From: an uncultured Lachnospiraceae bacterium
GTDB taxonomy: Bacteria; Bacillota; Clostridia; Lachnospirales; Lachnospiraceae
Reading direction: 5' to 3'
Length of the DNA: 48,803 bases
Assembly (NCBI GenBank): GCA_900316165.1
Contig: ONBW01000028.1
Location: 1-48,803 of the forward strand
A program made the position numbers and the translations under genes. Below are positions 1 to 48,803 of the stretch, piece by piece (position 1 is the first letter of the stretch; every line of letters begins with the position of its first letter). The notes below the pieces were generated by a model. It ran no database searches and was not told the DNA's origin. It saw only the letters and a list, made by a program, of their open reading frames with translations.

Positions 1-122
1 TACCAAACAGGCCGGTAGAGGTGCCAGAAACCTAATAACAGTAGGACTTAGCGGGCATTTCTGCTATGGATTTTACCCACAGGTATGCCCGAAGAGCCAA
101 AACTTGACAGATTTTGGGCATG

Positions 123-146
123 AAAAAAGCCGCATTTCTGCGGCTT
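123..146 (-). terminator. Rho-independent terminator, best read on the minus strand
   Basis: An 8-bp perfect stem (AAGCCGCA at 127-134, TGCGGCTT at 139-146) is followed on the minus strand by six U. The plus-strand copy has only a delayed T-rich stretch, so it is weaker. I see no confident gene in 1-281; the first 120 bases show nothing I recognise and are probably the inner flank of the integrative element. Confidence 0.6.
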
Positions 147-150
147 GTAA

Positions 151-276
151 GTGTTTTTATTTAATTCTTATGCTATAGTAAGTGTTAAAGACCCGAAAAA
201 GCGCATGGAGCGTATCCGTGCAGAAATCCGTGAGGAAATCCTCGAATGCCTTGCAATGAACTGTAGGGGGAGGTGA
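151..276 (+). pseudogene. Possible 3' remnant of an element gene upstream of xis
   Basis: A frame without stops runs from 151 to a TGA at 274-276. Its last 30 or so codons are rich in Lys, Arg and Glu (for example KDPKKRMERIRAEIREEI). It has no ribosome site and begins inside terminator-like sequence, so if it is protein-derived it is a fragment. It could equally be chance. Low confidence. Confidence 0.2.
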
Positions 277-281
277 GTGAG

Positions 282-539
282 ATGAATGTTATATCTGACA
301 GAGATTACAAAGAATCCGGTATATATGCCAAGGAGCAGGCTGAAGTTCAGACCGTTCCTATTCAATGTAAAGTCGCGCTCACCATAAAGGAGGCTGCAGA
401 GTATTCCAATATCGGTATCAACAAGTTGGAGTGTCTGCTTCGCTCTCCGAGATGTCCTTTTGTCTTATATGTGGGTAAGAAGAAACTTGTTAAGAGAAAG
501 GAATTTGAGAAGTTCATTTCTGACAACATTGAGATATAG
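282..539 (+). CDS. xis: Excisionase-like DNA-binding protein (Tn916 Xis type)
   Basis: An 85-aa basic protein. Residues about 33-80 look like the winged-helix fold of Tn916-type excisionases: LTIKEAAEYSNIGINKL, then a strand and turn with KKKLVKRKEFEKFI. Such proteins bend the ends of an integrative element and steer the integrase towards excision. The ATG at 282 is chosen over the GTG at 273 because GGAGG (269-273) lies 8 nt before it. The integrase follows 136 bp downstream, the usual xis-int order at one end of Tn916-family elements. The family call rests on pattern and context; a regulatory helix-turn-helix protein is the alternative. Confidence 0.75.
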   Translation: MNVISDRDYKESGIYAKEQAEVQTVPIQCKVALTIKEAAEYSNIGINKLECLLRSPRCPFVLYVGKKKLVKRKEFEKFISDNIEI

Positions 540-600
540 CGCACCTCCGACAAACGTGATGATTCCGCGGTTTATCGGCTATCAAAAAAATGAAATAACA

Positions 601-629
601 TTGCAATTGAGCCCCGGTTGGTGTATAAT
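601..629 (+). promoter_or_regulatory. Sigma-A promoter of the integrase
   Basis: TTGCAA (601-606), a 17-bp spacer and a perfect TATAAT (624-629) lie 47 bp before the integrase start. Confidence 0.7.
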
Positions 630-651
630 ATAGCGTGCTAATTTGGGGCTC
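609..651 (+). repeat. Inverted repeat straddling the integrase promoter
   Basis: GAGCCCC (609-615) and GGGGCTC (645-651) flank the -10 box. It could be an operator, or a hairpin that forms only in read-through transcripts from xis, since the first arm lies upstream of the predicted start of the int transcript. Confidence 0.45.
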
Positions 652-675
652 TTATAGCTTAGAAAGGAGCCTTAA

Positions 676-1806
676 ATGGGAAAAGATCTCAAAGGAAAGG
701 AGATTGGAGCAGGAATCGTTCAGCAACCTAACGGAACTTACTTCGCCAGATTTGTTGATAAGTTTGGGAAACGCAGAACGAAAAGATCCAAGAAACTTCA
801 AGAGGTAAAACAGTGGCTTGCTGATGCTACATATATAGACCAACACAGTGACCTCGACCAGGCAACGGATATGCTCGTTGATGCCTGGTTCGATTATTGG
901 ATAGGGATAAAAAAGCAGACAGTGAGACCAAATACGGTCAGAAACTATTCGGAACGGTATGAGCGTAATATCAAGAGTGTTATAGGCAATAAACTCTTAA
1001 CTGATGTGAAGCCCATTCACTGCCAGAAGATTTTTTCAGATATGGCTGATGAGGGCTATAAGACGACTACCATATACCAGACGCGGATTGCTCTTTATAA
1101 TATGTTTGAGTTTGCCAGAGAGAATGATGTACTCATCGCAAACCCTTGCAAGAAGTCATTAAAGAGCGATATGGGAAAACCTTCAGATAAGAAAGAAGCC
1201 CTTACGATTGACGTTCAGAAGAAGTTCTTGGAAGCTGTGGTGGGTTACAGCTACGAGAATCAGTACCGCTTCGTATTACAGACCGGACTTCGTACAGGTG
1301 AGCTTATAGGACTTAAGTGGAGCGACATCGACTTCGAAAATCGTACTATGAAGATCGAAAGGACGATGGAATATCGCTATAAGGTAGGTGAGTGGAGAGT
1401 TGGTCCACCTAAGAGCAAATCCGGCTACCGTACAATTCCTCTTACAGACGAAGCGATTCGTATTCTTGAAAACCAGAGATCAAAGAATAAGAGCTTAAAG
1501 CTCGTGCCGATTGAATGGAAAGACATAGTATTCCTTTGCAGGAAGGGAACTCCGGTCAAGAACAGCACTTATGACACGGGACTGTTCAAATATTGTGACC
1601 GTGTAGGCATTCCGAGATTTTCTATGCATGTTTTAAGACATACTTTTGCTACCAGATGCATTGAAGGTGGAATGAAACCTAAGACTCTGCAGAAGATTTT
1701 AGGTCATTCTAATATCGGTATTACCATGAATCTGTATGTTCACATTACAGAGGATGAAAAACATAGAGAAATTGACTTAGTGGCTGACGCTTTAAAAGTG
1801 GTATAA
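676..1806 (+). CDS. int: Tyrosine recombinase / integrase of an integrative element
   Basis: A 376-aa site-specific recombinase of the lambda-integrase superfamily, similar in layout to Tn916 and phage integrases. Residues about 10-55 form an arm-binding AP2-like domain, about 65-155 the SAM-like core-binding domain, and 175-376 the catalytic domain. The catalytic set is complete: Arg206 in LRTGE, a Lys at 246 or 248 in PPKSKSGYR, His318 and Arg321 in HVLRHTFA, His344 in LGHSN, and the nucleophile Tyr354 in NLYVH. The ATG has AAAGGAG upstream and its own promoter. The 108 bp between this gene and ychF should hold the element end. The rest of the element lies outside the window, to the left. 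Enzyme probably active. Confidence 0.93.
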   Translation: MGKDLKGKEIGAGIVQQPNGTYFARFVDKFGKRRTKRSKKLQEVKQWLADATYIDQHSDLDQATDMLVDAWFDYWIGIKKQTVRPNTVRNYSERYERNIKSVIGNKLLTDVKPIHCQKIFSDMADEGYKTTTIYQTRIALYNMFEFARENDVLIANPCKKSLKSDMGKPSDKKEALTIDVQKKFLEAVVGYSYENQYRFVLQTGLRTGELIGLKWSDIDFENRTMKIERTMEYRYKVGEWRVGPPKSKSGYRTIPLTDEAIRILENQRSKNKSLKLVPIEWKDIVFLCRKGTPVKNSTYDTGLFKYCDRVGIPRFSMHVLRHTFATRCIEGGMKPKTLQKILGHSNIGITMNLYVHITEDEKHREIDLVADALKVV

Positions 1807-1829
1807 AACTTGATGCGAAATTCATCTCC

Positions 1830-1851
1830 GTGGTACTCGATGTGGTACTCG
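1830..1851 (+). repeat. Tandem direct repeat at the element end
   Basis: GTGGTACTCG occurs at 1830-1839 and again at 1842-1851, a 12-bp pitch, 24 bp after the integrase stop. Such short direct repeats are typical arm sites for integrases or excisionases near an attachment site. The attachment core itself cannot be defined without the other end. Confidence 0.5.
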
Positions 1852-1914
1852 GTCAAAACCATGAATCGCGGAAAGCCAGTAAAATAAAGGAAAAATGAAG
1901 GAGATGAATATATT

Positions 1915-3015
1915 ATGAAATTAGGAATCGTCGGTCTTCCGAATGTCGGGAAGAGTACACTTTTTAACTCACTTACAAAGGCTGGTGCGCTTGCGGCGAA
2001 CTATCCGTTTGCGACAATTGATCCGAACGTCGGAGTAGTAAATGTCCCGGATGAGAGGATTGAGAAGCTTACCGAGATGAATCACAGTAAAAAGACTATC
2101 CCGGCAGTCATCGAATTTGTTGATATTGCGGGACTCGTCAAGGGCGCGAGCAAAGGTGAGGGACTTGGTAACCAGTTCCTCGCAAATATCCGTGAGTGCG
2201 ACGCGATAATCCATGTAGTACGCTGCTTCGAGGACTCGAACATCGTCCACGTGGATGGGACCATCGATCCGAAGAGAGATATTGAAACCATTAACCTGGA
2301 GCTGCTTTTTTCTGATATGGAGGTTCTTGACCGCCGCTACACAAAGATCAAGAAGCAGTCAAATATGGATAAGACCTTAAAGCCGGAGGTCGCGCTTCTT
2401 GAGAGGCTCAAGCCTTTCCTTGAGGATGGCAATATGGCTAAGGCCTTTGAGTGCGAGGATGAGGACGAGGAAGCCCTGTTAAAGGGCTACAACCTTCTTA
2501 CAGCCAAGCCTACGATCTACGCCGCGAATGTTGCTGAGGACGACCTGGCTGATGACGGAGCATCGAACCCGCACGTACAGGCAGTAAGAGATTACGCGAA
2601 GACTGACGGATCAGAGGTGTTCGTAGTAAGCGCCGAGATAGAGCAGGAGATCTCCGAACTTGATGATCCTGAGGAGAAGAAGGAATTTCTGACAGACCTG
2701 GGACTTAAGGAGTCCGGACTCGATAAGCTCGTAAAGGCATCATATTCACTGCTTGGCCTTATTTCATTCCTTACTACAGGAGAGGACGAGACCAGAGCCT
2801 GGACTATCACCAAAGGAACAAAGGCTCCGCAGGCTGCTGGAAAAATCCATACGGATTTCGAGAGAGGCTTTATCTGTGCTGAAACTGTTGCGTATAAGGA
2901 CCTGATGGACTGTGGTTCGATGGCAGCTGCAAGAGAAAAAGGCTTAGTGCGTACCGAAGGCAAGGAATACGTCGTCCAGGATGGAGACGTTATCCTGTTC
3001 AGGTTCAACGTATGA
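1915..3015 (+). CDS. ychF: Redox-regulated ATPase YchF (Obg family)
   Basis: A 366-aa cytoplasmic P-loop protein of the Obg/OLA1 family, which prefers ATP to GTP and binds ribosomes. Visible: the P-loop GLPNVGKST at 7-15, switch [16 protein letters not shown] at 70-83, and NVAE at 205-208 in place of the NKxD of true GTPases, which accounts for ATP use. A coiled insertion (about 130-180) and a C-terminal TGS domain (about 283-366) complete the normal family length. AAGGAG precedes the ATG by about 11 nt. It is the first chromosomal gene beyond the integrative element, so the element may have separated it from its original promoter. Confidence 0.97.
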
Positions 3016-3097
3016 TCTGTGCCGAAAGTACAGGAGACCAGCCAGAGGCGAAGTGTGAGCTTCAGGAAGAAAACTTCATTACAGAGAGGATACAGCT

Positions 3098-3553
3098 ATG
3101 AAATGCCCATACTGTGGATCAGATAATACAAGAGTTATAGATTCAAGACCTGCGGACGACAATACCTCGATCAGGAGACGTCGTCACTGCGATGACTGCA
3201 ACAAGCGTTTTACCACCTATGAGAAGGTTGAGACCATCCCTCTTATCGTTATCAAGAAGGACCGGGGACGTCAGCAGTACGACAGGACGAAGATCGAGAA
3301 GGGAATTCTCGCAGCCTGCTATAAGAGACCGGTGTCCGCAATGCAGATCACAAAGATGATAAATGAGATCGAGAAGGATATTTTTTCAAGAGAAGAAAGA
3401 GAAATCGAGAGCTCAGTCATTGGTGAGATCGTTATGGATAAGCTCAAAAATGTAGACCAGGTCGCATATGTCAGATTTGCCTCAGTGTACCGCGAGTTCA
3501 AGGATGCAAACACCTTTATGAACGAGCTCCGTAAGATGATAGATGAAAAATAA
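3098..3553 (+). CDS. nrdR: Transcriptional repressor NrdR
   Basis: A 151-aa regulator that represses ribonucleotide reductase genes by binding NrdR boxes when its ATP-cone holds ATP/dATP. The N-terminal zinc ribbon is intact (Cys3, Cys6, Cys31, Cys34) with the family signature RVIDSRP and RRRHC between the pairs. The ATP-cone domain spans about 46-137 (VIKKDRGRQQYDRTKIEKG onward). Length is normal for the family. It lies 82 bp after ychF with no terminator visible between them, so the two may be co-transcribed. No reductase gene is in the window. Confidence 0.97.
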   Translation: MKCPYCGSDNTRVIDSRPADDNTSIRRRRHCDDCNKRFTTYEKVETIPLIVIKKDRGRQQYDRTKIEKGILAACYKRPVSAMQITKMINEIEKDIFSREEREIESSVIGEIVMDKLKNVDQVAYVRFASVYREFKDANTFMNELRKMIDEK

Positions 3554-3574
3554 AATTGTATTCAAAAAAGTACG

Positions 3575-3600
3575 TAAACTTTTTCGCTATCTGTCGATAT
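3575..3600 (+). promoter_or_regulatory. Sigma-D (sigma-28, FliA) type promoter
   Basis: TAAA (3575-3578), a 15-bp spacer and TCGATAT (3594-3600) differ at one base from the TAAA-N15-CCGATAT consensus of motility and chemotaxis promoters in Firmicutes. It sits 40 bp before the next start codon. Pattern match only. Confidence 0.6.
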
Positions 3601-3640
3601 ATAAAGTAAGAAGAGGGAACAGCGCAGCGAGGAGTTGCTT

Positions 3641-4042
3641 ATGAATATTTCAGGTATTTCAAATACATCTTATATAAGGAATCAAGCCTATAACAGGCCG
3701 GTAAAGACTGCAGAGGATGATGCTTCTCTTTCAAGCGTTGTCAGACAGAAGTCCTTAAATAACAATGCCACAGTAACAGCTGATTCAGATGCTGCTTCTG
3801 TAGATGAGACCGCGAAGAAGGCCGTTCGTCCTAACAGACAGGAAGAGTCATTTGGAGCTTATGATTTTGCAAAGCTCTATGATCCGAATAAGTCATTTGG
3901 CATTAACTTAGATTTCACTGATGACATCGATGCAGAAAAGACTATCGGACAGCTTCAGAAGGATGAGCTGATGGGTCAGTATCAGAGCCTCACAAAGGAG
4001 AGCGCTCCTTCAGTACGTGCTACAGAGGATTTTGCTTTTTGA
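3641..4042 (+). CDS. Small hypothetical protein, probably in the motility regulon
   Basis: A 133-aa protein of no family I recognise. It starts MNISGISNTSYIRN, has a low-complexity Ser/Ala/Asp/Asn middle (about 25-70), and a more ordered C-terminal half (about 75-115, with YDFAKLYDPNKSFGINLDF). No signal peptide, membrane segment or Cys is present. The ATG at 3641 is preferred over an upstream TTG because GAGGAG (3629-3634) is 6 nt before it. It is monocistronic: a sigma-D-like promoter in front and a strong terminator behind. From the promoter I infer a flagellar, chemotaxis or surface-motility role; no biochemical function is suggested. Confidence 0.7.
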   Translation: MNISGISNTSYIRNQAYNRPVKTAEDDASLSSVVRQKSLNNNATVTADSDAASVDETAKKAVRPNRQEESFGAYDFAKLYDPNKSFGINLDFTDDIDAEKTIGQLQKDELMGQYQSLTKESAPSVRATEDFAF

Positions 4043-4050
4043 TTTTTATT

Positions 4051-4078
4051 CGCCGTCTTCGGACGGCGATTTTTTTTG
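4051..4078 (+). terminator. Strong Rho-independent terminator
   Basis: CGCCGTC and GACGGCG form a 7-bp GC-rich stem closed by a C(UUCG)G tetraloop, followed by a run of T from 4070. Confidence 0.92.
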
Positions 4079-4146
4079 CTTGCATTTGTTAACACTATCA
4101 TGTAAAATAGATGGGTAATTTTGAAAAGACACAAGGAGGTTTTTAT

Positions 4147-4704
4147 ATGGTTACAGCCGGCGATTTTAAAAACGGCATTACTATCGAGTACGACAATGGG
4201 GTTTACCAGATCATTGAATTCCAGCACGTAAAGCCTGGTAAAGGAGCAGCCTTTGTCCGCACCAAGCTTAAGGATATAAAGAACGGCGGAGTTATCGAGA
4301 CTTCATTCCGTCCTACAGAGAAATTCCCACAGGCTCATATCGACAGAAGAGATATGCAGTACCTGTATAACGATGGAGATCTCTACTACTTTATGGATAC
4401 TGAGACTTATGATCAGATTTCACTTCCAAAGGAGGAGATTGGAGATTCTCTTAAGTTCGTTAAAGAGAACGAGATGGTAAAGATCTGCTCTCATAACGGA
4501 GACGTATTCGCAGTTGAGCCTCCTCTTTTCGTAGAGCTTGAGGTTACAGACACAGAGCCTGGACTTAAGGGAAATACAGCTACTGGTGCTACAAAGCCGG
4601 CTACGCTCGAGACAGGAGCAGAGGTTATGGTACCTCTTTTCGTAAATACAGGAGATAAGCTTCAGATCGATACACGTACAGGAGAATATCTGAAGAGAGT
4701 CTGA
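4147..4704 (+). CDS. efp: Translation elongation factor P
   Basis: A 185-aa EF-P, exactly the usual length, which relieves ribosome stalling at polyproline. KOW-like domain I carries the loop VKPGKGAAF with the modifiable Lys32; domains II and III are the two OB folds, the last ending [17 protein letters not shown]. Lys32 in this loop is the residue modified in both the EpmA and the Bacillus-type systems; no modification gene is in the window. The ATG at 4147 follows AAGGAGG (4134-4140). An upstream in-frame ATG at 4111 would add 12 residues not found in the family and is rejected. Confidence 0.97.
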
Positions 4705-4720
4705 AATGGAGATCGATTAA

Positions 4721-4924
4721 ATGCAGTATGAGAACGTTCCTCTGAAGGATCTGCTTTCAGACAGGAAAGTGTTTGGTATATTCGATGAGGAATTCCGGAA
4801 CGGCGGGTGGCTGGACGTGACAGCTTTGTTAGGTTCGGAGAGCCTGTTTGCGGATCTTTATCAGGACGGTACGGTTCCTGAGAAGGTTTTAGACCGGATA
4901 AAGCAGAGGCTTGCTGATTTATAG
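4721..4924 (+). CDS. 67-aa hypothetical protein downstream of efp
   Basis: A small acidic protein with no Cys, no signal and no membrane segment. It contains KDLLSDRKVFGIFDEEF and ends with a probable amphipathic helix (VPEKVLDRIKQRLADL). I do not recognise the family. The ATG is 17 nt after the efp stop with GGAG at 4708-4711, so it is likely translated from the efp transcript. A weak terminator follows. Confidence 0.55.
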   Translation: MQYENVPLKDLLSDRKVFGIFDEEFRNGGWLDVTALLGSESLFADLYQDGTVPEKVLDRIKQRLADL

Positions 4925-4937
4925 AGATTAAAGTTGA

Positions 4938-4957
4938 GGGCGCATAGGCGCCCTTTT
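4938..4957 (+). terminator. Weak terminator-like hairpin
   Basis: GGGCGC and GCGCCC form a 6-bp stem with a 4-nt loop, followed by only four T. It lies immediately before the rhodanese start at 4965. Confidence 0.4.
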
Positions 4958-4964
4958 ACTGTGT

Positions 4965-5285
4965 ATGGGTATTTTTACAAGAACAAAAGAGATTACACTA
5001 AACGATGCGATAAATATCACGAGGACGACGTCAAATACGGTCCTTGTCGATATCAGGGATAAGGAAGTTTTTAAGAAAGACCATGTGCCGTCTGCGGTTA
5101 ATGTTCCACTTAATAACGTGTCTACCATCCATCAGAGAATTCCTGATAAAGAAACTACAATCTACATCTATGGTGACTACAACACCAGACCCAAAAAGGC
5201 TGTAAAGGCTTTTATGAAGGAGGGCTATAAGCATCTGGTAAGGGCTGGCTGTATTGAAGACCATCATGTAAGGGAGTACAAGTAA
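4965..5285 (+). CDS. Rhodanese-like protein lacking the catalytic cysteine
   Basis: A 106-aa single rhodanese domain: ITLNDAINI, VLVDIRDKEVFKKDHVPSAVNVP, and an active-site loop IYGDYNTRPKKA where active family members read CxxGxRS. Gly70 stands where the Cys should be, and the only Cys (96) is far away, so sulfurtransferase activity is unlikely. Such domains often serve as binding modules. The ATG at 4965 has no convincing ribosome site; the preceding hairpin (4938-4953) covers that space. It ends in TAATG, sharing one base with the pullulanase start, so the two are translationally coupled. Confidence 0.8.
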   Translation: MGIFTRTKEITLNDAINITRTTSNTVLVDIRDKEVFKKDHVPSAVNVPLNNVSTIHQRIPDKETTIYIYGDYNTRPKKAVKAFMKEGYKHLVRAGCIEDHHVREYK

Positions 5286-7288
5286 TGAGCCGTACACCAA
5301 GAAAATGGAAAGATTTTTATCTGAGCAGTTCTTTTTCATCTAAATACGATTATAACGGCCGTCTCGGAGCCTTCGCAGATTCTGATGGTACGAAGTTTGC
5401 TCTCTGGAGCCCGTGTGCTTTAAAGGTATCGCTTCGTCTGTTTACTCATGGCTCTAAGGAAGAGGATGGGACAGATGAAGACAAGCCGATAATAGTCTAT
5501 CAGATGCAGTATGGCAGAAATGGAGTTTTTACGCTCCATACGAGGAAGAATCTTTCCGGTACATACTATGATTTTGAGATAGAGCATGAGGATGGAACAG
5601 TTATTACTCCAGATCCTTATGCAAAGGCCTGCGGAGTTAATGGAAAGCGCAGTATGGTAATAGATCTGCACACTACTGACCCGGACGGCTGGGCAGAGGA
5701 CAAGGCTCCGGCAAAGACTGCTGATACAGTTATATGTGAGTTACATGTAAAGGATTTTTCATGGGATAAGTCGGGAGGCTTTCCTGACGATGTAAGAGGC
5801 CGTTTCCTTGCTTTTACAAAGACAAAGACCTATCTGAATGGGGAGGATAAGTCATTAAAGACAGGACTTCCGTATCTTAAGGATCTGGGTGTAACTCATA
5901 TCCAGCTGATGCCGATTTACGACTATGGAAGTGTAGATGAGGCTTTATCCTTTAAGAATCATCTGAAGGGATCGAAGGAAGAAGAACCTTTTAATTGGGG
6001 TTATGACCCGGTTAATTACAATTGTCCTGAAGGAAGCTATTCGAGCGACCCTTACAGAGGAGAGGTTCGTATTACAGAGCTTAAAAAGGCGATAATGGCT
6101 CTTCATAAGGCTGGATTTCGGGTTATAATGGATGTCGTCTACAACCATACCTACAGCCTTGATTCCTCGTTCCAGAAGACGGTTCCGTGGTATTACTACA
6201 GAGTCGATGAGGAAGGAAAGCCATCGAATGGCTCAGGCTGTGGAAATGATTTTGCTTCAGAGATGCCTATGGCTCATAGGTTCGTAAAAGATTCTGTTCT
6301 TTACTGGGCCGAAGAATATCATATAGATGGTTTCAGGTTTGATCTGATGGGCCTTCTCGATACCTCTCTTATGAATGATATCAAATCATCACTTGATGAG
6401 AAGTTCGGAAAAGACGAAAAGCTTATCTACGGTGAGCCGTGGGGAGCTGACAAAACTCATATGGAGGGCAGATTTATCCCTTCAGACAAGGCCCATTTCA
6501 AGGAACTTGATCCGTCTGTCGGCATGTTTAACGACTGTATCAGAGACGCTGTCAAAGGCTCGGTATTTAAAAAAGAAGAGCCTGGATTTGCGGATGGCTC
6601 TAAGGATGCCGACCAGATTAAAAAAGGGTTACTCTCCTGTATTGGTGGAGATGATTTTCCGGTCACGAATCCTGGACAGAGCATTACTTATGTGTCCTGC
6701 CATGATAATCTGACACTCTGGGATAAGCTGTCAGCAGTTAACTGGCTGAGGCCTGTCGGTGATCCTGAGAAGAAGAGAATAGCTCAGAACAAACTCTGTG
6801 CAGCCATTTATCTGATGTCTCCTGGACGGGTATTTTTCCTGTCAGGAGAAGAGGGCGCAAGGACAAAGAATGGAGACGAGAATTCTTACAACGCATCGAT
6901 TGAAGAGAATGCATTAAAATGGGATGAGCTCTACGCTCACTCGGATCTGATCAAATACTACAAAGGACTTATTGGCCTTCGGAAGTCAATTCCACTTCTT
7001 AACAGAACGGATAAGGCACTTTCAGAGGACTTCAGAGTCACTGGTGGAGCGGCTGACTCACTTCCTGACGGACTTGTTCTGGTACAGGGAGGAGACGACA
7101 GCGCTGAGGTACTTATGATTTATAACGGCTCATCCTATCAGCAGTCATTAGGACTGCCGTCTGGTATCTGGCAGCTCTGCGCTGACTCTGACAGATCAGA
7201 TTACTGGCAGGAGAAGAATCCTGTTATAGCCGATGAAAAAGTAATATCGGAGCCTATGTCGGCAATGATATTTAAGAAAATATCCTAG
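5285..7288 (+). CDS. pulA: Type I pullulanase / alpha-glucan debranching enzyme (GH13)
   Basis: A 667-aa cytoplasmic enzyme that cleaves alpha-1,6 links in pullulan, glycogen or starch fragments. The N-terminal CBM48-like domain covers about 25-115. The GH13_14 signature FNWGYDP is at 236-242. Catalytic regions: DVVYNH (283-288), GFRFDLMG with nucleophile Asp353, IYGEPWG with acid/base Glu384, and SCHDN with stabilising Asp474. No signal peptide is present, so the substrate is internal glycogen or imported dextrins. trpS follows 10 bp later, with its AGGAGG overlapping the stop codon here. Glycogen debranching (GlgX-like) is the alternative role, but the NWGYDP motif favours pullulanase. Confidence 0.92.
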   Translation: MSRTPRKWKDFYLSSSFSSKYDYNGRLGAFADSDGTKFALWSPCALKVSLRLFTHGSKEEDGTDEDKPIIVYQMQYGRNGVFTLHTRKNLSGTYYDFEIEHEDGTVITPDPYAKACGVNGKRSMVIDLHTTDPDGWAEDKAPAKTADTVICELHVKDFSWDKSGGFPDDVRGRFLAFTKTKTYLNGEDKSLKTGLPYLKDLGVTHIQLMPIYDYGSVDEALSFKNHLKGSKEEEPFNWGYDPVNYNCPEGSYSSDPYRGEVRITELKKAIMALHKAGFRVIMDVVYNHTYSLDSSFQKTVPWYYYRVDEEGKPSNGSGCGNDFASEMPMAHRFVKDSVLYWAEEYHIDGFRFDLMGLLDTSLMNDIKSSLDEKFGKDEKLIYGEPWGADKTHMEGRFIPSDKAHFKELDPSVGMFNDCIRDAVKGSVFKKEEPGFADGSKDADQIKKGLLSCIGGDDFPVTNPGQSITYVSCHDNLTLWDKLSAVNWLRPVGDPEKKRIAQNKLCAAIYLMSPGRVFFLSGEEGARTKNGDENSYNASIEENALKWDELYAHSDLIKYYKGLIGLRKSIPLLNRTDKALSEDFRVTGGAADSLPDGLVLVQGGDDSAEVLMIYNGSSYQQSLGLPSGIWQLCADSDRSDYWQEKNPVIADEKVISEPMSAMIFKKIS

Positions 7289-7298
7289 GAGGCACATT

Positions 7299-8405
7299 TT
7301 GGCAGAAGAAAAAACGAAAAATATTATCCTTACAGGTGACAGACCAACCGGAAAGCTGCACTTAGGACACTACGTCGGCTCACTCCGCAGACGTGTGGAG
7401 CTGCAGAACAGCGGAAAGTTTGATGAGGTAAATATTCTTATTGCAGATGATCAGGCTCTTACTGATAACGCCGATAACCCTAAGAAAATCAGAGATAATA
7501 TGATCGAGGTCGCTCTGGATTACCTTTCAGTGGGAATTGACCCTGAGAAGAGCAAAATCTGCGTACAGTCACAGATTCCGGCGCTTCATGCTATGACTTT
7601 CTATTTTATGAATCTCGTTACTACTGAGCGTCTTTCGAGAAACCCGACTATTAAGAATGAGATTCACCTGAGAGGCTTCGATAAGGCCGGAAGTGAAGGT
7701 CTGCCGGCAGGATTTTTCACTTATCCTGTCTCACAGACAGCTGATATCACTGCCTTTAAGGCCAACTGTGTTCCGGCTGGTGAGGACCAGGAGCCGATGA
7801 TTGAGCAGGCTAGAGAAATCGTAAGAAGATTTAACATGACTTACGGCGAGGTTTTAGTCGAGCCGAAGATCATGCTTCCAGACACAAAGGCTGCCTTAAG
7901 ACTTCCAGGAATCGATGGCAAAGAGAAGATGAGCAAGTCACTTGGCAACGCTATCTTCCTTTCAGACGATGCTGCAACAGTTAAGAAAAAGGTCATGAGC
8001 ATGTACACAGATCCTACTCATTTAAACGTTTCTGATCCGGGACATGTAGAGGGTAACTGTGTATTTACTTATCTTGATGCATTCAGCACAGATCAGGACT
8101 TCGAGGGTACTGACTACGCTAATCTTGATGAGATGAAGGAACACTATGCCAAGGGCGGACTCGGAGACGTAAAGTGTAAGAAACTCCTTATAAAGGTATT
8201 AAACCGCATCCTTGACCCTATCCGCGAGAGCAGACAGGAATGGGAGAAGCGTATTCCGGATGTCTATGATATACTTAAGTCTGGAACAGCTAAGGCAGTA
8301 GAAGAGACAAATGAGACAATTGCGCAGATGCAGAGAGTCATGAAGATCAACTATTTCGAGGATGACTCAGTAATCAAGGAATGGCAGGACTGGATCGAGA
8401 GGTAA
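7299..8405 (+). CDS. trpS: Tryptophan--tRNA ligase
   Basis: A 368-aa class I synthetase that charges tRNA-Trp. The HIGH motif is HLGH (21-24) after TGDRPTGKL; the KMSKS motif is intact at 210-214 in GKEKMSKSLGN. PVSQTADITAFKA and the GEDQEPMIEQ segment are characteristic of TrpRS. The start is a TTG at 7299 because AGGAGG (7287-7292) lies 6 nt upstream and the protein then reads MAEEKTKN. There is no room for a T-box leader in the 10-bp gap, so regulation must be through the operon promoter. Confidence 0.97.
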   Translation: MAEEKTKNIILTGDRPTGKLHLGHYVGSLRRRVELQNSGKFDEVNILIADDQALTDNADNPKKIRDNMIEVALDYLSVGIDPEKSKICVQSQIPALHAMTFYFMNLVTTERLSRNPTIKNEIHLRGFDKAGSEGLPAGFFTYPVSQTADITAFKANCVPAGEDQEPMIEQAREIVRRFNMTYGEVLVEPKIMLPDTKAALRLPGIDGKEKMSKSLGNAIFLSDDAATVKKKVMSMYTDPTHLNVSDPGHVEGNCVFTYLDAFSTDQDFEGTDYANLDEMKEHYAKGGLGDVKCKKLLIKVLNRILDPIRESRQEWEKRIPDVYDILKSGTAKAVEETNETIAQMQRVMKINYFEDDSVIKEWQDWIER

Positions 8406-8408
8406 TAA

Positions 8409-9671
8409 ATGGCATTAAAGAAAAAACCGGTCAATGGTATGAAGGATATACTCCCTCGTGAGATGGAAATCAGAGACTATGTGACCGGAATCATAAAGGA
8501 TACATACAGAAGCTTTGGTTTTACTCCGATAGAGACTCCATGCATGGAGGATATTAAAAACCTGACGAGTAACCAGGGCGGTGAGAATGAGAAGCTGATT
8601 TTTAAGGTCTTAAAGCGTGGTGAAAAGCTCCACTTAGAGGATGCTAAGACTGATCTCGATGTCAGTGACCTGGGTCTCAGATATGATCTGACTCTTCCTC
8701 TCTCGAGATTTTATGCTAATAATGAGAATGACCTGCCTTCTCCATTCAAGGCACTCCAGATCGGAAATGTCTGGAGAGCAGACAGACCACAGAGAGGCAG
8801 ATACAGACAGTTCACCCAGTGCGATATTGATATTTTAGGAGAGCCTTCAGACTTAGCAGAGATTGAGCTTATCCTGGCTACAACCACCTGCCTCGATCGT
8901 ATTGGCTTCAAGGGATTTGAGATAAGGATAAATGAGAGAAGAATCTTAAAGGCTATGGCAGAGTACTGCGGCTTTTCAGAGGATGGCTTTGATACTCTCT
9001 TTATCACTCTCGACAAAATGGATAAGATCGGCCTTGACGGTGTTAAGGACGAGCTTATTGAAGAGGGTTTTGATGCTGCCTCAGTCGAGAAGTACCTGGA
9101 TATTTTTAATCAGCTTCAGGGAAAGACAGAGGTTGCAGATGGAATAGATACTCTGGTTTCTATTCTTGGAGATAAGCTGGAACCTGAGGTAGCTTCTTCT
9201 ATGAAGGAAATCGCAGCAAGTGTAAACGAGTGTAAGACAGCTGATTTCAAGCTGGTTTTCGACCCTACTCTCGTAAGAGGAATGGGCTATTACACCGGAA
9301 CTATTTTTGAAATCGCTATACCTGAGTTCGGCGGAAGCTGCGGCGGTGGCGGCAGATATGACCACATGGTTGGCCGCTTTGCAGGACACGATGTACCTGC
9401 CTGCGGTTTCTCAATCGGATTCGAGCGAATCATTATGCTTCTTTTGGAGCATGATTTCAAAATTCCTGAGAAGTCAAAGACAGCCTTTCTTATCGATAAG
9501 AACCTTGACAGTTCAAAACTTTCAGCCGTAATCAAGCAGGCAAATGAGCTTCGTGCTTCCGGTCAGACTGTTCTTATCGAAAAAATGAAGAAAAATAAAA
9601 AATTCCAGAAGCAGGGTCTAACTGACTCGGGCTATACTGAGATAAAGGAGTTTTACAATGACACAATCTAG
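8409..9671 (+). CDS. hisS: Histidine--tRNA ligase
   Basis: A 420-aa class II synthetase charging tRNA-His. Motif 2 is QIGNVWRADRPQRGRYRQF from 117, with RYDLTLPLSRF at 91-101; the histidine-specific loop LVRGMGYYTGTIFE ends at 300; motif 3 is GFSIGFERII near 330. The C-terminal anticodon-binding domain follows from about 340. It begins 3 nt after the trpS stop and its last 14 nt overlap aspS. His and Asp synthetases are adjacent in many Firmicutes. tRNA-His(GTG) is in the tRNA cluster at 47.65 kb. Confidence 0.97.
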   Translation: MALKKKPVNGMKDILPREMEIRDYVTGIIKDTYRSFGFTPIETPCMEDIKNLTSNQGGENEKLIFKVLKRGEKLHLEDAKTDLDVSDLGLRYDLTLPLSRFYANNENDLPSPFKALQIGNVWRADRPQRGRYRQFTQCDIDILGEPSDLAEIELILATTTCLDRIGFKGFEIRINERRILKAMAEYCGFSEDGFDTLFITLDKMDKIGLDGVKDELIEEGFDAASVEKYLDIFNQLQGKTEVADGIDTLVSILGDKLEPEVASSMKEIAASVNECKTADFKLVFDPTLVRGMGYYTGTIFEIAIPEFGGSCGGGGRYDHMVGRFAGHDVPACGFSIGFERIIMLLLEHDFKIPEKSKTAFLIDKNLDSSKLSAVIKQANELRASGQTVLIEKMKKNKKFQKQGLTDSGYTEIKEFYNDTI

Positions 9672-11430
9672 AACTAATACCTGCGGAGAGCTGCGCATCG
9701 GCGATGTGGGTAAAAAAGTCACACTCTGTGGCTGGCTTGAAAATGACAGAGAAGTCGGAGCAGGACTTTCTTTCATAGTTTTAAGAGATTTCTACGGTGT
9801 GACTCAGATCACTGCAGATACCGAGGAGATGGTAAATGCATTTAAGGCTATCACAAAGGAGTCCACTATTCAGGTAACAGGAACTGTTCGTGAGAGAAGC
9901 TCTAAAAATCCTAAGCTTCCTACCGGTGATATCGAGGTAGTTCCTGAAGAGGTAAAAGTCCTTGGTAAATGCACTCACGAGTCTCTTCCGTTTGAGATCA
10001 ATCACAGTCGTGAGGCAGATGAGAGTGTAAGACTCAAGTACAGATATCTGGATTTAAGAAACCCTGAGGTAAAGAATAACATTATCCTCAGAAGCCAGGT
10101 AATAAGAGCTTTAAGAGAGGCTATGCAGAACCACGGCTTCATGGAGATTACAACACCTATACTTACGGCTTCATCTCCTGAGGGTGCAAGAGATTATCTA
10201 GTACCAGCCAGAAAGCACCCGGGTGAGTTCTATGCGCTTCCACAGGCGCCACAGCAGTTCAAGCAGCTTCTTATGGTCAGTGGAATCGACAGGTATTTCC
10301 AGATAGCTCCGTGCTTCAGAGATGAGGATGCCAGAGGAGACAGATCTCCAGGCGAGTTCTATCAGCTCGATATGGAGATGGCATTCGCTACACAGGAGGA
10401 CATATTCGATGTCTGCGAGGATGTCCTTCCACCTATTTTTGAAAAATTCGGTACCTATGACCGTTCTACAAAGGCTCCGTTCGTACGTATTCCGTACCTT
10501 ACCGCACTTGATAAGTACGGCTCAGATAAGCCGGATCTTCGTATCGACCTTACAGCAGTTGATGCCACAGAGCTTATGAAGGGCCTTGGCTTCGGACCAT
10601 TTGATGCAGAAGGTGCAGATGTAAAGGCATGTGTTATTTCTGATTTCCATGAGAGCAGGAAGTTTATCGATAAGGGCTGTGACGATGTAGAGGTTATCAG
10701 CGGTTCAAAGCCTTACTGGTTCAGAGTTGATGAGAACGGCGAGATCGTCGGAGGCATCTCAAAGTTCGTAAAGCCGGCTGCAGATAAGGTCAAGGAAACA
10801 CTTGGTCTTAAGGAAAATACACTTGTAGTTCTTTCAGCTGGAAAGCGCACGCAGGCTCAGAAGACAATTGGCGCTGTAATAAAGACCTTTGGAGACAGAG
10901 TTCCTGGACATATGGATAAGGAGCAGTACCAGTTCTGCTGGATCGTCGATTTCCCTATGTATGAGATAGGTGAGGAGTCAGGAGAGCTTGAGTTCTGCCA
11001 CAATCCTTTCTCCATGCCAAAGGGTGGACTTGAGACACTTGAAAAGGCAGAGAAGGGCGAGATAGACCCACTCACTATAATGGCTGACCAGTATGACCTT
11101 GTAGTAAACGGAGTCGAGCTTTCATCAGGAGCTGTAAGAAACCACGATCCTGAGATTATGGTTAAAGCCTTTGAGCTTGTCCGCCTTACTGAGGACGATG
11201 TAAAGCAGAAGTTCCCTGCACTCTACAATGCATTCAGCTACGGAGCACCTCCGCACGCAGGAATCGCTCCGGGAATCGACCGTATGGTAATGCTTCTAGC
11301 AGCAGAGGATTCTATAAGAGAGATTATTCCGTTCCCAATGAACAAGAATGCCGCAGACCTGATGATGGGTGCCCCTGGAAAAGTAACCGACGCCCAGCTT
11401 GAGGAGCTGCATATCAAGGTGACAGAATAA
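9658..11430 (+). CDS. aspS: Aspartate--tRNA ligase (bacterial type)
   Basis: A 590-aa class II synthetase. The N-terminal OB-fold anticodon-binding domain (about 1-110) includes LCGWLENDREVGAGLSFIVL; the catalytic core has the FRDEDARGDRSPGEFYQLD motif 2 and motif 3 GIAPGIDRMVMLL near 545-556. The bacterial GAD insertion domain lies between about 290 and 410. Length matches the bacterial type rather than the shorter archaeal type. AAGGAG sits inside the end of hisS, with a 14-nt overlap. It is the last gene of the synthetase run; a 39-nt gap leads to the PAS protein. Confidence 0.97.
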   Translation: MTQSRTNTCGELRIGDVGKKVTLCGWLENDREVGAGLSFIVLRDFYGVTQITADTEEMVNAFKAITKESTIQVTGTVRERSSKNPKLPTGDIEVVPEEVKVLGKCTHESLPFEINHSREADESVRLKYRYLDLRNPEVKNNIILRSQVIRALREAMQNHGFMEITTPILTASSPEGARDYLVPARKHPGEFYALPQAPQQFKQLLMVSGIDRYFQIAPCFRDEDARGDRSPGEFYQLDMEMAFATQEDIFDVCEDVLPPIFEKFGTYDRSTKAPFVRIPYLTALDKYGSDKPDLRIDLTAVDATELMKGLGFGPFDAEGADVKACVISDFHESRKFIDKGCDDVEVISGSKPYWFRVDENGEIVGGISKFVKPAADKVKETLGLKENTLVVLSAGKRTQAQKTIGAVIKTFGDRVPGHMDKEQYQFCWIVDFPMYEIGEESGELEFCHNPFSMPKGGLETLEKAEKGEIDPLTIMADQYDLVVNGVELSSGAVRNHDPEIMVKAFELVRLTEDDVKQKFPALYNAFSYGAPPHAGIAPGIDRMVMLLAAEDSIREIIPFPMNKNAADLMMGAPGKVTDAQLEELHIKVTE

Positions 11431-11469
11431 GTTTATTTATGACTTGTAAGTACAAGAGAAGGAGGCTAT

Positions 11470-12171
11470 ATGGAAGGTGAATTTCATTTTAACAAGCAGG
11501 AGAAGAAGTACCTGACATCTTTTCCGGGAATGCTCGTTGTTTTTCAGGTTCTTGATGATATGGATAGGGTCATACTCGCAAGCGACGAAATGCTTGAGAC
11601 TTTGAACTTCACCTATGATGAACTGGTGACATATTTTGTCAACGGCTCTAAACCTCTGATAAAATACACTGGTCTGGATGGGACAACCAAGTATTTCGAG
11701 GGAAAGGCCATTCCTCAGAAGAGGAAGCATGCCACTCTCAAATATGTGACCTATGCAGATGTTACTGAGATCTATTCAAGGCTTGATGCCTTAGAGCAGA
11801 ATGACACTGAAGGCGACAGCTTCTATAAGCAGATTGTCGAGAATTCCCAGGTAGCTTTTTTCTGGAAGGATAAGAACAGAAAGTTCAAGGGCGCAAATAA
11901 GGCGTTCCTTGATGCCTATGGATTTAATTCTGTCTCTGATATAATAGGAAAAACAGATGAAGATATGGGATGGCATACTGACCCGGAAAAATTCAAGAAT
12001 ATTGAAGAAAAGGTATTAAAAGGAGAGAAGACCGCTCCTGCTCATACAAAGAATCTGATACAGGGCCGCCAGCGTGATATCATAGCAACGAAGTCACCGC
12101 TGTATGATAAGAACGGCGAGATAGATGGCCTTGTAGGATCTTTTTTTGACATAACAGATGTCGAAGAATAA
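11470..12171 (+). CDS. PAS-domain protein without an output domain
   Basis: A 233-aa soluble protein of two PAS-like domains. The first (about 15-105) resembles a degenerate sensor with FQVLDDMDRVILASDEML; the second (about 117-230) is typical, with FWKDKNRKFKGANKAFLDAYGF, DIIGKTDEDM, RQRDIIATKSPLYDKNGEIDGLVG and the closing FFDITDVEE. No kinase, GGDEF, EAL or DNA-binding domain follows the second PAS, and a strong terminator comes right after the stop. It may act by binding a partner, perhaps the GGDEF-EAL protein 1.8 kb downstream; that is inference. GGAGG precedes the ATG by 5 nt. Confidence 0.8.
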   Translation: MEGEFHFNKQEKKYLTSFPGMLVVFQVLDDMDRVILASDEMLETLNFTYDELVTYFVNGSKPLIKYTGLDGTTKYFEGKAIPQKRKHATLKYVTYADVTEIYSRLDALEQNDTEGDSFYKQIVENSQVAFFWKDKNRKFKGANKAFLDAYGFNSVSDIIGKTDEDMGWHTDPEKFKNIEEKVLKGEKTAPAHTKNLIQGRQRDIIATKSPLYDKNGEIDGLVGSFFDITDVEE

Positions 12172-12179
12172 GAAGTAAA

Positions 12180-12219
12180 AATCCTCGGATCTGAATAATC
12201 AGGTCCGGGGATTAATTTT
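12180..12219 (+). terminator. Rho-independent terminator after the PAS gene
   Basis: A 15-bp stem (12180-12194 with 12199-12213, two G-T pairs) has a 4-nt loop ATAA and ends AATTTT. A second hairpin lies just beyond (AAGCATCC 12231-12238, GGATGCTT 12246-12253), with a T-run only on the minus strand. Confidence 0.8.
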
Positions 12220-12354
12220 GAGCAAAAAGGAAGCATCCCGGGGAAGGATGCTTTCAAAAAGGGGGGTTATAAAAATATAAAAGGGGAAATGATTTAAGGA
12301 ATCTTGAAGGGGGTTCATTCCTTAAGTCTCTTATAGTATAATCCCGAGACGACT

Positions 12355-12459
12355 TTTTGGCAATAGTCAATCCGACAAATTTCACAAAAATGACGACTCA
12401 AATTTGTGCAATTTTACCAAAAAGAAGCTGGCACTATACAAAAATGATGATTTTTTTAT
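12355..12459 (+). repeat. Palindromic dispersed repeat, copy B, plus a partial third copy
   Basis: The 310-bp gap between the PAS and methyltransferase genes holds two terminator hairpins and this repeat. The sequence 12374-12424, read on the minus strand, matches the repeat at 24073-24119: both start CTTTTTGGTAAAATT and continue into an ACAAA..GA..TCATTTTTGTG inverted repeat. A CTTTTTGG at 12355-12362 makes the copy an imperfect inverted repeat itself. A further ACAAAAATGA followed by TGATTTTT occurs at 12438-12455. A possible promoter, TTTACC (12413-12418)-16 bp-TATACA (12435-12440), overlaps it. Confidence 0.6.
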
Positions 12460-12481
12460 AAATTTCGGCTAATATATTCAT

Positions 12482-13951
12482 ATGGAAATTTTACTTGTAA
12501 AATTAAAGAAAAATGAAGACCTGCGACAGACACTGTCAGCTATCAGAAAAATACTAAAGGAAGATGGCAGCACAGCAGATATTTTTCTTAGAGATAAAGA
12601 GGCCTTAAGGGCACTGGCAGAAAGTCTTAACTCAGAGGATGCAAAGACCAGAAAATCTGCGGCTCTCCTGATAGGTGAGTTAGGGCTTGCGGGTGTGGAT
12701 GAATACAGAAAAAAGCTTTTAGAGGCTTACGAAAACGAGACTACGCTTTTTGTAAGGGAGAGTTACTTAAAGGCCTTGGCAGAGGGAAGAGAAAAGCTTA
12801 CAGCCGATGAAAGGGAAGAACTTTCCGAACGGCTTTCTTATATAGATGATCACGAGTTTTCTGATGCTGATCTGAAGCATATCATTGCAGAGAGAAAGGC
12901 ACTTGTCTCGCTGGTCGGTGAGGGAGAGCGTGAGGCTGCGATTTTCAAAGAACCAGAGAATCTTCCGGTACTTATGGTACCGGCTAAGGGTTTTTATGAG
13001 CCTCTTAAAAAGGCACTTTCTGACAGGGGTATAATTAATGGCTTCTCGTCCATAGGAGTTCTTTTACGCGGAAGCGATTATCTTAGAGTAAAGGATTTAA
13101 GGATCTACGATCATCTGAAGTATCTGATTCCCGGTGATTTTTCTCTGACGGCTGAAACTCTTAATGATGAGATTGAAAATTCTTTGATTCTTCCAACTAT
13201 AGATAAGCTCTATAAGGGTAATGTCTCCGTCCGGGTGTACCTGCACCAGAGCGGAGAAAAAAATGCCAATCTGATAAAACGATTAAGTGGTGAGTTGATA
13301 AGGCTTTCTGGCGGAAAACTCTTAAACGAAGCACCATATGATGCTGAGCTTCATTTCTACAGGAAAAAGTCGGGTGGATATTCACTGTTTATCAGGCCAT
13401 TGACAGATGACAGGCGGTTTTTGTATGATATCAACCGGCTTTCGACATCGATGCAGCCGGTAAAGGCGGCTGTGATGGCTGCTATGATAAACGATTATAT
13501 AGAGTCTTATGCCAGAGTCATAGACCTTTTTGCCGGGAATGGAACGCTTCTTATGGAGCGGGATGAGGCACTTAAGACCAAGGTCATGTTCGCTGTCGAT
13601 ACAAGTGAGGAAGCTGTTAAAGCAGGTAGAGAGAACGCAAAGGCCAAGGGACGCAGCGTTAATTTCGTCCACCGATCGGCGTTTACTTTTGATTCTGAGG
13701 AGCCGTTTGACGAGATCATTTCAGAGCTTCCGGATCTGTATGAGAAGAACAGTACGGACAGGAGTGAATTTTTTGAAAAATTAGGGGCAGAGACGAAAAA
13801 AATCCTCAGGCGGGGAGGAAAGGCCTTTTATCTGACATCGGAGGGAAATGAGATAAAGGCTATGATCCGCAAAACAGACGGCATTGATTTTTTAAATGAA
13901 ATGCAGTTTGATGAAAAACGAAGTATTTTTATTTTAGAAAAGAAAGTTTGA
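12482..13951 (+). CDS. HEAT-repeat / THUMP-like / Rossmann methyltransferase fusion
   Basis: A 489-aa cytoplasmic protein. Residues about 40-120 look like HEAT-type helical repeats (KTRKSAALLIGELG, FVRESYLKALAEG). About 245-310 resembles a THUMP-like RNA-binding region. The C-terminal part is a class I methyltransferase with the SAM-binding motif VIDLFAGNGTLLME (346-359) and AVDTSEEAV (371-379). It resembles Trm14/RlmL-type RNA methyltransferases, but the expected (D/N)PPY catalytic motif reads SELPD (414-418), so the target or activity is uncertain. No ribosome site precedes the ATG. The GGDEF-EAL gene starts 1 nt after its stop, so they form a unit. Fold confident, function not. Confidence 0.75.
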   Translation: MEILLVKLKKNEDLRQTLSAIRKILKEDGSTADIFLRDKEALRALAESLNSEDAKTRKSAALLIGELGLAGVDEYRKKLLEAYENETTLFVRESYLKALAEGREKLTADEREELSERLSYIDDHEFSDADLKHIIAERKALVSLVGEGEREAAIFKEPENLPVLMVPAKGFYEPLKKALSDRGIINGFSSIGVLLRGSDYLRVKDLRIYDHLKYLIPGDFSLTAETLNDEIENSLILPTIDKLYKGNVSVRVYLHQSGEKNANLIKRLSGELIRLSGGKLLNEAPYDAELHFYRKKSGGYSLFIRPLTDDRRFLYDINRLSTSMQPVKAAVMAAMINDYIESYARVIDLFAGNGTLLMERDEALKTKVMFAVDTSEEAVKAGRENAKAKGRSVNFVHRSAFTFDSEEPFDEIISELPDLYEKNSTDRSEFFEKLGAETKKILRRGGKAFYLTSEGNEIKAMIRKTDGIDFLNEMQFDEKRSIFILEKKV

Positions 13952-13952
13952 T

Positions 13953-16502
13953 ATGCAAGAAAGTAACACCGTATTTGCAAATTTACTTAAAGAGTACCTG
14001 TCTACAGAAAAGATTTCTACCTGTATTTTAGGCCGGGATGGGAAAACTGTCTTTAAATATTTTTCCGATCCGGAAGAGGAGAAATGGATCAGAAAGAATG
14101 TCCCAGAGGATATGCTGAGGGATGTTTCTTCTTCGTTTTCTGACTATGATGTCTCTGATGTGATAGATATCCCTTCAGATGAGAAAAACAGGTACAGGGC
14201 TGTTGCAAGCCGTGATAATTCCGGAAAGGTGAAGTCTGTACTTTTCCTTTTTGCAAAAAATGCGGACGACGGTCATTTTGACAATGCTACAAAGAAAATC
14301 TCTGACAGCTTAAATCTGTATAACGATATCAGTGCTGAGCTTAGCTCCTTAAGCGACAGGGTAAAGCAGAGCGATGAGGAGAGGGAGAGACTAGAGCATA
14401 CAAAGAGACTGTTTAAATATCTTTCTATGCTTGTAGATGAGATCAGCTTCAAGGTAAGCTTTGACGATGCGTGTGATGATATCATGAAGAAGTCCGCACT
14501 CTGCGTGAATTTCGATACCTGTCTTATAGTAGGCATATCAGATGGCGCAGCACAGATCAAAAAGCAGTTCAGGACTGGCAGTGAAGGTTCGATTTCTTAT
14601 ATAAACGGACTCGAAAAAGAAAAGCTTCCGTTCATGGACGGAAGGACATACACTATTTCGTCTGATTCAGTTATCTCAGATGAATTCAAGGATTTCTTTA
14701 ACAAATGCGGCATTCAGGCAGGAATTTTTATGCCTCTGTCTGAGGAGGAAGACCTGTATCTGTGTTTCCTTAAGACGGCTGCACCTAAGACCTGGAGCAA
14801 TGACGAGACAAACTTTCTTCGCCATGCCGGCGCGATACTGAAGGCAAAGCTGGAATTTTTAGATTACAGCACAGCTGTCAATGAATCGGATGATTTCATG
14901 CTGACTGTATTTGAGAATTCAGCCTCTGCCGTAGCAGTATTTGACGCTGCCTCAAAGGAGGCAGTCTATAAGAACAGTCTTGCTGAAAAAATCTTAGGTG
15001 ACCCACTGAACGAGGAGGTTTTCAGCCGGCTTTTCCTGATTCCGGGGCCTTCTGAGGATCAGAAAAAAATGACTGGAGAGTTCACTTCTCCGGGTACGGG
15101 AGATACATATCAGGTTCATATGACAAGGGCTATTCAGCACGGTGGGCAGAAGGTTCTTGTCTACATGATAACTGATATAACGAAGCAGAAGCAGTACCAG
15201 AAGAAGCTTAAAGAGACTGCCGATATAGATGACCTGACGGGTCTCTATAACAGGCACCGTTTCCACCGTGACTTGGAGAGCAGCTTAAATGACACCAAAC
15301 GCGGTAATGGAAATGGGACTCTTATCTTTATTGACTTAGACGATTTTAATGCCCTAAACGATGGCCTGGGACATATCCTTGCAGATAAATTCCTAAAGAA
15401 GATTGCCTGGTCCATTCAGCAGCTCGTTAAAAAGGATGCACAGTGTTACAGGATTGGCGGAGACCAGTTTGCAGTTATTATACCTTTCTCTGACTTCGAA
15501 CAGTCAAAGAAGATGGCTCTCATGATAAATAACCGTTTTGAGAAGCCATTTTCTCTGGATGAAAATGAATATTACTGTACAGCCGGAATGGGAGTCGTTA
15601 ATTTTCCACAGGATGGTAAGACTGAGGATGAGCTGATCTCAAGGGCAGACTTTGCCCTTCATCAGGCTAAGTCAAAGGGCAAAAATCAGATAGATATCTA
15701 CACTGATATAGAAGTAAAGATGCCGCCGGACAGGCTTAACGTAGAGAAAGCCTTAAGAGAGGCTGTAGCTGACGACTGCAGGGAATTTCTGGTTTATTAT
15801 CAGCCTGTTGTTGATATCTCTGATGGAGAGGCCAGATGCTGCGGAGCCGAGGCTTTAGTCAGATGGAATTCACATAAGCTGGGCTTTATGCCTCCGGCAA
15901 AGTTCATTGCTCTTGCCGAGTACTTAGGTCTTATTATCCCAATCGGAGAGCATGTGCTCCTTGAGGCCTGCAGAACCTGCCATCATTGGAATGAGTTCGG
16001 CCACCCTGAGTATAAGATCAATGTGAATCTCTCTGTTCTTCAGCTTTTGCAGAAAGATATCGTAAATGTCATTGCCAATGCCATAAATGTGACAGGTATA
16101 AATCCTGATAATCTCGTACTTGAAGTTACTGAGGGAATGGCTATTAATGATATGGATAAAATGAAAGGAGTCCTTGAAAAAATACACGACCTTGGAGTCC
16201 GTATCGCCCTGGATGATTTCGGAACGGGATATTCGTCGCTTTCACACATGAAAGATCTGCCGTTAGACGAGCTTAAAATCGACAAGTGCTTTGTGGATGA
16301 CATCGATAAGGATGATTATTCCGATGCCTTTGTCCGCTCAGTATCACAGCTTGCTGACGCAGTGAACCTTAATGTCATAGTAGAGGGCGTCGAGCGCGGA
16401 AAGCAGCAGGATGTCCTTAAAGGCATGGATGTAGATATGATCCAGGGCTTCCTCTACGACAAGCCGCTGCCTCTAAGTGACTTTGAGAGTAAGTGGGTAT
16501 AA
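13953..16502 (+). CDS. GAF-PAS-GGDEF-EAL cyclic-di-GMP protein, probable phosphodiesterase
   Basis: An 849-aa soluble signalling protein. An N-terminal sensor-like region and coiled coil (about 130-155) lead to GAF (about 155-300), PAS (about 312-412), GGDEF (about 425-582) and EAL (about 595-845). The GGDEF signature is GGDQF (502-506): the fourth position, a metal ligand in active cyclases, is Gln. The DLDDFN metal site (461-466) is kept, so GTP binding may persist. The EAL domain looks complete: Glu633 of EAL, Asn692, Glu724, Asp754-Asp755 of DDFGTGYSSL, Lys775 of LKID, Glu811. I infer hydrolysis of c-di-GMP with regulation by GTP or sensor domains. No membrane segment is seen. Confidence 0.92.
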   Translation: MQESNTVFANLLKEYLSTEKISTCILGRDGKTVFKYFSDPEEEKWIRKNVPEDMLRDVSSSFSDYDVSDVIDIPSDEKNRYRAVASRDNSGKVKSVLFLFAKNADDGHFDNATKKISDSLNLYNDISAELSSLSDRVKQSDEERERLEHTKRLFKYLSMLVDEISFKVSFDDACDDIMKKSALCVNFDTCLIVGISDGAAQIKKQFRTGSEGSISYINGLEKEKLPFMDGRTYTISSDSVISDEFKDFFNKCGIQAGIFMPLSEEEDLYLCFLKTAAPKTWSNDETNFLRHAGAILKAKLEFLDYSTAVNESDDFMLTVFENSASAVAVFDAASKEAVYKNSLAEKILGDPLNEEVFSRLFLIPGPSEDQKKMTGEFTSPGTGDTYQVHMTRAIQHGGQKVLVYMITDITKQKQYQKKLKETADIDDLTGLYNRHRFHRDLESSLNDTKRGNGNGTLIFIDLDDFNALNDGLGHILADKFLKKIAWSIQQLVKKDAQCYRIGGDQFAVIIPFSDFEQSKKMALMINNRFEKPFSLDENEYYCTAGMGVVNFPQDGKTEDELISRADFALHQAKSKGKNQIDIYTDIEVKMPPDRLNVEKALREAVADDCREFLVYYQPVVDISDGEARCCGAEALVRWNSHKLGFMPPAKFIALAEYLGLIIPIGEHVLLEACRTCHHWNEFGHPEYKINVNLSVLQLLQKDIVNVIANAINVTGINPDNLVLEVTEGMAINDMDKMKGVLEKIHDLGVRIALDDFGTGYSSLSHMKDLPLDELKIDKCFVDDIDKDDYSDAFVRSVSQLADAVNLNVIVEGVERGKQQDVLKGMDVDMIQGFLYDKPLPLSDFESKWV

Positions 16503-16565
16503 GATCCCGCCATTGGCTAAAAAAAATATTTATTTCAAAAAAATGAAAAAAATTCAAAAAAGTCC

Positions 16566-16594
16566 TTGACATTGCCTCTCTCTTTTGATATTAT
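16566..16594 (+). promoter_or_regulatory. Sigma-A promoter of tRNA-Leu(AAG)
   Basis: Perfect TTGACA (16566-16571), 17-bp spacer, TATTAT (16589-16594). A TATAAT at 16592-16597 overlaps at a longer spacing. The preceding 16503-16560 is A-rich. Confidence 0.85.
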
Positions 16595-16600
16595 AATCAA

Positions 16601-16631
16601 GTCGTCGCAAGAGAGACAAAGCGGGGACGAC
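16601..16631 (+). ncRNA. tRNA leader hairpin with conserved loop motif
   Basis: GTCGTC (16601-16606) and GACGAC (16626-16631) enclose GCAAGAGAGACAAAGC (16607-16622), which matches 14 of 16 bases of the loop in the leader of the tRNA-Pro cluster (47347-47362). It starts at about +1 of the transcript. Confidence 0.5.
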
Positions 16632-16643
16632 AATTAAAGAGCT

Positions 16644-16728
16644 GCGGAAGTGTCGGAACTGGCAGACGAGCAAGACTAAGGATCTTGTGACTATTGCAGT
16701 CGTGAGGGTTCAAGTCCCTTCTTCCGCA
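16644..16728 (+). tRNA. tRNA-Leu (anticodon AAG)
   Basis: An 85-nt class II tRNA with a long variable arm. Acceptor GCGGAAG pairs with CTTCCGC; anticodon stem CAAGA/UCUUG holds loop CUAAGGA, anticodon AAG (codon CUU, A34 probably read as inosine). The T-arm is GGGTTCAAGTCCC. Discriminator A; CCA is not encoded. Confidence 0.95.
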
Positions 16729-16737
16729 TCACAGTAA

Positions 16738-16769
16738 ACACCTGGTATGTATGTACCGGGTGTTTTTTT
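16738..16769 (+). terminator. Terminator of tRNA-Leu(AAG)
   Basis: ACACCTGGTA and TACCGGGTGT form a 10-bp stem (one G-T pair) followed by seven T. Confidence 0.9.
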
Positions 16770-16784
16770 ACCCGAAAAAAGTTC

Positions 16785-16813
16785 TTGACTTAAGTGGCTA
16801 AAAAGAGTATGAT
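16785..16813 (+). promoter_or_regulatory. Sigma-A promoter of tRNA-Leu(CAG)
   Basis: TTGACT (16785-16790), 17 bp, TATGAT (16808-16813). The short leader carries a TCCGT-GCGA-ACGGA hairpin with a GNRA-type loop, unlike the leader of the neighbouring tRNA-Leu. Confidence 0.8.
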
Positions 16814-16841
16814 AACAATATCCGTGCGAACGGAGTAGGAA

Positions 16842-16926
16842 GCAGGAATGGCGGAATTGGCAGACGCGCAAGCTTCAGGTGCTTGTGGCTATTGCAGTCG
16901 TGAGGGTTCAAGTCCCTTTTCCTGCA
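16842..16926 (+). tRNA. tRNA-Leu (anticodon CAG)
   Basis: An 85-nt class II tRNA. Acceptor GCAGGAA pairs with TTCCTGC; anticodon stem CAAGC/GCUUG with loop UUCAGGU gives CAG. Its variable and T arms are nearly identical to those of the AAG tRNA 200 bp upstream, which points to a local duplication. CCA not encoded. Confidence 0.95.
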
Positions 16927-16937
16927 GTGTGTTTATG

Positions 16938-16978
16938 AAAGGAGCGGTTATTTTTTACCAGATACCGCTCCTTTATTG
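16938..16978 (+). terminator. Terminator of tRNA-Leu(CAG)
   Basis: AAAGGAGCGGT (16938-16948) pairs with ACCGCTCCTTT (16964-16974); the tail is short and T-rich. Confidence 0.75.
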
Positions 16979-17019
16979 TCTTATTTATTTTTATATATGA
17001 CAGTAAAAGGGGGTATTTA

Positions 17020-18036
17020 ATGCTTATCAGAGAGAGAATGGAGCAGATGGAGAAGGAAGAACTTTCTCCGTATGCTACTTTGGATATCAATTCCAGGGGA
17101 AGAGACAGGGAGGAGGAGCAGTGCGATATCAGGCCGCTCTTTCAGAGGGACAGGGACAGAATCCTCCACTGCAAGTCTTTCAGACGTCTTATGAATAAGA
17201 CTCAGGTCTTTTTATATCCGATGGGTGATCACTATAGAACACGAATGAGCCATACGCTTGAGGTATCTCAGAATGCCAGGACTATCGGAAAGGCTTTAAG
17301 ACTAAACGAAGATCTGATAGAGGCTATAGCCTTAGGCCATGACTTAGGCCATACACCGTTTGGACACGCCGGAGAGGATGTCCTTAACAGAGTTACAAAA
17401 GAGGGCTTTTCTCATTCAGAGCAGTCAGTTCGTATTGTTGAAAAGCTAGAAAAAGACGGCGCTGGACTTAATCTTACATGGGAAGTAAGAGACGGCATCA
17501 GAAATCATCAGACAGAGGGACATCCTCATACACCTGAGGGAGCGGTCGTCCGGCTTTCCGATAAGATCGCATATATTTACGCCGATGTAGACGACGCGAT
17601 AAGAGGCGAGATCATCGCTGAGGAAGACATTCCAATGGAGATCAGGAAGACTCTTGGGATGAACGCAAAGGAGAGGCTTAATACCATGATACATGATGTC
17701 ATCATGTCAAGCCTTGACGCACCTGATATCAGGATGTCAGATGAAGTGCTTCAGGCAGCGCGTGACTTAAGAGCATTTTTATTTAAAAACGTATATAAGA
17801 ATCCTAAGGCCAAGGGTGAAGAGGTAAAGGCCAAGAGGATGATAAAGATGCTCTTTGAATACTATAACGATAATCCGGACGCACTTCCGGAGAAGTACGT
17901 AAAGGCGATAGGAAAGGGCGGAGATTCACAGGAGAGGATTATCTGTGACTATATCGCCGGTATGACAGACAGCTACTGCAGAACTAAGTTTTCGGAATTC
18001 TTTATTCCAAAGGCCTGGGAGGTGGACGGGTATTGA
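17020..18036 (+). CDS. dgt: Deoxyguanosinetriphosphate triphosphohydrolase-like protein
   Basis: A 338-aa HD-domain phosphohydrolase that splits dNTPs into deoxynucleoside and tripolyphosphate. The family signature CKSFRRLMNKTQVF (51-64) is followed by the HD metal site: His78 in RMSHTLEVSQ and His107-Asp108 in LGHDLGHTPFGHAGED. Length fits the short Dgt type of Firmicutes. AAGGGGG lies 6-7 nt before the ATG. It overlaps dnaG by 4 nt; dgt-dnaG-rpoD is the macromolecular-synthesis order common in Clostridia, linking dNTP quality to replication start. Confidence 0.95.
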   Translation: MLIRERMEQMEKEELSPYATLDINSRGRDREEEQCDIRPLFQRDRDRILHCKSFRRLMNKTQVFLYPMGDHYRTRMSHTLEVSQNARTIGKALRLNEDLIEAIALGHDLGHTPFGHAGEDVLNRVTKEGFSHSEQSVRIVEKLEKDGAGLNLTWEVRDGIRNHQTEGHPHTPEGAVVRLSDKIAYIYADVDDAIRGEIIAEEDIPMEIRKTLGMNAKERLNTMIHDVIMSSLDAPDIRMSDEVLQAARDLRAFLFKNVYKNPKAKGEEVKAKRMIKMLFEYYNDNPDALPEKYVKAIGKGGDSQERIICDYIAGMTDSYCRTKFSEFFIPKAWEVDGY

Positions 18037-19835
18037 GCCATTATGATGAGAACACCTTGGAAGAGGTAAGACGCGCCAATGACATAGTAGATGTAATTGG
18101 TGAGTATGTTCCTCTTAAAAGAAGCGGCTCGAACTATTTTGGACTCTGTCCGTTTCACAGTGAGAAGAGCCCGTCATTTTCAGTAAATCCGGACAGGCAG
18201 ATGTATCACTGCTTTGGCTGTGGAGCCAGTGGCACGGTCTATCAGTTTTACGAGAATTACCTCCATATGTCTTTTCCTGAGGCAGTAAGGGCTTTGGCTG
18301 AGAGAGCCGGTATCACTTTAAAGGAGAGTGAAGATACACCTGAGCAGAAGAGGCGTAAAGAACGGAGAGATCAGCTGCTTGCAGTTCAAAAGGAAGCTGC
18401 CTACTATTATTATGGTCTGCTTCATACGGATCATGGAAAGGCCTGTCTCGATTACTTCAAAAAGCGCGGCCTTTCAGATGAGACGATGGTGAAGTTCGGA
18501 CTTGGCTACTCAGACGCTTTTTCAGATGATCTGTACCAGTATCTAAAGAAAAAGGGTTATAAGGACGATATATTAAAAGACAGTGGACTTTTTACCTTTG
18601 ATGAGAGGGGTATAAGGGACAAGTTCTTTAACAGGGCTATGTTCCCTATCATGAACCAGTACTCTAAGGTCATTGGTTTTGGCGGCAGAGTCATGGGAGA
18701 TGGAAAGCCTAAGTACCTGAATTCCCCTGAGACAGCTGTTTTTGATAAGAGCCATACCCTGTATGGACTTTTCCTTGCCAGAAGGTCGAGAAGAGGATAT
18801 TTTATCCTGTGTGAGGGTTATATGGACGTTATCGCTCTTCACCAGGGAGGCTTTGACTGTGCAGTTGCTTCACTTGGAACCTCGCTTACACCTGGACAGG
18901 TATCTGTCATAAGCACTTTCACAAAGGATGTCTACCTCTCATACGACAGTGATGGAGCTGGTGTAAAGGCGGCTCTCCGTGCGATTCCGATGCTGAGGAA
19001 CGCTGGTATTATGCCTAGAATCATTCATATGGACCCATATAAGGATCCAGATGAGTTTATTAAGGCATTAGGTTCTGATGAGTATCAGAAGAGGATTGAT
19101 AAGGCAGAGAACTTTTTTATTTTTCAAATAAGACAGCTTCAAAAGGAATACGATATGTCTGACCCGGGAAAACGGACTCAGTTCCAGCGTAAGACTGCTG
19201 AAATGCTCTTAGGCTTTAAAGAGGAGCTTGAAAGAGAAAATTATATAGATGCGGTATGCAGGGAGTTTAATATCCCTGTAGAAGCGATGAGAAGCCTGAT
19301 TCGGGATATTGCAGCAAAACAGCTGTTAAATGCTTCAAAGCAGAGAAGAACGACTCAGACAGGCACTAAAGATGGCCTGATGAGCGAAAAGAATGGAAAA
19401 GCTCCTATCGACAAGAACGAAAGCCTGCTGCTTTCGTGGATTTCATACAGACCGGATCTGTTCTCTATAGTTTTTAAGTACGTAAAGCCGCCTGATTTCC
19501 AGGAGGGAATTTTAAGAGGCTGTGCTTTTGCGATGTACGACCAGATGGAAAAAAGCGGGATCATTAATCCCGCTGGTATTATAGATTCTTTTGACGAGGT
19601 AGATGATCAGAACGAGGCATCCAAAATCTTCCACGAATATGTGGGAGACCTCCAGGAGACTCCGAAGGATGAAAGAGGCAGGGCCTTTATCCAAACCCTC
19701 ACAAGGGTTGTGGCAAAGGTCTACGATGAGCGGATGAATTCTCTTGAAGCAACAGATGTTGCCCGTTTTGAACTGATACGCACCAAAAAAGAATCACTTT
19801 CGGAGATATCGAAACTTAATATCCCGAACGCATAA
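18033..19835 (+). CDS. dnaG: DNA primase
   Basis: A 600-aa primase that lays RNA primers at the replication fork. The CHC2 zinc finger is intact (Cys39, His42, Cys60, Cys63 in CPFH..CFGC). The RNA-polymerase and TOPRIM core follows, with [14 protein letters not shown] and [11 protein letters not shown]. The C-terminal helicase-interaction region is about 430-600. The start is a TTG at 18033 overlapping the dgt stop, with GGGAGG 8-13 nt upstream. rpoD follows 11 bp later. Confidence 0.97.
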
Positions 19836-19846
19836 GGAGGATTTTT

Positions 19847-21118
19847 ATGGCTGAAAAAAAGCAGACTAAGACCACTGCAAAGAAAACGACAGCGAAGAAA
19901 ACAACTGCCGCAAAGAAGTCTTCGGCTGCCAGCACTAAGAAGGCTGCTTCATCTAAGAAGAAAGGTGCTGCTGCTGAGGTGGCAGGAACAGATAAAGAAG
20001 CCGTTTTTACTAAGAAACTCCAGGATATCCTTGAGTTGGCCAAGCAAAAGAAAAATGTACTTGAGATAAACGAGATCAAGGATTTTTTCAAGGAACTGAA
20101 CCTAAACGACAAGCAGTTCGATAAGATTCTTGACTTCCTCGAGAACAACGGCATCGAGGTGCTGCGTACTGACGACAGTGTCGATATCGATGATATGCCT
20201 GAGCCTGATGACTTCGTACCTTCAGAGGAGGACGAGGTCGACCTCGAGAACATCGACCTTTCAGTTCCGGATGGTGTCTCACTTGAGGACCCTGTCCGTA
20301 TGTACCTGAAGGAAATCGGAAAAGTACCTCTTCTTTCTGCTGATGAGGAGACAGCTCTCGCAAAGCAGATGGAGAATGGTACTCCGGCCGAGAAGACAGC
20401 GGCAAAAAAGAAGCTTGCGGAGGCTAACCTCCGTCTTGTTGTATCTATCGCCAAGAGATATGTCGGAAGAGGAATGTTGTTTCTCGATCTGATCCAGGAA
20501 GGAAACCTCGGCCTCATAAAGGCAGTAGAGAAGTTCGACTATAAGAAAGGTTATAAGTTCTCGACCTACGCTACCTGGTGGATCCGCCAGGCCATTACCC
20601 GAGCTATAGCAGATCAGGCGCGTACAATCCGTATCCCTGTTCATATGGTTGAGACCATCAACAAGCTCATCCGTGTATCCCGTCAGCTGCTTCAGGAATT
20701 AGGCCGTGAGCCGACCCCGGAGGAAATCGCAAAGGAGATGGATATGCCGGTTGACAGAGTCCGCGAGATCCTAAAGATAAGCCAGGAGCCTGTATCCCTT
20801 GAGACCCCTATCGGAGAAGAGGAGGACTCACATCTCGGCGATTTCATTCAGGATGACAATGTCCCGGTACCTGCCGACGCGGCTACTTTTACACTGTTAA
20901 AAGAGCAGCTCAACGACGTACTTGATACTCTTACCCCTCGTGAGAAGAAGGTTCTTATCCTTCGCTTCGGACTTGAGGACGGAAGAGGCAGAACTCTTGA
21001 GGAAGTAGGAAAAGAGTTCAATGTCACCCGTGAGCGTATCAGACAGATTGAGGCCAAGGCCTTAAGAAAGCTCCGCCATCCAAGCAGGAGCAAGAAGCTC
21101 AAGGATTATCTCGAGTAA
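19847..21118 (+). CDS. rpoD: RNA polymerase primary sigma factor RpoD
   Basis: A 423-aa housekeeping sigma factor (sigma-A). The N-terminus (about 2-45) is an unusual Lys/Ala/Thr/Ser-rich tail with repeated TAKKT units. Region 1.1 follows (about 50-110), then region 1.2 ([11 protein letters not shown]), region 2 ([40 protein letters not shown]), region 3 and region 4 ([20 protein letters not shown]). All recognition helices look canonical, in line with the TTGACA/TATAAT promoters seen here. AAGGAGG precedes the ATG; it ends in TAATG shared with trmK. Confidence 0.98.
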
Positions 21119-21825
21119 TGAACGTGAATTTATCAAAGCGGCTTAAAGCCGCCTACGATATGGTAAGTGAGGGAAGCGTGGTCGCAGATATAGGCTGCGA
21201 TCACGCTTTTTTATCGATTGCACTGGTATCATCCGGTAAGGCTTTAAGTGCTTTCGCCTGTGATGTAAACAAGGGACCACTGGAGAAGGCATCGAAGAAT
21301 ATCGAGGCCGCAGGCCTTTCTGAAAAAATACACACTGTTCTTTCAGACGGACTGATTTCCTTAAATGAGCCCGTCGATTCGATAGTTATTTGTGGCATGG
21401 GCGGCTCGCTTATCATATCGATTTTAAATAACAGTCTTGAAAAAATAAACGCAGCCCATGAGCTTATCCTCTCTCCGCAGTCTGATACAGCGAAGGTGCG
21501 GATCTGGCTTAGGGACCATAATTTTTCACTAATAAAAGAGACCGCGGTGACTGATGCTGGCAAATACTACTGTGTGATGAGGGTCGTTCCTTCGGATAAG
21601 CCGTCAGGCTGGGAAGTCCCTGAAATTCCTGATGAAGCTTTTTACTATGTGATGAAGTACGGACCGTACCTCATCGCTCATCCGGACAGCGTATTTAAGG
21701 AGCATCTCCTTAAAAAAGAAAAAGAGATACGTAAAATCTTAGCTCAGCTCGATAGATTAAATCCCAGATATAAAGAGCTTGACGAAGAATTAAAATGGGT
21801 TATTATTTTTATGAGGGATAAATAA
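21118..21825 (+). CDS. trmK: tRNA (adenine(22)-N1)-methyltransferase TrmK
   Basis: A 235-aa Rossmann-fold methyltransferase that forms m1A22 in tRNA. SAM motif I is VADIGCDHAFLSIAL (21-35), acidic motif II is ACDVNKGPLEKA, motif IV is VICGMGGSLI, and SPQSD followed by VRIWL matches the TrmK family. Usual length. It starts within the rpoD stop codon, a coupling conserved in many Firmicutes. The two class II tRNA-Leu genes in the window are not direct evidence of its targets. Confidence 0.93.
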   Translation: MNVNLSKRLKAAYDMVSEGSVVADIGCDHAFLSIALVSSGKALSAFACDVNKGPLEKASKNIEAAGLSEKIHTVLSDGLISLNEPVDSIVICGMGGSLIISILNNSLEKINAAHELILSPQSDTAKVRIWLRDHNFSLIKETAVTDAGKYYCVMRVVPSDKPSGWEVPEIPDEAFYYVMKYGPYLIAHPDSVFKEHLLKKEKEIRKILAQLDRLNPRYKELDEELKWVIIFMRDK

Positions 21826-21849
21826 TAGCTTCAGGAGGTAGAAAAATAA

Positions 21850-23508
21850 ATGGAGTTCTGTTCTATTAAAATCGATGGATTAAGTGAGCCTATGGAAGTA
21901 CCATATGGTCAGACACTTATTGATTTATCTAAGAAGGCTTTCGGGGAGAAAAGCGATGAGATGGTACTTGCCGTCTACAATGGCAAGCTTTCAGAACTTA
22001 CCTCTCAGGTAAAGGCAGATGGAGAGGTGAAATTCCTTTCAGTTCAAAGCAAGGACGGAGAGAGAGCTTACAGGAGAAGTGTAGTCTTTCTGATGCACAA
22101 GGCGCTGCACGATATTTTTCCAGGAGAGAAGCCGACGGTCTTTGTCCAGTTTTCTCTTGGAGAAGGTTATTACTGTACCTTGGGTCAGGGCAAGAAGGTT
22201 ACGAAGAAGCTTCTATCTGAGCTTAAAAAGAGGATGAAGCAGTTAGCCGAGCTTGACCTCCCTGTAAAAAAGAGCGTCTACCCTACATCGGAGGCCAGAG
22301 AGCTTTTTGCAGAGGCTGGAATGCCTGATAAGGAAAAGCTCCTTCACTACAGGTCGAATTCGAGCACTAATGTCTATGAGATAGATGGAGTTTTGGACTA
22401 TTTCTATGGCTATATGGTGCCATCGACCCGATATATAAAGAAGTTTGACTTAGTCCCATTCGATGAGGGTTTTGTACTGCAGTTCCCGGGAAAGGATGGT
22501 TCTGTAGCTGAGTTTAACCCGCCAAAGAAGCTTTTCTCTGTGCTTAAGAGAACGAGACAGTGGGCCAACGCTATGGATATCGATACAGTTGGAGCCTTAA
22601 ATGACGCCATTTCTGCCGGAAGGACGAAGGAGATAGTCCTTATGCAGGAGGCGTTTATGGAGGAGAGGATCGGAACCTTAGCTCAGGAGATTGCCTCTGA
22701 TAAGAGCCGTAAGTTTATCATGATAGCTGGTCCTTCATCTTCGGGTAAGACTACTTTTTCAAAGAGGCTTGCTATTCAGCTGCGTGCCAGAGGTCTTACG
22801 CCTCATGCGGTCTCACTCGATAACTTCTACCTGGACCGCGACCAGATGCCTCTCGATGAGAACGGAGAGAAGGATTTTGAGGCTCTCGAAGGCCTCGATA
22901 TAGAGCTCTTTAATGACGATATGACTAAGCTTCTTAATGGTGAGAAGGTCATTCTTCCTATCTTTGACTTCACTGCCGGTAAGCGCTCTGCTGAGGGTAT
23001 TCCGATGCAGCTTGGAAAAAATGACGTCCTGGTTCTCGAGGGGATCCACGGACTTAATGATGCCTTGAGTTATACCCTTCCAAAGGAGTCGAAGTACAAG
23101 ATCTATATCTCAGCTTTGACTCAGCTTTCAATCGATGAGCACAATCCGCTTTCTACTACAGATGGACGTCTGATAAGGCGAATCGTTCGTGACGCTAGAA
23201 CACGTGGAACTTCAGCTGAAGAGACCATAGCTATGTGGGATTCTGTTCACCGTGGCGAGAAGAAGAATATCTTCCCGTTCCAGGAGTCTGCTGATGCGAT
23301 GTTTAACTCGGCGCTTATCTATGAGATGGCAGTCTTAAAGGTCTATGCACAGCCGCAGCTCTATGCGATAAAGGATGACAGTCCGCAGTATTCGGAGGCG
23401 AAGAGGCTTCTTAAGCTTCTCGACTATTTCCTGCCGATGCCTACAGACTATATAGCAAATACCTCGCTTATCCGCGAATTCATAGGCGGCAGTTGCTTTA
23501 AAGCCTGA
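21850..23508 (+). CDS. Nucleoside (uridine-type) kinase with N-terminal TGS/SAD-like region
   Basis: A 552-aa protein of the phosphoribulokinase/uridine kinase family fused to a threonyl-tRNA-synthetase-like N-terminal half. Residues 1-65 look like a ubiquitin-like TGS domain, about 70-250 like the synthetase second additional domain, and about 285-490 like the kinase, with Walker A GPSSSGKT (294-301), SLDNFYLDRDQMP and VLEGIHGLND. The family is widespread in Clostridia and usually annotated as nucleoside kinase; the physiological substrate is not settled. AGGAGG precedes the ATG by about 11 nt. It lies 24 nt after trmK and ends the operon. Confidence 0.88.
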   Translation: MEFCSIKIDGLSEPMEVPYGQTLIDLSKKAFGEKSDEMVLAVYNGKLSELTSQVKADGEVKFLSVQSKDGERAYRRSVVFLMHKALHDIFPGEKPTVFVQFSLGEGYYCTLGQGKKVTKKLLSELKKRMKQLAELDLPVKKSVYPTSEARELFAEAGMPDKEKLLHYRSNSSTNVYEIDGVLDYFYGYMVPSTRYIKKFDLVPFDEGFVLQFPGKDGSVAEFNPPKKLFSVLKRTRQWANAMDIDTVGALNDAISAGRTKEIVLMQEAFMEERIGTLAQEIASDKSRKFIMIAGPSSSGKTTFSKRLAIQLRARGLTPHAVSLDNFYLDRDQMPLDENGEKDFEALEGLDIELFNDDMTKLLNGEKVILPIFDFTAGKRSAEGIPMQLGKNDVLVLEGIHGLNDALSYTLPKESKYKIYISALTQLSIDEHNPLSTTDGRLIRRIVRDARTRGTSAEETIAMWDSVHRGEKKNIFPFQESADAMFNSALIYEMAVLKVYAQPQLYAIKDDSPQYSEAKRLLKLLDYFLPMPTDYIANTSLIREFIGGSCFKA

Positions 23509-23523
23509 TTTGTAGTAAAATGT

Positions 23524-23713
23524 TACTATTCACGGCATGCTTTGGTGGGTGTTCACGACGGACGCACTTGTGCGGACGGTTGAACACCCGCCGAAGCATG
23601 CCTGTGAAGCAGGCACCTCCCCAACAACCGCAGACTTTTAGCATCGAAGATGCGGCAAACGCGCGTAAGCGCGGTTGGTCTGCGGTCTGATTGGGGAGGT
23701 GCCGTGAATAGTA
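23524..23713 (+). repeat. 190-bp multi-stem inverted-repeat element upstream of rnpB
   Basis: Perfect 14-bp terminal inverted repeats (TACTATTCACGGCA at 23524-23537, complement at 23700-23713) enclose three further stems: a 20-bp arm (23535-23554 with 23582-23601, two G-T pairs); a 5-bp hairpin (GCCTG 23600-23604, CAGGC 23610-23614); and an arm of 12 bp (23613-23624 with 23691-23702) plus 8 bp (23628-23635 with 23678-23685) topped by two small hairpins (23641-23653; 23656-23677 with a GTAA loop). Arms share bases at the junctions, so not all pair at once. It is either a MITE-like mobile element or a structured RNA. It carries no credible gene. Confidence 0.8.
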
Positions 23714-23719
23714 TAAAAT
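23691..23719 (+). promoter_or_regulatory. Candidate rnpB promoter inside the element's right end
   Basis: TTGGGG (23691-23696), 17 bp and TAAAAT (23714-23719) place transcription start near 23726, a few bases before the mature RNase P RNA. The -35 lies in the element's right arm and the -10 straddles its end. The match is moderate (-35 is 3 of 6). Confidence 0.45.
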
Positions 23720-23730
23720 ACCATTTCTGA

Positions 23731-24071
23731 GGCAGATCACGTGGCCGCTGGCACATATAGCCGAAAGGCTGTGCGGGAGGAAAGTCCGGGCTTCACAGGG
23801 CAGGATGCCGGCTAACGGCCGGCGGAGGTAACTCCAGGGCTAGTGCAACAGAGATATACCGCCTGTCTTCGGGCAGGTAAGGGTGGAAAGGCGGTGTAAG
23901 AGACCACCGTTTCTGTGGTAACACAGAAAGCCATGTAAACCCCATCCGAAGCAAGACCGCAAAGGGACATAAGGCTGCCCGTCTGTTCCAGGTAGGTCGC
24001 TTGAGGCCTGTGGCAACACAGGTCCTGGATAGATGGCCATGCAACGACATAACCCGGCTTATCGATCTACC
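23731..24071 (+). ncRNA. rnpB: RNase P RNA, class A
   Basis: The catalytic RNA of RNase P, which matures tRNA 5' ends. Recognised by the conserved GAGGAAAGTCCGGGCT (P4 and CR-I), AGTGCAACAGAGA, the AAGGGTGGAAAGGCGGTGTA block, and the 3' segment GATGGCCATGCAACGACATA, with P1 formed by GGCAGATC near 23731 and GATCTACC ending at 24071. The layout fits class A rather than the Bacillus class B. Exact ends are estimated from P1. Confidence 0.95.
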
Positions 24072-24072
24072 T

Positions 24073-24119
24073 CTTTTTGGTAAAATTATACAAAAATGAC
24101 CGTTCATTTTTGTGCAAAA
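24073..24119 (+). repeat. Palindromic dispersed repeat, copy A
   Basis: CTTTTTGGTAAAATT (24073-24087) is followed by a perfect 10-bp inverted repeat, ACAAAAATGA (24090-24099), CCGT, TCATTTTTGT (24104-24113). The same sequence occurs inverted at 12374-12424. It lies between the rnpB 3' end and its terminator. Confidence 0.65.
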
Positions 24120-24121
24120 TT

Positions 24122-24147
24122 CCCCGGTGACAAACCGGGGATTTTTT
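24122..24147 (+). terminator. Terminator downstream of rnpB
   Basis: CCCCGGT (24122-24128) pairs with ACCGGGG (24134-24140), followed by ATTTTTT. Confidence 0.9.
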
Positions 24148-24156
24148 GTTATCATA

Positions 24157-24196
24157 ATGGAAACGGAACGATGCAATAATAGTTTCCAGTTTCCAT
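24157..24196 (+). promoter_or_regulatory. Putative TetR-family operator
   Basis: ATGGAAACGGAAC (24157-24169) faces GTTTCCAGTTTCCAT (24182-24196): paired GGAA(AC) half-sites in inverted order, 30 bp before the tetR start. Autoregulation by the adjacent TetR protein is inferred from position. Confidence 0.5.
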
Positions 24197-24225
24197 AAAT
24201 AGGCAAATAGTTTACAGGAGGATAT

Positions 24226-24780
24226 ATGCTTAGAGACGAAATTCTTGAAGCTACGATGACAGTTTACAGAAAAAAGGGAATTAAGTTCACGATGGATGAC
24301 CTGGCAAAGGAGATGTCAAGGAGTAAGAAAACCATCTACACAGTCTTTAGAGACAAAAAGCACCTGTTTCTTGAGGAGGTCGATTATTTTTTCAATAAGA
24401 TTAAGGCCAGAGAGAACGAGGTCTTAAATGATGACAGCCTTTCTACGAAGGAGAAGCTCAGAAGAGTAATGTCAGTAATGCCTGAGCATTTCTCAGGAGT
24501 TGATTTCCCGTCTATCTACACTTTCAGAGACAAGTATCCGGAAGTCTACAAGAGAATCTCAGAGAGGCTTGAGTCAGGCTGGGAAGTTACTTTTTCACTG
24601 ATGGATAGGGGCGCTGAGGAAGGCTCTCTTAAGAAAGTGGATAAGGAGCTCTTCAGAATCATATATAACGCCGCCGTTGAGAAGTTCCTTTTCTCAACAG
24701 AGCTTACAGACCATAAAATCCACTACACCGATGCGTTAAAAGGTGTTACGGATATGCTTATAGATGGAATTTCGATTTAA
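24226..24780 (+). CDS. TetR/AcrR-family transcriptional regulator
   Basis: A 184-aa regulator. The N-terminal helix-turn-helix is typical: GIKFTMDDLAKEMSRSKKTIY with TVFRDKKHLF (about 19-47). The C-terminal ligand-binding half (about 60-184) is helical and diverged, as usual in this family, so no ligand can be named. AGGAGG is 5 nt before the ATG. It is the first gene of a run with a glycosyltransferase-like protein, a sugar symporter and an alpha-galactosidase, which it probably controls through the inverted repeat at 24157-24196. TetR control of an alpha-galactoside operon is less common than LacI or AraC control. Confidence 0.88.
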   Translation: MLRDEILEATMTVYRKKGIKFTMDDLAKEMSRSKKTIYTVFRDKKHLFLEEVDYFFNKIKARENEVLNDDSLSTKEKLRRVMSVMPEHFSGVDFPSIYTFRDKYPEVYKRISERLESGWEVTFSLMDRGAEEGSLKKVDKELFRIIYNAAVEKFLFSTELTDHKIHYTDALKGVTDMLIDGISI

Positions 24781-24794
24781 GGAGATATAAAAGG

Positions 24795-26234
24795 ATGGAA
24801 GAGATTTTTGGAAACAGGCTTACTCCTTCTGAAGCAAGGAAGTCACTTAAGGCAGCAGAGGGGTATAAAAAAAGCTGTCCTGATGATGCGGATGTCGACT
24901 ATAAGATCCGCATCAGGAAAAATAAATCGCTCTACGACAGGCTTGGGATCATGGACCTGCGTCTCGAGGGAGAGAGTGAAGCAGAGTTTGACAGGGAGAA
25001 GGGCATTGTTGTCTCAAATATCCGTATGGGATTCGGCCACTACCGCATCTCGATGGCTATGGCAAGCGCAGCAAAGGCTTTAGGTTACACTCCTTACTGG
25101 CTTGACCTTAACTCTTTCCCAAAGACAGCTGCTACAAAGATCATAACAAAGCAGAACAACCTGTATTCACTGGGCTCACGACTTTCGAAGAACCCAATCT
25201 TTAACAAGCTCGTCTGGGAGCCTGTGAATTATACCGGCTTTAAAAAATTAACGTACAACGCCTCAGATCTCGAGACTTCAAAGCTTATGGCACCTGTATA
25301 TCAGGACATCCCAAAGGAGATACCTGTTATTGCAACTCACGCCTGGCCGGCACAGTCAGCACTTGATGGTGGCATGAAGAGAGTAATCGAGGCTATTCCT
25401 GATAACTGGCCGATGGCACTACATCTTGCTGAGGGAGCTATCCACACTGTACAGACTCACAACTCATACTTAGGATACAGAGTCTTAAACGGCTTCTATG
25501 GTAAGAAAGTCTTAAATCCTATACCAGGAGATCAGATTTATTATACAGGCCACTACATCGACGATGAGCTCGTAAAAAATATCGAGGCTGACTGTAAGAG
25601 AAGAATGGACCGCTTAAATGGTAAGAAGCCGGTGAGGTTCCTTCTTACGATAGGCGGCGCTGGAGCGCAGGCGGATATTTTTGAAGCAATACTTAAATAC
25701 CTGATGCCAGCAGTAAAGAAGGGCAGAGCCTCAGTTATGGTAAATGTCGGTGACTATAGAAATGTCTGGGATGAGCTTTTATCAAAGGTCGATGGCCTTA
25801 AGGATGTCTCAACTGAGCATTTCGAGAACTTCAGCGAGGCAGCAGGCTTTGCAGATGACGCCTTGGACGGAGATATGACAGGGGTTCATGCATTTTACCA
25901 CAAGAATATCTTCGAGGCTGTCTATATCACAAATCTTCTGATGAGAGCCTGTGACTGTCTTATCACAAAGCCTTCGGAACTTGCATTTTACCCAGTGCCG
26001 AAGCTCTTTATAAGACGTGTTGGAAAGCACGAGATGTGGGGAGCAATCCACTCAGCCGAGATAGGAGACGGTACCTACGAGATCAGGGAAATCCCACAGG
26101 TACTTCAGATGGTTGGCCTTATGATTAAAGACCCATCGATAATCGGCGGTATGTGTGATTCGATAGAAAAGAACAAACAGATAGGAATCTACGACGGAGC
26201 TTACAACTGTGTAAAGCTTGCTATGGAAAAGTAA
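24795..26234 (+). CDS. GT-B type glycosyltransferase-like protein (MGDG synthase/MurG-like)
   Basis: A 479-aa soluble protein. The N-terminal half has a GFGHYRIS loop (79-86), matching the G-x-GH-x3-A/S loop of GT28 enzymes such as MurG and diacylglycerol glucosyltransferases. The C-terminal half has LLTIGGAGAQ (283-292) and CDCLITKPSELAFYPVPKLF (386-405), the positions where GT28 enzymes bind the nucleotide sugar. An extra N-terminal segment (about 1-68) precedes the fold. Glycosyltransferase fold is inferred from these motifs; donor and acceptor are unknown. AAGGAG is upstream, 15 bp after tetR, and the symporter follows 17 bp later. An uncharacterised protein in a sugar operon. Confidence 0.65.
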   Translation: MEEIFGNRLTPSEARKSLKAAEGYKKSCPDDADVDYKIRIRKNKSLYDRLGIMDLRLEGESEAEFDREKGIVVSNIRMGFGHYRISMAMASAAKALGYTPYWLDLNSFPKTAATKIITKQNNLYSLGSRLSKNPIFNKLVWEPVNYTGFKKLTYNASDLETSKLMAPVYQDIPKEIPVIATHAWPAQSALDGGMKRVIEAIPDNWPMALHLAEGAIHTVQTHNSYLGYRVLNGFYGKKVLNPIPGDQIYYTGHYIDDELVKNIEADCKRRMDRLNGKKPVRFLLTIGGAGAQADIFEAILKYLMPAVKKGRASVMVNVGDYRNVWDELLSKVDGLKDVSTEHFENFSEAAGFADDALDGDMTGVHAFYHKNIFEAVYITNLLMRACDCLITKPSELAFYPVPKLFIRRVGKHEMWGAIHSAEIGDGTYEIREIPQVLQMVGLMIKDPSIIGGMCDSIEKNKQIGIYDGAYNCVKLAMEK

Positions 26235-26251
26235 TAATTGGAGGTTATAAA

Positions 26252-27658
26252 ATGTCAGAGGAAAAACAGCTAAAACCAATCACTAAGAAAATCATATGGC
26301 TTTTTGCCATAGGCCAGCTGGGCTGGTCGCTTATGAGCGCACTGCTTACGAACTTTATCGAGGCCTTCTACCAGCCGGACGATGTATCTGTATCAGAGGG
26401 AATGCTATACTTTATTCCACAGGGACGAGTTATTTTTGGAGTATTTACAGTAATCGGCGGAATTTACGCTATCGGCCGTGTATTCGATGCGATTACAGAT
26501 CCGTGGATCGGAAATCTATCAGATAAGAGCAAGAACCCGAATGGACGCCGTATTCCGTTTATGAAGAGAGCGGCTATACCTCTTGCGCTTATCACGATAA
26601 TGGTCTACATCTGTCCTACAGCTGGAAATCCTGTCTATAAGAATCTCGGCACAAATGGAATCATCAATTCCATCTGGGTGCTTGTCATGATGCTTCTTTT
26701 CTATTTCTTCATGACAGTTTACTGCACACCTTATAACGCTCTTATCGCAGAGCTTTCTAGAGATGAGAAGACTCTTGCAGATATCTCGACAGCCATCTCA
26801 TTTACGTTTATTTTTGGCTCAGCCTTAGGATACGTCGCTCCGACTATCTGGAGTGCTATTACTCCTATGGTAGGAAGCAGAGTCTGGGCTATGAGAATCG
26901 TATTTATAGTTCTTGCTGTAATAGCCTGCATCTGCTGCCTTGTTCCTGCGCTTACGATAAAGGAGCCTGACTATGTAGACGCAAAGCCTTCAGAGGGCAA
27001 TGCCTTTTCTTCCCTTGCAAAATGCTTTTCAAACCGAGCCTTCCGTGTATTCGTAGGAAGCGATATCTGCTACTGGGTAGGAATCACGATGTTTCAGACA
27101 GGACTTCTTCACTATGTAACAGTGCTTATGAAGCTTCCTGAGGCCTATTCGACCATCCTCTACATAGCGATGACACTTCTCTCAGTAGTCTGCTATGTAC
27201 CTGTAAACAGGCTGATGCAGCGCTTCCCGAAGAAAAAGCTGGTAATGATAGCCTTCCTTGGTATGTGCATAGTCTTCCTTATCACAGGTCTTTCAGGAAT
27301 GTTCGGACTTCCTGGAATAGTAAGCGGTGTCCTGGTTGTTATCTGTGCCGCAATGCCTATGGCTATCCTCGGTATCATCCCACAGACAATCGTTGCAGAT
27401 ATAGCAAAATCAGACGCTGTAACAACAGGTGAAAATCACGACGGAATGTTCTTCGCTGCCCGTACTTTTTCAATGAAGCTGGGTCAGTCACTTTCAATTC
27501 TTCTTTTTACCTCACTTGGAACAATCGGAGTTGCTACAGGACGCGGATATCGTATCGCAGCTTTTGTAGCAGTTATCTTCTGCCTTGCAGGCACAGTCAT
27601 CCTTCATTTCTATAACGAGAAGAAGGTTCAGGATATTCTTAAAGGAGCTAAGTTTTAA
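26252..27658 (+). CDS. GPH-family glycoside:cation symporter
   Basis: A 468-aa inner membrane transporter with about 12 hydrophobic segments, of the glycoside-pentoside-hexuronide family (MelB relatives) in the major facilitator superfamily. The loop GRVFDAITDPWIGNLSDKSK with GRRIPFMKRA (about 72-105) is the family signature after helix 2. Expected to import an alpha-galactoside or related glycoside with H+ or Na+; the hydrolase that follows gives the substrate clue. GGAGG precedes the ATG. The stop shares its A with the next start (TAATG). Confidence 0.9.
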   Translation: MSEEKQLKPITKKIIWLFAIGQLGWSLMSALLTNFIEAFYQPDDVSVSEGMLYFIPQGRVIFGVFTVIGGIYAIGRVFDAITDPWIGNLSDKSKNPNGRRIPFMKRAAIPLALITIMVYICPTAGNPVYKNLGTNGIINSIWVLVMMLLFYFFMTVYCTPYNALIAELSRDEKTLADISTAISFTFIFGSALGYVAPTIWSAITPMVGSRVWAMRIVFIVLAVIACICCLVPALTIKEPDYVDAKPSEGNAFSSLAKCFSNRAFRVFVGSDICYWVGITMFQTGLLHYVTVLMKLPEAYSTILYIAMTLLSVVCYVPVNRLMQRFPKKKLVMIAFLGMCIVFLITGLSGMFGLPGIVSGVLVVICAAMPMAILGIIPQTIVADIAKSDAVTTGENHDGMFFAARTFSMKLGQSLSILLFTSLGTIGVATGRGYRIAAFVAVIFCLAGTVILHFYNEKKVQDILKGAKF

Positions 27659-30018
27659 TGATAAGAGAATATAAAGGCGAGCGGACTGCCTATGTACTCG
27701 ATACCCCTGATACGACACTGGTGTTTATCACGCTCCCGTCGGGTCAGGTTGAGACAGCCTACTACGGCAGATCCATAAAGCTCGAATCAGCTGAGGAGGC
27801 ACTTTCCCTCTCTGAGAAAAATGAATTCCCTGTCGGAAATTCCATCGAATACAGCCCGGAGCATAACAAGTATTCACTTGAGGATGTGCGCCTCTTGGTC
27901 GGTGAGTACGGCAAAGGCGATATCCGTGAGCCGTTTGTAGAGGCCGTATCAGCAGATGGCAGTACGACCCTTGACTTCGTGCTGACTGAGGCAGTTATTA
28001 CCGATGGGAAAAATAAAATCGAAGGCCTTCCTTCTTCGCACGAAAATAAAGAGGACGAGAAGGCTCAGACGATTACTTTTACTTTTACAGATAATAACAA
28101 CGGATATGTGCTTAAGGTTTTCTACTCAGTTTATCCGGATTCTGATGTAATCGCCAGAAGTGCTGAGTTTATTAATTCTTCTGAGTCTGAGGTAAGGCTT
28201 ACAAGACTTCTTTCAGGCCAGCTCGATGTATTCGGGAGCGGATACAAGGTTACGACATTTACAGGAGCCTGGATCCGCGAGATGAACAGGAACGATACGA
28301 TAGTTAGTGCAGGCAATTTCTCAGTTTCATCTGTAGTAGGTTCCTCTTCAAACAGAGCCAACCCACTTATGCTGATTGCAGACCCGGACTGTACTGAGGA
28401 GCATGGCCGCTGCATTGCTTCAAACCTTATATACAGTGGGAACCACTACGAGAGCGTATCTGTAAACACCTACGGAAAGACCAGAATCCTTACAGGAATA
28501 AATCCAGTAGATTTTGATTTCAGACTCGCACCTGGGGAGAGCTTTGCAGCTCCTGAGTCTGTGATTGCTTTTACTGATGGCGGCTATTCAGCTTTAAGCA
28601 TTATTATGGCTGACTTTGTAAGAGAGCATATCACAAGAGGTGAGTGGGCTAAAAAGGATAGGCCGATAGTGCTTAACTCCTGGGAGGCCTCGTATTTTGA
28701 TATCGATGAGAAAAAGTTAGTCTCCTTCGCAAAGAAGGGAAAGGAGCTCGGTGCTGAACTTTTCGTAATGGATGACGGCTGGTTCGGTGAGAGAAACGAT
28801 GATCACCGTTCGCTTGGAGACTGGAAAGTAAACTTAAAGAAGCTTCCACATGGCCTTAAGGGGCTGGCTGATAAGATTCACGAGGCAGGGCTGATGTTCG
28901 GTATCTGGGTGGAGCCTGAGATGGTTAATGTCGACTCAGACCTCTACCGGGCTCACCCTGACTGGGCTGTTGCTATACCTGATAAGGCTCATTCTGAAGG
29001 AAGATTCCAGAGACTTCTCGACTACTCAAATCCTGAGGTAGTCGATTACATGATAGACGCAATAAGCGATGTCTTATCATCTGCTCAGATTAATTATGTA
29101 AAGTGGGATTACAACAGGATTTTCTCTGATGTGTATTCGCCGTACTTAAAAGAAAGAAGTTGTGGAGAGCTTTTCCACAGATATATCTTAGGTCTCTACA
29201 GGCTGATGGGTGCCTTGGTTGAAAAATTCCCGCATATCCTCTTTGAGGGCTGTGCAGCAGGCGGTAATAGATTTGACTTGGGAATTCTTAGTTATTTCCC
29301 ACAGATCTGGGCTTCTGATAACTCAGATGCTATATCAAGGCTTACTATTCAGCAGGGACTTTCTTTTGGATATCCGCTCTCAGCAGCTACAGGTCATGTG
29401 AGCGCCTGCCCTAACCACCAGACTCTTAGAAAGACTCCTATAAATACGAGGTTTAACGTAGCAGCCTTTACGAGCTATGGCATGGAGGTTAATCCTCTTG
29501 ATCTCTCAAAGGATGACTTTAAGGAGCTCTCTTCCTACAATGAACTTTATAAAAAGCTCCGTCACACCTTACAGACCGGAGATTTCTACAGGGTAAGTGA
29601 TGGAGAAAATACTGTAAAGTGGGTTACTGTATCAAAGGACAAGTCTCAGGCTGTCGGTATGGTGCTGATGAAGGAGGTTAAGCCGGGACTAAGGTACCAG
29701 AACCTTAAGTTCAAGGGACTTGATCCGGATAAGAAGTACCATGTCTATAATCTGCCGACAGATCTCGATGTAAGGACCTTTGGCAGCATGATAAATACGA
29801 TGGCTCCAGTCCACGTAAAGCCTGGCTCGCTAACTGAGAGTGCAGTAGCGAAGTTCGTAAAGCTTAAGAGTGAAGTCTTAGACGAGAGTGTTTCGGGCTC
29901 TGTCCTTATGAATGCAGGCCTTAATCTTCCTGCAGGATTTTCAGGCACAGGATACAATGATAAAATCAGAGTCATGACCGACTTTGCGTCAAGACTCTAT
30001 ATAGCTGAAGAAATTTAA
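27658..30018 (+). CDS. Alpha-galactosidase, GH36
   Basis: A 786-aa cytoplasmic glycosidase releasing alpha-linked galactose from melibiose, raffinose-type sugars or galactolipid headgroups. The N-terminal beta-supersandwich (about 1-330) is followed by the catalytic barrel with MDDGWFG (371-377), IWVEPEMV, the nucleophile Asp484 in YVKWDYNR, and the acid/base Asp in WASDNSDA (551-558), then a C-terminal beta domain. No signal peptide, so its substrate arrives through the symporter. Residue placement follows known GH36 enzymes. It is the last gene of the operon and a strong inverted repeat follows. Confidence 0.95.
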   Translation: MIREYKGERTAYVLDTPDTTLVFITLPSGQVETAYYGRSIKLESAEEALSLSEKNEFPVGNSIEYSPEHNKYSLEDVRLLVGEYGKGDIREPFVEAVSADGSTTLDFVLTEAVITDGKNKIEGLPSSHENKEDEKAQTITFTFTDNNNGYVLKVFYSVYPDSDVIARSAEFINSSESEVRLTRLLSGQLDVFGSGYKVTTFTGAWIREMNRNDTIVSAGNFSVSSVVGSSSNRANPLMLIADPDCTEEHGRCIASNLIYSGNHYESVSVNTYGKTRILTGINPVDFDFRLAPGESFAAPESVIAFTDGGYSALSIIMADFVREHITRGEWAKKDRPIVLNSWEASYFDIDEKKLVSFAKKGKELGAELFVMDDGWFGERNDDHRSLGDWKVNLKKLPHGLKGLADKIHEAGLMFGIWVEPEMVNVDSDLYRAHPDWAVAIPDKAHSEGRFQRLLDYSNPEVVDYMIDAISDVLSSAQINYVKWDYNRIFSDVYSPYLKERSCGELFHRYILGLYRLMGALVEKFPHILFEGCAAGGNRFDLGILSYFPQIWASDNSDAISRLTIQQGLSFGYPLSAATGHVSACPNHQTLRKTPINTRFNVAAFTSYGMEVNPLDLSKDDFKELSSYNELYKKLRHTLQTGDFYRVSDGENTVKWVTVSKDKSQAVGMVLMKEVKPGLRYQNLKFKGLDPDKKYHVYNLPTDLDVRTFGSMINTMAPVHVKPGSLTESAVAKFVKLKSEVLDESVSGSVLMNAGLNLPAGFSGTGYNDKIRVMTDFASRLYIAEEI

Positions 30019-30022
30019 TGAG

Positions 30023-30063
30023 ATGAGGTCACAAAAAATTCACAGTATTTTTTGTGGCCTCAT
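30023..30063 (+). terminator. Inverted repeat acting as operon terminator
   Basis: A 16-bp stem: ATGAGGTCACAAAAAA (30023-30038) with its complement at 30048-30063 (one G-T pair). The A and T tracts lie inside the stem, so it may terminate in either direction. Confidence 0.7.
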
Positions 30064-30071
30064 GTTATAAT
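30064..30071 (+). promoter_or_regulatory. Candidate -10 box of the DUF5688-like gene
   Basis: TATAAT (30066-30071) is preceded by TG with one base between the pair and the hexamer (TGTTATAAT, an extended -10). No good -35 is seen 17 bp upstream. Confidence 0.5.
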
Positions 30072-30094
30072 TGTAAAAGGTTTTCCCAGACCGC

Positions 30095-30113
30095 TGCCTC
30101 CAGACAGGAGGCA
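30095..30113 (+). promoter_or_regulatory. Hairpin that hides the ribosome binding site
   Basis: TGCCTCC (30095-30101) pairs with GGAGGCA (30107-30113) across AGACA. The second arm is the Shine-Dalgarno of the gene starting at 30115, leaving an unusually short spacing of 3 nt. Confidence 0.5.
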
Positions 30114-30114
30114 T

Positions 30115-30993
30115 ATGAATTACGAGATTTTTAAGACAAATCTTTTTAATACTATTGAGACCAGATTAGGCGCGAAGGTGCTGTCTGGTCCGGATGACAT
30201 CAGCTGTTTTGAAATGAATGGCTTATCTGTTAACGCCTGTGTCATCTCTATTCCAGGCAGGAATTTTTATCCTGTCATTTACCCGGATTTATATTTTGAT
30301 AAGTACAGAAAAGGCTCTACTTTTGAGGAGATTGTAGAGAATGTTTTGGATGTTATCCGCTATACAAACGAGGATACGTTTAATTTTGATGAGATAAGCG
30401 ACTATGAAAAAGCAAAAGAGCATATAGTTCCACGTCTTGTAAGCTATTCCGTCAATCCAGAAATATTTGAGAGAAGAGCATATGTCCCTTACTTAAATAT
30501 CGCTGTGGTATTTATTTATGTGATTAGTTCAAAAGAAGATGAGCTGGTCTCATTCGCGATAAATGATGAGCAGGTAAGGACCTGGGGAGTTTCTGTGAAA
30601 GAGATTTTTCGTGATTCGATAGAGACTTCAACGAAGCTTTTTCCTCCACTTATCGAGTCGATTAAGGAGGCACTTCCACTGATAAGAGAAGAGGATTTCA
30701 GGCCATTCTATGTGCTTACGAATTCCAGAAAGCAGTATGGAGCAGCCTGTGTACTCTATGATAATGTACTTTCTGATTTTGCTGAGAAAATCGGTGAGAG
30801 CTTCTTTCTGATCCCTTCGTCTGTACATGAGATGCTGCTTATCCCTGAAAGCTTCGATATCAGAGTCTCAGAAATGAGGCAGATGCTTTTAGAAGTAAAT
30901 GACTCTGTCCTAAAGCCAGAGGAGGTGCTTTCAGACAGAGTCTATTATTTCGATATGAAAAATAAAAAGCTCGACTTTGCTTCTAAGGATTAA
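30115..30993 (+). CDS. DUF5688-like hypothetical protein
   Basis: A 292-aa soluble protein resembling the DUF5688 family common and often multicopy in Lachnospiraceae. Visible family-like features: an N-terminal MNYEIFKTNLFNTIETRLG helix, a short beta section (SISCF-like, VNACVISIPG, YPVIYPDLYFDKYRKGSTFEEIV at about 55-80), and a C-terminal part with YGAACVLYDNVLSDFAEKIG and FFLIPSSVHEMLLIPES. The function of the family is unknown. The ATG at 30115 is chosen over one at 30052 because GGAGG lies just upstream and the earlier start falls inside the terminator stem. Its ribosome site is in a hairpin. Confidence 0.75.
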   Translation: MNYEIFKTNLFNTIETRLGAKVLSGPDDISCFEMNGLSVNACVISIPGRNFYPVIYPDLYFDKYRKGSTFEEIVENVLDVIRYTNEDTFNFDEISDYEKAKEHIVPRLVSYSVNPEIFERRAYVPYLNIAVVFIYVISSKEDELVSFAINDEQVRTWGVSVKEIFRDSIETSTKLFPPLIESIKEALPLIREEDFRPFYVLTNSRKQYGAACVLYDNVLSDFAEKIGESFFLIPSSVHEMLLIPESFDIRVSEMRQMLLEVNDSVLKPEEVLSDRVYYFDMKNKKLDFASKD

Positions 30994-31045
30994 GACTTAA
31001 GCAGAGCCTTTAAGTCGTTTATCTGCGTCAAAATATCAGAAAAAT

Positions 31046-31077
31046 AAAAAAGCGGGAACCTTTTTCAGGTTTCCCGC
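31046..31077 (-). terminator. Terminator of tRNA-Thr (minus strand)
   Basis: On the minus strand GCGGGAAACCT (31077-31067) pairs with AGGTTCCCGC (31061-31052), followed by six T. Confidence 0.9.
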
Positions 31078-31082
31078 ACTTA

Positions 31083-31155
31083 AGCTCCGAATCCGACTTG
31101 AACGGACGACCCCTTCATTACGAGTGAAGTGCACTACCAACTGTGCTATCGGAGC
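31083..31155 (-). tRNA. tRNA-Thr (anticodon CGT)
   Basis: A 73-nt tRNA on the minus strand. Acceptor GCTCCGA pairs with TCGGAGC; anticodon stem CUUCA/UGAAG holds loop CUCGUAA, anticodon CGU (codon ACG). D-arm and T-arm (GTTCAAGTC) are normal; discriminator U; CCA not encoded. Confidence 0.95.
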
Positions 31156-31187
31156 ATATAAGCAGCCTTTTCGCCACAACAAAAGAT

Positions 31188-31216
31188 ATTATACAGGAAC
31201 TTATTTTGATTTGCAA
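31188..31216 (-). promoter_or_regulatory. Promoter of tRNA-Thr
   Basis: On the minus strand: TTGCAA (31216-31211), 17 bp, TATAAT (31193-31188). Confidence 0.75.
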
Positions 31217-31258
31217 TAATTTTGAAGTAAAAACTGGTAAAAATTTTATAAAAAGTTC

Positions 31259-31287
31259 TTTACACCGGGGTGAGAAAGGAGTAATAT
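31259..31287 (+). promoter_or_regulatory. Promoter and long leader of the cold shock gene
   Basis: TTTACA (31259-31264), 17 bp, TAATAT (31282-31287); a TATAAT at 31285-31290 overlaps. It implies a 5' leader of about 95-100 nt, typical of cold shock mRNAs whose leader folding responds to temperature. Confidence 0.6.
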
Positions 31288-31392
31288 AATTATGTTATAA
31301 ATTTTATACTGTTTTAAGATTTTATCGGAGAGAGTTCCATTATTCCTTGATTTTTCTTGAAAGCAGCAGATTTCTTTTGGAGGTAGTTTTCT

Positions 31393-31593
31393 ATGACAGG
31401 AACAGTTAAGTGGTTTAACAATCAGAAGGGATATGGATTTATCTCTGATGATTCAGGCAAGGACGTCTTCGTTCATTACTCAGGTATTGCCGGAGAGGGA
31501 TTTAAGACACTTGCTGAGGGGGCAAAGGTTGAGTTCGACATTACTGATGGAGCCAAGGGCCCACAGGCAGTAAATGTTAAAGTCGTAGATTGA
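31393..31593 (+). CDS. Cold shock protein, CspA family
   Basis: A 66-aa single cold-shock domain, an RNA chaperone that binds single-stranded RNA and DNA. RNP-1 is KGYGFIS (14-20) and RNP-2 is VFVHYS (25-30), after [10 protein letters not shown]. Length is standard. GGAGG precedes the ATG by about 10 nt, at the end of a long leader. Monocistronic, with its own promoter and terminator. Several paralogues usually exist per genome, so no number is given to the gene. Confidence 0.95.
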
Positions 31594-31628
31594 CTTTTTC
31601 CACAAGTTTTTCCTCATATGTATAAATG

Positions 31629-31657
31629 GCAGACACCTAAGGTGCCTGCTGTTTTTT
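31629..31657 (+). terminator. Terminator of the cold shock gene
   Basis: GCAGACACC (31629-31637) pairs with GGTGCCTGC (31641-31649, one mismatch), then a T-run. Confidence 0.8.
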
Positions 31658-31720
31658 ATGTCTTTTTTTTTACAGGAAAATCATTTATAATATACGCATT
31701 AAGACAAATGAGGGTTTATC

Positions 31721-32575
31721 ATGTATAAGATTATTATAGACAGCTGCGGAGAGTTCACGCCGGCTATGAAAGCAGATACCGGTCATTTTTCGCATGTGCC
31801 GCTTACGCTTCAGGTAGGCAGCTGGGAGCAGATGGATGATGAGACATTTGACCAGGGGATTTTCCTTAAGAAAATGAAGGAATCTAAGGAACCCCCTCAT
31901 TCAGCATGCCCATCTCCGGCAGCATACCTCTCTGAGATTGAGGATACAGATGCAGATCATGTCTATATCATAACGCTTAGTGCAAAGCTGTCAGGTTCAT
32001 ACAATGCCGCAGTCCTCGCGAAGAACCTCTACGATGAGGATAACGAGGATGAGGACGATATGAAAAAAGTCCATGTCTTCGATTCGAAATCGGCTTCTAT
32101 CGGGCAGACTCTTATAGCTCAGATAGTGCAGCAGGCTGAGGAAGCAGGTCAGTCATTTGAAGAGGTCATCCGCACTGCAGATGAGTTTATAAAGGGAGAG
32201 CACACATTTTTCGTGCTTGAGTCCCTTGAGACCTTAAGAAAAGCGGGACGTCTCGGCTCCTTAAAGGCTATGCTTGCTTCAACACTTTCGATAAAGCCTG
32301 TAATGGGTTCTACTCCTGAAGGCAGCATCCAGCAGCTAGGTCAGGCACGTGGAATGCTCCGCGCTTTGGATAAAATGGTAGACTGCATGACAGAGGTGAC
32401 TCTTAATCCAGGAGAGAGAGTCGTAGCCATTTCGCACTGTGCTGCTCCTGATACGGCCTCTTCCCTTAAGGAAAAAGTAAAACGCACCGGCCTTTTTAAG
32501 GACGTGTTTGTAGTTGATACCGACGGAGTCGCTTCGATGTACGCAGGTCCTGGCGGAATCATTATGGCAGTCTAA
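31721..32575 (+). CDS. DegV family fatty-acid-binding protein
   Basis: A 284-aa two-domain DegV/FakB protein. Such proteins carry a fatty acid and present it to the FakA kinase for phosphorylation and incorporation into phospholipid. Family features: IIIDSCGEFTP at the start, the SCPSPAAY-like loop (SACPSPAAYLSEI, about 61-73), ITLSAKLSGSYNAA, VHVFDSKSASIGQ, and the C-terminal RAxGML segment. No fakA is in the window. AGGG is upstream of the ATG and a TATAAT (31686-31691) suggests its own promoter. folC starts 1 nt after its stop. Confidence 0.9.
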   Translation: MYKIIIDSCGEFTPAMKADTGHFSHVPLTLQVGSWEQMDDETFDQGIFLKKMKESKEPPHSACPSPAAYLSEIEDTDADHVYIITLSAKLSGSYNAAVLAKNLYDEDNEDEDDMKKVHVFDSKSASIGQTLIAQIVQQAEEAGQSFEEVIRTADEFIKGEHTFFVLESLETLRKAGRLGSLKAMLASTLSIKPVMGSTPEGSIQQLGQARGMLRALDKMVDCMTEVTLNPGERVVAISHCAAPDTASSLKEKVKRTGLFKDVFVVDTDGVASMYAGPGGIIMAV

Positions 32576-32576
32576 G

Positions 32577-33830
32577 ATGTACGCTGAAGTAGTTAAAAGA
32601 ATTGAATCGCTAAAGCGCTTCGGAAAAAAAAGCGGACGGGAGGTCACAGAGCATCTCCTTCCAAAGCTTTCGAATCCTGATACGGGGATGAAGATTATAC
32701 ACATAGCTGGGACCAATGGAAAGGGTTCAGTGGCCATGTATATAGCTGCTGCTCTCGAGGAGAATGGATATAAGACCGGGCTTTTTACCTCGCCACATCT
32801 CATCACGATAAGAGAGCGGATTCAGGTGAACAGGAAGCTGATAAGCGAAGAGGATTTCACAAGGCTTGCAGAGAAAGTCCTTTCTGTCGAGATGCCAGAT
32901 GAGTATGCGCCGACCTTTTTTGATATCTGTCTTGCCGTAGCTCTTCTCTATTTCAAAGAACAGAACTGTGACTACGTGGTACTTGAGACTGGTCTCGGTG
33001 GAAGACTGGACTCTACCAGAGGTATCAGTCAAATGCCTCTTGTCGGAGTAATCACAGCTATTGGCCTCGATCATACGGCTATCCTTGGTGATACCCTAGA
33101 GCAGATTGCTGCTGAGAAGGCAGGGATTGAGCGCGACGGAATGCCTGTTGTAATCGCTCACAATCCGCCTGAGGTCAGGGCAGTGCTCGAAAAAAACGCT
33201 GCTGAGTATTTTGCAGTTGATGACGAGTACTCAGGAGACGATGAATTAAAAAAGCTTTCAAAGAGAGCAGCAGATAGAGATAATAAGCTTGCGCCTCCTC
33301 TCCTTGGTGATTTCCAGTACGATAATGAGGCGGCTTCCCTTGCAGCACTTTCATACTGCGGGGCAGTACTTGATTTAGAAAAAGTCTTGGATGGTATCCG
33401 TTCGGTGAAATGGCCGGCAAGGATTCAGAAATTAAAAGAAAATCCGCTTTTTATAGTCGATGGCTCTCACAATCCACAGGGAGTTGCGGCACTTACCGAT
33501 ACGCTTAAGAGAACCTATCCGGGAGAGCGTTTTATTTTTATCATGGCTGCAATGGCAGATAAGGACGCATCTCATATGATATCGGGAACCAAGGGAATCG
33601 CTGAGTGTTATATCTGTGTGAAAGCCGATACACCCAGGAGTCTTAGTGCAGAGGCATTGTCTGATATGGTTAAGGCGCAGGGAGCTTGTGCTTTTACAGC
33701 AGGTTCTGTGAGTAAAGCAATTAAAACTGCTTTAAGTACTAAAAAGCCGGTTGTGGCTTTTGGATCTCTTTATCTGGCAGGGGAAATTCTGGCAGAAAGT
33801 AAAAGCTTACAGACATCTGATCAGCTTTGA
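32577..33830 (+). CDS. folC: Folylpolyglutamate synthase / dihydrofolate synthase
   Basis: A 417-aa Mur-ligase-type enzyme that adds glutamate to folates. The P-loop IAGTNGKGS ends at 51; LFTSPHLITIRERIQVN and TGLGGRLDSTR mark the folate and omega loops; VDGSHNPQG marks the C-terminal domain. Whether it also acts as dihydrofolate synthase cannot be read from sequence. The ATG at 32577 is preferred over an upstream in-frame ATG at 32514 inside degV, because the N-terminus MYAEVVKRIESLKRFG matches the family. No clear ribosome site; translation is probably coupled to degV. Confidence 0.95.
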   Translation: MYAEVVKRIESLKRFGKKSGREVTEHLLPKLSNPDTGMKIIHIAGTNGKGSVAMYIAAALEENGYKTGLFTSPHLITIRERIQVNRKLISEEDFTRLAEKVLSVEMPDEYAPTFFDICLAVALLYFKEQNCDYVVLETGLGGRLDSTRGISQMPLVGVITAIGLDHTAILGDTLEQIAAEKAGIERDGMPVVIAHNPPEVRAVLEKNAAEYFAVDDEYSGDDELKKLSKRAADRDNKLAPPLLGDFQYDNEAASLAALSYCGAVLDLEKVLDGIRSVKWPARIQKLKENPLFIVDGSHNPQGVAALTDTLKRTYPGERFIFIMAAMADKDASHMISGTKGIAECYICVKADTPRSLSAEALSDMVKAQGACAFTAGSVSKAIKTALSTKKPVVAFGSLYLAGEILAESKSLQTSDQL

Positions 33831-33901
33831 TTCATTCTATCTGAGAAACAAAATGTCAGTTGAGAATCAAAATATGAAATACCTTTAATCAGGAGAACGT
33901 T

Positions 33902-34747
33902 ATGTTTCTAGTCGAATTAAATTCCGGCATCTTTGGCACCTGGCTGTCGAAGTTTTTATCAAATGGCCTTGATTTTTTCTGGAGCGTTGTGATCGCACTT
34001 GTCGTATGGTTCGTCGGTGCGAAGGTCATCCGTTTCATCAGAAAACTGGTAAGAAAGGCGATGGAGAGGAGAGATGTCGATAAGGGCGTCACACAGTTTA
34101 CCGACAGCATGGTAAAGTATGGCCTCTACATAGTCCTTATCATCGTAATCCTGAATGTCTTCGGCATCCAAACCTCGTCGGTCGCAGCAGCGGTGGCATC
34201 ATTAGGACTTACCGCAGGTCTTGCCCTGCAGGGGTCGCTGTCGAACTTCGCGGGCGGAGTTCTGATACTTATCCTAAAGCCGTTTAAGGTCGGAGACTAC
34301 ATCATAGAGGATACCCATAATAACGAGGGAACAGTATCGGAGATTTCTATTTTTTATACGAGGCTTAAAACCCTCGACAACAAGGTTGTAGTAATTCCTA
34401 ACGGTACATTAGCAAATGCTTCACTTACGAATGTTACGACAAGCGATAAGAGACAGATCGACCTGACCTTTGGCATCAGCTACGACGATGACCTGAAGAA
34501 GGCGAAGGCTATCCTGCAGCATATAGCTGAGACTACAGAGGAGAGGGTAAAGGATACTGATATCCAGATTTTTGTCAGAGACCTCGCAGAGTCCTCGGTA
34601 AACCTCGGTTTTCGTATCTGGGTTCCTATGGACGATTACTGGAAGGTCAGATGGGCTTTAAACGAGAGGGTGAAGCTTACCTTTGATGAAGAGGGAATCA
34701 CAATTCCGTTTAATCAGCTTGATGTAACGGTTAAGAAACCAGAGTAA
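33902..34747 (+). CDS. mscS: Small-conductance mechanosensitive channel (MscS family)
   Basis: A 281-aa membrane channel that opens on hypo-osmotic shock. Three transmembrane helices lie in the first about 115 residues (about 20-40, 73-93, 95-115), the third carrying the pore pattern of Gly and Ala (AAAVASLGLTAGLALQGSLS). The cytoplasmic beta domain follows with KPFKVGDYI, VVIPNGTLANASLTN and the C-terminal alpha-beta part. Length is close to the E. coli MscS core. GGAG precedes the ATG by 8 nt. It sits 12 bp before the M16 peptidase gene. Confidence 0.93.
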   Translation: MFLVELNSGIFGTWLSKFLSNGLDFFWSVVIALVVWFVGAKVIRFIRKLVRKAMERRDVDKGVTQFTDSMVKYGLYIVLIIVILNVFGIQTSSVAAAVASLGLTAGLALQGSLSNFAGGVLILILKPFKVGDYIIEDTHNNEGTVSEISIFYTRLKTLDNKVVVIPNGTLANASLTNVTTSDKRQIDLTFGISYDDDLKKAKAILQHIAETTEERVKDTDIQIFVRDLAESSVNLGFRIWVPMDDYWKVRWALNERVKLTFDEEGITIPFNQLDVTVKKPE

Positions 34748-34759
34748 GGAGATTTACAG

Positions 34760-37705
34760 ATGGAAAAAATACCAGAACAGTACGAGTTAGTATTACAGCA
34801 GGACCTTTCAGATATTCATTCTAAGGGTACGCTTCTTCGCCATAAGAAGAGCGGAGCTATGATCACTCTCATAGAAAATGACGATGTGAACAAGGTCTTC
34901 TATATAGGCTTTAAGACGACACCGGATGACTCGACAGGAGTTCCACATATCATAGAGCACACAGTTCTCTGTGGCTCGGACAAATACCCGGTAAAGGACC
35001 CATTCGTTGAACTCGTAAAGGGCTCGATGAACACCTTCCTCAATGCTATGACCTATCCGGACAAGACTGTCTATCCTGTCGCGTCCACAAATGACAAGGA
35101 CTTTGACAACCTGATCGATGTCTACCTCGATGCGGTTTTCCATCCGAACATTTACAAGCACGAGGAGATTTTTATGCAGGAGGGCTGGCACTACGAGCTC
35201 GAGAGTAAGGATGCGCCGCTTACGATAAACGGAGTAGTCTATAACGAGATGAAAGGCGCCTATTCCTCACCAGAGGATGTGCTCGAGAGAGAAATCATGA
35301 ATTCCCTCTATCCGGACACGACCTATGGAGTAGAGTCGGGTGGAGATCCAAAGGATATCCCGAATCTGACCTATGAGAATTACCTCGCCTTCCACAAGAG
35401 ATACTATCACCCGTCTAATTCCTATATCTATATCTATGGCGACTGCGATATGGAAAAGAAACTCGAGTATCTCGACAGAGAATACTTAAGCCACTATGAC
35501 GCTATAGACCCGAAGACGGATATCAAGGAGCAGCCGGCCTTTTCTAAGATGGCTGAAGTAAAGAAGCCATACCCTGTTTCGGCAGATGAGAGTGAAGAGG
35601 GTAAGACCTATTTTTCATTGAACTATTCATTTGGCGACGCTTCGGATACAAAGCTTTCAGCAGCACTCGATACCTTAGACTATGCACTCCTTGAGGCACC
35701 TGGTGCGCCTGTTCGTCAGGCAATCCTTGACGCTGGTCTTGGAACAGATGTCTATGGCGGCGCTCAGACTATCCAGCAGCCGTATTTTTCCATCACTGTA
35801 AAAGGAAGCGATGACTCCAAGAGGGATAAGCTGCTTGAGGTAGTAAATAAGACTCTAAAGGACCTCGCAGAAAACGGTCTCGACCACAGGTCACTTCTCG
35901 CCGGAATCAATTCAGATGAGTTTAAGTATCGCGAAGCGGATTTCGGAGGCTTTCCGAAGGGACTTATCTGGGGACTTGGAATCCTCGACAGCTGGCTTTA
36001 CGATAAGAAGCTTCCGTTTATCAGACTAAACCTCCTGCCTATCTATGCAGATTTAAAGAAGGAAATCGATAACAACTATTTCGAGGGACTTATAAAGAAA
36101 TACTTCCTCGAGAATACCCACAGCTCACTCGTAGAGATCTACCCACAGGCAGGTCTCCAGAAGAAGGAGGACGATGAATTCAGACGTAAGATGGAGGAGA
36201 AGAAGGCCTCTATGTCTGACTTTGAGCTTGAAAAAATAATCGCTGATACCAAGCACTTAAAAGAGTATCAGAGTACTCCGTCAACTCAGGAGGAGCTTGC
36301 TACGATCCCTTGTCTTTCAAGAGATGATCTCGAGAAGAAGGCCAGAAAGATTAATAAAGAGATCATTATCAAGGGCGGAGTTCCGGTTATTTTTACAGAT
36401 ACAGAGACTAATGGTATCGACTACCTCGATATTCTCTTTGATATCGGAAATATCGGACTTGATGAGGCACCTGGCTTTGCCTTCGGTATGAGGCTTCTTG
36501 GACTCGTAAATACAAAGGATTATAGCTATAAGGATTTCGCAACTGAGGTAAACCTTCACCTGGGAAGCCTTTCAGCTGACGTGTCGCTTTTTGGTATGGG
36601 AAATGGTGACATAGATCCTCTTCCGGGCTCAAAGACAAAGGACTACAGATTCTTTGCAGATATAAAGACGAAGTTTACCTATGAGGAAGCTGACTCGGCT
36701 ATGAAGCTTCTCTACCAGATGCTCTTTACCTCTGATTTCTCAGATAAGAAGAGGATTAAGGAGGTCCTTCTCGAGGAGAAGAATTCAGTTGAGATGCGCT
36801 TTATGACAGCAGGACACTCAGCAGCCGCGATGAGAGGATTTTCTCATATAAGCAAGAGCTCAGCGTTTTCAGACGCCATTTCCGGAGTGAAGTACCTTAG
36901 ATTCCTTCAGGATTTTGCCGGGCACTATGATGAAGAAATAGATGACTTCGTAAAGACGTTTAAAGAAGAGCTTAAGACTGCATTAAGCCTTAATACGATG
37001 GTAGTATCGACTACAGGCCGAAGCCAGGTAATGGATATAATCGATAGATATCAAAAGAAGGCAGAAGAAGTTTTAAATCCTGAAAACAATCTTCCTGCAG
37101 CTGAAATTAAGCTCGATAAAGAGGTTAAAAACGAAGGATTTAAGTCAGCCTCTAAGGTTAATTTTGTAAGTGAGGTCGGAAACTTCAAGGACCACGGACT
37201 TAAATACAGCGGTGCCTTCCATATCCTGAAGGTGGCATTAAGCTATGACTACCTCTGGATAAATATCCGTGTAAAGGGCGGAGCTTATGGCTGCGGCGCG
37301 AACTTCAGACGAAGCGGAAACACCTCATTTACGACTTATAGAGATCCGCATCTTAAAGAGTCGTGTGATATCCTTCTTAATACACCTGAATACATAAAGA
37401 ACTTTAAAGTATCTGACAGGGATATGGATAAATATGTCATAGGTGCTATCAGTAATCTAGACACTCCGCTTCCTCCATCTATCGAGGGACAGAGAGCTCT
37501 TAGCGCAGTTATCTCAGGCGTCTCAGATGAGCAGAGACAGAGGGAGAGAGACGAGGTGTTAAATGCCACCCAGGCTGATATCAGAGCACTAGCGGAGCCT
37601 GTTGAGGCAGCGCTTTCTGACTCAATTCTTACAGTTGTAGGCTCTGAAGAGATGATAGACGAAAACAGCACACTATTTGACAGGACGGAGAATTTATTTG
37701 GCTGA
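34760..37705 (+). CDS. Insulinase-family metallopeptidase, M16C (presequence protease-like)
   Basis: A 981-aa single-chain zinc peptidase that degrades peptides inside a closed chamber. The inverted zinc motif HxxEH is HIIEH (63-67), followed by SDKYPVKDPFVELVKGSMNT, and the distal Glu lies in VYNEMKGAYS. About 450-510 is the M16C linker helix region. The second half (about 550-981) is the non-catalytic pair. No signal peptide, so it is cytoplasmic. GGAG upstream. The era start lies inside its last codons (8-nt overlap). Such genes next to era are seen in Clostridia. Confidence 0.94.
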   Translation: MEKIPEQYELVLQQDLSDIHSKGTLLRHKKSGAMITLIENDDVNKVFYIGFKTTPDDSTGVPHIIEHTVLCGSDKYPVKDPFVELVKGSMNTFLNAMTYPDKTVYPVASTNDKDFDNLIDVYLDAVFHPNIYKHEEIFMQEGWHYELESKDAPLTINGVVYNEMKGAYSSPEDVLEREIMNSLYPDTTYGVESGGDPKDIPNLTYENYLAFHKRYYHPSNSYIYIYGDCDMEKKLEYLDREYLSHYDAIDPKTDIKEQPAFSKMAEVKKPYPVSADESEEGKTYFSLNYSFGDASDTKLSAALDTLDYALLEAPGAPVRQAILDAGLGTDVYGGAQTIQQPYFSITVKGSDDSKRDKLLEVVNKTLKDLAENGLDHRSLLAGINSDEFKYREADFGGFPKGLIWGLGILDSWLYDKKLPFIRLNLLPIYADLKKEIDNNYFEGLIKKYFLENTHSSLVEIYPQAGLQKKEDDEFRRKMEEKKASMSDFELEKIIADTKHLKEYQSTPSTQEELATIPCLSRDDLEKKARKINKEIIIKGGVPVIFTDTETNGIDYLDILFDIGNIGLDEAPGFAFGMRLLGLVNTKDYSYKDFATEVNLHLGSLSADVSLFGMGNGDIDPLPGSKTKDYRFFADIKTKFTYEEADSAMKLLYQMLFTSDFSDKKRIKEVLLEEKNSVEMRFMTAGHSAAAMRGFSHISKSSAFSDAISGVKYLRFLQDFAGHYDEEIDDFVKTFKEELKTALSLNTMVVSTTGRSQVMDIIDRYQKKAEEVLNPENNLPAAEIKLDKEVKNEGFKSASKVNFVSEVGNFKDHGLKYSGAFHILKVALSYDYLWINIRVKGGAYGCGANFRRSGNTSFTTYRDPHLKESCDILLNTPEYIKNFKVSDRDMDKYVIGAISNLDTPLPPSIEGQRALSAVISGVSDEQRQRERDEVLNATQADIRALAEPVEAALSDSILTVVGSEEMIDENSTLFDRTENLFG

Positions 37706-38603
37706 AACAAAGAGCGGCTTTGTAACGCTTATCGGACGACCGAATGTCGGTAAATCCACACTGATGAACCGCATTATCGGACAGAAGATCGCGATTACCT
37801 CGAATAAGCCTCAGACCACAAGAAACAGAATAGAGACAGTGCTTACGGATGACAGGGGACAGATAGTCTTCCTCGATACTCCGGGCATTCACAAGGCAAA
37901 GAACAAGCTCGGTGTCTATATGCAGAAAGTAACCGCCGCCGCGATGAAGGGTGTAGACCTGATTCTCTGGCTCATCGAGCCTGACGAATTCGTCGGCGGA
38001 GGAGATGCCTACATAGCCGAGCGCCTCAAGAATCAGTCGACAAAGGTAATACTTGTAATAAATAAGATTGATACGATTCCACATGAGGCAATCCTTTCTA
38101 CGATAAATGCCTATAAGGACCTTCTCGATTTCGCAGAGATAGTACCGGTTTCAGCACTCCGAAACAAGGGAATTAAAGACCTTGTAGATACTGTTTTCAA
38201 GTATCTGCCGGAGGGACCTTACTTTTTCGATCCTGATACGATTACAGACCAGCCAGAAAGAGCGATTGTAGCCGAGATGATTCGGGAAAAGGCTCTTCAT
38301 GCGCTTTCGGATGAGGTTCCGCATGGAATCGCAGTAATGGTCGACGAGATGCACGACAGAGATGATAAGCCTATCTGCGATATCTCCGCGACTATCATCT
38401 GCGAGAGGGAATCCCACAAGGGCATAATTATCGGAAAGCGTGGCAGCATGCTTAAAAAAATAGGCACGAACGCCCGCTTTGAGATTGAGCGCCTCCTTGG
38501 CTGCAAAGTAAACTTAAGGCTTTTTGTAAAAGTAAAAGAGAACTGGCGTGATTCCGAAGTACTTTTAGCTAACTACGGATTTAAAAAAGAGGATGAAGAG
38601 TAG
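37698..38603 (+). CDS. era: GTPase Era
   Basis: A 301-aa GTPase needed for 16S rRNA maturation and 30S assembly. G1 is GRPNVGKST (13-21), G2 PQTTRN, G3 DTPGIH, G4 NKID. The C-terminal KH domain contains GIIIGKRGSMLKKIG, which binds the 3' end of 16S rRNA. The start is a TTG at 37698 with CGGAG 7 nt before; an ATG at 37677 would add residues not found in Era and lies deep in the upstream gene. It overlaps the M16 gene by 8 nt and recO by one base. Confidence 0.97.
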   Translation: MAETKSGFVTLIGRPNVGKSTLMNRIIGQKIAITSNKPQTTRNRIETVLTDDRGQIVFLDTPGIHKAKNKLGVYMQKVTAAAMKGVDLILWLIEPDEFVGGGDAYIAERLKNQSTKVILVINKIDTIPHEAILSTINAYKDLLDFAEIVPVSALRNKGIKDLVDTVFKYLPEGPYFFDPDTITDQPERAIVAEMIREKALHALSDEVPHGIAVMVDEMHDRDDKPICDISATIICERESHKGIIIGKRGSMLKKIGTNARFEIERLLGCKVNLRLFVKVKENWRDSEVLLANYGFKKEDEE

Positions 38604-39355
38604 TGGCCGATGAGAAAAATTTTCTGAAGGCAAAGGGATTCGTTCTCTCCTCGATGTCTATCGGAGAAAATGACAAGAGAATCGTTGTGCTAACAAAGGA
38701 GCTTGGGAAGACCTCAGCCTTTGTGCGTGGTGGAGCCAAGCCTAAGAGTCCGCTTCTCGCAGCGACGAATCCATTTTTTTTCGGAGATTTTGAATTCTAT
38801 GCCGGGGCGAATTCGCTTACACTTAGAAGTGCAAAGCATACGGCCAGATTTGACGAGATTTTAAAAGACCTCGATGATACCTACATGGGCATGTACTTTT
38901 TAGAGGTAAGTGGATACTTCGGAAACGAGGCTGTAGACGAGAGTGAGCGGATAAATCTCCTTTATGTGGCACTTAAAGCGTTGATAAATCACCGCACGAG
39001 CAGACATCTTATCCGTCTTATTTTTGAACTAAGGACGATGATGATAAATGGAGTGTATCCGGATGTTTTTTCCTGCCACCACTGTGGAGAAAGGCTTGAT
39101 GTAAACGGTGAGAATTATTTTTCACCGGCAGACTGCTTTTTCTACGACAGCTCTTGTAAGGAAAAAGCACAGGGGATGCCATTTAAGGTTTCGGCCTATG
39201 TGATGTACGCCCTTCAGTATGTGCTTTCAGCACCGGTGAATGCTATATTCTCATTTGACCTTAAAAATCAGGCCTTCGATGATTTTTCTTATATAGTAAA
39301 AAGACTCAGGTCCCGCTTTTTTGAACATACATTTAAGACGGAGCGGTTCCTTTGA
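38603..39355 (+). CDS. recO: DNA repair protein RecO
   Basis: A 250-aa recombination mediator that loads RecA on SSB-coated DNA with RecR. The N-terminal OB fold (about 5-85) has KGFVLSSMSIGENDKRIVVL and TKELGKTSAFVRGGAKP; the helical C-terminal domain carries a zinc site whose visible Cys are CHHCGERL and a later FFYDSSC (one fewer than the usual four in strict spacing). The start is GTG at 38603, sharing a base with the era stop. The era-recO pair is conserved in many Firmicutes. Confidence 0.94.
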   Translation: MADEKNFLKAKGFVLSSMSIGENDKRIVVLTKELGKTSAFVRGGAKPKSPLLAATNPFFFGDFEFYAGANSLTLRSAKHTARFDEILKDLDDTYMGMYFLEVSGYFGNEAVDESERINLLYVALKALINHRTSRHLIRLIFELRTMMINGVYPDVFSCHHCGERLDVNGENYFSPADCFFYDSSCKEKAQGMPFKVSAYVMYALQYVLSAPVNAIFSFDLKNQAFDDFSYIVKRLRSRFFEHTFKTERFL

Positions 39356-39413
39356 TAAACATAATACCTTTTTTGCTTGAAAAACAAGACAAATAGGGTA
39401 TAATTGACAAAGT

Positions 39414-40118
39414 ATGGATAAGAGAGAAAACCCGACGCCGGAACAGCTGCGACTCTACCGGCGCAGAAAGAGAATGCTTCAGAAAAGACGCAGACAGCGG
39501 CAGCGGCTTCTGCTTTTCCTGGCTGCTATAGCCATAGTTGTTGTAGTAATTGTTATAGCTGTAGCTCTTGGAGCTTTTGAAAAGAGAAGCGATGTAAATC
39601 TTCTTACGATAAAGGCCAATGGTACAGTTATCTACGAGGAGAACCAGGAGCTTAAGGACACCAGCGGCTTGAAAAAATTCGTAAAGAGTGAGATACAGTC
39701 GTACAACAATACAAATAGTGCAGAGGATGTTGTACTTGAGAGATTTGCACGTGATGGAAATCACTGTTATTTGAGGACCAGATACAAAAATCTTAAGGTC
39801 TATTCTGACTTCACAGGGTATACCGCAGAAATCTGCAAGGTTTCTGAGGCAAAAGCTTATGGATATGATACTTCAGGAGTTTCATTTAAGAAATTTTCGA
39901 GTGGAGCTTCAGGAGATTCATTTGCCAGTGCTGACGCCTTTAAGGACGAGAAGGTACTTGTTATTAAGGAATGGGGCATAGATGTAAAGGTCCCAGGTAC
40001 AATTATTGCGGTCTCAGATGTCTCATACATAAAGAAAACTGATGACAGCGATACGGTAACAATCAACAAAGAGTCTGACAGCGCTGCGGCGCCGATTGCA
40101 TATATCATATACAGATAG
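39414..40118 (+). CDS. Single-pass membrane protein between recO and glyS
   Basis: A 234-aa protein with a very basic N-terminus ([16 protein letters not shown], about 16-31), one transmembrane helix (about 32-53) and an outside domain of about 180 residues without recognised motifs; two Cys are present outside. The positive charges predict a cytoplasmic N-terminus. I recognise no family. The ATG at 39414 has no strong ribosome site; TATAAT-like GTATAAT lies 20 bp upstream at about 39398, so a very short leader is possible. glyS follows 13 bp later with its own GAGAGGA. Confidence 0.7.
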
Positions 40119-40131
40119 AGAGGATTTTATC

Positions 40132-41529
40132 ATGGTAAAGAGTCTTGACACAATAGTACAGTTAGCAAAGAGCCGTGGATTCGTATATCCAGGTTCAGAG
40201 ATCTATGGAGGTCTCGCAAATACCTGGGATTATGGTAATCTTGGTGTAGAGCTTAAAAATAACGTAAAGCGCGCCTGGTGGCAGAAGTTCATCCAGGAGA
40301 ATCCTTACAATGTCGGTGTTGACTGCGCTATCCTTATGAACCCACAGACCTGGGTTGCATCCGGACATCTTGGCGGATTCTCAGATCCACTTATGGACTG
40401 TAAAGAGTGCCATGAGAGATTCAGAGCTGACCAGCTCATTGAGAATTTCGCACATGATAATGGAATAGAGCTCGATAGCTCTGTTGACGGTTGGACAAAT
40501 GAGCAGATGGAGAACTGGATCGAGGAGCACAACGTTCCATGTCCTTCCTGCGGAAAGCACAACTTTACAGAGATAAGACAGTTCAACCTTATGTTCAAGA
40601 CCTTCCAGGGTGTTACTGAGGATGCTAAAAATACCGTTTACTTACGTCCTGAGACAGCACAGGGTATCTTCGTAAACTTCAAGAATGTGGCACGTACCTC
40701 AAGAAAGAAAATCCCGTTCGGTATCGGACAGATCGGTAAATCATTTAGAAACGAGATCACACCGGGTAACTTCACATTCAGAACCCGTGAGTTCGAGCAG
40801 ATGGAGCTTGAGTTCTTCTGTGAGCCTGGAACTGACCTTGACTGGTTTAATTACTGGAGAAAGTTCTGCCACAACTGGCTGCTTTCACTTGGAATTAATG
40901 ACGAGCATTTAAGACTTCGTGACCACGATCCTGCTGAGCTCGCATTCTACTCAAAGGGAACTACAGATATCGAGTATACCTTCCCGTGGGGCTGGGGTGA
41001 GCTCTGGGGAATAGCTGACAGAACTGACTATGACCTTGGCCGTCATCAGGAGGTTTCAGGACAGGATCTGACATACTTCGACGATACAAAGAATGAGAAG
41101 TACCTGCCATATGTCATCGAGCCATCACTCGGTGCTGACCGTGTAGTTTTAGCCTTCCTCTGTGAGGCCTATGATGAGGAGAATATCGGAACAGAGGAGA
41201 AGCCGGATGTACGTACAGTGCTTCATTTCCATCCGGCTATCGCTCCTGTAAAGATTGGTGTACTTCCTCTTTCAAAGAAGCTTGCTGAGCCTGCACAGAA
41301 AGTATATGCAGAGCTTTCAAAGAGATATAACTGTGAGTATGACGACAGAGGTAATATTGGTAAGAGATACCGTCGTCAGGATGAGATCGGAACTCCTTTC
41401 TGCGTTACCTACGATTTCGATTCTGAGGAGGATCACTGCGTTACAGTCCGTGACCGTGATTCAATGGAGCAGGAGCGTGTAGCCATCTCAGATCTTAAGG
41501 ATTACTTTGAGGAAAAGTTTGATTTCTGA
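40132..41529 (+). CDS. glyS: Glycine--tRNA ligase (homodimeric type)
   Basis: A 465-aa class II synthetase of the single-chain alpha2 type, as in Gram-positive bacteria and eukaryotes, not the alpha-beta E. coli type. Early [20 protein letters not shown] is diagnostic; a zinc-ribbon-like insertion has CKECHERF and CPSCGKH; motif 2 is [19 protein letters not shown] (about 206-224); the C-terminal anticodon-binding domain starts near 375. The ATG at 40132 is preferred over an upstream in-frame ATG at 40096 because GAGAGGA lies 8 nt before and the family starts there. A tRNA-Gly(TCC) is at 47.5 kb. Confidence 0.97.
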
Positions 41530-41546
41530 TCAGCAGGAGAATTTCT

Positions 41547-42539
41547 ATGAAAAATAAAATCGGCGGTATTATCGGACTGATTCTTACAGCCGTTATTCTG
41601 GCACTGTATCTGCCTCCTCTTGTGCTCTATGGTATAATAGATATCGGAAATATCATTGGATTTGTGCTGGCTGGGCTGTCGTTTATTTTTGCAATAACAC
41701 AGTTTAGGATGGCGAGCGACAGCGCGCCAAAGAGGGACTATGACAGGTCTGTCTCAGGTGGCACAAGAGGCAGGCTGCACAGGCAGTTCAACCATGACAT
41801 GGGTAGAGACACTGTGCTTATCGAGCGTGGAGGCCTCGGGAATTTTACTGCTGACTCTTCGATTGGCTATGACGGGGATAAACAGTCTCATGCCTATCTT
41901 GTGACCTGGCTTGTGATCCTTGCTGTAGTTGTAGCATTCTTTGCGCAGGGCCTTGTAAGGATGTGTACCGTAAGTATAAAGGAAGCGTCAGATTCTTCAG
42001 ACGCTGTTGTCTTAGGCTGCGGTGTGAGAGGCTCGAGGCCTACTATCATGATGAGACAGCGTATTGAGGCTGCCCGCCTATATCTTGCGCTAAACCCTGA
42101 TGCAGACGCTGTGGTAAGCGGTGGACAGGGCGCAGGAGAGGATATCAGCGAAGCTGAGTGCATGAGGACCTATCTGACAGATTCCACGAAGACTGCTGAG
42201 GATGCGTCATATTTTTACCAGGCATGTGATATGCACGGAGTCGACAGGTCGCAGTTTGCGCAGATTCCTGTTATCGATCCGAGCCGTGTGCTGGTGGAGA
42301 ATACGTCTCTAAATACTGAGCAGAATATTTCTAATTCATTAAAGGTTCTCACAGAGAACGGCAGGTACACTGATGAATTAGTTATAGTGACACAGGGTTA
42401 CCATGAGTACCGTGCTATAAAAGATGCCGAGAGCGCTGGAACAGTGGCAGGCGCTTTTCCGGCTGCTATTGATTACTGGGCAGCCGCTACCTACACGACA
42501 CGTGAGTGTGTCTCTATACTCTATCATACGTTTCTATGA
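41547..42539 (+). CDS. YdcF/ElyC-like membrane protein (DUF218)
   Basis: A 330-aa protein with three hydrophobic segments (about 4-29, 34-53, 115-137) and a C-terminal DUF218 domain: DAVVLGCGVRGSRPTIMMRQRIEAA (152 onward, in parts), AVVSGGQGAGEDISEAECM, ENTSLNTEQNI and VTQGYHEYRA. Some DUF218 members (ElyC, SanA) are tied to lipid carrier and peptidoglycan homeostasis. Two genes downstream is uppP, which fits a lipid-carrier role. AGGAG is 6-7 nt before the ATG; the last bases overlap the next gene by 4 nt (ATGA). Confidence 0.85.
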   Translation: MKNKIGGIIGLILTAVILALYLPPLVLYGIIDIGNIIGFVLAGLSFIFAITQFRMASDSAPKRDYDRSVSGGTRGRLHRQFNHDMGRDTVLIERGGLGNFTADSSIGYDGDKQSHAYLVTWLVILAVVVAFFAQGLVRMCTVSIKEASDSSDAVVLGCGVRGSRPTIMMRQRIEAARLYLALNPDADAVVSGGQGAGEDISEAECMRTYLTDSTKTAEDASYFYQACDMHGVDRSQFAQIPVIDPSRVLVENTSLNTEQNISNSLKVLTENGRYTDELVIVTQGYHEYRAIKDAESAGTVAGAFPAAIDYWAAATYTTRECVSILYHTFL

Positions 42540-43741
42540 AAAGACTATTTATAACTCTGGCGGCACTTCTACTTGCCGCCTCATTTTTTACAGATACTGC
42601 ACAGGCAGCAGAAAAGCTTTCTATCGAGCAGGTGAAGCTCGCTCCACCTGATATGGACGTCTATGTCCACACCTCGGCTGATTTGAATTTTGACAGCGTA
42701 AAGCCGTCTGATATCACAGCGGACCTTGATGGGCAGTCGTATTCTGTAAAAAGTATCGAAAACGAGGGCAATTCGACCGAGGGCGTTTTCTATGCGTTCC
42801 TCTTAGACGTCTCGGCGTCTATCCCGCAGGATTCACTCGATGCTGCGGTTGACGCTATTAAAGAGATAGCAAATGACATGAATCCGGCTGATAAGCTCGC
42901 TGTTATCACCTTCGGTGACAAGGTAAACGTGATCTCCGACGGCTCAAAGCCTGTCAACAGCACACTTAAGGCTCTGAAGGGAATAAAGGCGGATGATCAG
43001 AATACCGCATTCTATTCCGCTATGGATTCACTTATCAAGGTTACGAAAAAGGCTGGTGACCTGCGTACCGTTGCCGTCGTATTCTCTGATGGTGTAGAGG
43101 ATACAAAGGGCGATATGACTGAGGCCGAGCTGATTGATACCCTTAAGCAGAGCGGTGTCGCCGTATACGCGATGCAGGTCGGCAAAAATGTGACCAAAGC
43201 TACGACAAAGCATTTAAAGAAGTTCATCAAGGTTACTGGTGGTAAGGTCTTAGAGTTTAATGCCTCCAACGCGCAGAAAACTGTAAAATCTCTTGTAGGA
43301 AACCTCGATTCGGTTTATCGGCTTCAGCTTTTAGCCGATAAGGATTTCGATATTGAAAAGGATTCCAAGCTCACTGTAAAAATAAACGGTTTCGACCCAC
43401 TTTCCTGGACGGTAAAAAAGAAGGCCTGGAAAGTGGCTGATGGTAATCCTGCTATCGAAAAAAGAGATATGAGTAAGGCTGATACCTCTGATAATGATTC
43501 TAAAGAAGAGGCCTCTGCCGACGCAACTGAGCCTTTCAATACCAAGAAAATCAGCAGACAGCGTAAGATTATTACCTTCGCTATTATTGGCGTAGTTGCT
43601 GTCGCTGCTGCTATTGTTGCTGTACTTTCTGTTATTCAGAGAAAGAGATCAATTGACGCTTATTACAAGAATCAGGGCCTGGACCCTCATGAGATCGAGG
43701 AGATCAAGAAGAAGATCAGACAGAAGAAATGGAGAAAATAA
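42536..43741 (+). CDS. Secreted, membrane-anchored von Willebrand factor A protein
   Basis: A 401-aa protein with a signal peptide (1-24, ending TAQA before AEKL), an outside vWA domain (about 84-270) and a C-terminal transmembrane helix (about 345-368) followed by a basic tail. The MIDAS motif DxSxS is DVSAS (91-95), with FSDGVEDTKGD contributing later ligands, so metal-dependent binding is likely. The ATG at 42536 overlaps the YdcF stop; an in-frame ATG at 42506 would put ten residues before the signal peptide. Target unknown; protein-protein contacts at the envelope are the usual role. Confidence 0.85.
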   Translation: MKRLFITLAALLLAASFFTDTAQAAEKLSIEQVKLAPPDMDVYVHTSADLNFDSVKPSDITADLDGQSYSVKSIENEGNSTEGVFYAFLLDVSASIPQDSLDAAVDAIKEIANDMNPADKLAVITFGDKVNVISDGSKPVNSTLKALKGIKADDQNTAFYSAMDSLIKVTKKAGDLRTVAVVFSDGVEDTKGDMTEAELIDTLKQSGVAVYAMQVGKNVTKATTKHLKKFIKVTGGKVLEFNASNAQKTVKSLVGNLDSVYRLQLLADKDFDIEKDSKLTVKINGFDPLSWTVKKKAWKVADGNPAIEKRDMSKADTSDNDSKEEASADATEPFNTKKISRQRKIITFAIIGVVAVAAAIVAVLSVIQRKRSIDAYYKNQGLDPHEIEEIKKKIRQKKWRK

Positions 43742-43744
43742 TAA

Positions 43745-44608
43745 ATGATTGAACTGCTTAAGGCTGCGCTTTTTGGCCTTGTAGAGGGTATCACTGAGTG
43801 GCTTCCGGTTTCGTCTACCGGTCACATGATCCTGCTTAATAACTGGGTAAAGCTTGACGTATCAGACAGCTTCTACCAGATGTTTGAGGTTGTAATCCAG
43901 CTCGGCGCTATAATGGCTGTTGTGCTTATATTCTGGAACAAGCTATGGCCTTTCTGCATTAAGAAGAGAGGAGTGCAGGTAAACGGCGTTGGGGAGATAC
44001 GCTCACACGTCGCCTGGAAAAAGGGAGCCGCTGACATGTGGATAAAGATCATCGTCTGCTGCATTCCGGCCGCTGTTGTAGGCCTCCTGTTTGACGATGA
44101 GATAGATAAGCTTTTCTATCATCCGGTTCCTGTGGCTCTGGCTCTGATTGTTGTCGGTGTGATTTTTATCATTGTCGAGATGACTGCGGGTAAGAAATCA
44201 CCAAAGGCAAACTCTATTGCTGAAATGAGCATGTCTATGGTTCTTTGGATTGGTATAGCACAGACTCTTGCAGCTGTTTTTCCTGGTACATCGCGTTCTG
44301 GTGCTACGATTATCGGTGCCCTGATTGTCGGCGTAAGCCGTGAGGTGGCTGCTGAGTTTACTTTCTTTCTGGCAGTGCCTGTTATGCTTGGCGCCTCTCT
44401 TCTTAAGGTCGTAAAGTATGTCCACGACGGTGTCGCAATGACCGGTCTCGAGGGCGGTATCCTCGCTGTCGGCTGCATCGTGGCTTTCGTGGTTTCTGTC
44501 ATTGTAATCAGGTTCTTCATGAACTTCATAAAAAAGCATGACTTCAAGGTTTTCGGGTACTATAGAATTGTACTCGGAATCGTGGTTATAGCGGTGTCTG
44601 CTTTATAA
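43745..44608 (+). CDS. uppP: Undecaprenyl-diphosphatase
   Basis: A 287-aa BacA-type membrane phosphatase that recycles undecaprenyl pyrophosphate for cell-wall synthesis and gives bacitracin tolerance. The two signature loops are EGITEWLPVSSTGH (14-27) and PGTSRSGAT (180-188), with about eight transmembrane helices. It starts 3 nt after the vWA gene, completing the YdcF-vWA-UppP envelope unit, and is followed by a strong terminator. Confidence 0.97.
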   Translation: MIELLKAALFGLVEGITEWLPVSSTGHMILLNNWVKLDVSDSFYQMFEVVIQLGAIMAVVLIFWNKLWPFCIKKRGVQVNGVGEIRSHVAWKKGAADMWIKIIVCCIPAAVVGLLFDDEIDKLFYHPVPVALALIVVGVIFIIVEMTAGKKSPKANSIAEMSMSMVLWIGIAQTLAAVFPGTSRSGATIIGALIVGVSREVAAEFTFFLAVPVMLGASLLKVVKYVHDGVAMTGLEGGILAVGCIVAFVVSVIVIRFFMNFIKKHDFKVFGYYRIVLGIVVIAVSAL

Positions 44609-44621
44609 GTTGATTTTTGCT

Positions 44622-44665
44622 GCCGTCCGCAGCGGCCTTCGCCGCCGCGGACGGCTGGTTTTTTA
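44622..44665 (+). terminator. Strong Rho-independent terminator after uppP
   Basis: GCCGTCCGC (44622-44630) pairs with GCGGACGGC (44647-44655); an inner GCGGC-CTTC-GCCGC extends the stem to about 14 bp with one mismatch, then TTTTTT. Confidence 0.92.
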
Positions 44666-44682
44666 TTGGAAAGGTGTATATC

Positions 44683-45732
44683 ATGACAGTTTCACTTTGT
44701 ATGATTGTAAAAAATGAGGAGAAGGTGCTTGAGAGGTGCCTGGAATCGGTGGCAGATCTCTGCGACGAGGTCGTGATTGTAGATACCGGCTCTACTGACT
44801 CTACGAAGAGTATTGCTGCAAGGTACACAAGTCATGTTTATGACTTCGAGTGGTGCGATGATTTCTCAGCGGCAAGGAATTTCGCGTTCAGCAAATGCAC
44901 CTGCGACTATATATACTCAGCGGATGCTGATGAATATCTCGATGAAGATAATAGAATTCAGTTTAAGAATCTGATTTCAGCGCTTGATCCTGCTGTAGAG
45001 ATCGTGCAGATGCATTATTACGAGCCAGGTATTTCAGATGTACTGAATTCCAAATCCGAGTACCGGCCGAAATTATTCAAGCGGCTCCGCGCTTTCCGGT
45101 GGATTGATCCGGTGCATGAGACTGTAGCAGCAGATCCGCTTGTTTTTGATTCTGATGTCGTGATCACACATGAGCCAGCTGAGCTTCACACTTCAAGGGA
45201 TTTTTCAATTTTTGAGAAGACATACCACAGAGACGGCTGCCTGAGTAAAAGGCTCTATGCGATGTATGCCCGTGAGCTCTACAAGAATGGTACACCGTCT
45301 GAAATTAAGCGTGGCGCTGATATTTTCAGAGATGTTTTAAGTGGCGGTGAGCTGGATTGTGACCTGCTTTCGATGCTTCTTGCTGTAATGGCAAAGGATG
45401 CCAGACTTTCAAAAAATGCGCCAGGAATGCTGCTTTATACGTCAAGGCTTTTGGCGGTAGATGATCCGTGCGCTGAGGTCTGCTTCGAACTTGGTGAATT
45501 CTTTTATGAAAACGGCGAGTACAATGACGCGGCGCTCTGGTACCTAAATGCCAGCCAGCAGAGCCCTTTGATGGACGTCCACGCAGGCGGAGACGCTGCC
45601 CTCCGTGGCCTTGGCAGAAGCTATGCTCACCTCTCTGAGCAGACAGATGGCGAGGAGAGCGACAACTACCGTGACCTCGCCGAGCAGTACGAGAAGCAGG
45701 CAGATGAGTGGGAGCTGCCAGAGGAGGGTTAA
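44683..45732 (+). CDS. Family 2 glycosyltransferase with helical C-terminal part
   Basis: A 349-aa cytoplasmic GT-A enzyme. The start SLCMIVKNEEKVLERCLES, VDTGSTDSTKSIA, EWCDDFSAARNFAF and the metal site SADADEYLD are typical of GT2 proteins in the SunS/tetratricopeptide-linked group. The C-terminal part (about 190-349) is helical and TPR-like (CFELGEFFYENGEYNDAALW). Acceptor unknown. The ATG at 44683 follows GGAAAGG; an upstream in-frame ATG at 44617 lies in the terminator. The 53-bp repeat array begins 46 bp after the stop and no terminator is seen between. Confidence 0.88.
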   Translation: MTVSLCMIVKNEEKVLERCLESVADLCDEVVIVDTGSTDSTKSIAARYTSHVYDFEWCDDFSAARNFAFSKCTCDYIYSADADEYLDEDNRIQFKNLISALDPAVEIVQMHYYEPGISDVLNSKSEYRPKLFKRLRAFRWIDPVHETVAADPLVFDSDVVITHEPAELHTSRDFSIFEKTYHRDGCLSKRLYAMYARELYKNGTPSEIKRGADIFRDVLSGGELDCDLLSMLLAVMAKDARLSKNAPGMLLYTSRLLAVDDPCAEVCFELGEFFYENGEYNDAALWYLNASQQSPLMDVHAGGDAALRGLGRSYAHLSEQTDGEESDNYRDLAEQYEKQADEWELPEEG

Positions 45733-45738
45733 GACATT

Positions 45739-46202
45739 TACGAGTTGGAGCTGCTTTTTACGAGTGGCAGAAGCTTTTTACGTGTGAAAATGGGAAAACC
45801 AGGAAATCACACGTAGTGAATTGGCTGTGGCTACGTGTGAAAATCGAGAAACCTGGAAATCACACGTAGTGATTTAGCTGTGGTTACGTGTGAAAAGTGA
45901 AAAATCCGGAAATCACACGTAGAGATTTGGCTGAGGCTACGTGTGAAAAGTGAAAAATCCGGAAATCACACGTAGAGATTCGAGTCGGACTACGTGTGAA
46001 AAGTGAAAAATCCGGAAATCACACGTAGAGATTTGAGTGGGACTACGTGTGAAAAGTGAGAAATCCAGAAATCACACGTAGTAATTGGTTTATGACTACG
46101 TGTGAAAAACAAGAAAATAAGAAATCACACGTAGTAATTGGTTTACGACTACGTGTGAAAAACAAGAAATCAAGGAATCACACGTAAGAATTGATGAACG
46201 CT
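45739..46202 (+). repeat. Eight inverted-repeat units at an exact 53-bp pitch
   Basis: TACGTGTGA begins at 45779, 45832, 45885, 45938, 45991, 46044, 46097 and 46150, always 53 bp apart. Each is followed 28 bp later by its inverse TCACACGTA (45807, 45860, 45913, 45966, 46019, 46072, 46125, 46178). The arms (TACGTGTGAAAA and GAAATCACACGTAG) are nearly invariant; the central 11-12 bp and the 15-16 bp linker drift from unit to unit, units 3-5 being most alike. Two degenerate TACGAGT half-sites (45739, 45759) precede the array. It fills the convergent gap between the glycosyltransferase and the minus-strand nuclease-like gene. No open frame of note crosses it. Confidence 0.95.
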
Positions 46203-46257
46203 ATCCAGTCAAAAAAGAGAACCGGATGGGCGAAGTTAAAAATCTATAAAAGACAGA

Positions 46258-46293
46258 AACATGTGCCAGGAGAATTGCTTCCTGGCACATGTT
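46258..46293 (-). terminator. Terminator of the minus-strand nuclease-like gene
   Basis: A 14-bp stem (AACATGTGCCAGGA 46258-46271, complement 46280-46293). On the minus strand it follows the stop codon by 3 bases and is followed by TTTCTGTCTTTT. Confidence 0.8.
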
Positions 46294-46296
46294 GGT

Positions 46297-47085
46297 TTAC
46301 AAGTAGAATTCTTTGATAATTTTATTGATAATATTCATGTCAAAATTGACATGCTCACTCTCAAATGTCAGGATAAGCTGTTTACCCTGCATAAAGCCAT
46401 TCTTCTCATAGGCGTTTATTTTTTGAAGATTTTTAATGATGTAATCAGGCTTTTCCATCATCCCGAGGTGTTCGTGATAAAACACATTCCTGGTACGCTT
46501 ATTAAGGACAGTGAAATCAGGATATACTGGGCCGTAACCTTTCAGATCTAGTCTGCACTCATATCTGAACGGGACGCCGGCTTCCTTTAAGGCATTGGCG
46601 ATTAATAATTCGGACTTAGACCGATATCGTTCGCCATCGTTTGAAATATATTCTTCATTAATTTTGAAATCAAGGGTAGGGTAATCGGCTTCAATCCATT
46701 GCTTCGCGAAAGTATCATTATCAATGCATGGAGGCGCAATGAGTTTACGCTTTGCTTCAGGAAAAGACTTGTAGATCTCTTCCACAGGTGTTTTTGAAAT
46801 GCCATCTAAAAATCTGGTTATATGCTTTAACTCATTTTCTGCACATGATAATAACTTTGAAAAATATTCCTTCGAAACAAGCTTTTCAATCAGAACCTTG
46901 TCGCTTAGATATTTGCGCTTTCCTTTACAATTATTGTAAAAATAAAACTGAGCAACGCCGTTGGAGCATGATGTCGCTACGCGCCCTTCAGGCGCTGACG
47001 CAAGCTTTTTTCTACAAAATGAAATAATTGATTCCAAAAACTTCTTTCTGGATTTTAGTGATTTGATAGTCTCCTCCCTTGTCAT
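46297..47085 (-). CDS. PD-(D/E)XK nuclease-like protein
   Basis: A 262-aa soluble, Lys-rich protein. Residues 1-100 are a helical, charged region. The C-terminal part has the layout of the PD-(D/E)XK nuclease fold: Glu159 in RSKSELLIANALKEAGV, Asp190 in VYPDFTVL, and Glu205 in YHEHLG; the usual Lys after the last acid is not obvious, so activity is not certain. Related PDF...EHLG proteins are scattered through Lachnospiraceae. The ATG (complement of 47083-47085) follows AAGGGG; an in-frame start at 47154 is less likely. The gene is AT-rich compared with its neighbours and sits between the repeat array and tRNA genes, which suggests horizontal gain. Confidence 0.7.
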   Translation of the reverse strand: MTREETIKSLKSRKKFLESIISFCRKKLASAPEGRVATSCSNGVAQFYFYNNCKGKRKYLSDKVLIEKLVSKEYFSKLLSCAENELKHITRFLDGISKTPVEEIYKSFPEAKRKLIAPPCIDNDTFAKQWIEADYPTLDFKINEEYISNDGERYRSKSELLIANALKEAGVPFRYECRLDLKGYGPVYPDFTVLNKRTRNVFYHEHLGMMEKPDYIIKNLQKINAYEKNGFMQGKQLILTFESEHVNFDMNIINKIIKEFYL

Positions 47086-47304
47086 AGAGTTCCCCTTTCT
47101 AAAAACATTCGATAGCTGCACTTTGATGAAAAACAGATGTCGAAATTTTATCACGATTTAGTAGACACGTCAATAGTTTATTGAATTTTATATATTTTTA
47201 TGAAGGCTTGATTTTTTTACTAATAATTTAAAGAAAAAATATCATAATTCTAAATGAAAGATGTTTCTGTTTTACAAAAAATATCAAAAAAATAAAAAAA
47301 GTAC
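47086..47304 (+). other. AT-rich intergenic stretch
   Basis: The 219 bp between the divergent nuclease-like gene and the tRNA promoter are very AT-rich, with several A- and T-tracts. I see no gene and no clear promoter for the minus-strand gene. Confidence 0.6.
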
Positions 47305-47333
47305 TTGACACACTACCCCGATTGTTATAGAAT
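47305..47333 (+). promoter_or_regulatory. Promoter of the six-tRNA cluster
   Basis: Perfect TTGACA (47305-47310), 17-bp spacer, TAGAAT (47328-47333). Confidence 0.85.
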
Positions 47334-47336
47334 ATA

Positions 47337-47374
47337 TCTTGCGTTTGCGAGAGAAACAAAGCACAAATGCAAGA
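47337..47374 (+). ncRNA. tRNA leader hairpin with conserved loop motif
   Basis: TCTTGC (47337-47342) pairs with GCAAGA (47369-47374) around GCGAGAGAAACAAAGC (47347-47362), 14 of 16 identical to the loop in the tRNA-Leu(AAG) leader at 16607-16622. It again starts at the predicted +1. Confidence 0.5.
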
Positions 47375-47380
47375 GATTAG

Positions 47381-47455
47381 CGAGGTGTGGCTCAGTTTGG
47401 CTAGAGCACCTGGTTTGGGACCAGGGGGTCGCAGGTTCGAATCCTGTCACCTCGA
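47381..47455 (+). tRNA. tRNA-Pro (anticodon TGG)
   Basis: 75 nt. Acceptor CGAGGTG/CACCTCG, anticodon stem CCUGG/CCAGG with loop UUUGGGA (UGG). CCA not encoded. Confidence 0.95.
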
Positions 47456-47490
47456 TTTTGGGAAGAGTGGGAAAATTGAAGAGATGACGT

Positions 47491-47561
47491 GCAGGTGTAG
47501 TTCAATGGTAGAACACCAGCCTTCCAAGCTGGATACGTGAGTTCGATTCTCATCACCTGCT
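47491..47561 (+). tRNA. tRNA-Gly (anticodon TCC)
   Basis: 71 nt. Acceptor GCAGGTG/CACCTGC, anticodon stem CCAGC/GCUGG with loop CUUCCAA (UCC). Discriminator U. Confidence 0.95.
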
Positions 47562-47569
47562 TTTTATAT

Positions 47570-47643
<74 letters not shown>

Positions 47644-47648
47644 TTTGT

Positions 47649-47723
47649 GGTGGGTATAGCGCAGCTGGTTAGCGCGCCAGATTGTGGCTCTGGAGGCCAA
47701 GGGTTCGAATCCCTTTATCCACC
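47649..47723 (+). tRNA. tRNA-His (anticodon GTG)
   Basis: 75 nt counting the extra G(-1) at 47649, which faces discriminator C. Acceptor GTGGGTA/TATCCAC, anticodon stem CCAGA/UCUGG with loop UUGUGGC (GUG). Confidence 0.95.
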
Positions 47724-47764
47724 CTGGCGGAAACGCACCGCTTTTTTATATCAGTTGGATTCGT

Positions 47765-47836
47765 TGGGCTATCGCCAAGCGGTAAGGCACAGGATTTTGA
47801 TTCCTGCATTCGCCGGTTCGAATCCGGCTGGCCCAG
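47765..47836 (+). tRNA. tRNA-Gln (anticodon TTG)
   Basis: 72 nt. Acceptor TGGGCTA/TGGCCCA (one G-U), anticodon stem CAGGA/UCCUG with loop UUUUGAU (UUG). Discriminator G. Confidence 0.95.
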
Positions 47837-47869
47837 ATTTTTAATCCAGTGATGTTAAATCACTGATAA

Positions 47870-47942
47870 GGGGTATTAGCTCAGTTGGTAGAGCACTTGA
47901 CTTTTAATCAAGTTGTCGGGGGTTCAAATCCCCCATGCCTCA
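47870..47942 (+). tRNA. tRNA-Lys (anticodon TTT)
   Basis: 73 nt. Acceptor GGGGTAT/ATGCCTC (two G-U pairs), anticodon stem CUUGA/UCAAG with loop CUUUUAA (UUU). Discriminator A. Confidence 0.95.
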
Positions 47943-47955
47943 GTATTTTGTGAAG

Positions 47956-47998
47956 TCTCTGAAAGCCTTTAGAATAAAGGATTCAGGGATTTTTTTTC
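47956..47998 (+). terminator. Terminator of the tRNA cluster
   Basis: TCTCTGAA..CCTTT pairs with AAAGG..TTCAGGGA (one G-T pair and a 2x2 internal loop), followed by eight T. Confidence 0.85.
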
Positions 47999-48001
47999 TT
48001 G

Positions 48002-48040
48002 AAAAAATAAACGCCCACAGGAATTTTCCCTGCAGGCGTT
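48002..48040 (-). terminator. Terminator of ribU (minus strand)
   Basis: AACGCC (48010-48015) and GGCGTT (48035-48040), with an inner CAGG/CCTG, form the stem; on the minus strand it is followed by a T-run. Confidence 0.8.
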
Positions 48041-48069
48041 TTATTTTTACAGCATGATTATGAAAAGCT

Positions 48070-48687
48070 TTAGTTCTTCCCCTTAATAACCGGTGAAATC
48101 CTCTTGTAGATAAGGAAAGTTATCAGCACGTCTATCATACCCTTTACAAAGGTGAAAGGCATATTGAAGCAGCAGATGGACTGCTCGACGGAGTGCATTG
48201 AAGGGATGATGGCCTGGTAAGCGGCAAGGATCGCATCTTTCGGCATGAACTTGTAATAAACAGGATATACGAGAAAGATGTTCGATGGAATGCTTACAAG
48301 CGCCATGATGATGGCACCGGCGAAGGATGCGATTACGGCACCCTTTTTAGTTTTGTTGAATTTGTAGATGAATCCGGCGACGGCAACGAAAACAGCGCCA
48401 AGGATGAAGTTTGAGAGCTCACCGACACCGCCGGATGAAGAGAGAGGCAGGTGGAGCAGATTTTTGATAAGCTCAATCAGGATTCCGTAGAGAGGCCCCA
48501 TTGCAAAGGAACCTATCAGTGCCGGAAGATCTGAGAAATCGAACTTGATGAAGACCGGCATGATGAAAGGAACCGGAAGCTCGATAAGCTGAAGAACAAA
48601 GGCGCAGGCAGATAAAACACCGGTAACAGCGATAAATCTTACCCGCCTTCTGGTAGAACTGCCAGTAGATGAATTGGAAAATGACAT
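48070..48687 (-). CDS. ribU: Riboflavin ECF transporter substrate-binding protein RibU
   Basis: A 205-aa integral membrane S component of an energy-coupling-factor transporter, which captures riboflavin and works with the shared EcfA-EcfA'-EcfT module (not in this window). About six hydrophobic segments follow a Ser-rich, basic N-terminus. The stretch FIKFDFSDLPALIGSFAMG with YGILIELIKNLLH (about 46-80) is the RibU signature. AAAAGGAG lies 7-8 nt before the ATG. The 116 bp available upstream show none of the conserved FMN riboswitch blocks, so control is not evident. Substrate call rests on the family signature. Confidence 0.9.
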   Translation of the reverse strand: MSFSNSSTGSSTRRRVRFIAVTGVLSACAFVLQLIELPVPFIMPVFIKFDFSDLPALIGSFAMGPLYGILIELIKNLLHLPLSSSGGVGELSNFILGAVFVAVAGFIYKFNKTKKGAVIASFAGAIIMALVSIPSNIFLVYPVYYKFMPKDAILAAYQAIIPSMHSVEQSICCFNMPFTFVKGMIDVLITFLIYKRISPVIKGKN

Positions 48688-48769
48688 AAAAAACTCCTTT
48701 TAATTATAGGGGTGTTTCATGAATGTATAACTGAATAATAGGATTTTTTGAAGAAGGCCAAGTCTGGAG

Positions 48770-48775
48770 ATTATA
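48770..48775 (-). promoter_or_regulatory. Candidate -10 box of ribU
   Basis: On the minus strand TATAAT, about 83 bp before the ribU start. No matching -35 is seen 17 bp upstream, so support is weak. Confidence 0.3.
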
Positions 48776-48803
48776 CTCATACATATTCCAGAAATGGCCC
48801 TTT

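Follow-up and report, generated by a model that had tools for sequence, protein, structure and literature searches.

Close to one end of the window (the whole 48,803-nucleotide stretch analysed here, from an uncultured Lachnospiraceae bacterium), a short palindrome recurs eight times at a spacing that does not vary. What reads such a row, and what placed it there?

A palindrome array of fixed pitch

Exact matching finds eight perfect units in an indel-free row (Table 1), starting at 45779, 45832, 45885, 45938, 45991, 46044, 46097 and 46150, with arm starts alternately 28 and 25 bp apart. Across 100 dinucleotide-preserving shuffles of the window, eight units never arose and the top count per shuffle was 0. 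Matches and shuffles together bear out the rigid eight-unit row described in an earlier sequence-only reading, whose range of 45739–46202 contains the array and is slightly too wide. Mean pairwise identity between the units of this array is 1.00 for the arms, 0.74 for the inner 19 bp and 0.62 for the linkers. An Rfam search of window positions 43000–48803 matched only six tRNAs and nothing in the array; the tRNA genes form a cluster at 47381–47942, beyond the nuclease-fold gene of Table 1.

Table 1. Positions of the array, its parts and adjoining features in the window
Feature	Position	Strand
Array: eight 37-bp palindromes, TACGTGTGA-N19-TCACACGTA, and seven 16-bp linkers; pitch exactly 53 bp	45779–46186	.
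Unit 1: left half-site 45779–45787, right half-site 45807–45815; units 2–8 follow at 53-bp steps	45779–45815	.
First linker, 16 bp: constant length, variable sequence	45816–45831	.
Imperfect 20-bp direct repeat TTTACGAGTGGCAGAAGC, 2.5 copies, at the left edge; overlaps the first arm, separate from the array	45737–45786	+
Candidate cognate protein gene: 262 aa from the MTREE methionine common to the paralogue; mechanical ORF to 47154	46297–47085	-

The arms recur between genes across the source genome

The source genome (G000, a 117-contig draft) carries 39 exact units with the arms of the window array (family A), and their inner segment is always 19 bp although the pattern permitted 10–30. With up to three mismatches there are 54 matches, 53 of them placed. 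Read out, these fall at about nine places (C14, C38, C39 with C51, C50, three on C54, C63 and C107, which holds the window) with 53 full units and a pitch of 53 in every multi-unit array. The contig ends C39 and C51 are probably one array, as their matching sequences and the gene order of G012 suggest, and are counted as such; the place on C38 comprises one and a half units. A reverse transcriptase resembling a group II intron protein (L012 7960–9354) lies 2.3 kb from that C38 place. Oriented alike, the arrays show an A-rich consensus in the inner 19 bp, and the linkers are array-specific.

Family-A arrays are intergenic, lying between prmC and prfA, hemC and cobA-hemD, and aroA and RNase H, upstream of a queH-argH region, upstream of ldh, and elsewhere (neighbour names were read by eye from translations). 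The gaps that hold them are convergent, divergent and co-directional, and the arrays keep no fixed orientation to the genes. hemC and cobA are about 430 bp apart with an array in G000 versus 4 bp apart in G002, an array-free site that bears on a comparison with MITEs, which are recognised by a target-site duplication and an autonomous parent sharing their ends. A tandem-repeat scan detected no 53-bp array at the prmC loci fetched from 11 of 11 sister species; the prmC–prfA gap of G010 holds a different, 66-bp tandem repeat (L040 2540–2670). The RNase H–aroA gap carries family A in G000 (C39 and C51, unjoined in the assembly) and a second family, B, in the sister species G012.

One architecture with differing arms

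Family B, TACG[GT]ACT-N20-AGT[AC]CGTA (also written TACG[GT]ACTG-N18), has a pitch of 52 bp and numbers 79 units in G012 and 17 in G000. At two places on C54 of G000, A and B units stand in one row with the usual 16-bp linker (L016 12091–12549, L028 4934–5287). G000 has a further family, TACGTACCA-N19, and an imperfect one, TACG[GT]ACAG...CTGTATGT, of 53/106-bp period. Palindromes of the form TACGTACCA..TGGTACGGA directly adjoin the aroA/RNase H array of family A (L015 370–471, L013 111–187), with a linker of about 26 by eye. Three arrays of the less symmetric 53/106-bp-period family flank a second nuclease paralogue on C64 (L201 185–633, 3303–3824 and 5390–5824).

The sequence-only reading had suggested a search of related genomes for the arm motif at 53-bp spacing. 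The exact arms occur in none of 60 other relatives; what recurs, with other arms, is the architecture. A general pattern, TACG-N26-31-CGTA-N16-TACG-N26-31-CGTA, has matches in 12 of 145 genomes, as many as 60 in one genome: G000, 1 of 12 other members of the genus (G012), 10 of 77 other members of the family and, beyond the family, none of 55 genomes of the order. A reversed-pattern control gave 18 matches in 8 other genomes, 10 of them in one genome, and at least one general-pattern match in G080 resembles coding chance. Eleven units TACGCGC[AT]A-N19-...GCGCGTA make up an array of G109 (C23, L178 435–1111), whose pitch is rigid at 64 bp and exceeds the usual one by roughly a helical turn. Mageeibacillus sp. 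UBA3781, the one record matched by family A among the genome contigs searched, has three units with linkers of 36 and 25.

Family A is absent with degenerate arms from 298 other genomes of the family and with one mismatch from 390 other genomes of the class; with up to three mismatches it gives 8 matches in 7 of 12 other members of the genus, not above the reversed control (11 matches in 8). The plasmids, phages and viral contigs searched lack it, and TACGGGTGA had no match in the plasmid, phage and viral-contig search. For family B, G008 and G014 each have one match with one mismatch, against a control of 7 matches in 6 genomes, and one viral contig has one family-B-like palindrome whose loop is unlike those of other units.

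Arms and spacing are constrained

Across the 50 units of eight family-A arrays, bases depart from the majority of their array at 15/900 positions in the arms, 131/950 in the inner segment and 128/672 in the linker. Against the pooled inner and linker positions (259/1622), the odds of change are 11 times lower in the arms (odds ratio 0.089, p 2e-35, on the assumption of independent positions, which unit duplication violates), and the proposed constraint on arms and spacing is supported. Inner segments and linkers are more alike within arrays than between them (0.77 versus 0.56 and 0.70 versus 0.33, respectively), which matches the expectation from local duplication.

Arm bases 5–8 appear to vary between lineages yet keep palindromic symmetry. 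In units picked blind to arm positions 5–9 (43 clusters, 12 genomes), complementarity at positions 5–8 occurs in 38, 34, 36 and 29 clusters (shuffle means 19.6, 12.0, 20.7 and 13.9), values never reached in 5000 shuffles, although the clusters are not independent because those of one genome share arms. Position 9 is complementary in 17 of 43, and neither it nor the inward positions covary. When each genome contributes a single cluster (n = 12), the excess is still seen at positions 5, 6 and 8 (3, 3 and 68 of 5000 shuffles) but not at 7 or 9 (1413 and 1156 of 5000).

In 13 genomes, among 196 pairs of neighbouring units, the linker is 16 bp in 160, an excess partly built in because a 16-bp-linker pattern was used to find most arrays that belong to neither A nor B. 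A further 12 are 15 or 17 bp, 14 are 25–27 or 36, 9 are 68 or 69 (space for one decayed unit) and one is 74. None is 18–24 or 28–35 bp long, a gap that rests on few arrays, and the 14 longer linkers come from four: ten of 27 in one G109 array, one of 25 in G106, one of 26 in G077, and the 25 and 36 of UBA3781. With 172 of 196 linkers at 15–17 bp and 14 at 25, 26, 27 or 36, the longer values from four arrays, the helical phasing postulated for the window array extends to the wider set. Such lengths, 15–17 bp or whole turns of the helix beyond, fit protein dimers on one DNA face better than RNA hairpins.

A nuclease-fold gene adjoins palindromes in seven genomes

The candidate cognate gene of Table 1 ends, 3′, 110 bp from the window array. 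Homologues lie beside 6 of 45 multi-unit arrays (G000, G033, G035, G080, G106 and G109), and in UBA3781 one lies 98 bp from a lone perfect palindrome, beyond which stand loose half-sites, making seven genomes. In all seven stretches the gene is the immediate neighbour (rough chance product 1e-4), at distances of 53 bp in G033, 48 in G106, 117 in G035, 99 in G080 and 21 in G109 (mechanical start). G000 carries a further copy on C64, which is 68% identical and has a different-armed array of 53/106-bp period 63 bp downstream. Both G000 copies and that of UBA3781 have the array on their 3′ side; the other five have it 5′. The C64 copy came up in a region taken for a unit about 8.6 kb away.

No copy adjoins the remaining 39 of the 45 multi-unit arrays. 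For family A in G000, 8 of 9 places have other neighbours, and the fetched arrays read in G012, G021, G064, G077, G088 and G099 (6 of 13 palindrome genomes) have no copy beside them. A strict rule of one protein per arm family does not hold, because A and B units share the two C54 arrays. Searching the fetched loci with four tblastn queries, we found no copy away from such palindromes save MT839528.1 and one C-terminal-only relative. MT839528.1 is a 4.2-kb contig that encodes a full-length homologue, carries no TACG array and stops 376 bp past the gene. This contig is labelled phage, also encodes an ABC-transporter-like gene and has repeated GTTGC/GCAAC motifs 3′ of the homologue instead of TACG palindromes (L179 3836–4212).

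The protein has an N-terminal part of helix, beta and long helix and a C-terminal PD-(D/E)XK nuclease-like domain. Neither Pfam nor NCBIfam gave a match above chance, and a PDB sequence search gave no convincing match (best E 2.9). PADLOC PDC-S68 profiles match 4 of 4 members tested (best 2.7e-27), and the C-terminal half resembles PDC-S68 and plasmid proteins annotated as AAA ATPase or RecD-like helicase, in each case at their nuclease end. RSK-x-E, D190, E205-H206-x-G and K222 are invariant, with E159, D190 and E205 present in 9 of 9 aligned proteins. A model of the C64 paralogue from an eight-sequence input (pLDDT 87, pTM 0.55) has a helix–strand–helix N terminus and an alpha/beta nuclease-like C terminus; a first, poor model (pLDDT 57) was discarded. 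Foldseek against the PDB returns the restriction enzyme DrdV as best match, then R2 retrotransposon proteins, Bax1 and MunI, all weak (E 0.02 or worse); against viral models, 16 matches reach E 0.001 or better, endonuclease, restriction and DUF2726 proteins among them, TM-scores being low. The acidic residues in all nine proteins, the strand and helix order of the model and the PADLOC profiles place the protein in the PD-(D/E)XK superfamily, the PDB matches being weak. Nuclease activity is uncertain because the E-x-K position of the motif reads E-H-x-G; K222 is invariant.

Viral contigs yielded no protein relatives to a four-sequence alignment query and eight to a nine-sequence query, matching over the C-terminal part only. 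Nine phage or viral contigs with such C-terminal-only relatives (L180, L202–L209) carry no TACG array, the one stray match lying inside the coding match.

A proposed nuclease–palindrome system

The arms, pitch, dispersal, arm covariation, linker-length classes, adjacency in seven genomes and nuclease-like fold can all be read from sequence, and from them we propose that the array is probably a row of dimeric DNA-binding sites of a nuclease–palindrome system resembling RAYT/REPIN. Each half-site would consist of TACG and about four lineage-specific bases, two inverted half-sites giving a 36–37-bp unit, and the linker, of 16 bp or one to two turns of the helix longer, would set bound dimers on one helix face. 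The likeliest binder is the PD-(D/E)XK nuclease-fold protein of the adjoining gene, which may bind as a dimer and cooperate with its bound neighbours. It may also nick or cut at the arms, and repair of the break could copy and spread the units. Gene and palindromes would resemble RAYT genes and REPINs in that palindromes lie beside the gene and dispersed between others, arms shift together in each lineage and each array grows by local tandem duplication. Dimer binding is the more strongly argued part of this mechanism, cut-driven spread the less. More tentatively, the system could be a RAYT-independent, enzyme-directed palindromic repeat in which a PD-(D/E)XK nuclease with an evolving four-base code builds, homogenises and spreads phased arrays through repair of its own cuts, paralogues favouring different arm families.

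REPIN arms are likewise lineage-specific. REPINs are reported to be inverted pairs, extragenic, in tandem arrays in some genomes, with repeats adjoining the enzyme gene (PMC3116915); the present arrays share with them the dispersed, extragenic inverted palindromes and the place beside an enzyme gene, but with a different protein, PD-(D/E)XK-like rather than Y1, a fixed outer TACG and a rigid 52/53-bp pitch. REP and REPIN elements are defined by a GTAG or CGTC tag at one end (PMC3733652); the ends here are symmetric, TACG and CGTA, and in family A CGTA is followed by G at an array-weighted frequency of 0.74, a base that varies in other families. The nuclease–palindrome system would work like RAYT/REPIN but lacks that family's defining features. 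PDC-S68 and other PD-(D/E)XK domains (restriction, DUF2726, DUF559, TnsA-like) resemble the C-terminal domain, through the PDC-S68 profile and weak fold matches; unlike PDC-S68-type nucleases, the protein here is short, with its own N-terminal part and adjoining palindromes, and the nine C-terminal-only contigs have no array. Cooperative operator arrays such as parS/ParB and TnsB-type end sites also consist of repeated, helically phased sites, but the present arrays are dispersed, with species-specific arms and a nuclease-like gene beside some. CRISPR arrays have regularly spaced palindromic units; here, in contrast, units drift and the 16-bp linkers are related within an array (0.70 identity) where CRISPR spacers are unrelated, and no Cas neighbour was recognised by eye.

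Alternative explanations

Constraint on arms and phase would also suit nucleoid-organising, partition-like or regulatory sites of another host binder, the nuclease gene being a bystander or merely regulated by the array. The arrays without a nuclease neighbour, which are the majority, favour this, as does the RNase H–aroA gap, with A in one species and B in the other as though the location had persisted through a change of arms. We nevertheless consider it unlikely, given the patchiness of the general pattern within the genus, the array-free prmC loci and hemC–cobA junction, the one neighbour family common to seven genomes, and arm identities that differ between species, unlike parS-type sites. 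Of the cooperative binding array envisaged by the sequence-only reading, the protein-binding part is supported by arm constraint and phasing; an origin or partition site, which for a ParB/parS type would entail a ParB-like binder and a place near the origin, is not specifically supported, because about nine family-A arrays sit between ordinary genes. Somewhat less likely again is a defence or conflict module with the nuclease as effector and the arrays as decoys, operators or self-markers restraining it. The C-terminal domain is indeed closest to the PADLOC phage-defence candidates PDC-S68/S69 and near the nuclease ends of the plasmid ATPase and helicase proteins, but TACG arrays occur in none of the nine contigs with C-terminal-only relatives, and dispersal between housekeeping genes would be left unexplained.

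Reading the array as RNA, a chain of eight hairpins acting as terminator, mRNA stabiliser or small RNA, is very unlikely. Six single units do fold better than shuffles (z -3.3 to -5.9), but arrays occupy gaps of every gene arrangement in both orientations, arm departures on the A-rich strand show no clear G-U bias (41 G-U, 33 A-C, 66 other), linkers step by the DNA turn and the window array has no Rfam match. True REP/REPIN elements moved by a Y1 (RAYT) transposase are slightly more improbable: the repeats are palindromic, extragenic and dispersed and G000 has four Y1_Tnp matches, but none of these four loci has an exact arm, the two unbroken proteins look like IS200/IS605 TnpA (one adjoining a TnpB-like gene), the array-rich G012 has no Y1_Tnp match, which contradicts this reading unless the gene is missing from that 40-contig assembly, and the fixed GTAG or CGTC tag is absent. 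Neutral tandem expansion would explain why units resemble their array neighbours, yet it is scarcely credible, being contradicted by the low odds of change in the arms and by a pitch identical across arrays whose linkers differ.

Implications

The array belongs to a repeat family, but nothing marks it as a fragment of a known one: in agreement with the sequence-only reading, no phased palindrome-array family of this kind turned up among the papers listed in a literature search, and nuclease-linked phased palindrome arrays look like an undescribed repeat system. If the proposed nuclease–palindrome system is real, it would be a new enzyme–repeat partnership, built on a protein unrelated to RAYT. 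Eight related proteins beside differing arm sequences would then offer a natural series for reading a DNA recognition code. Two questions would come within direct reach of experiment: by what route short palindromes spread through bacterial chromosomes, and why they keep a spacing tied to the helical turn.
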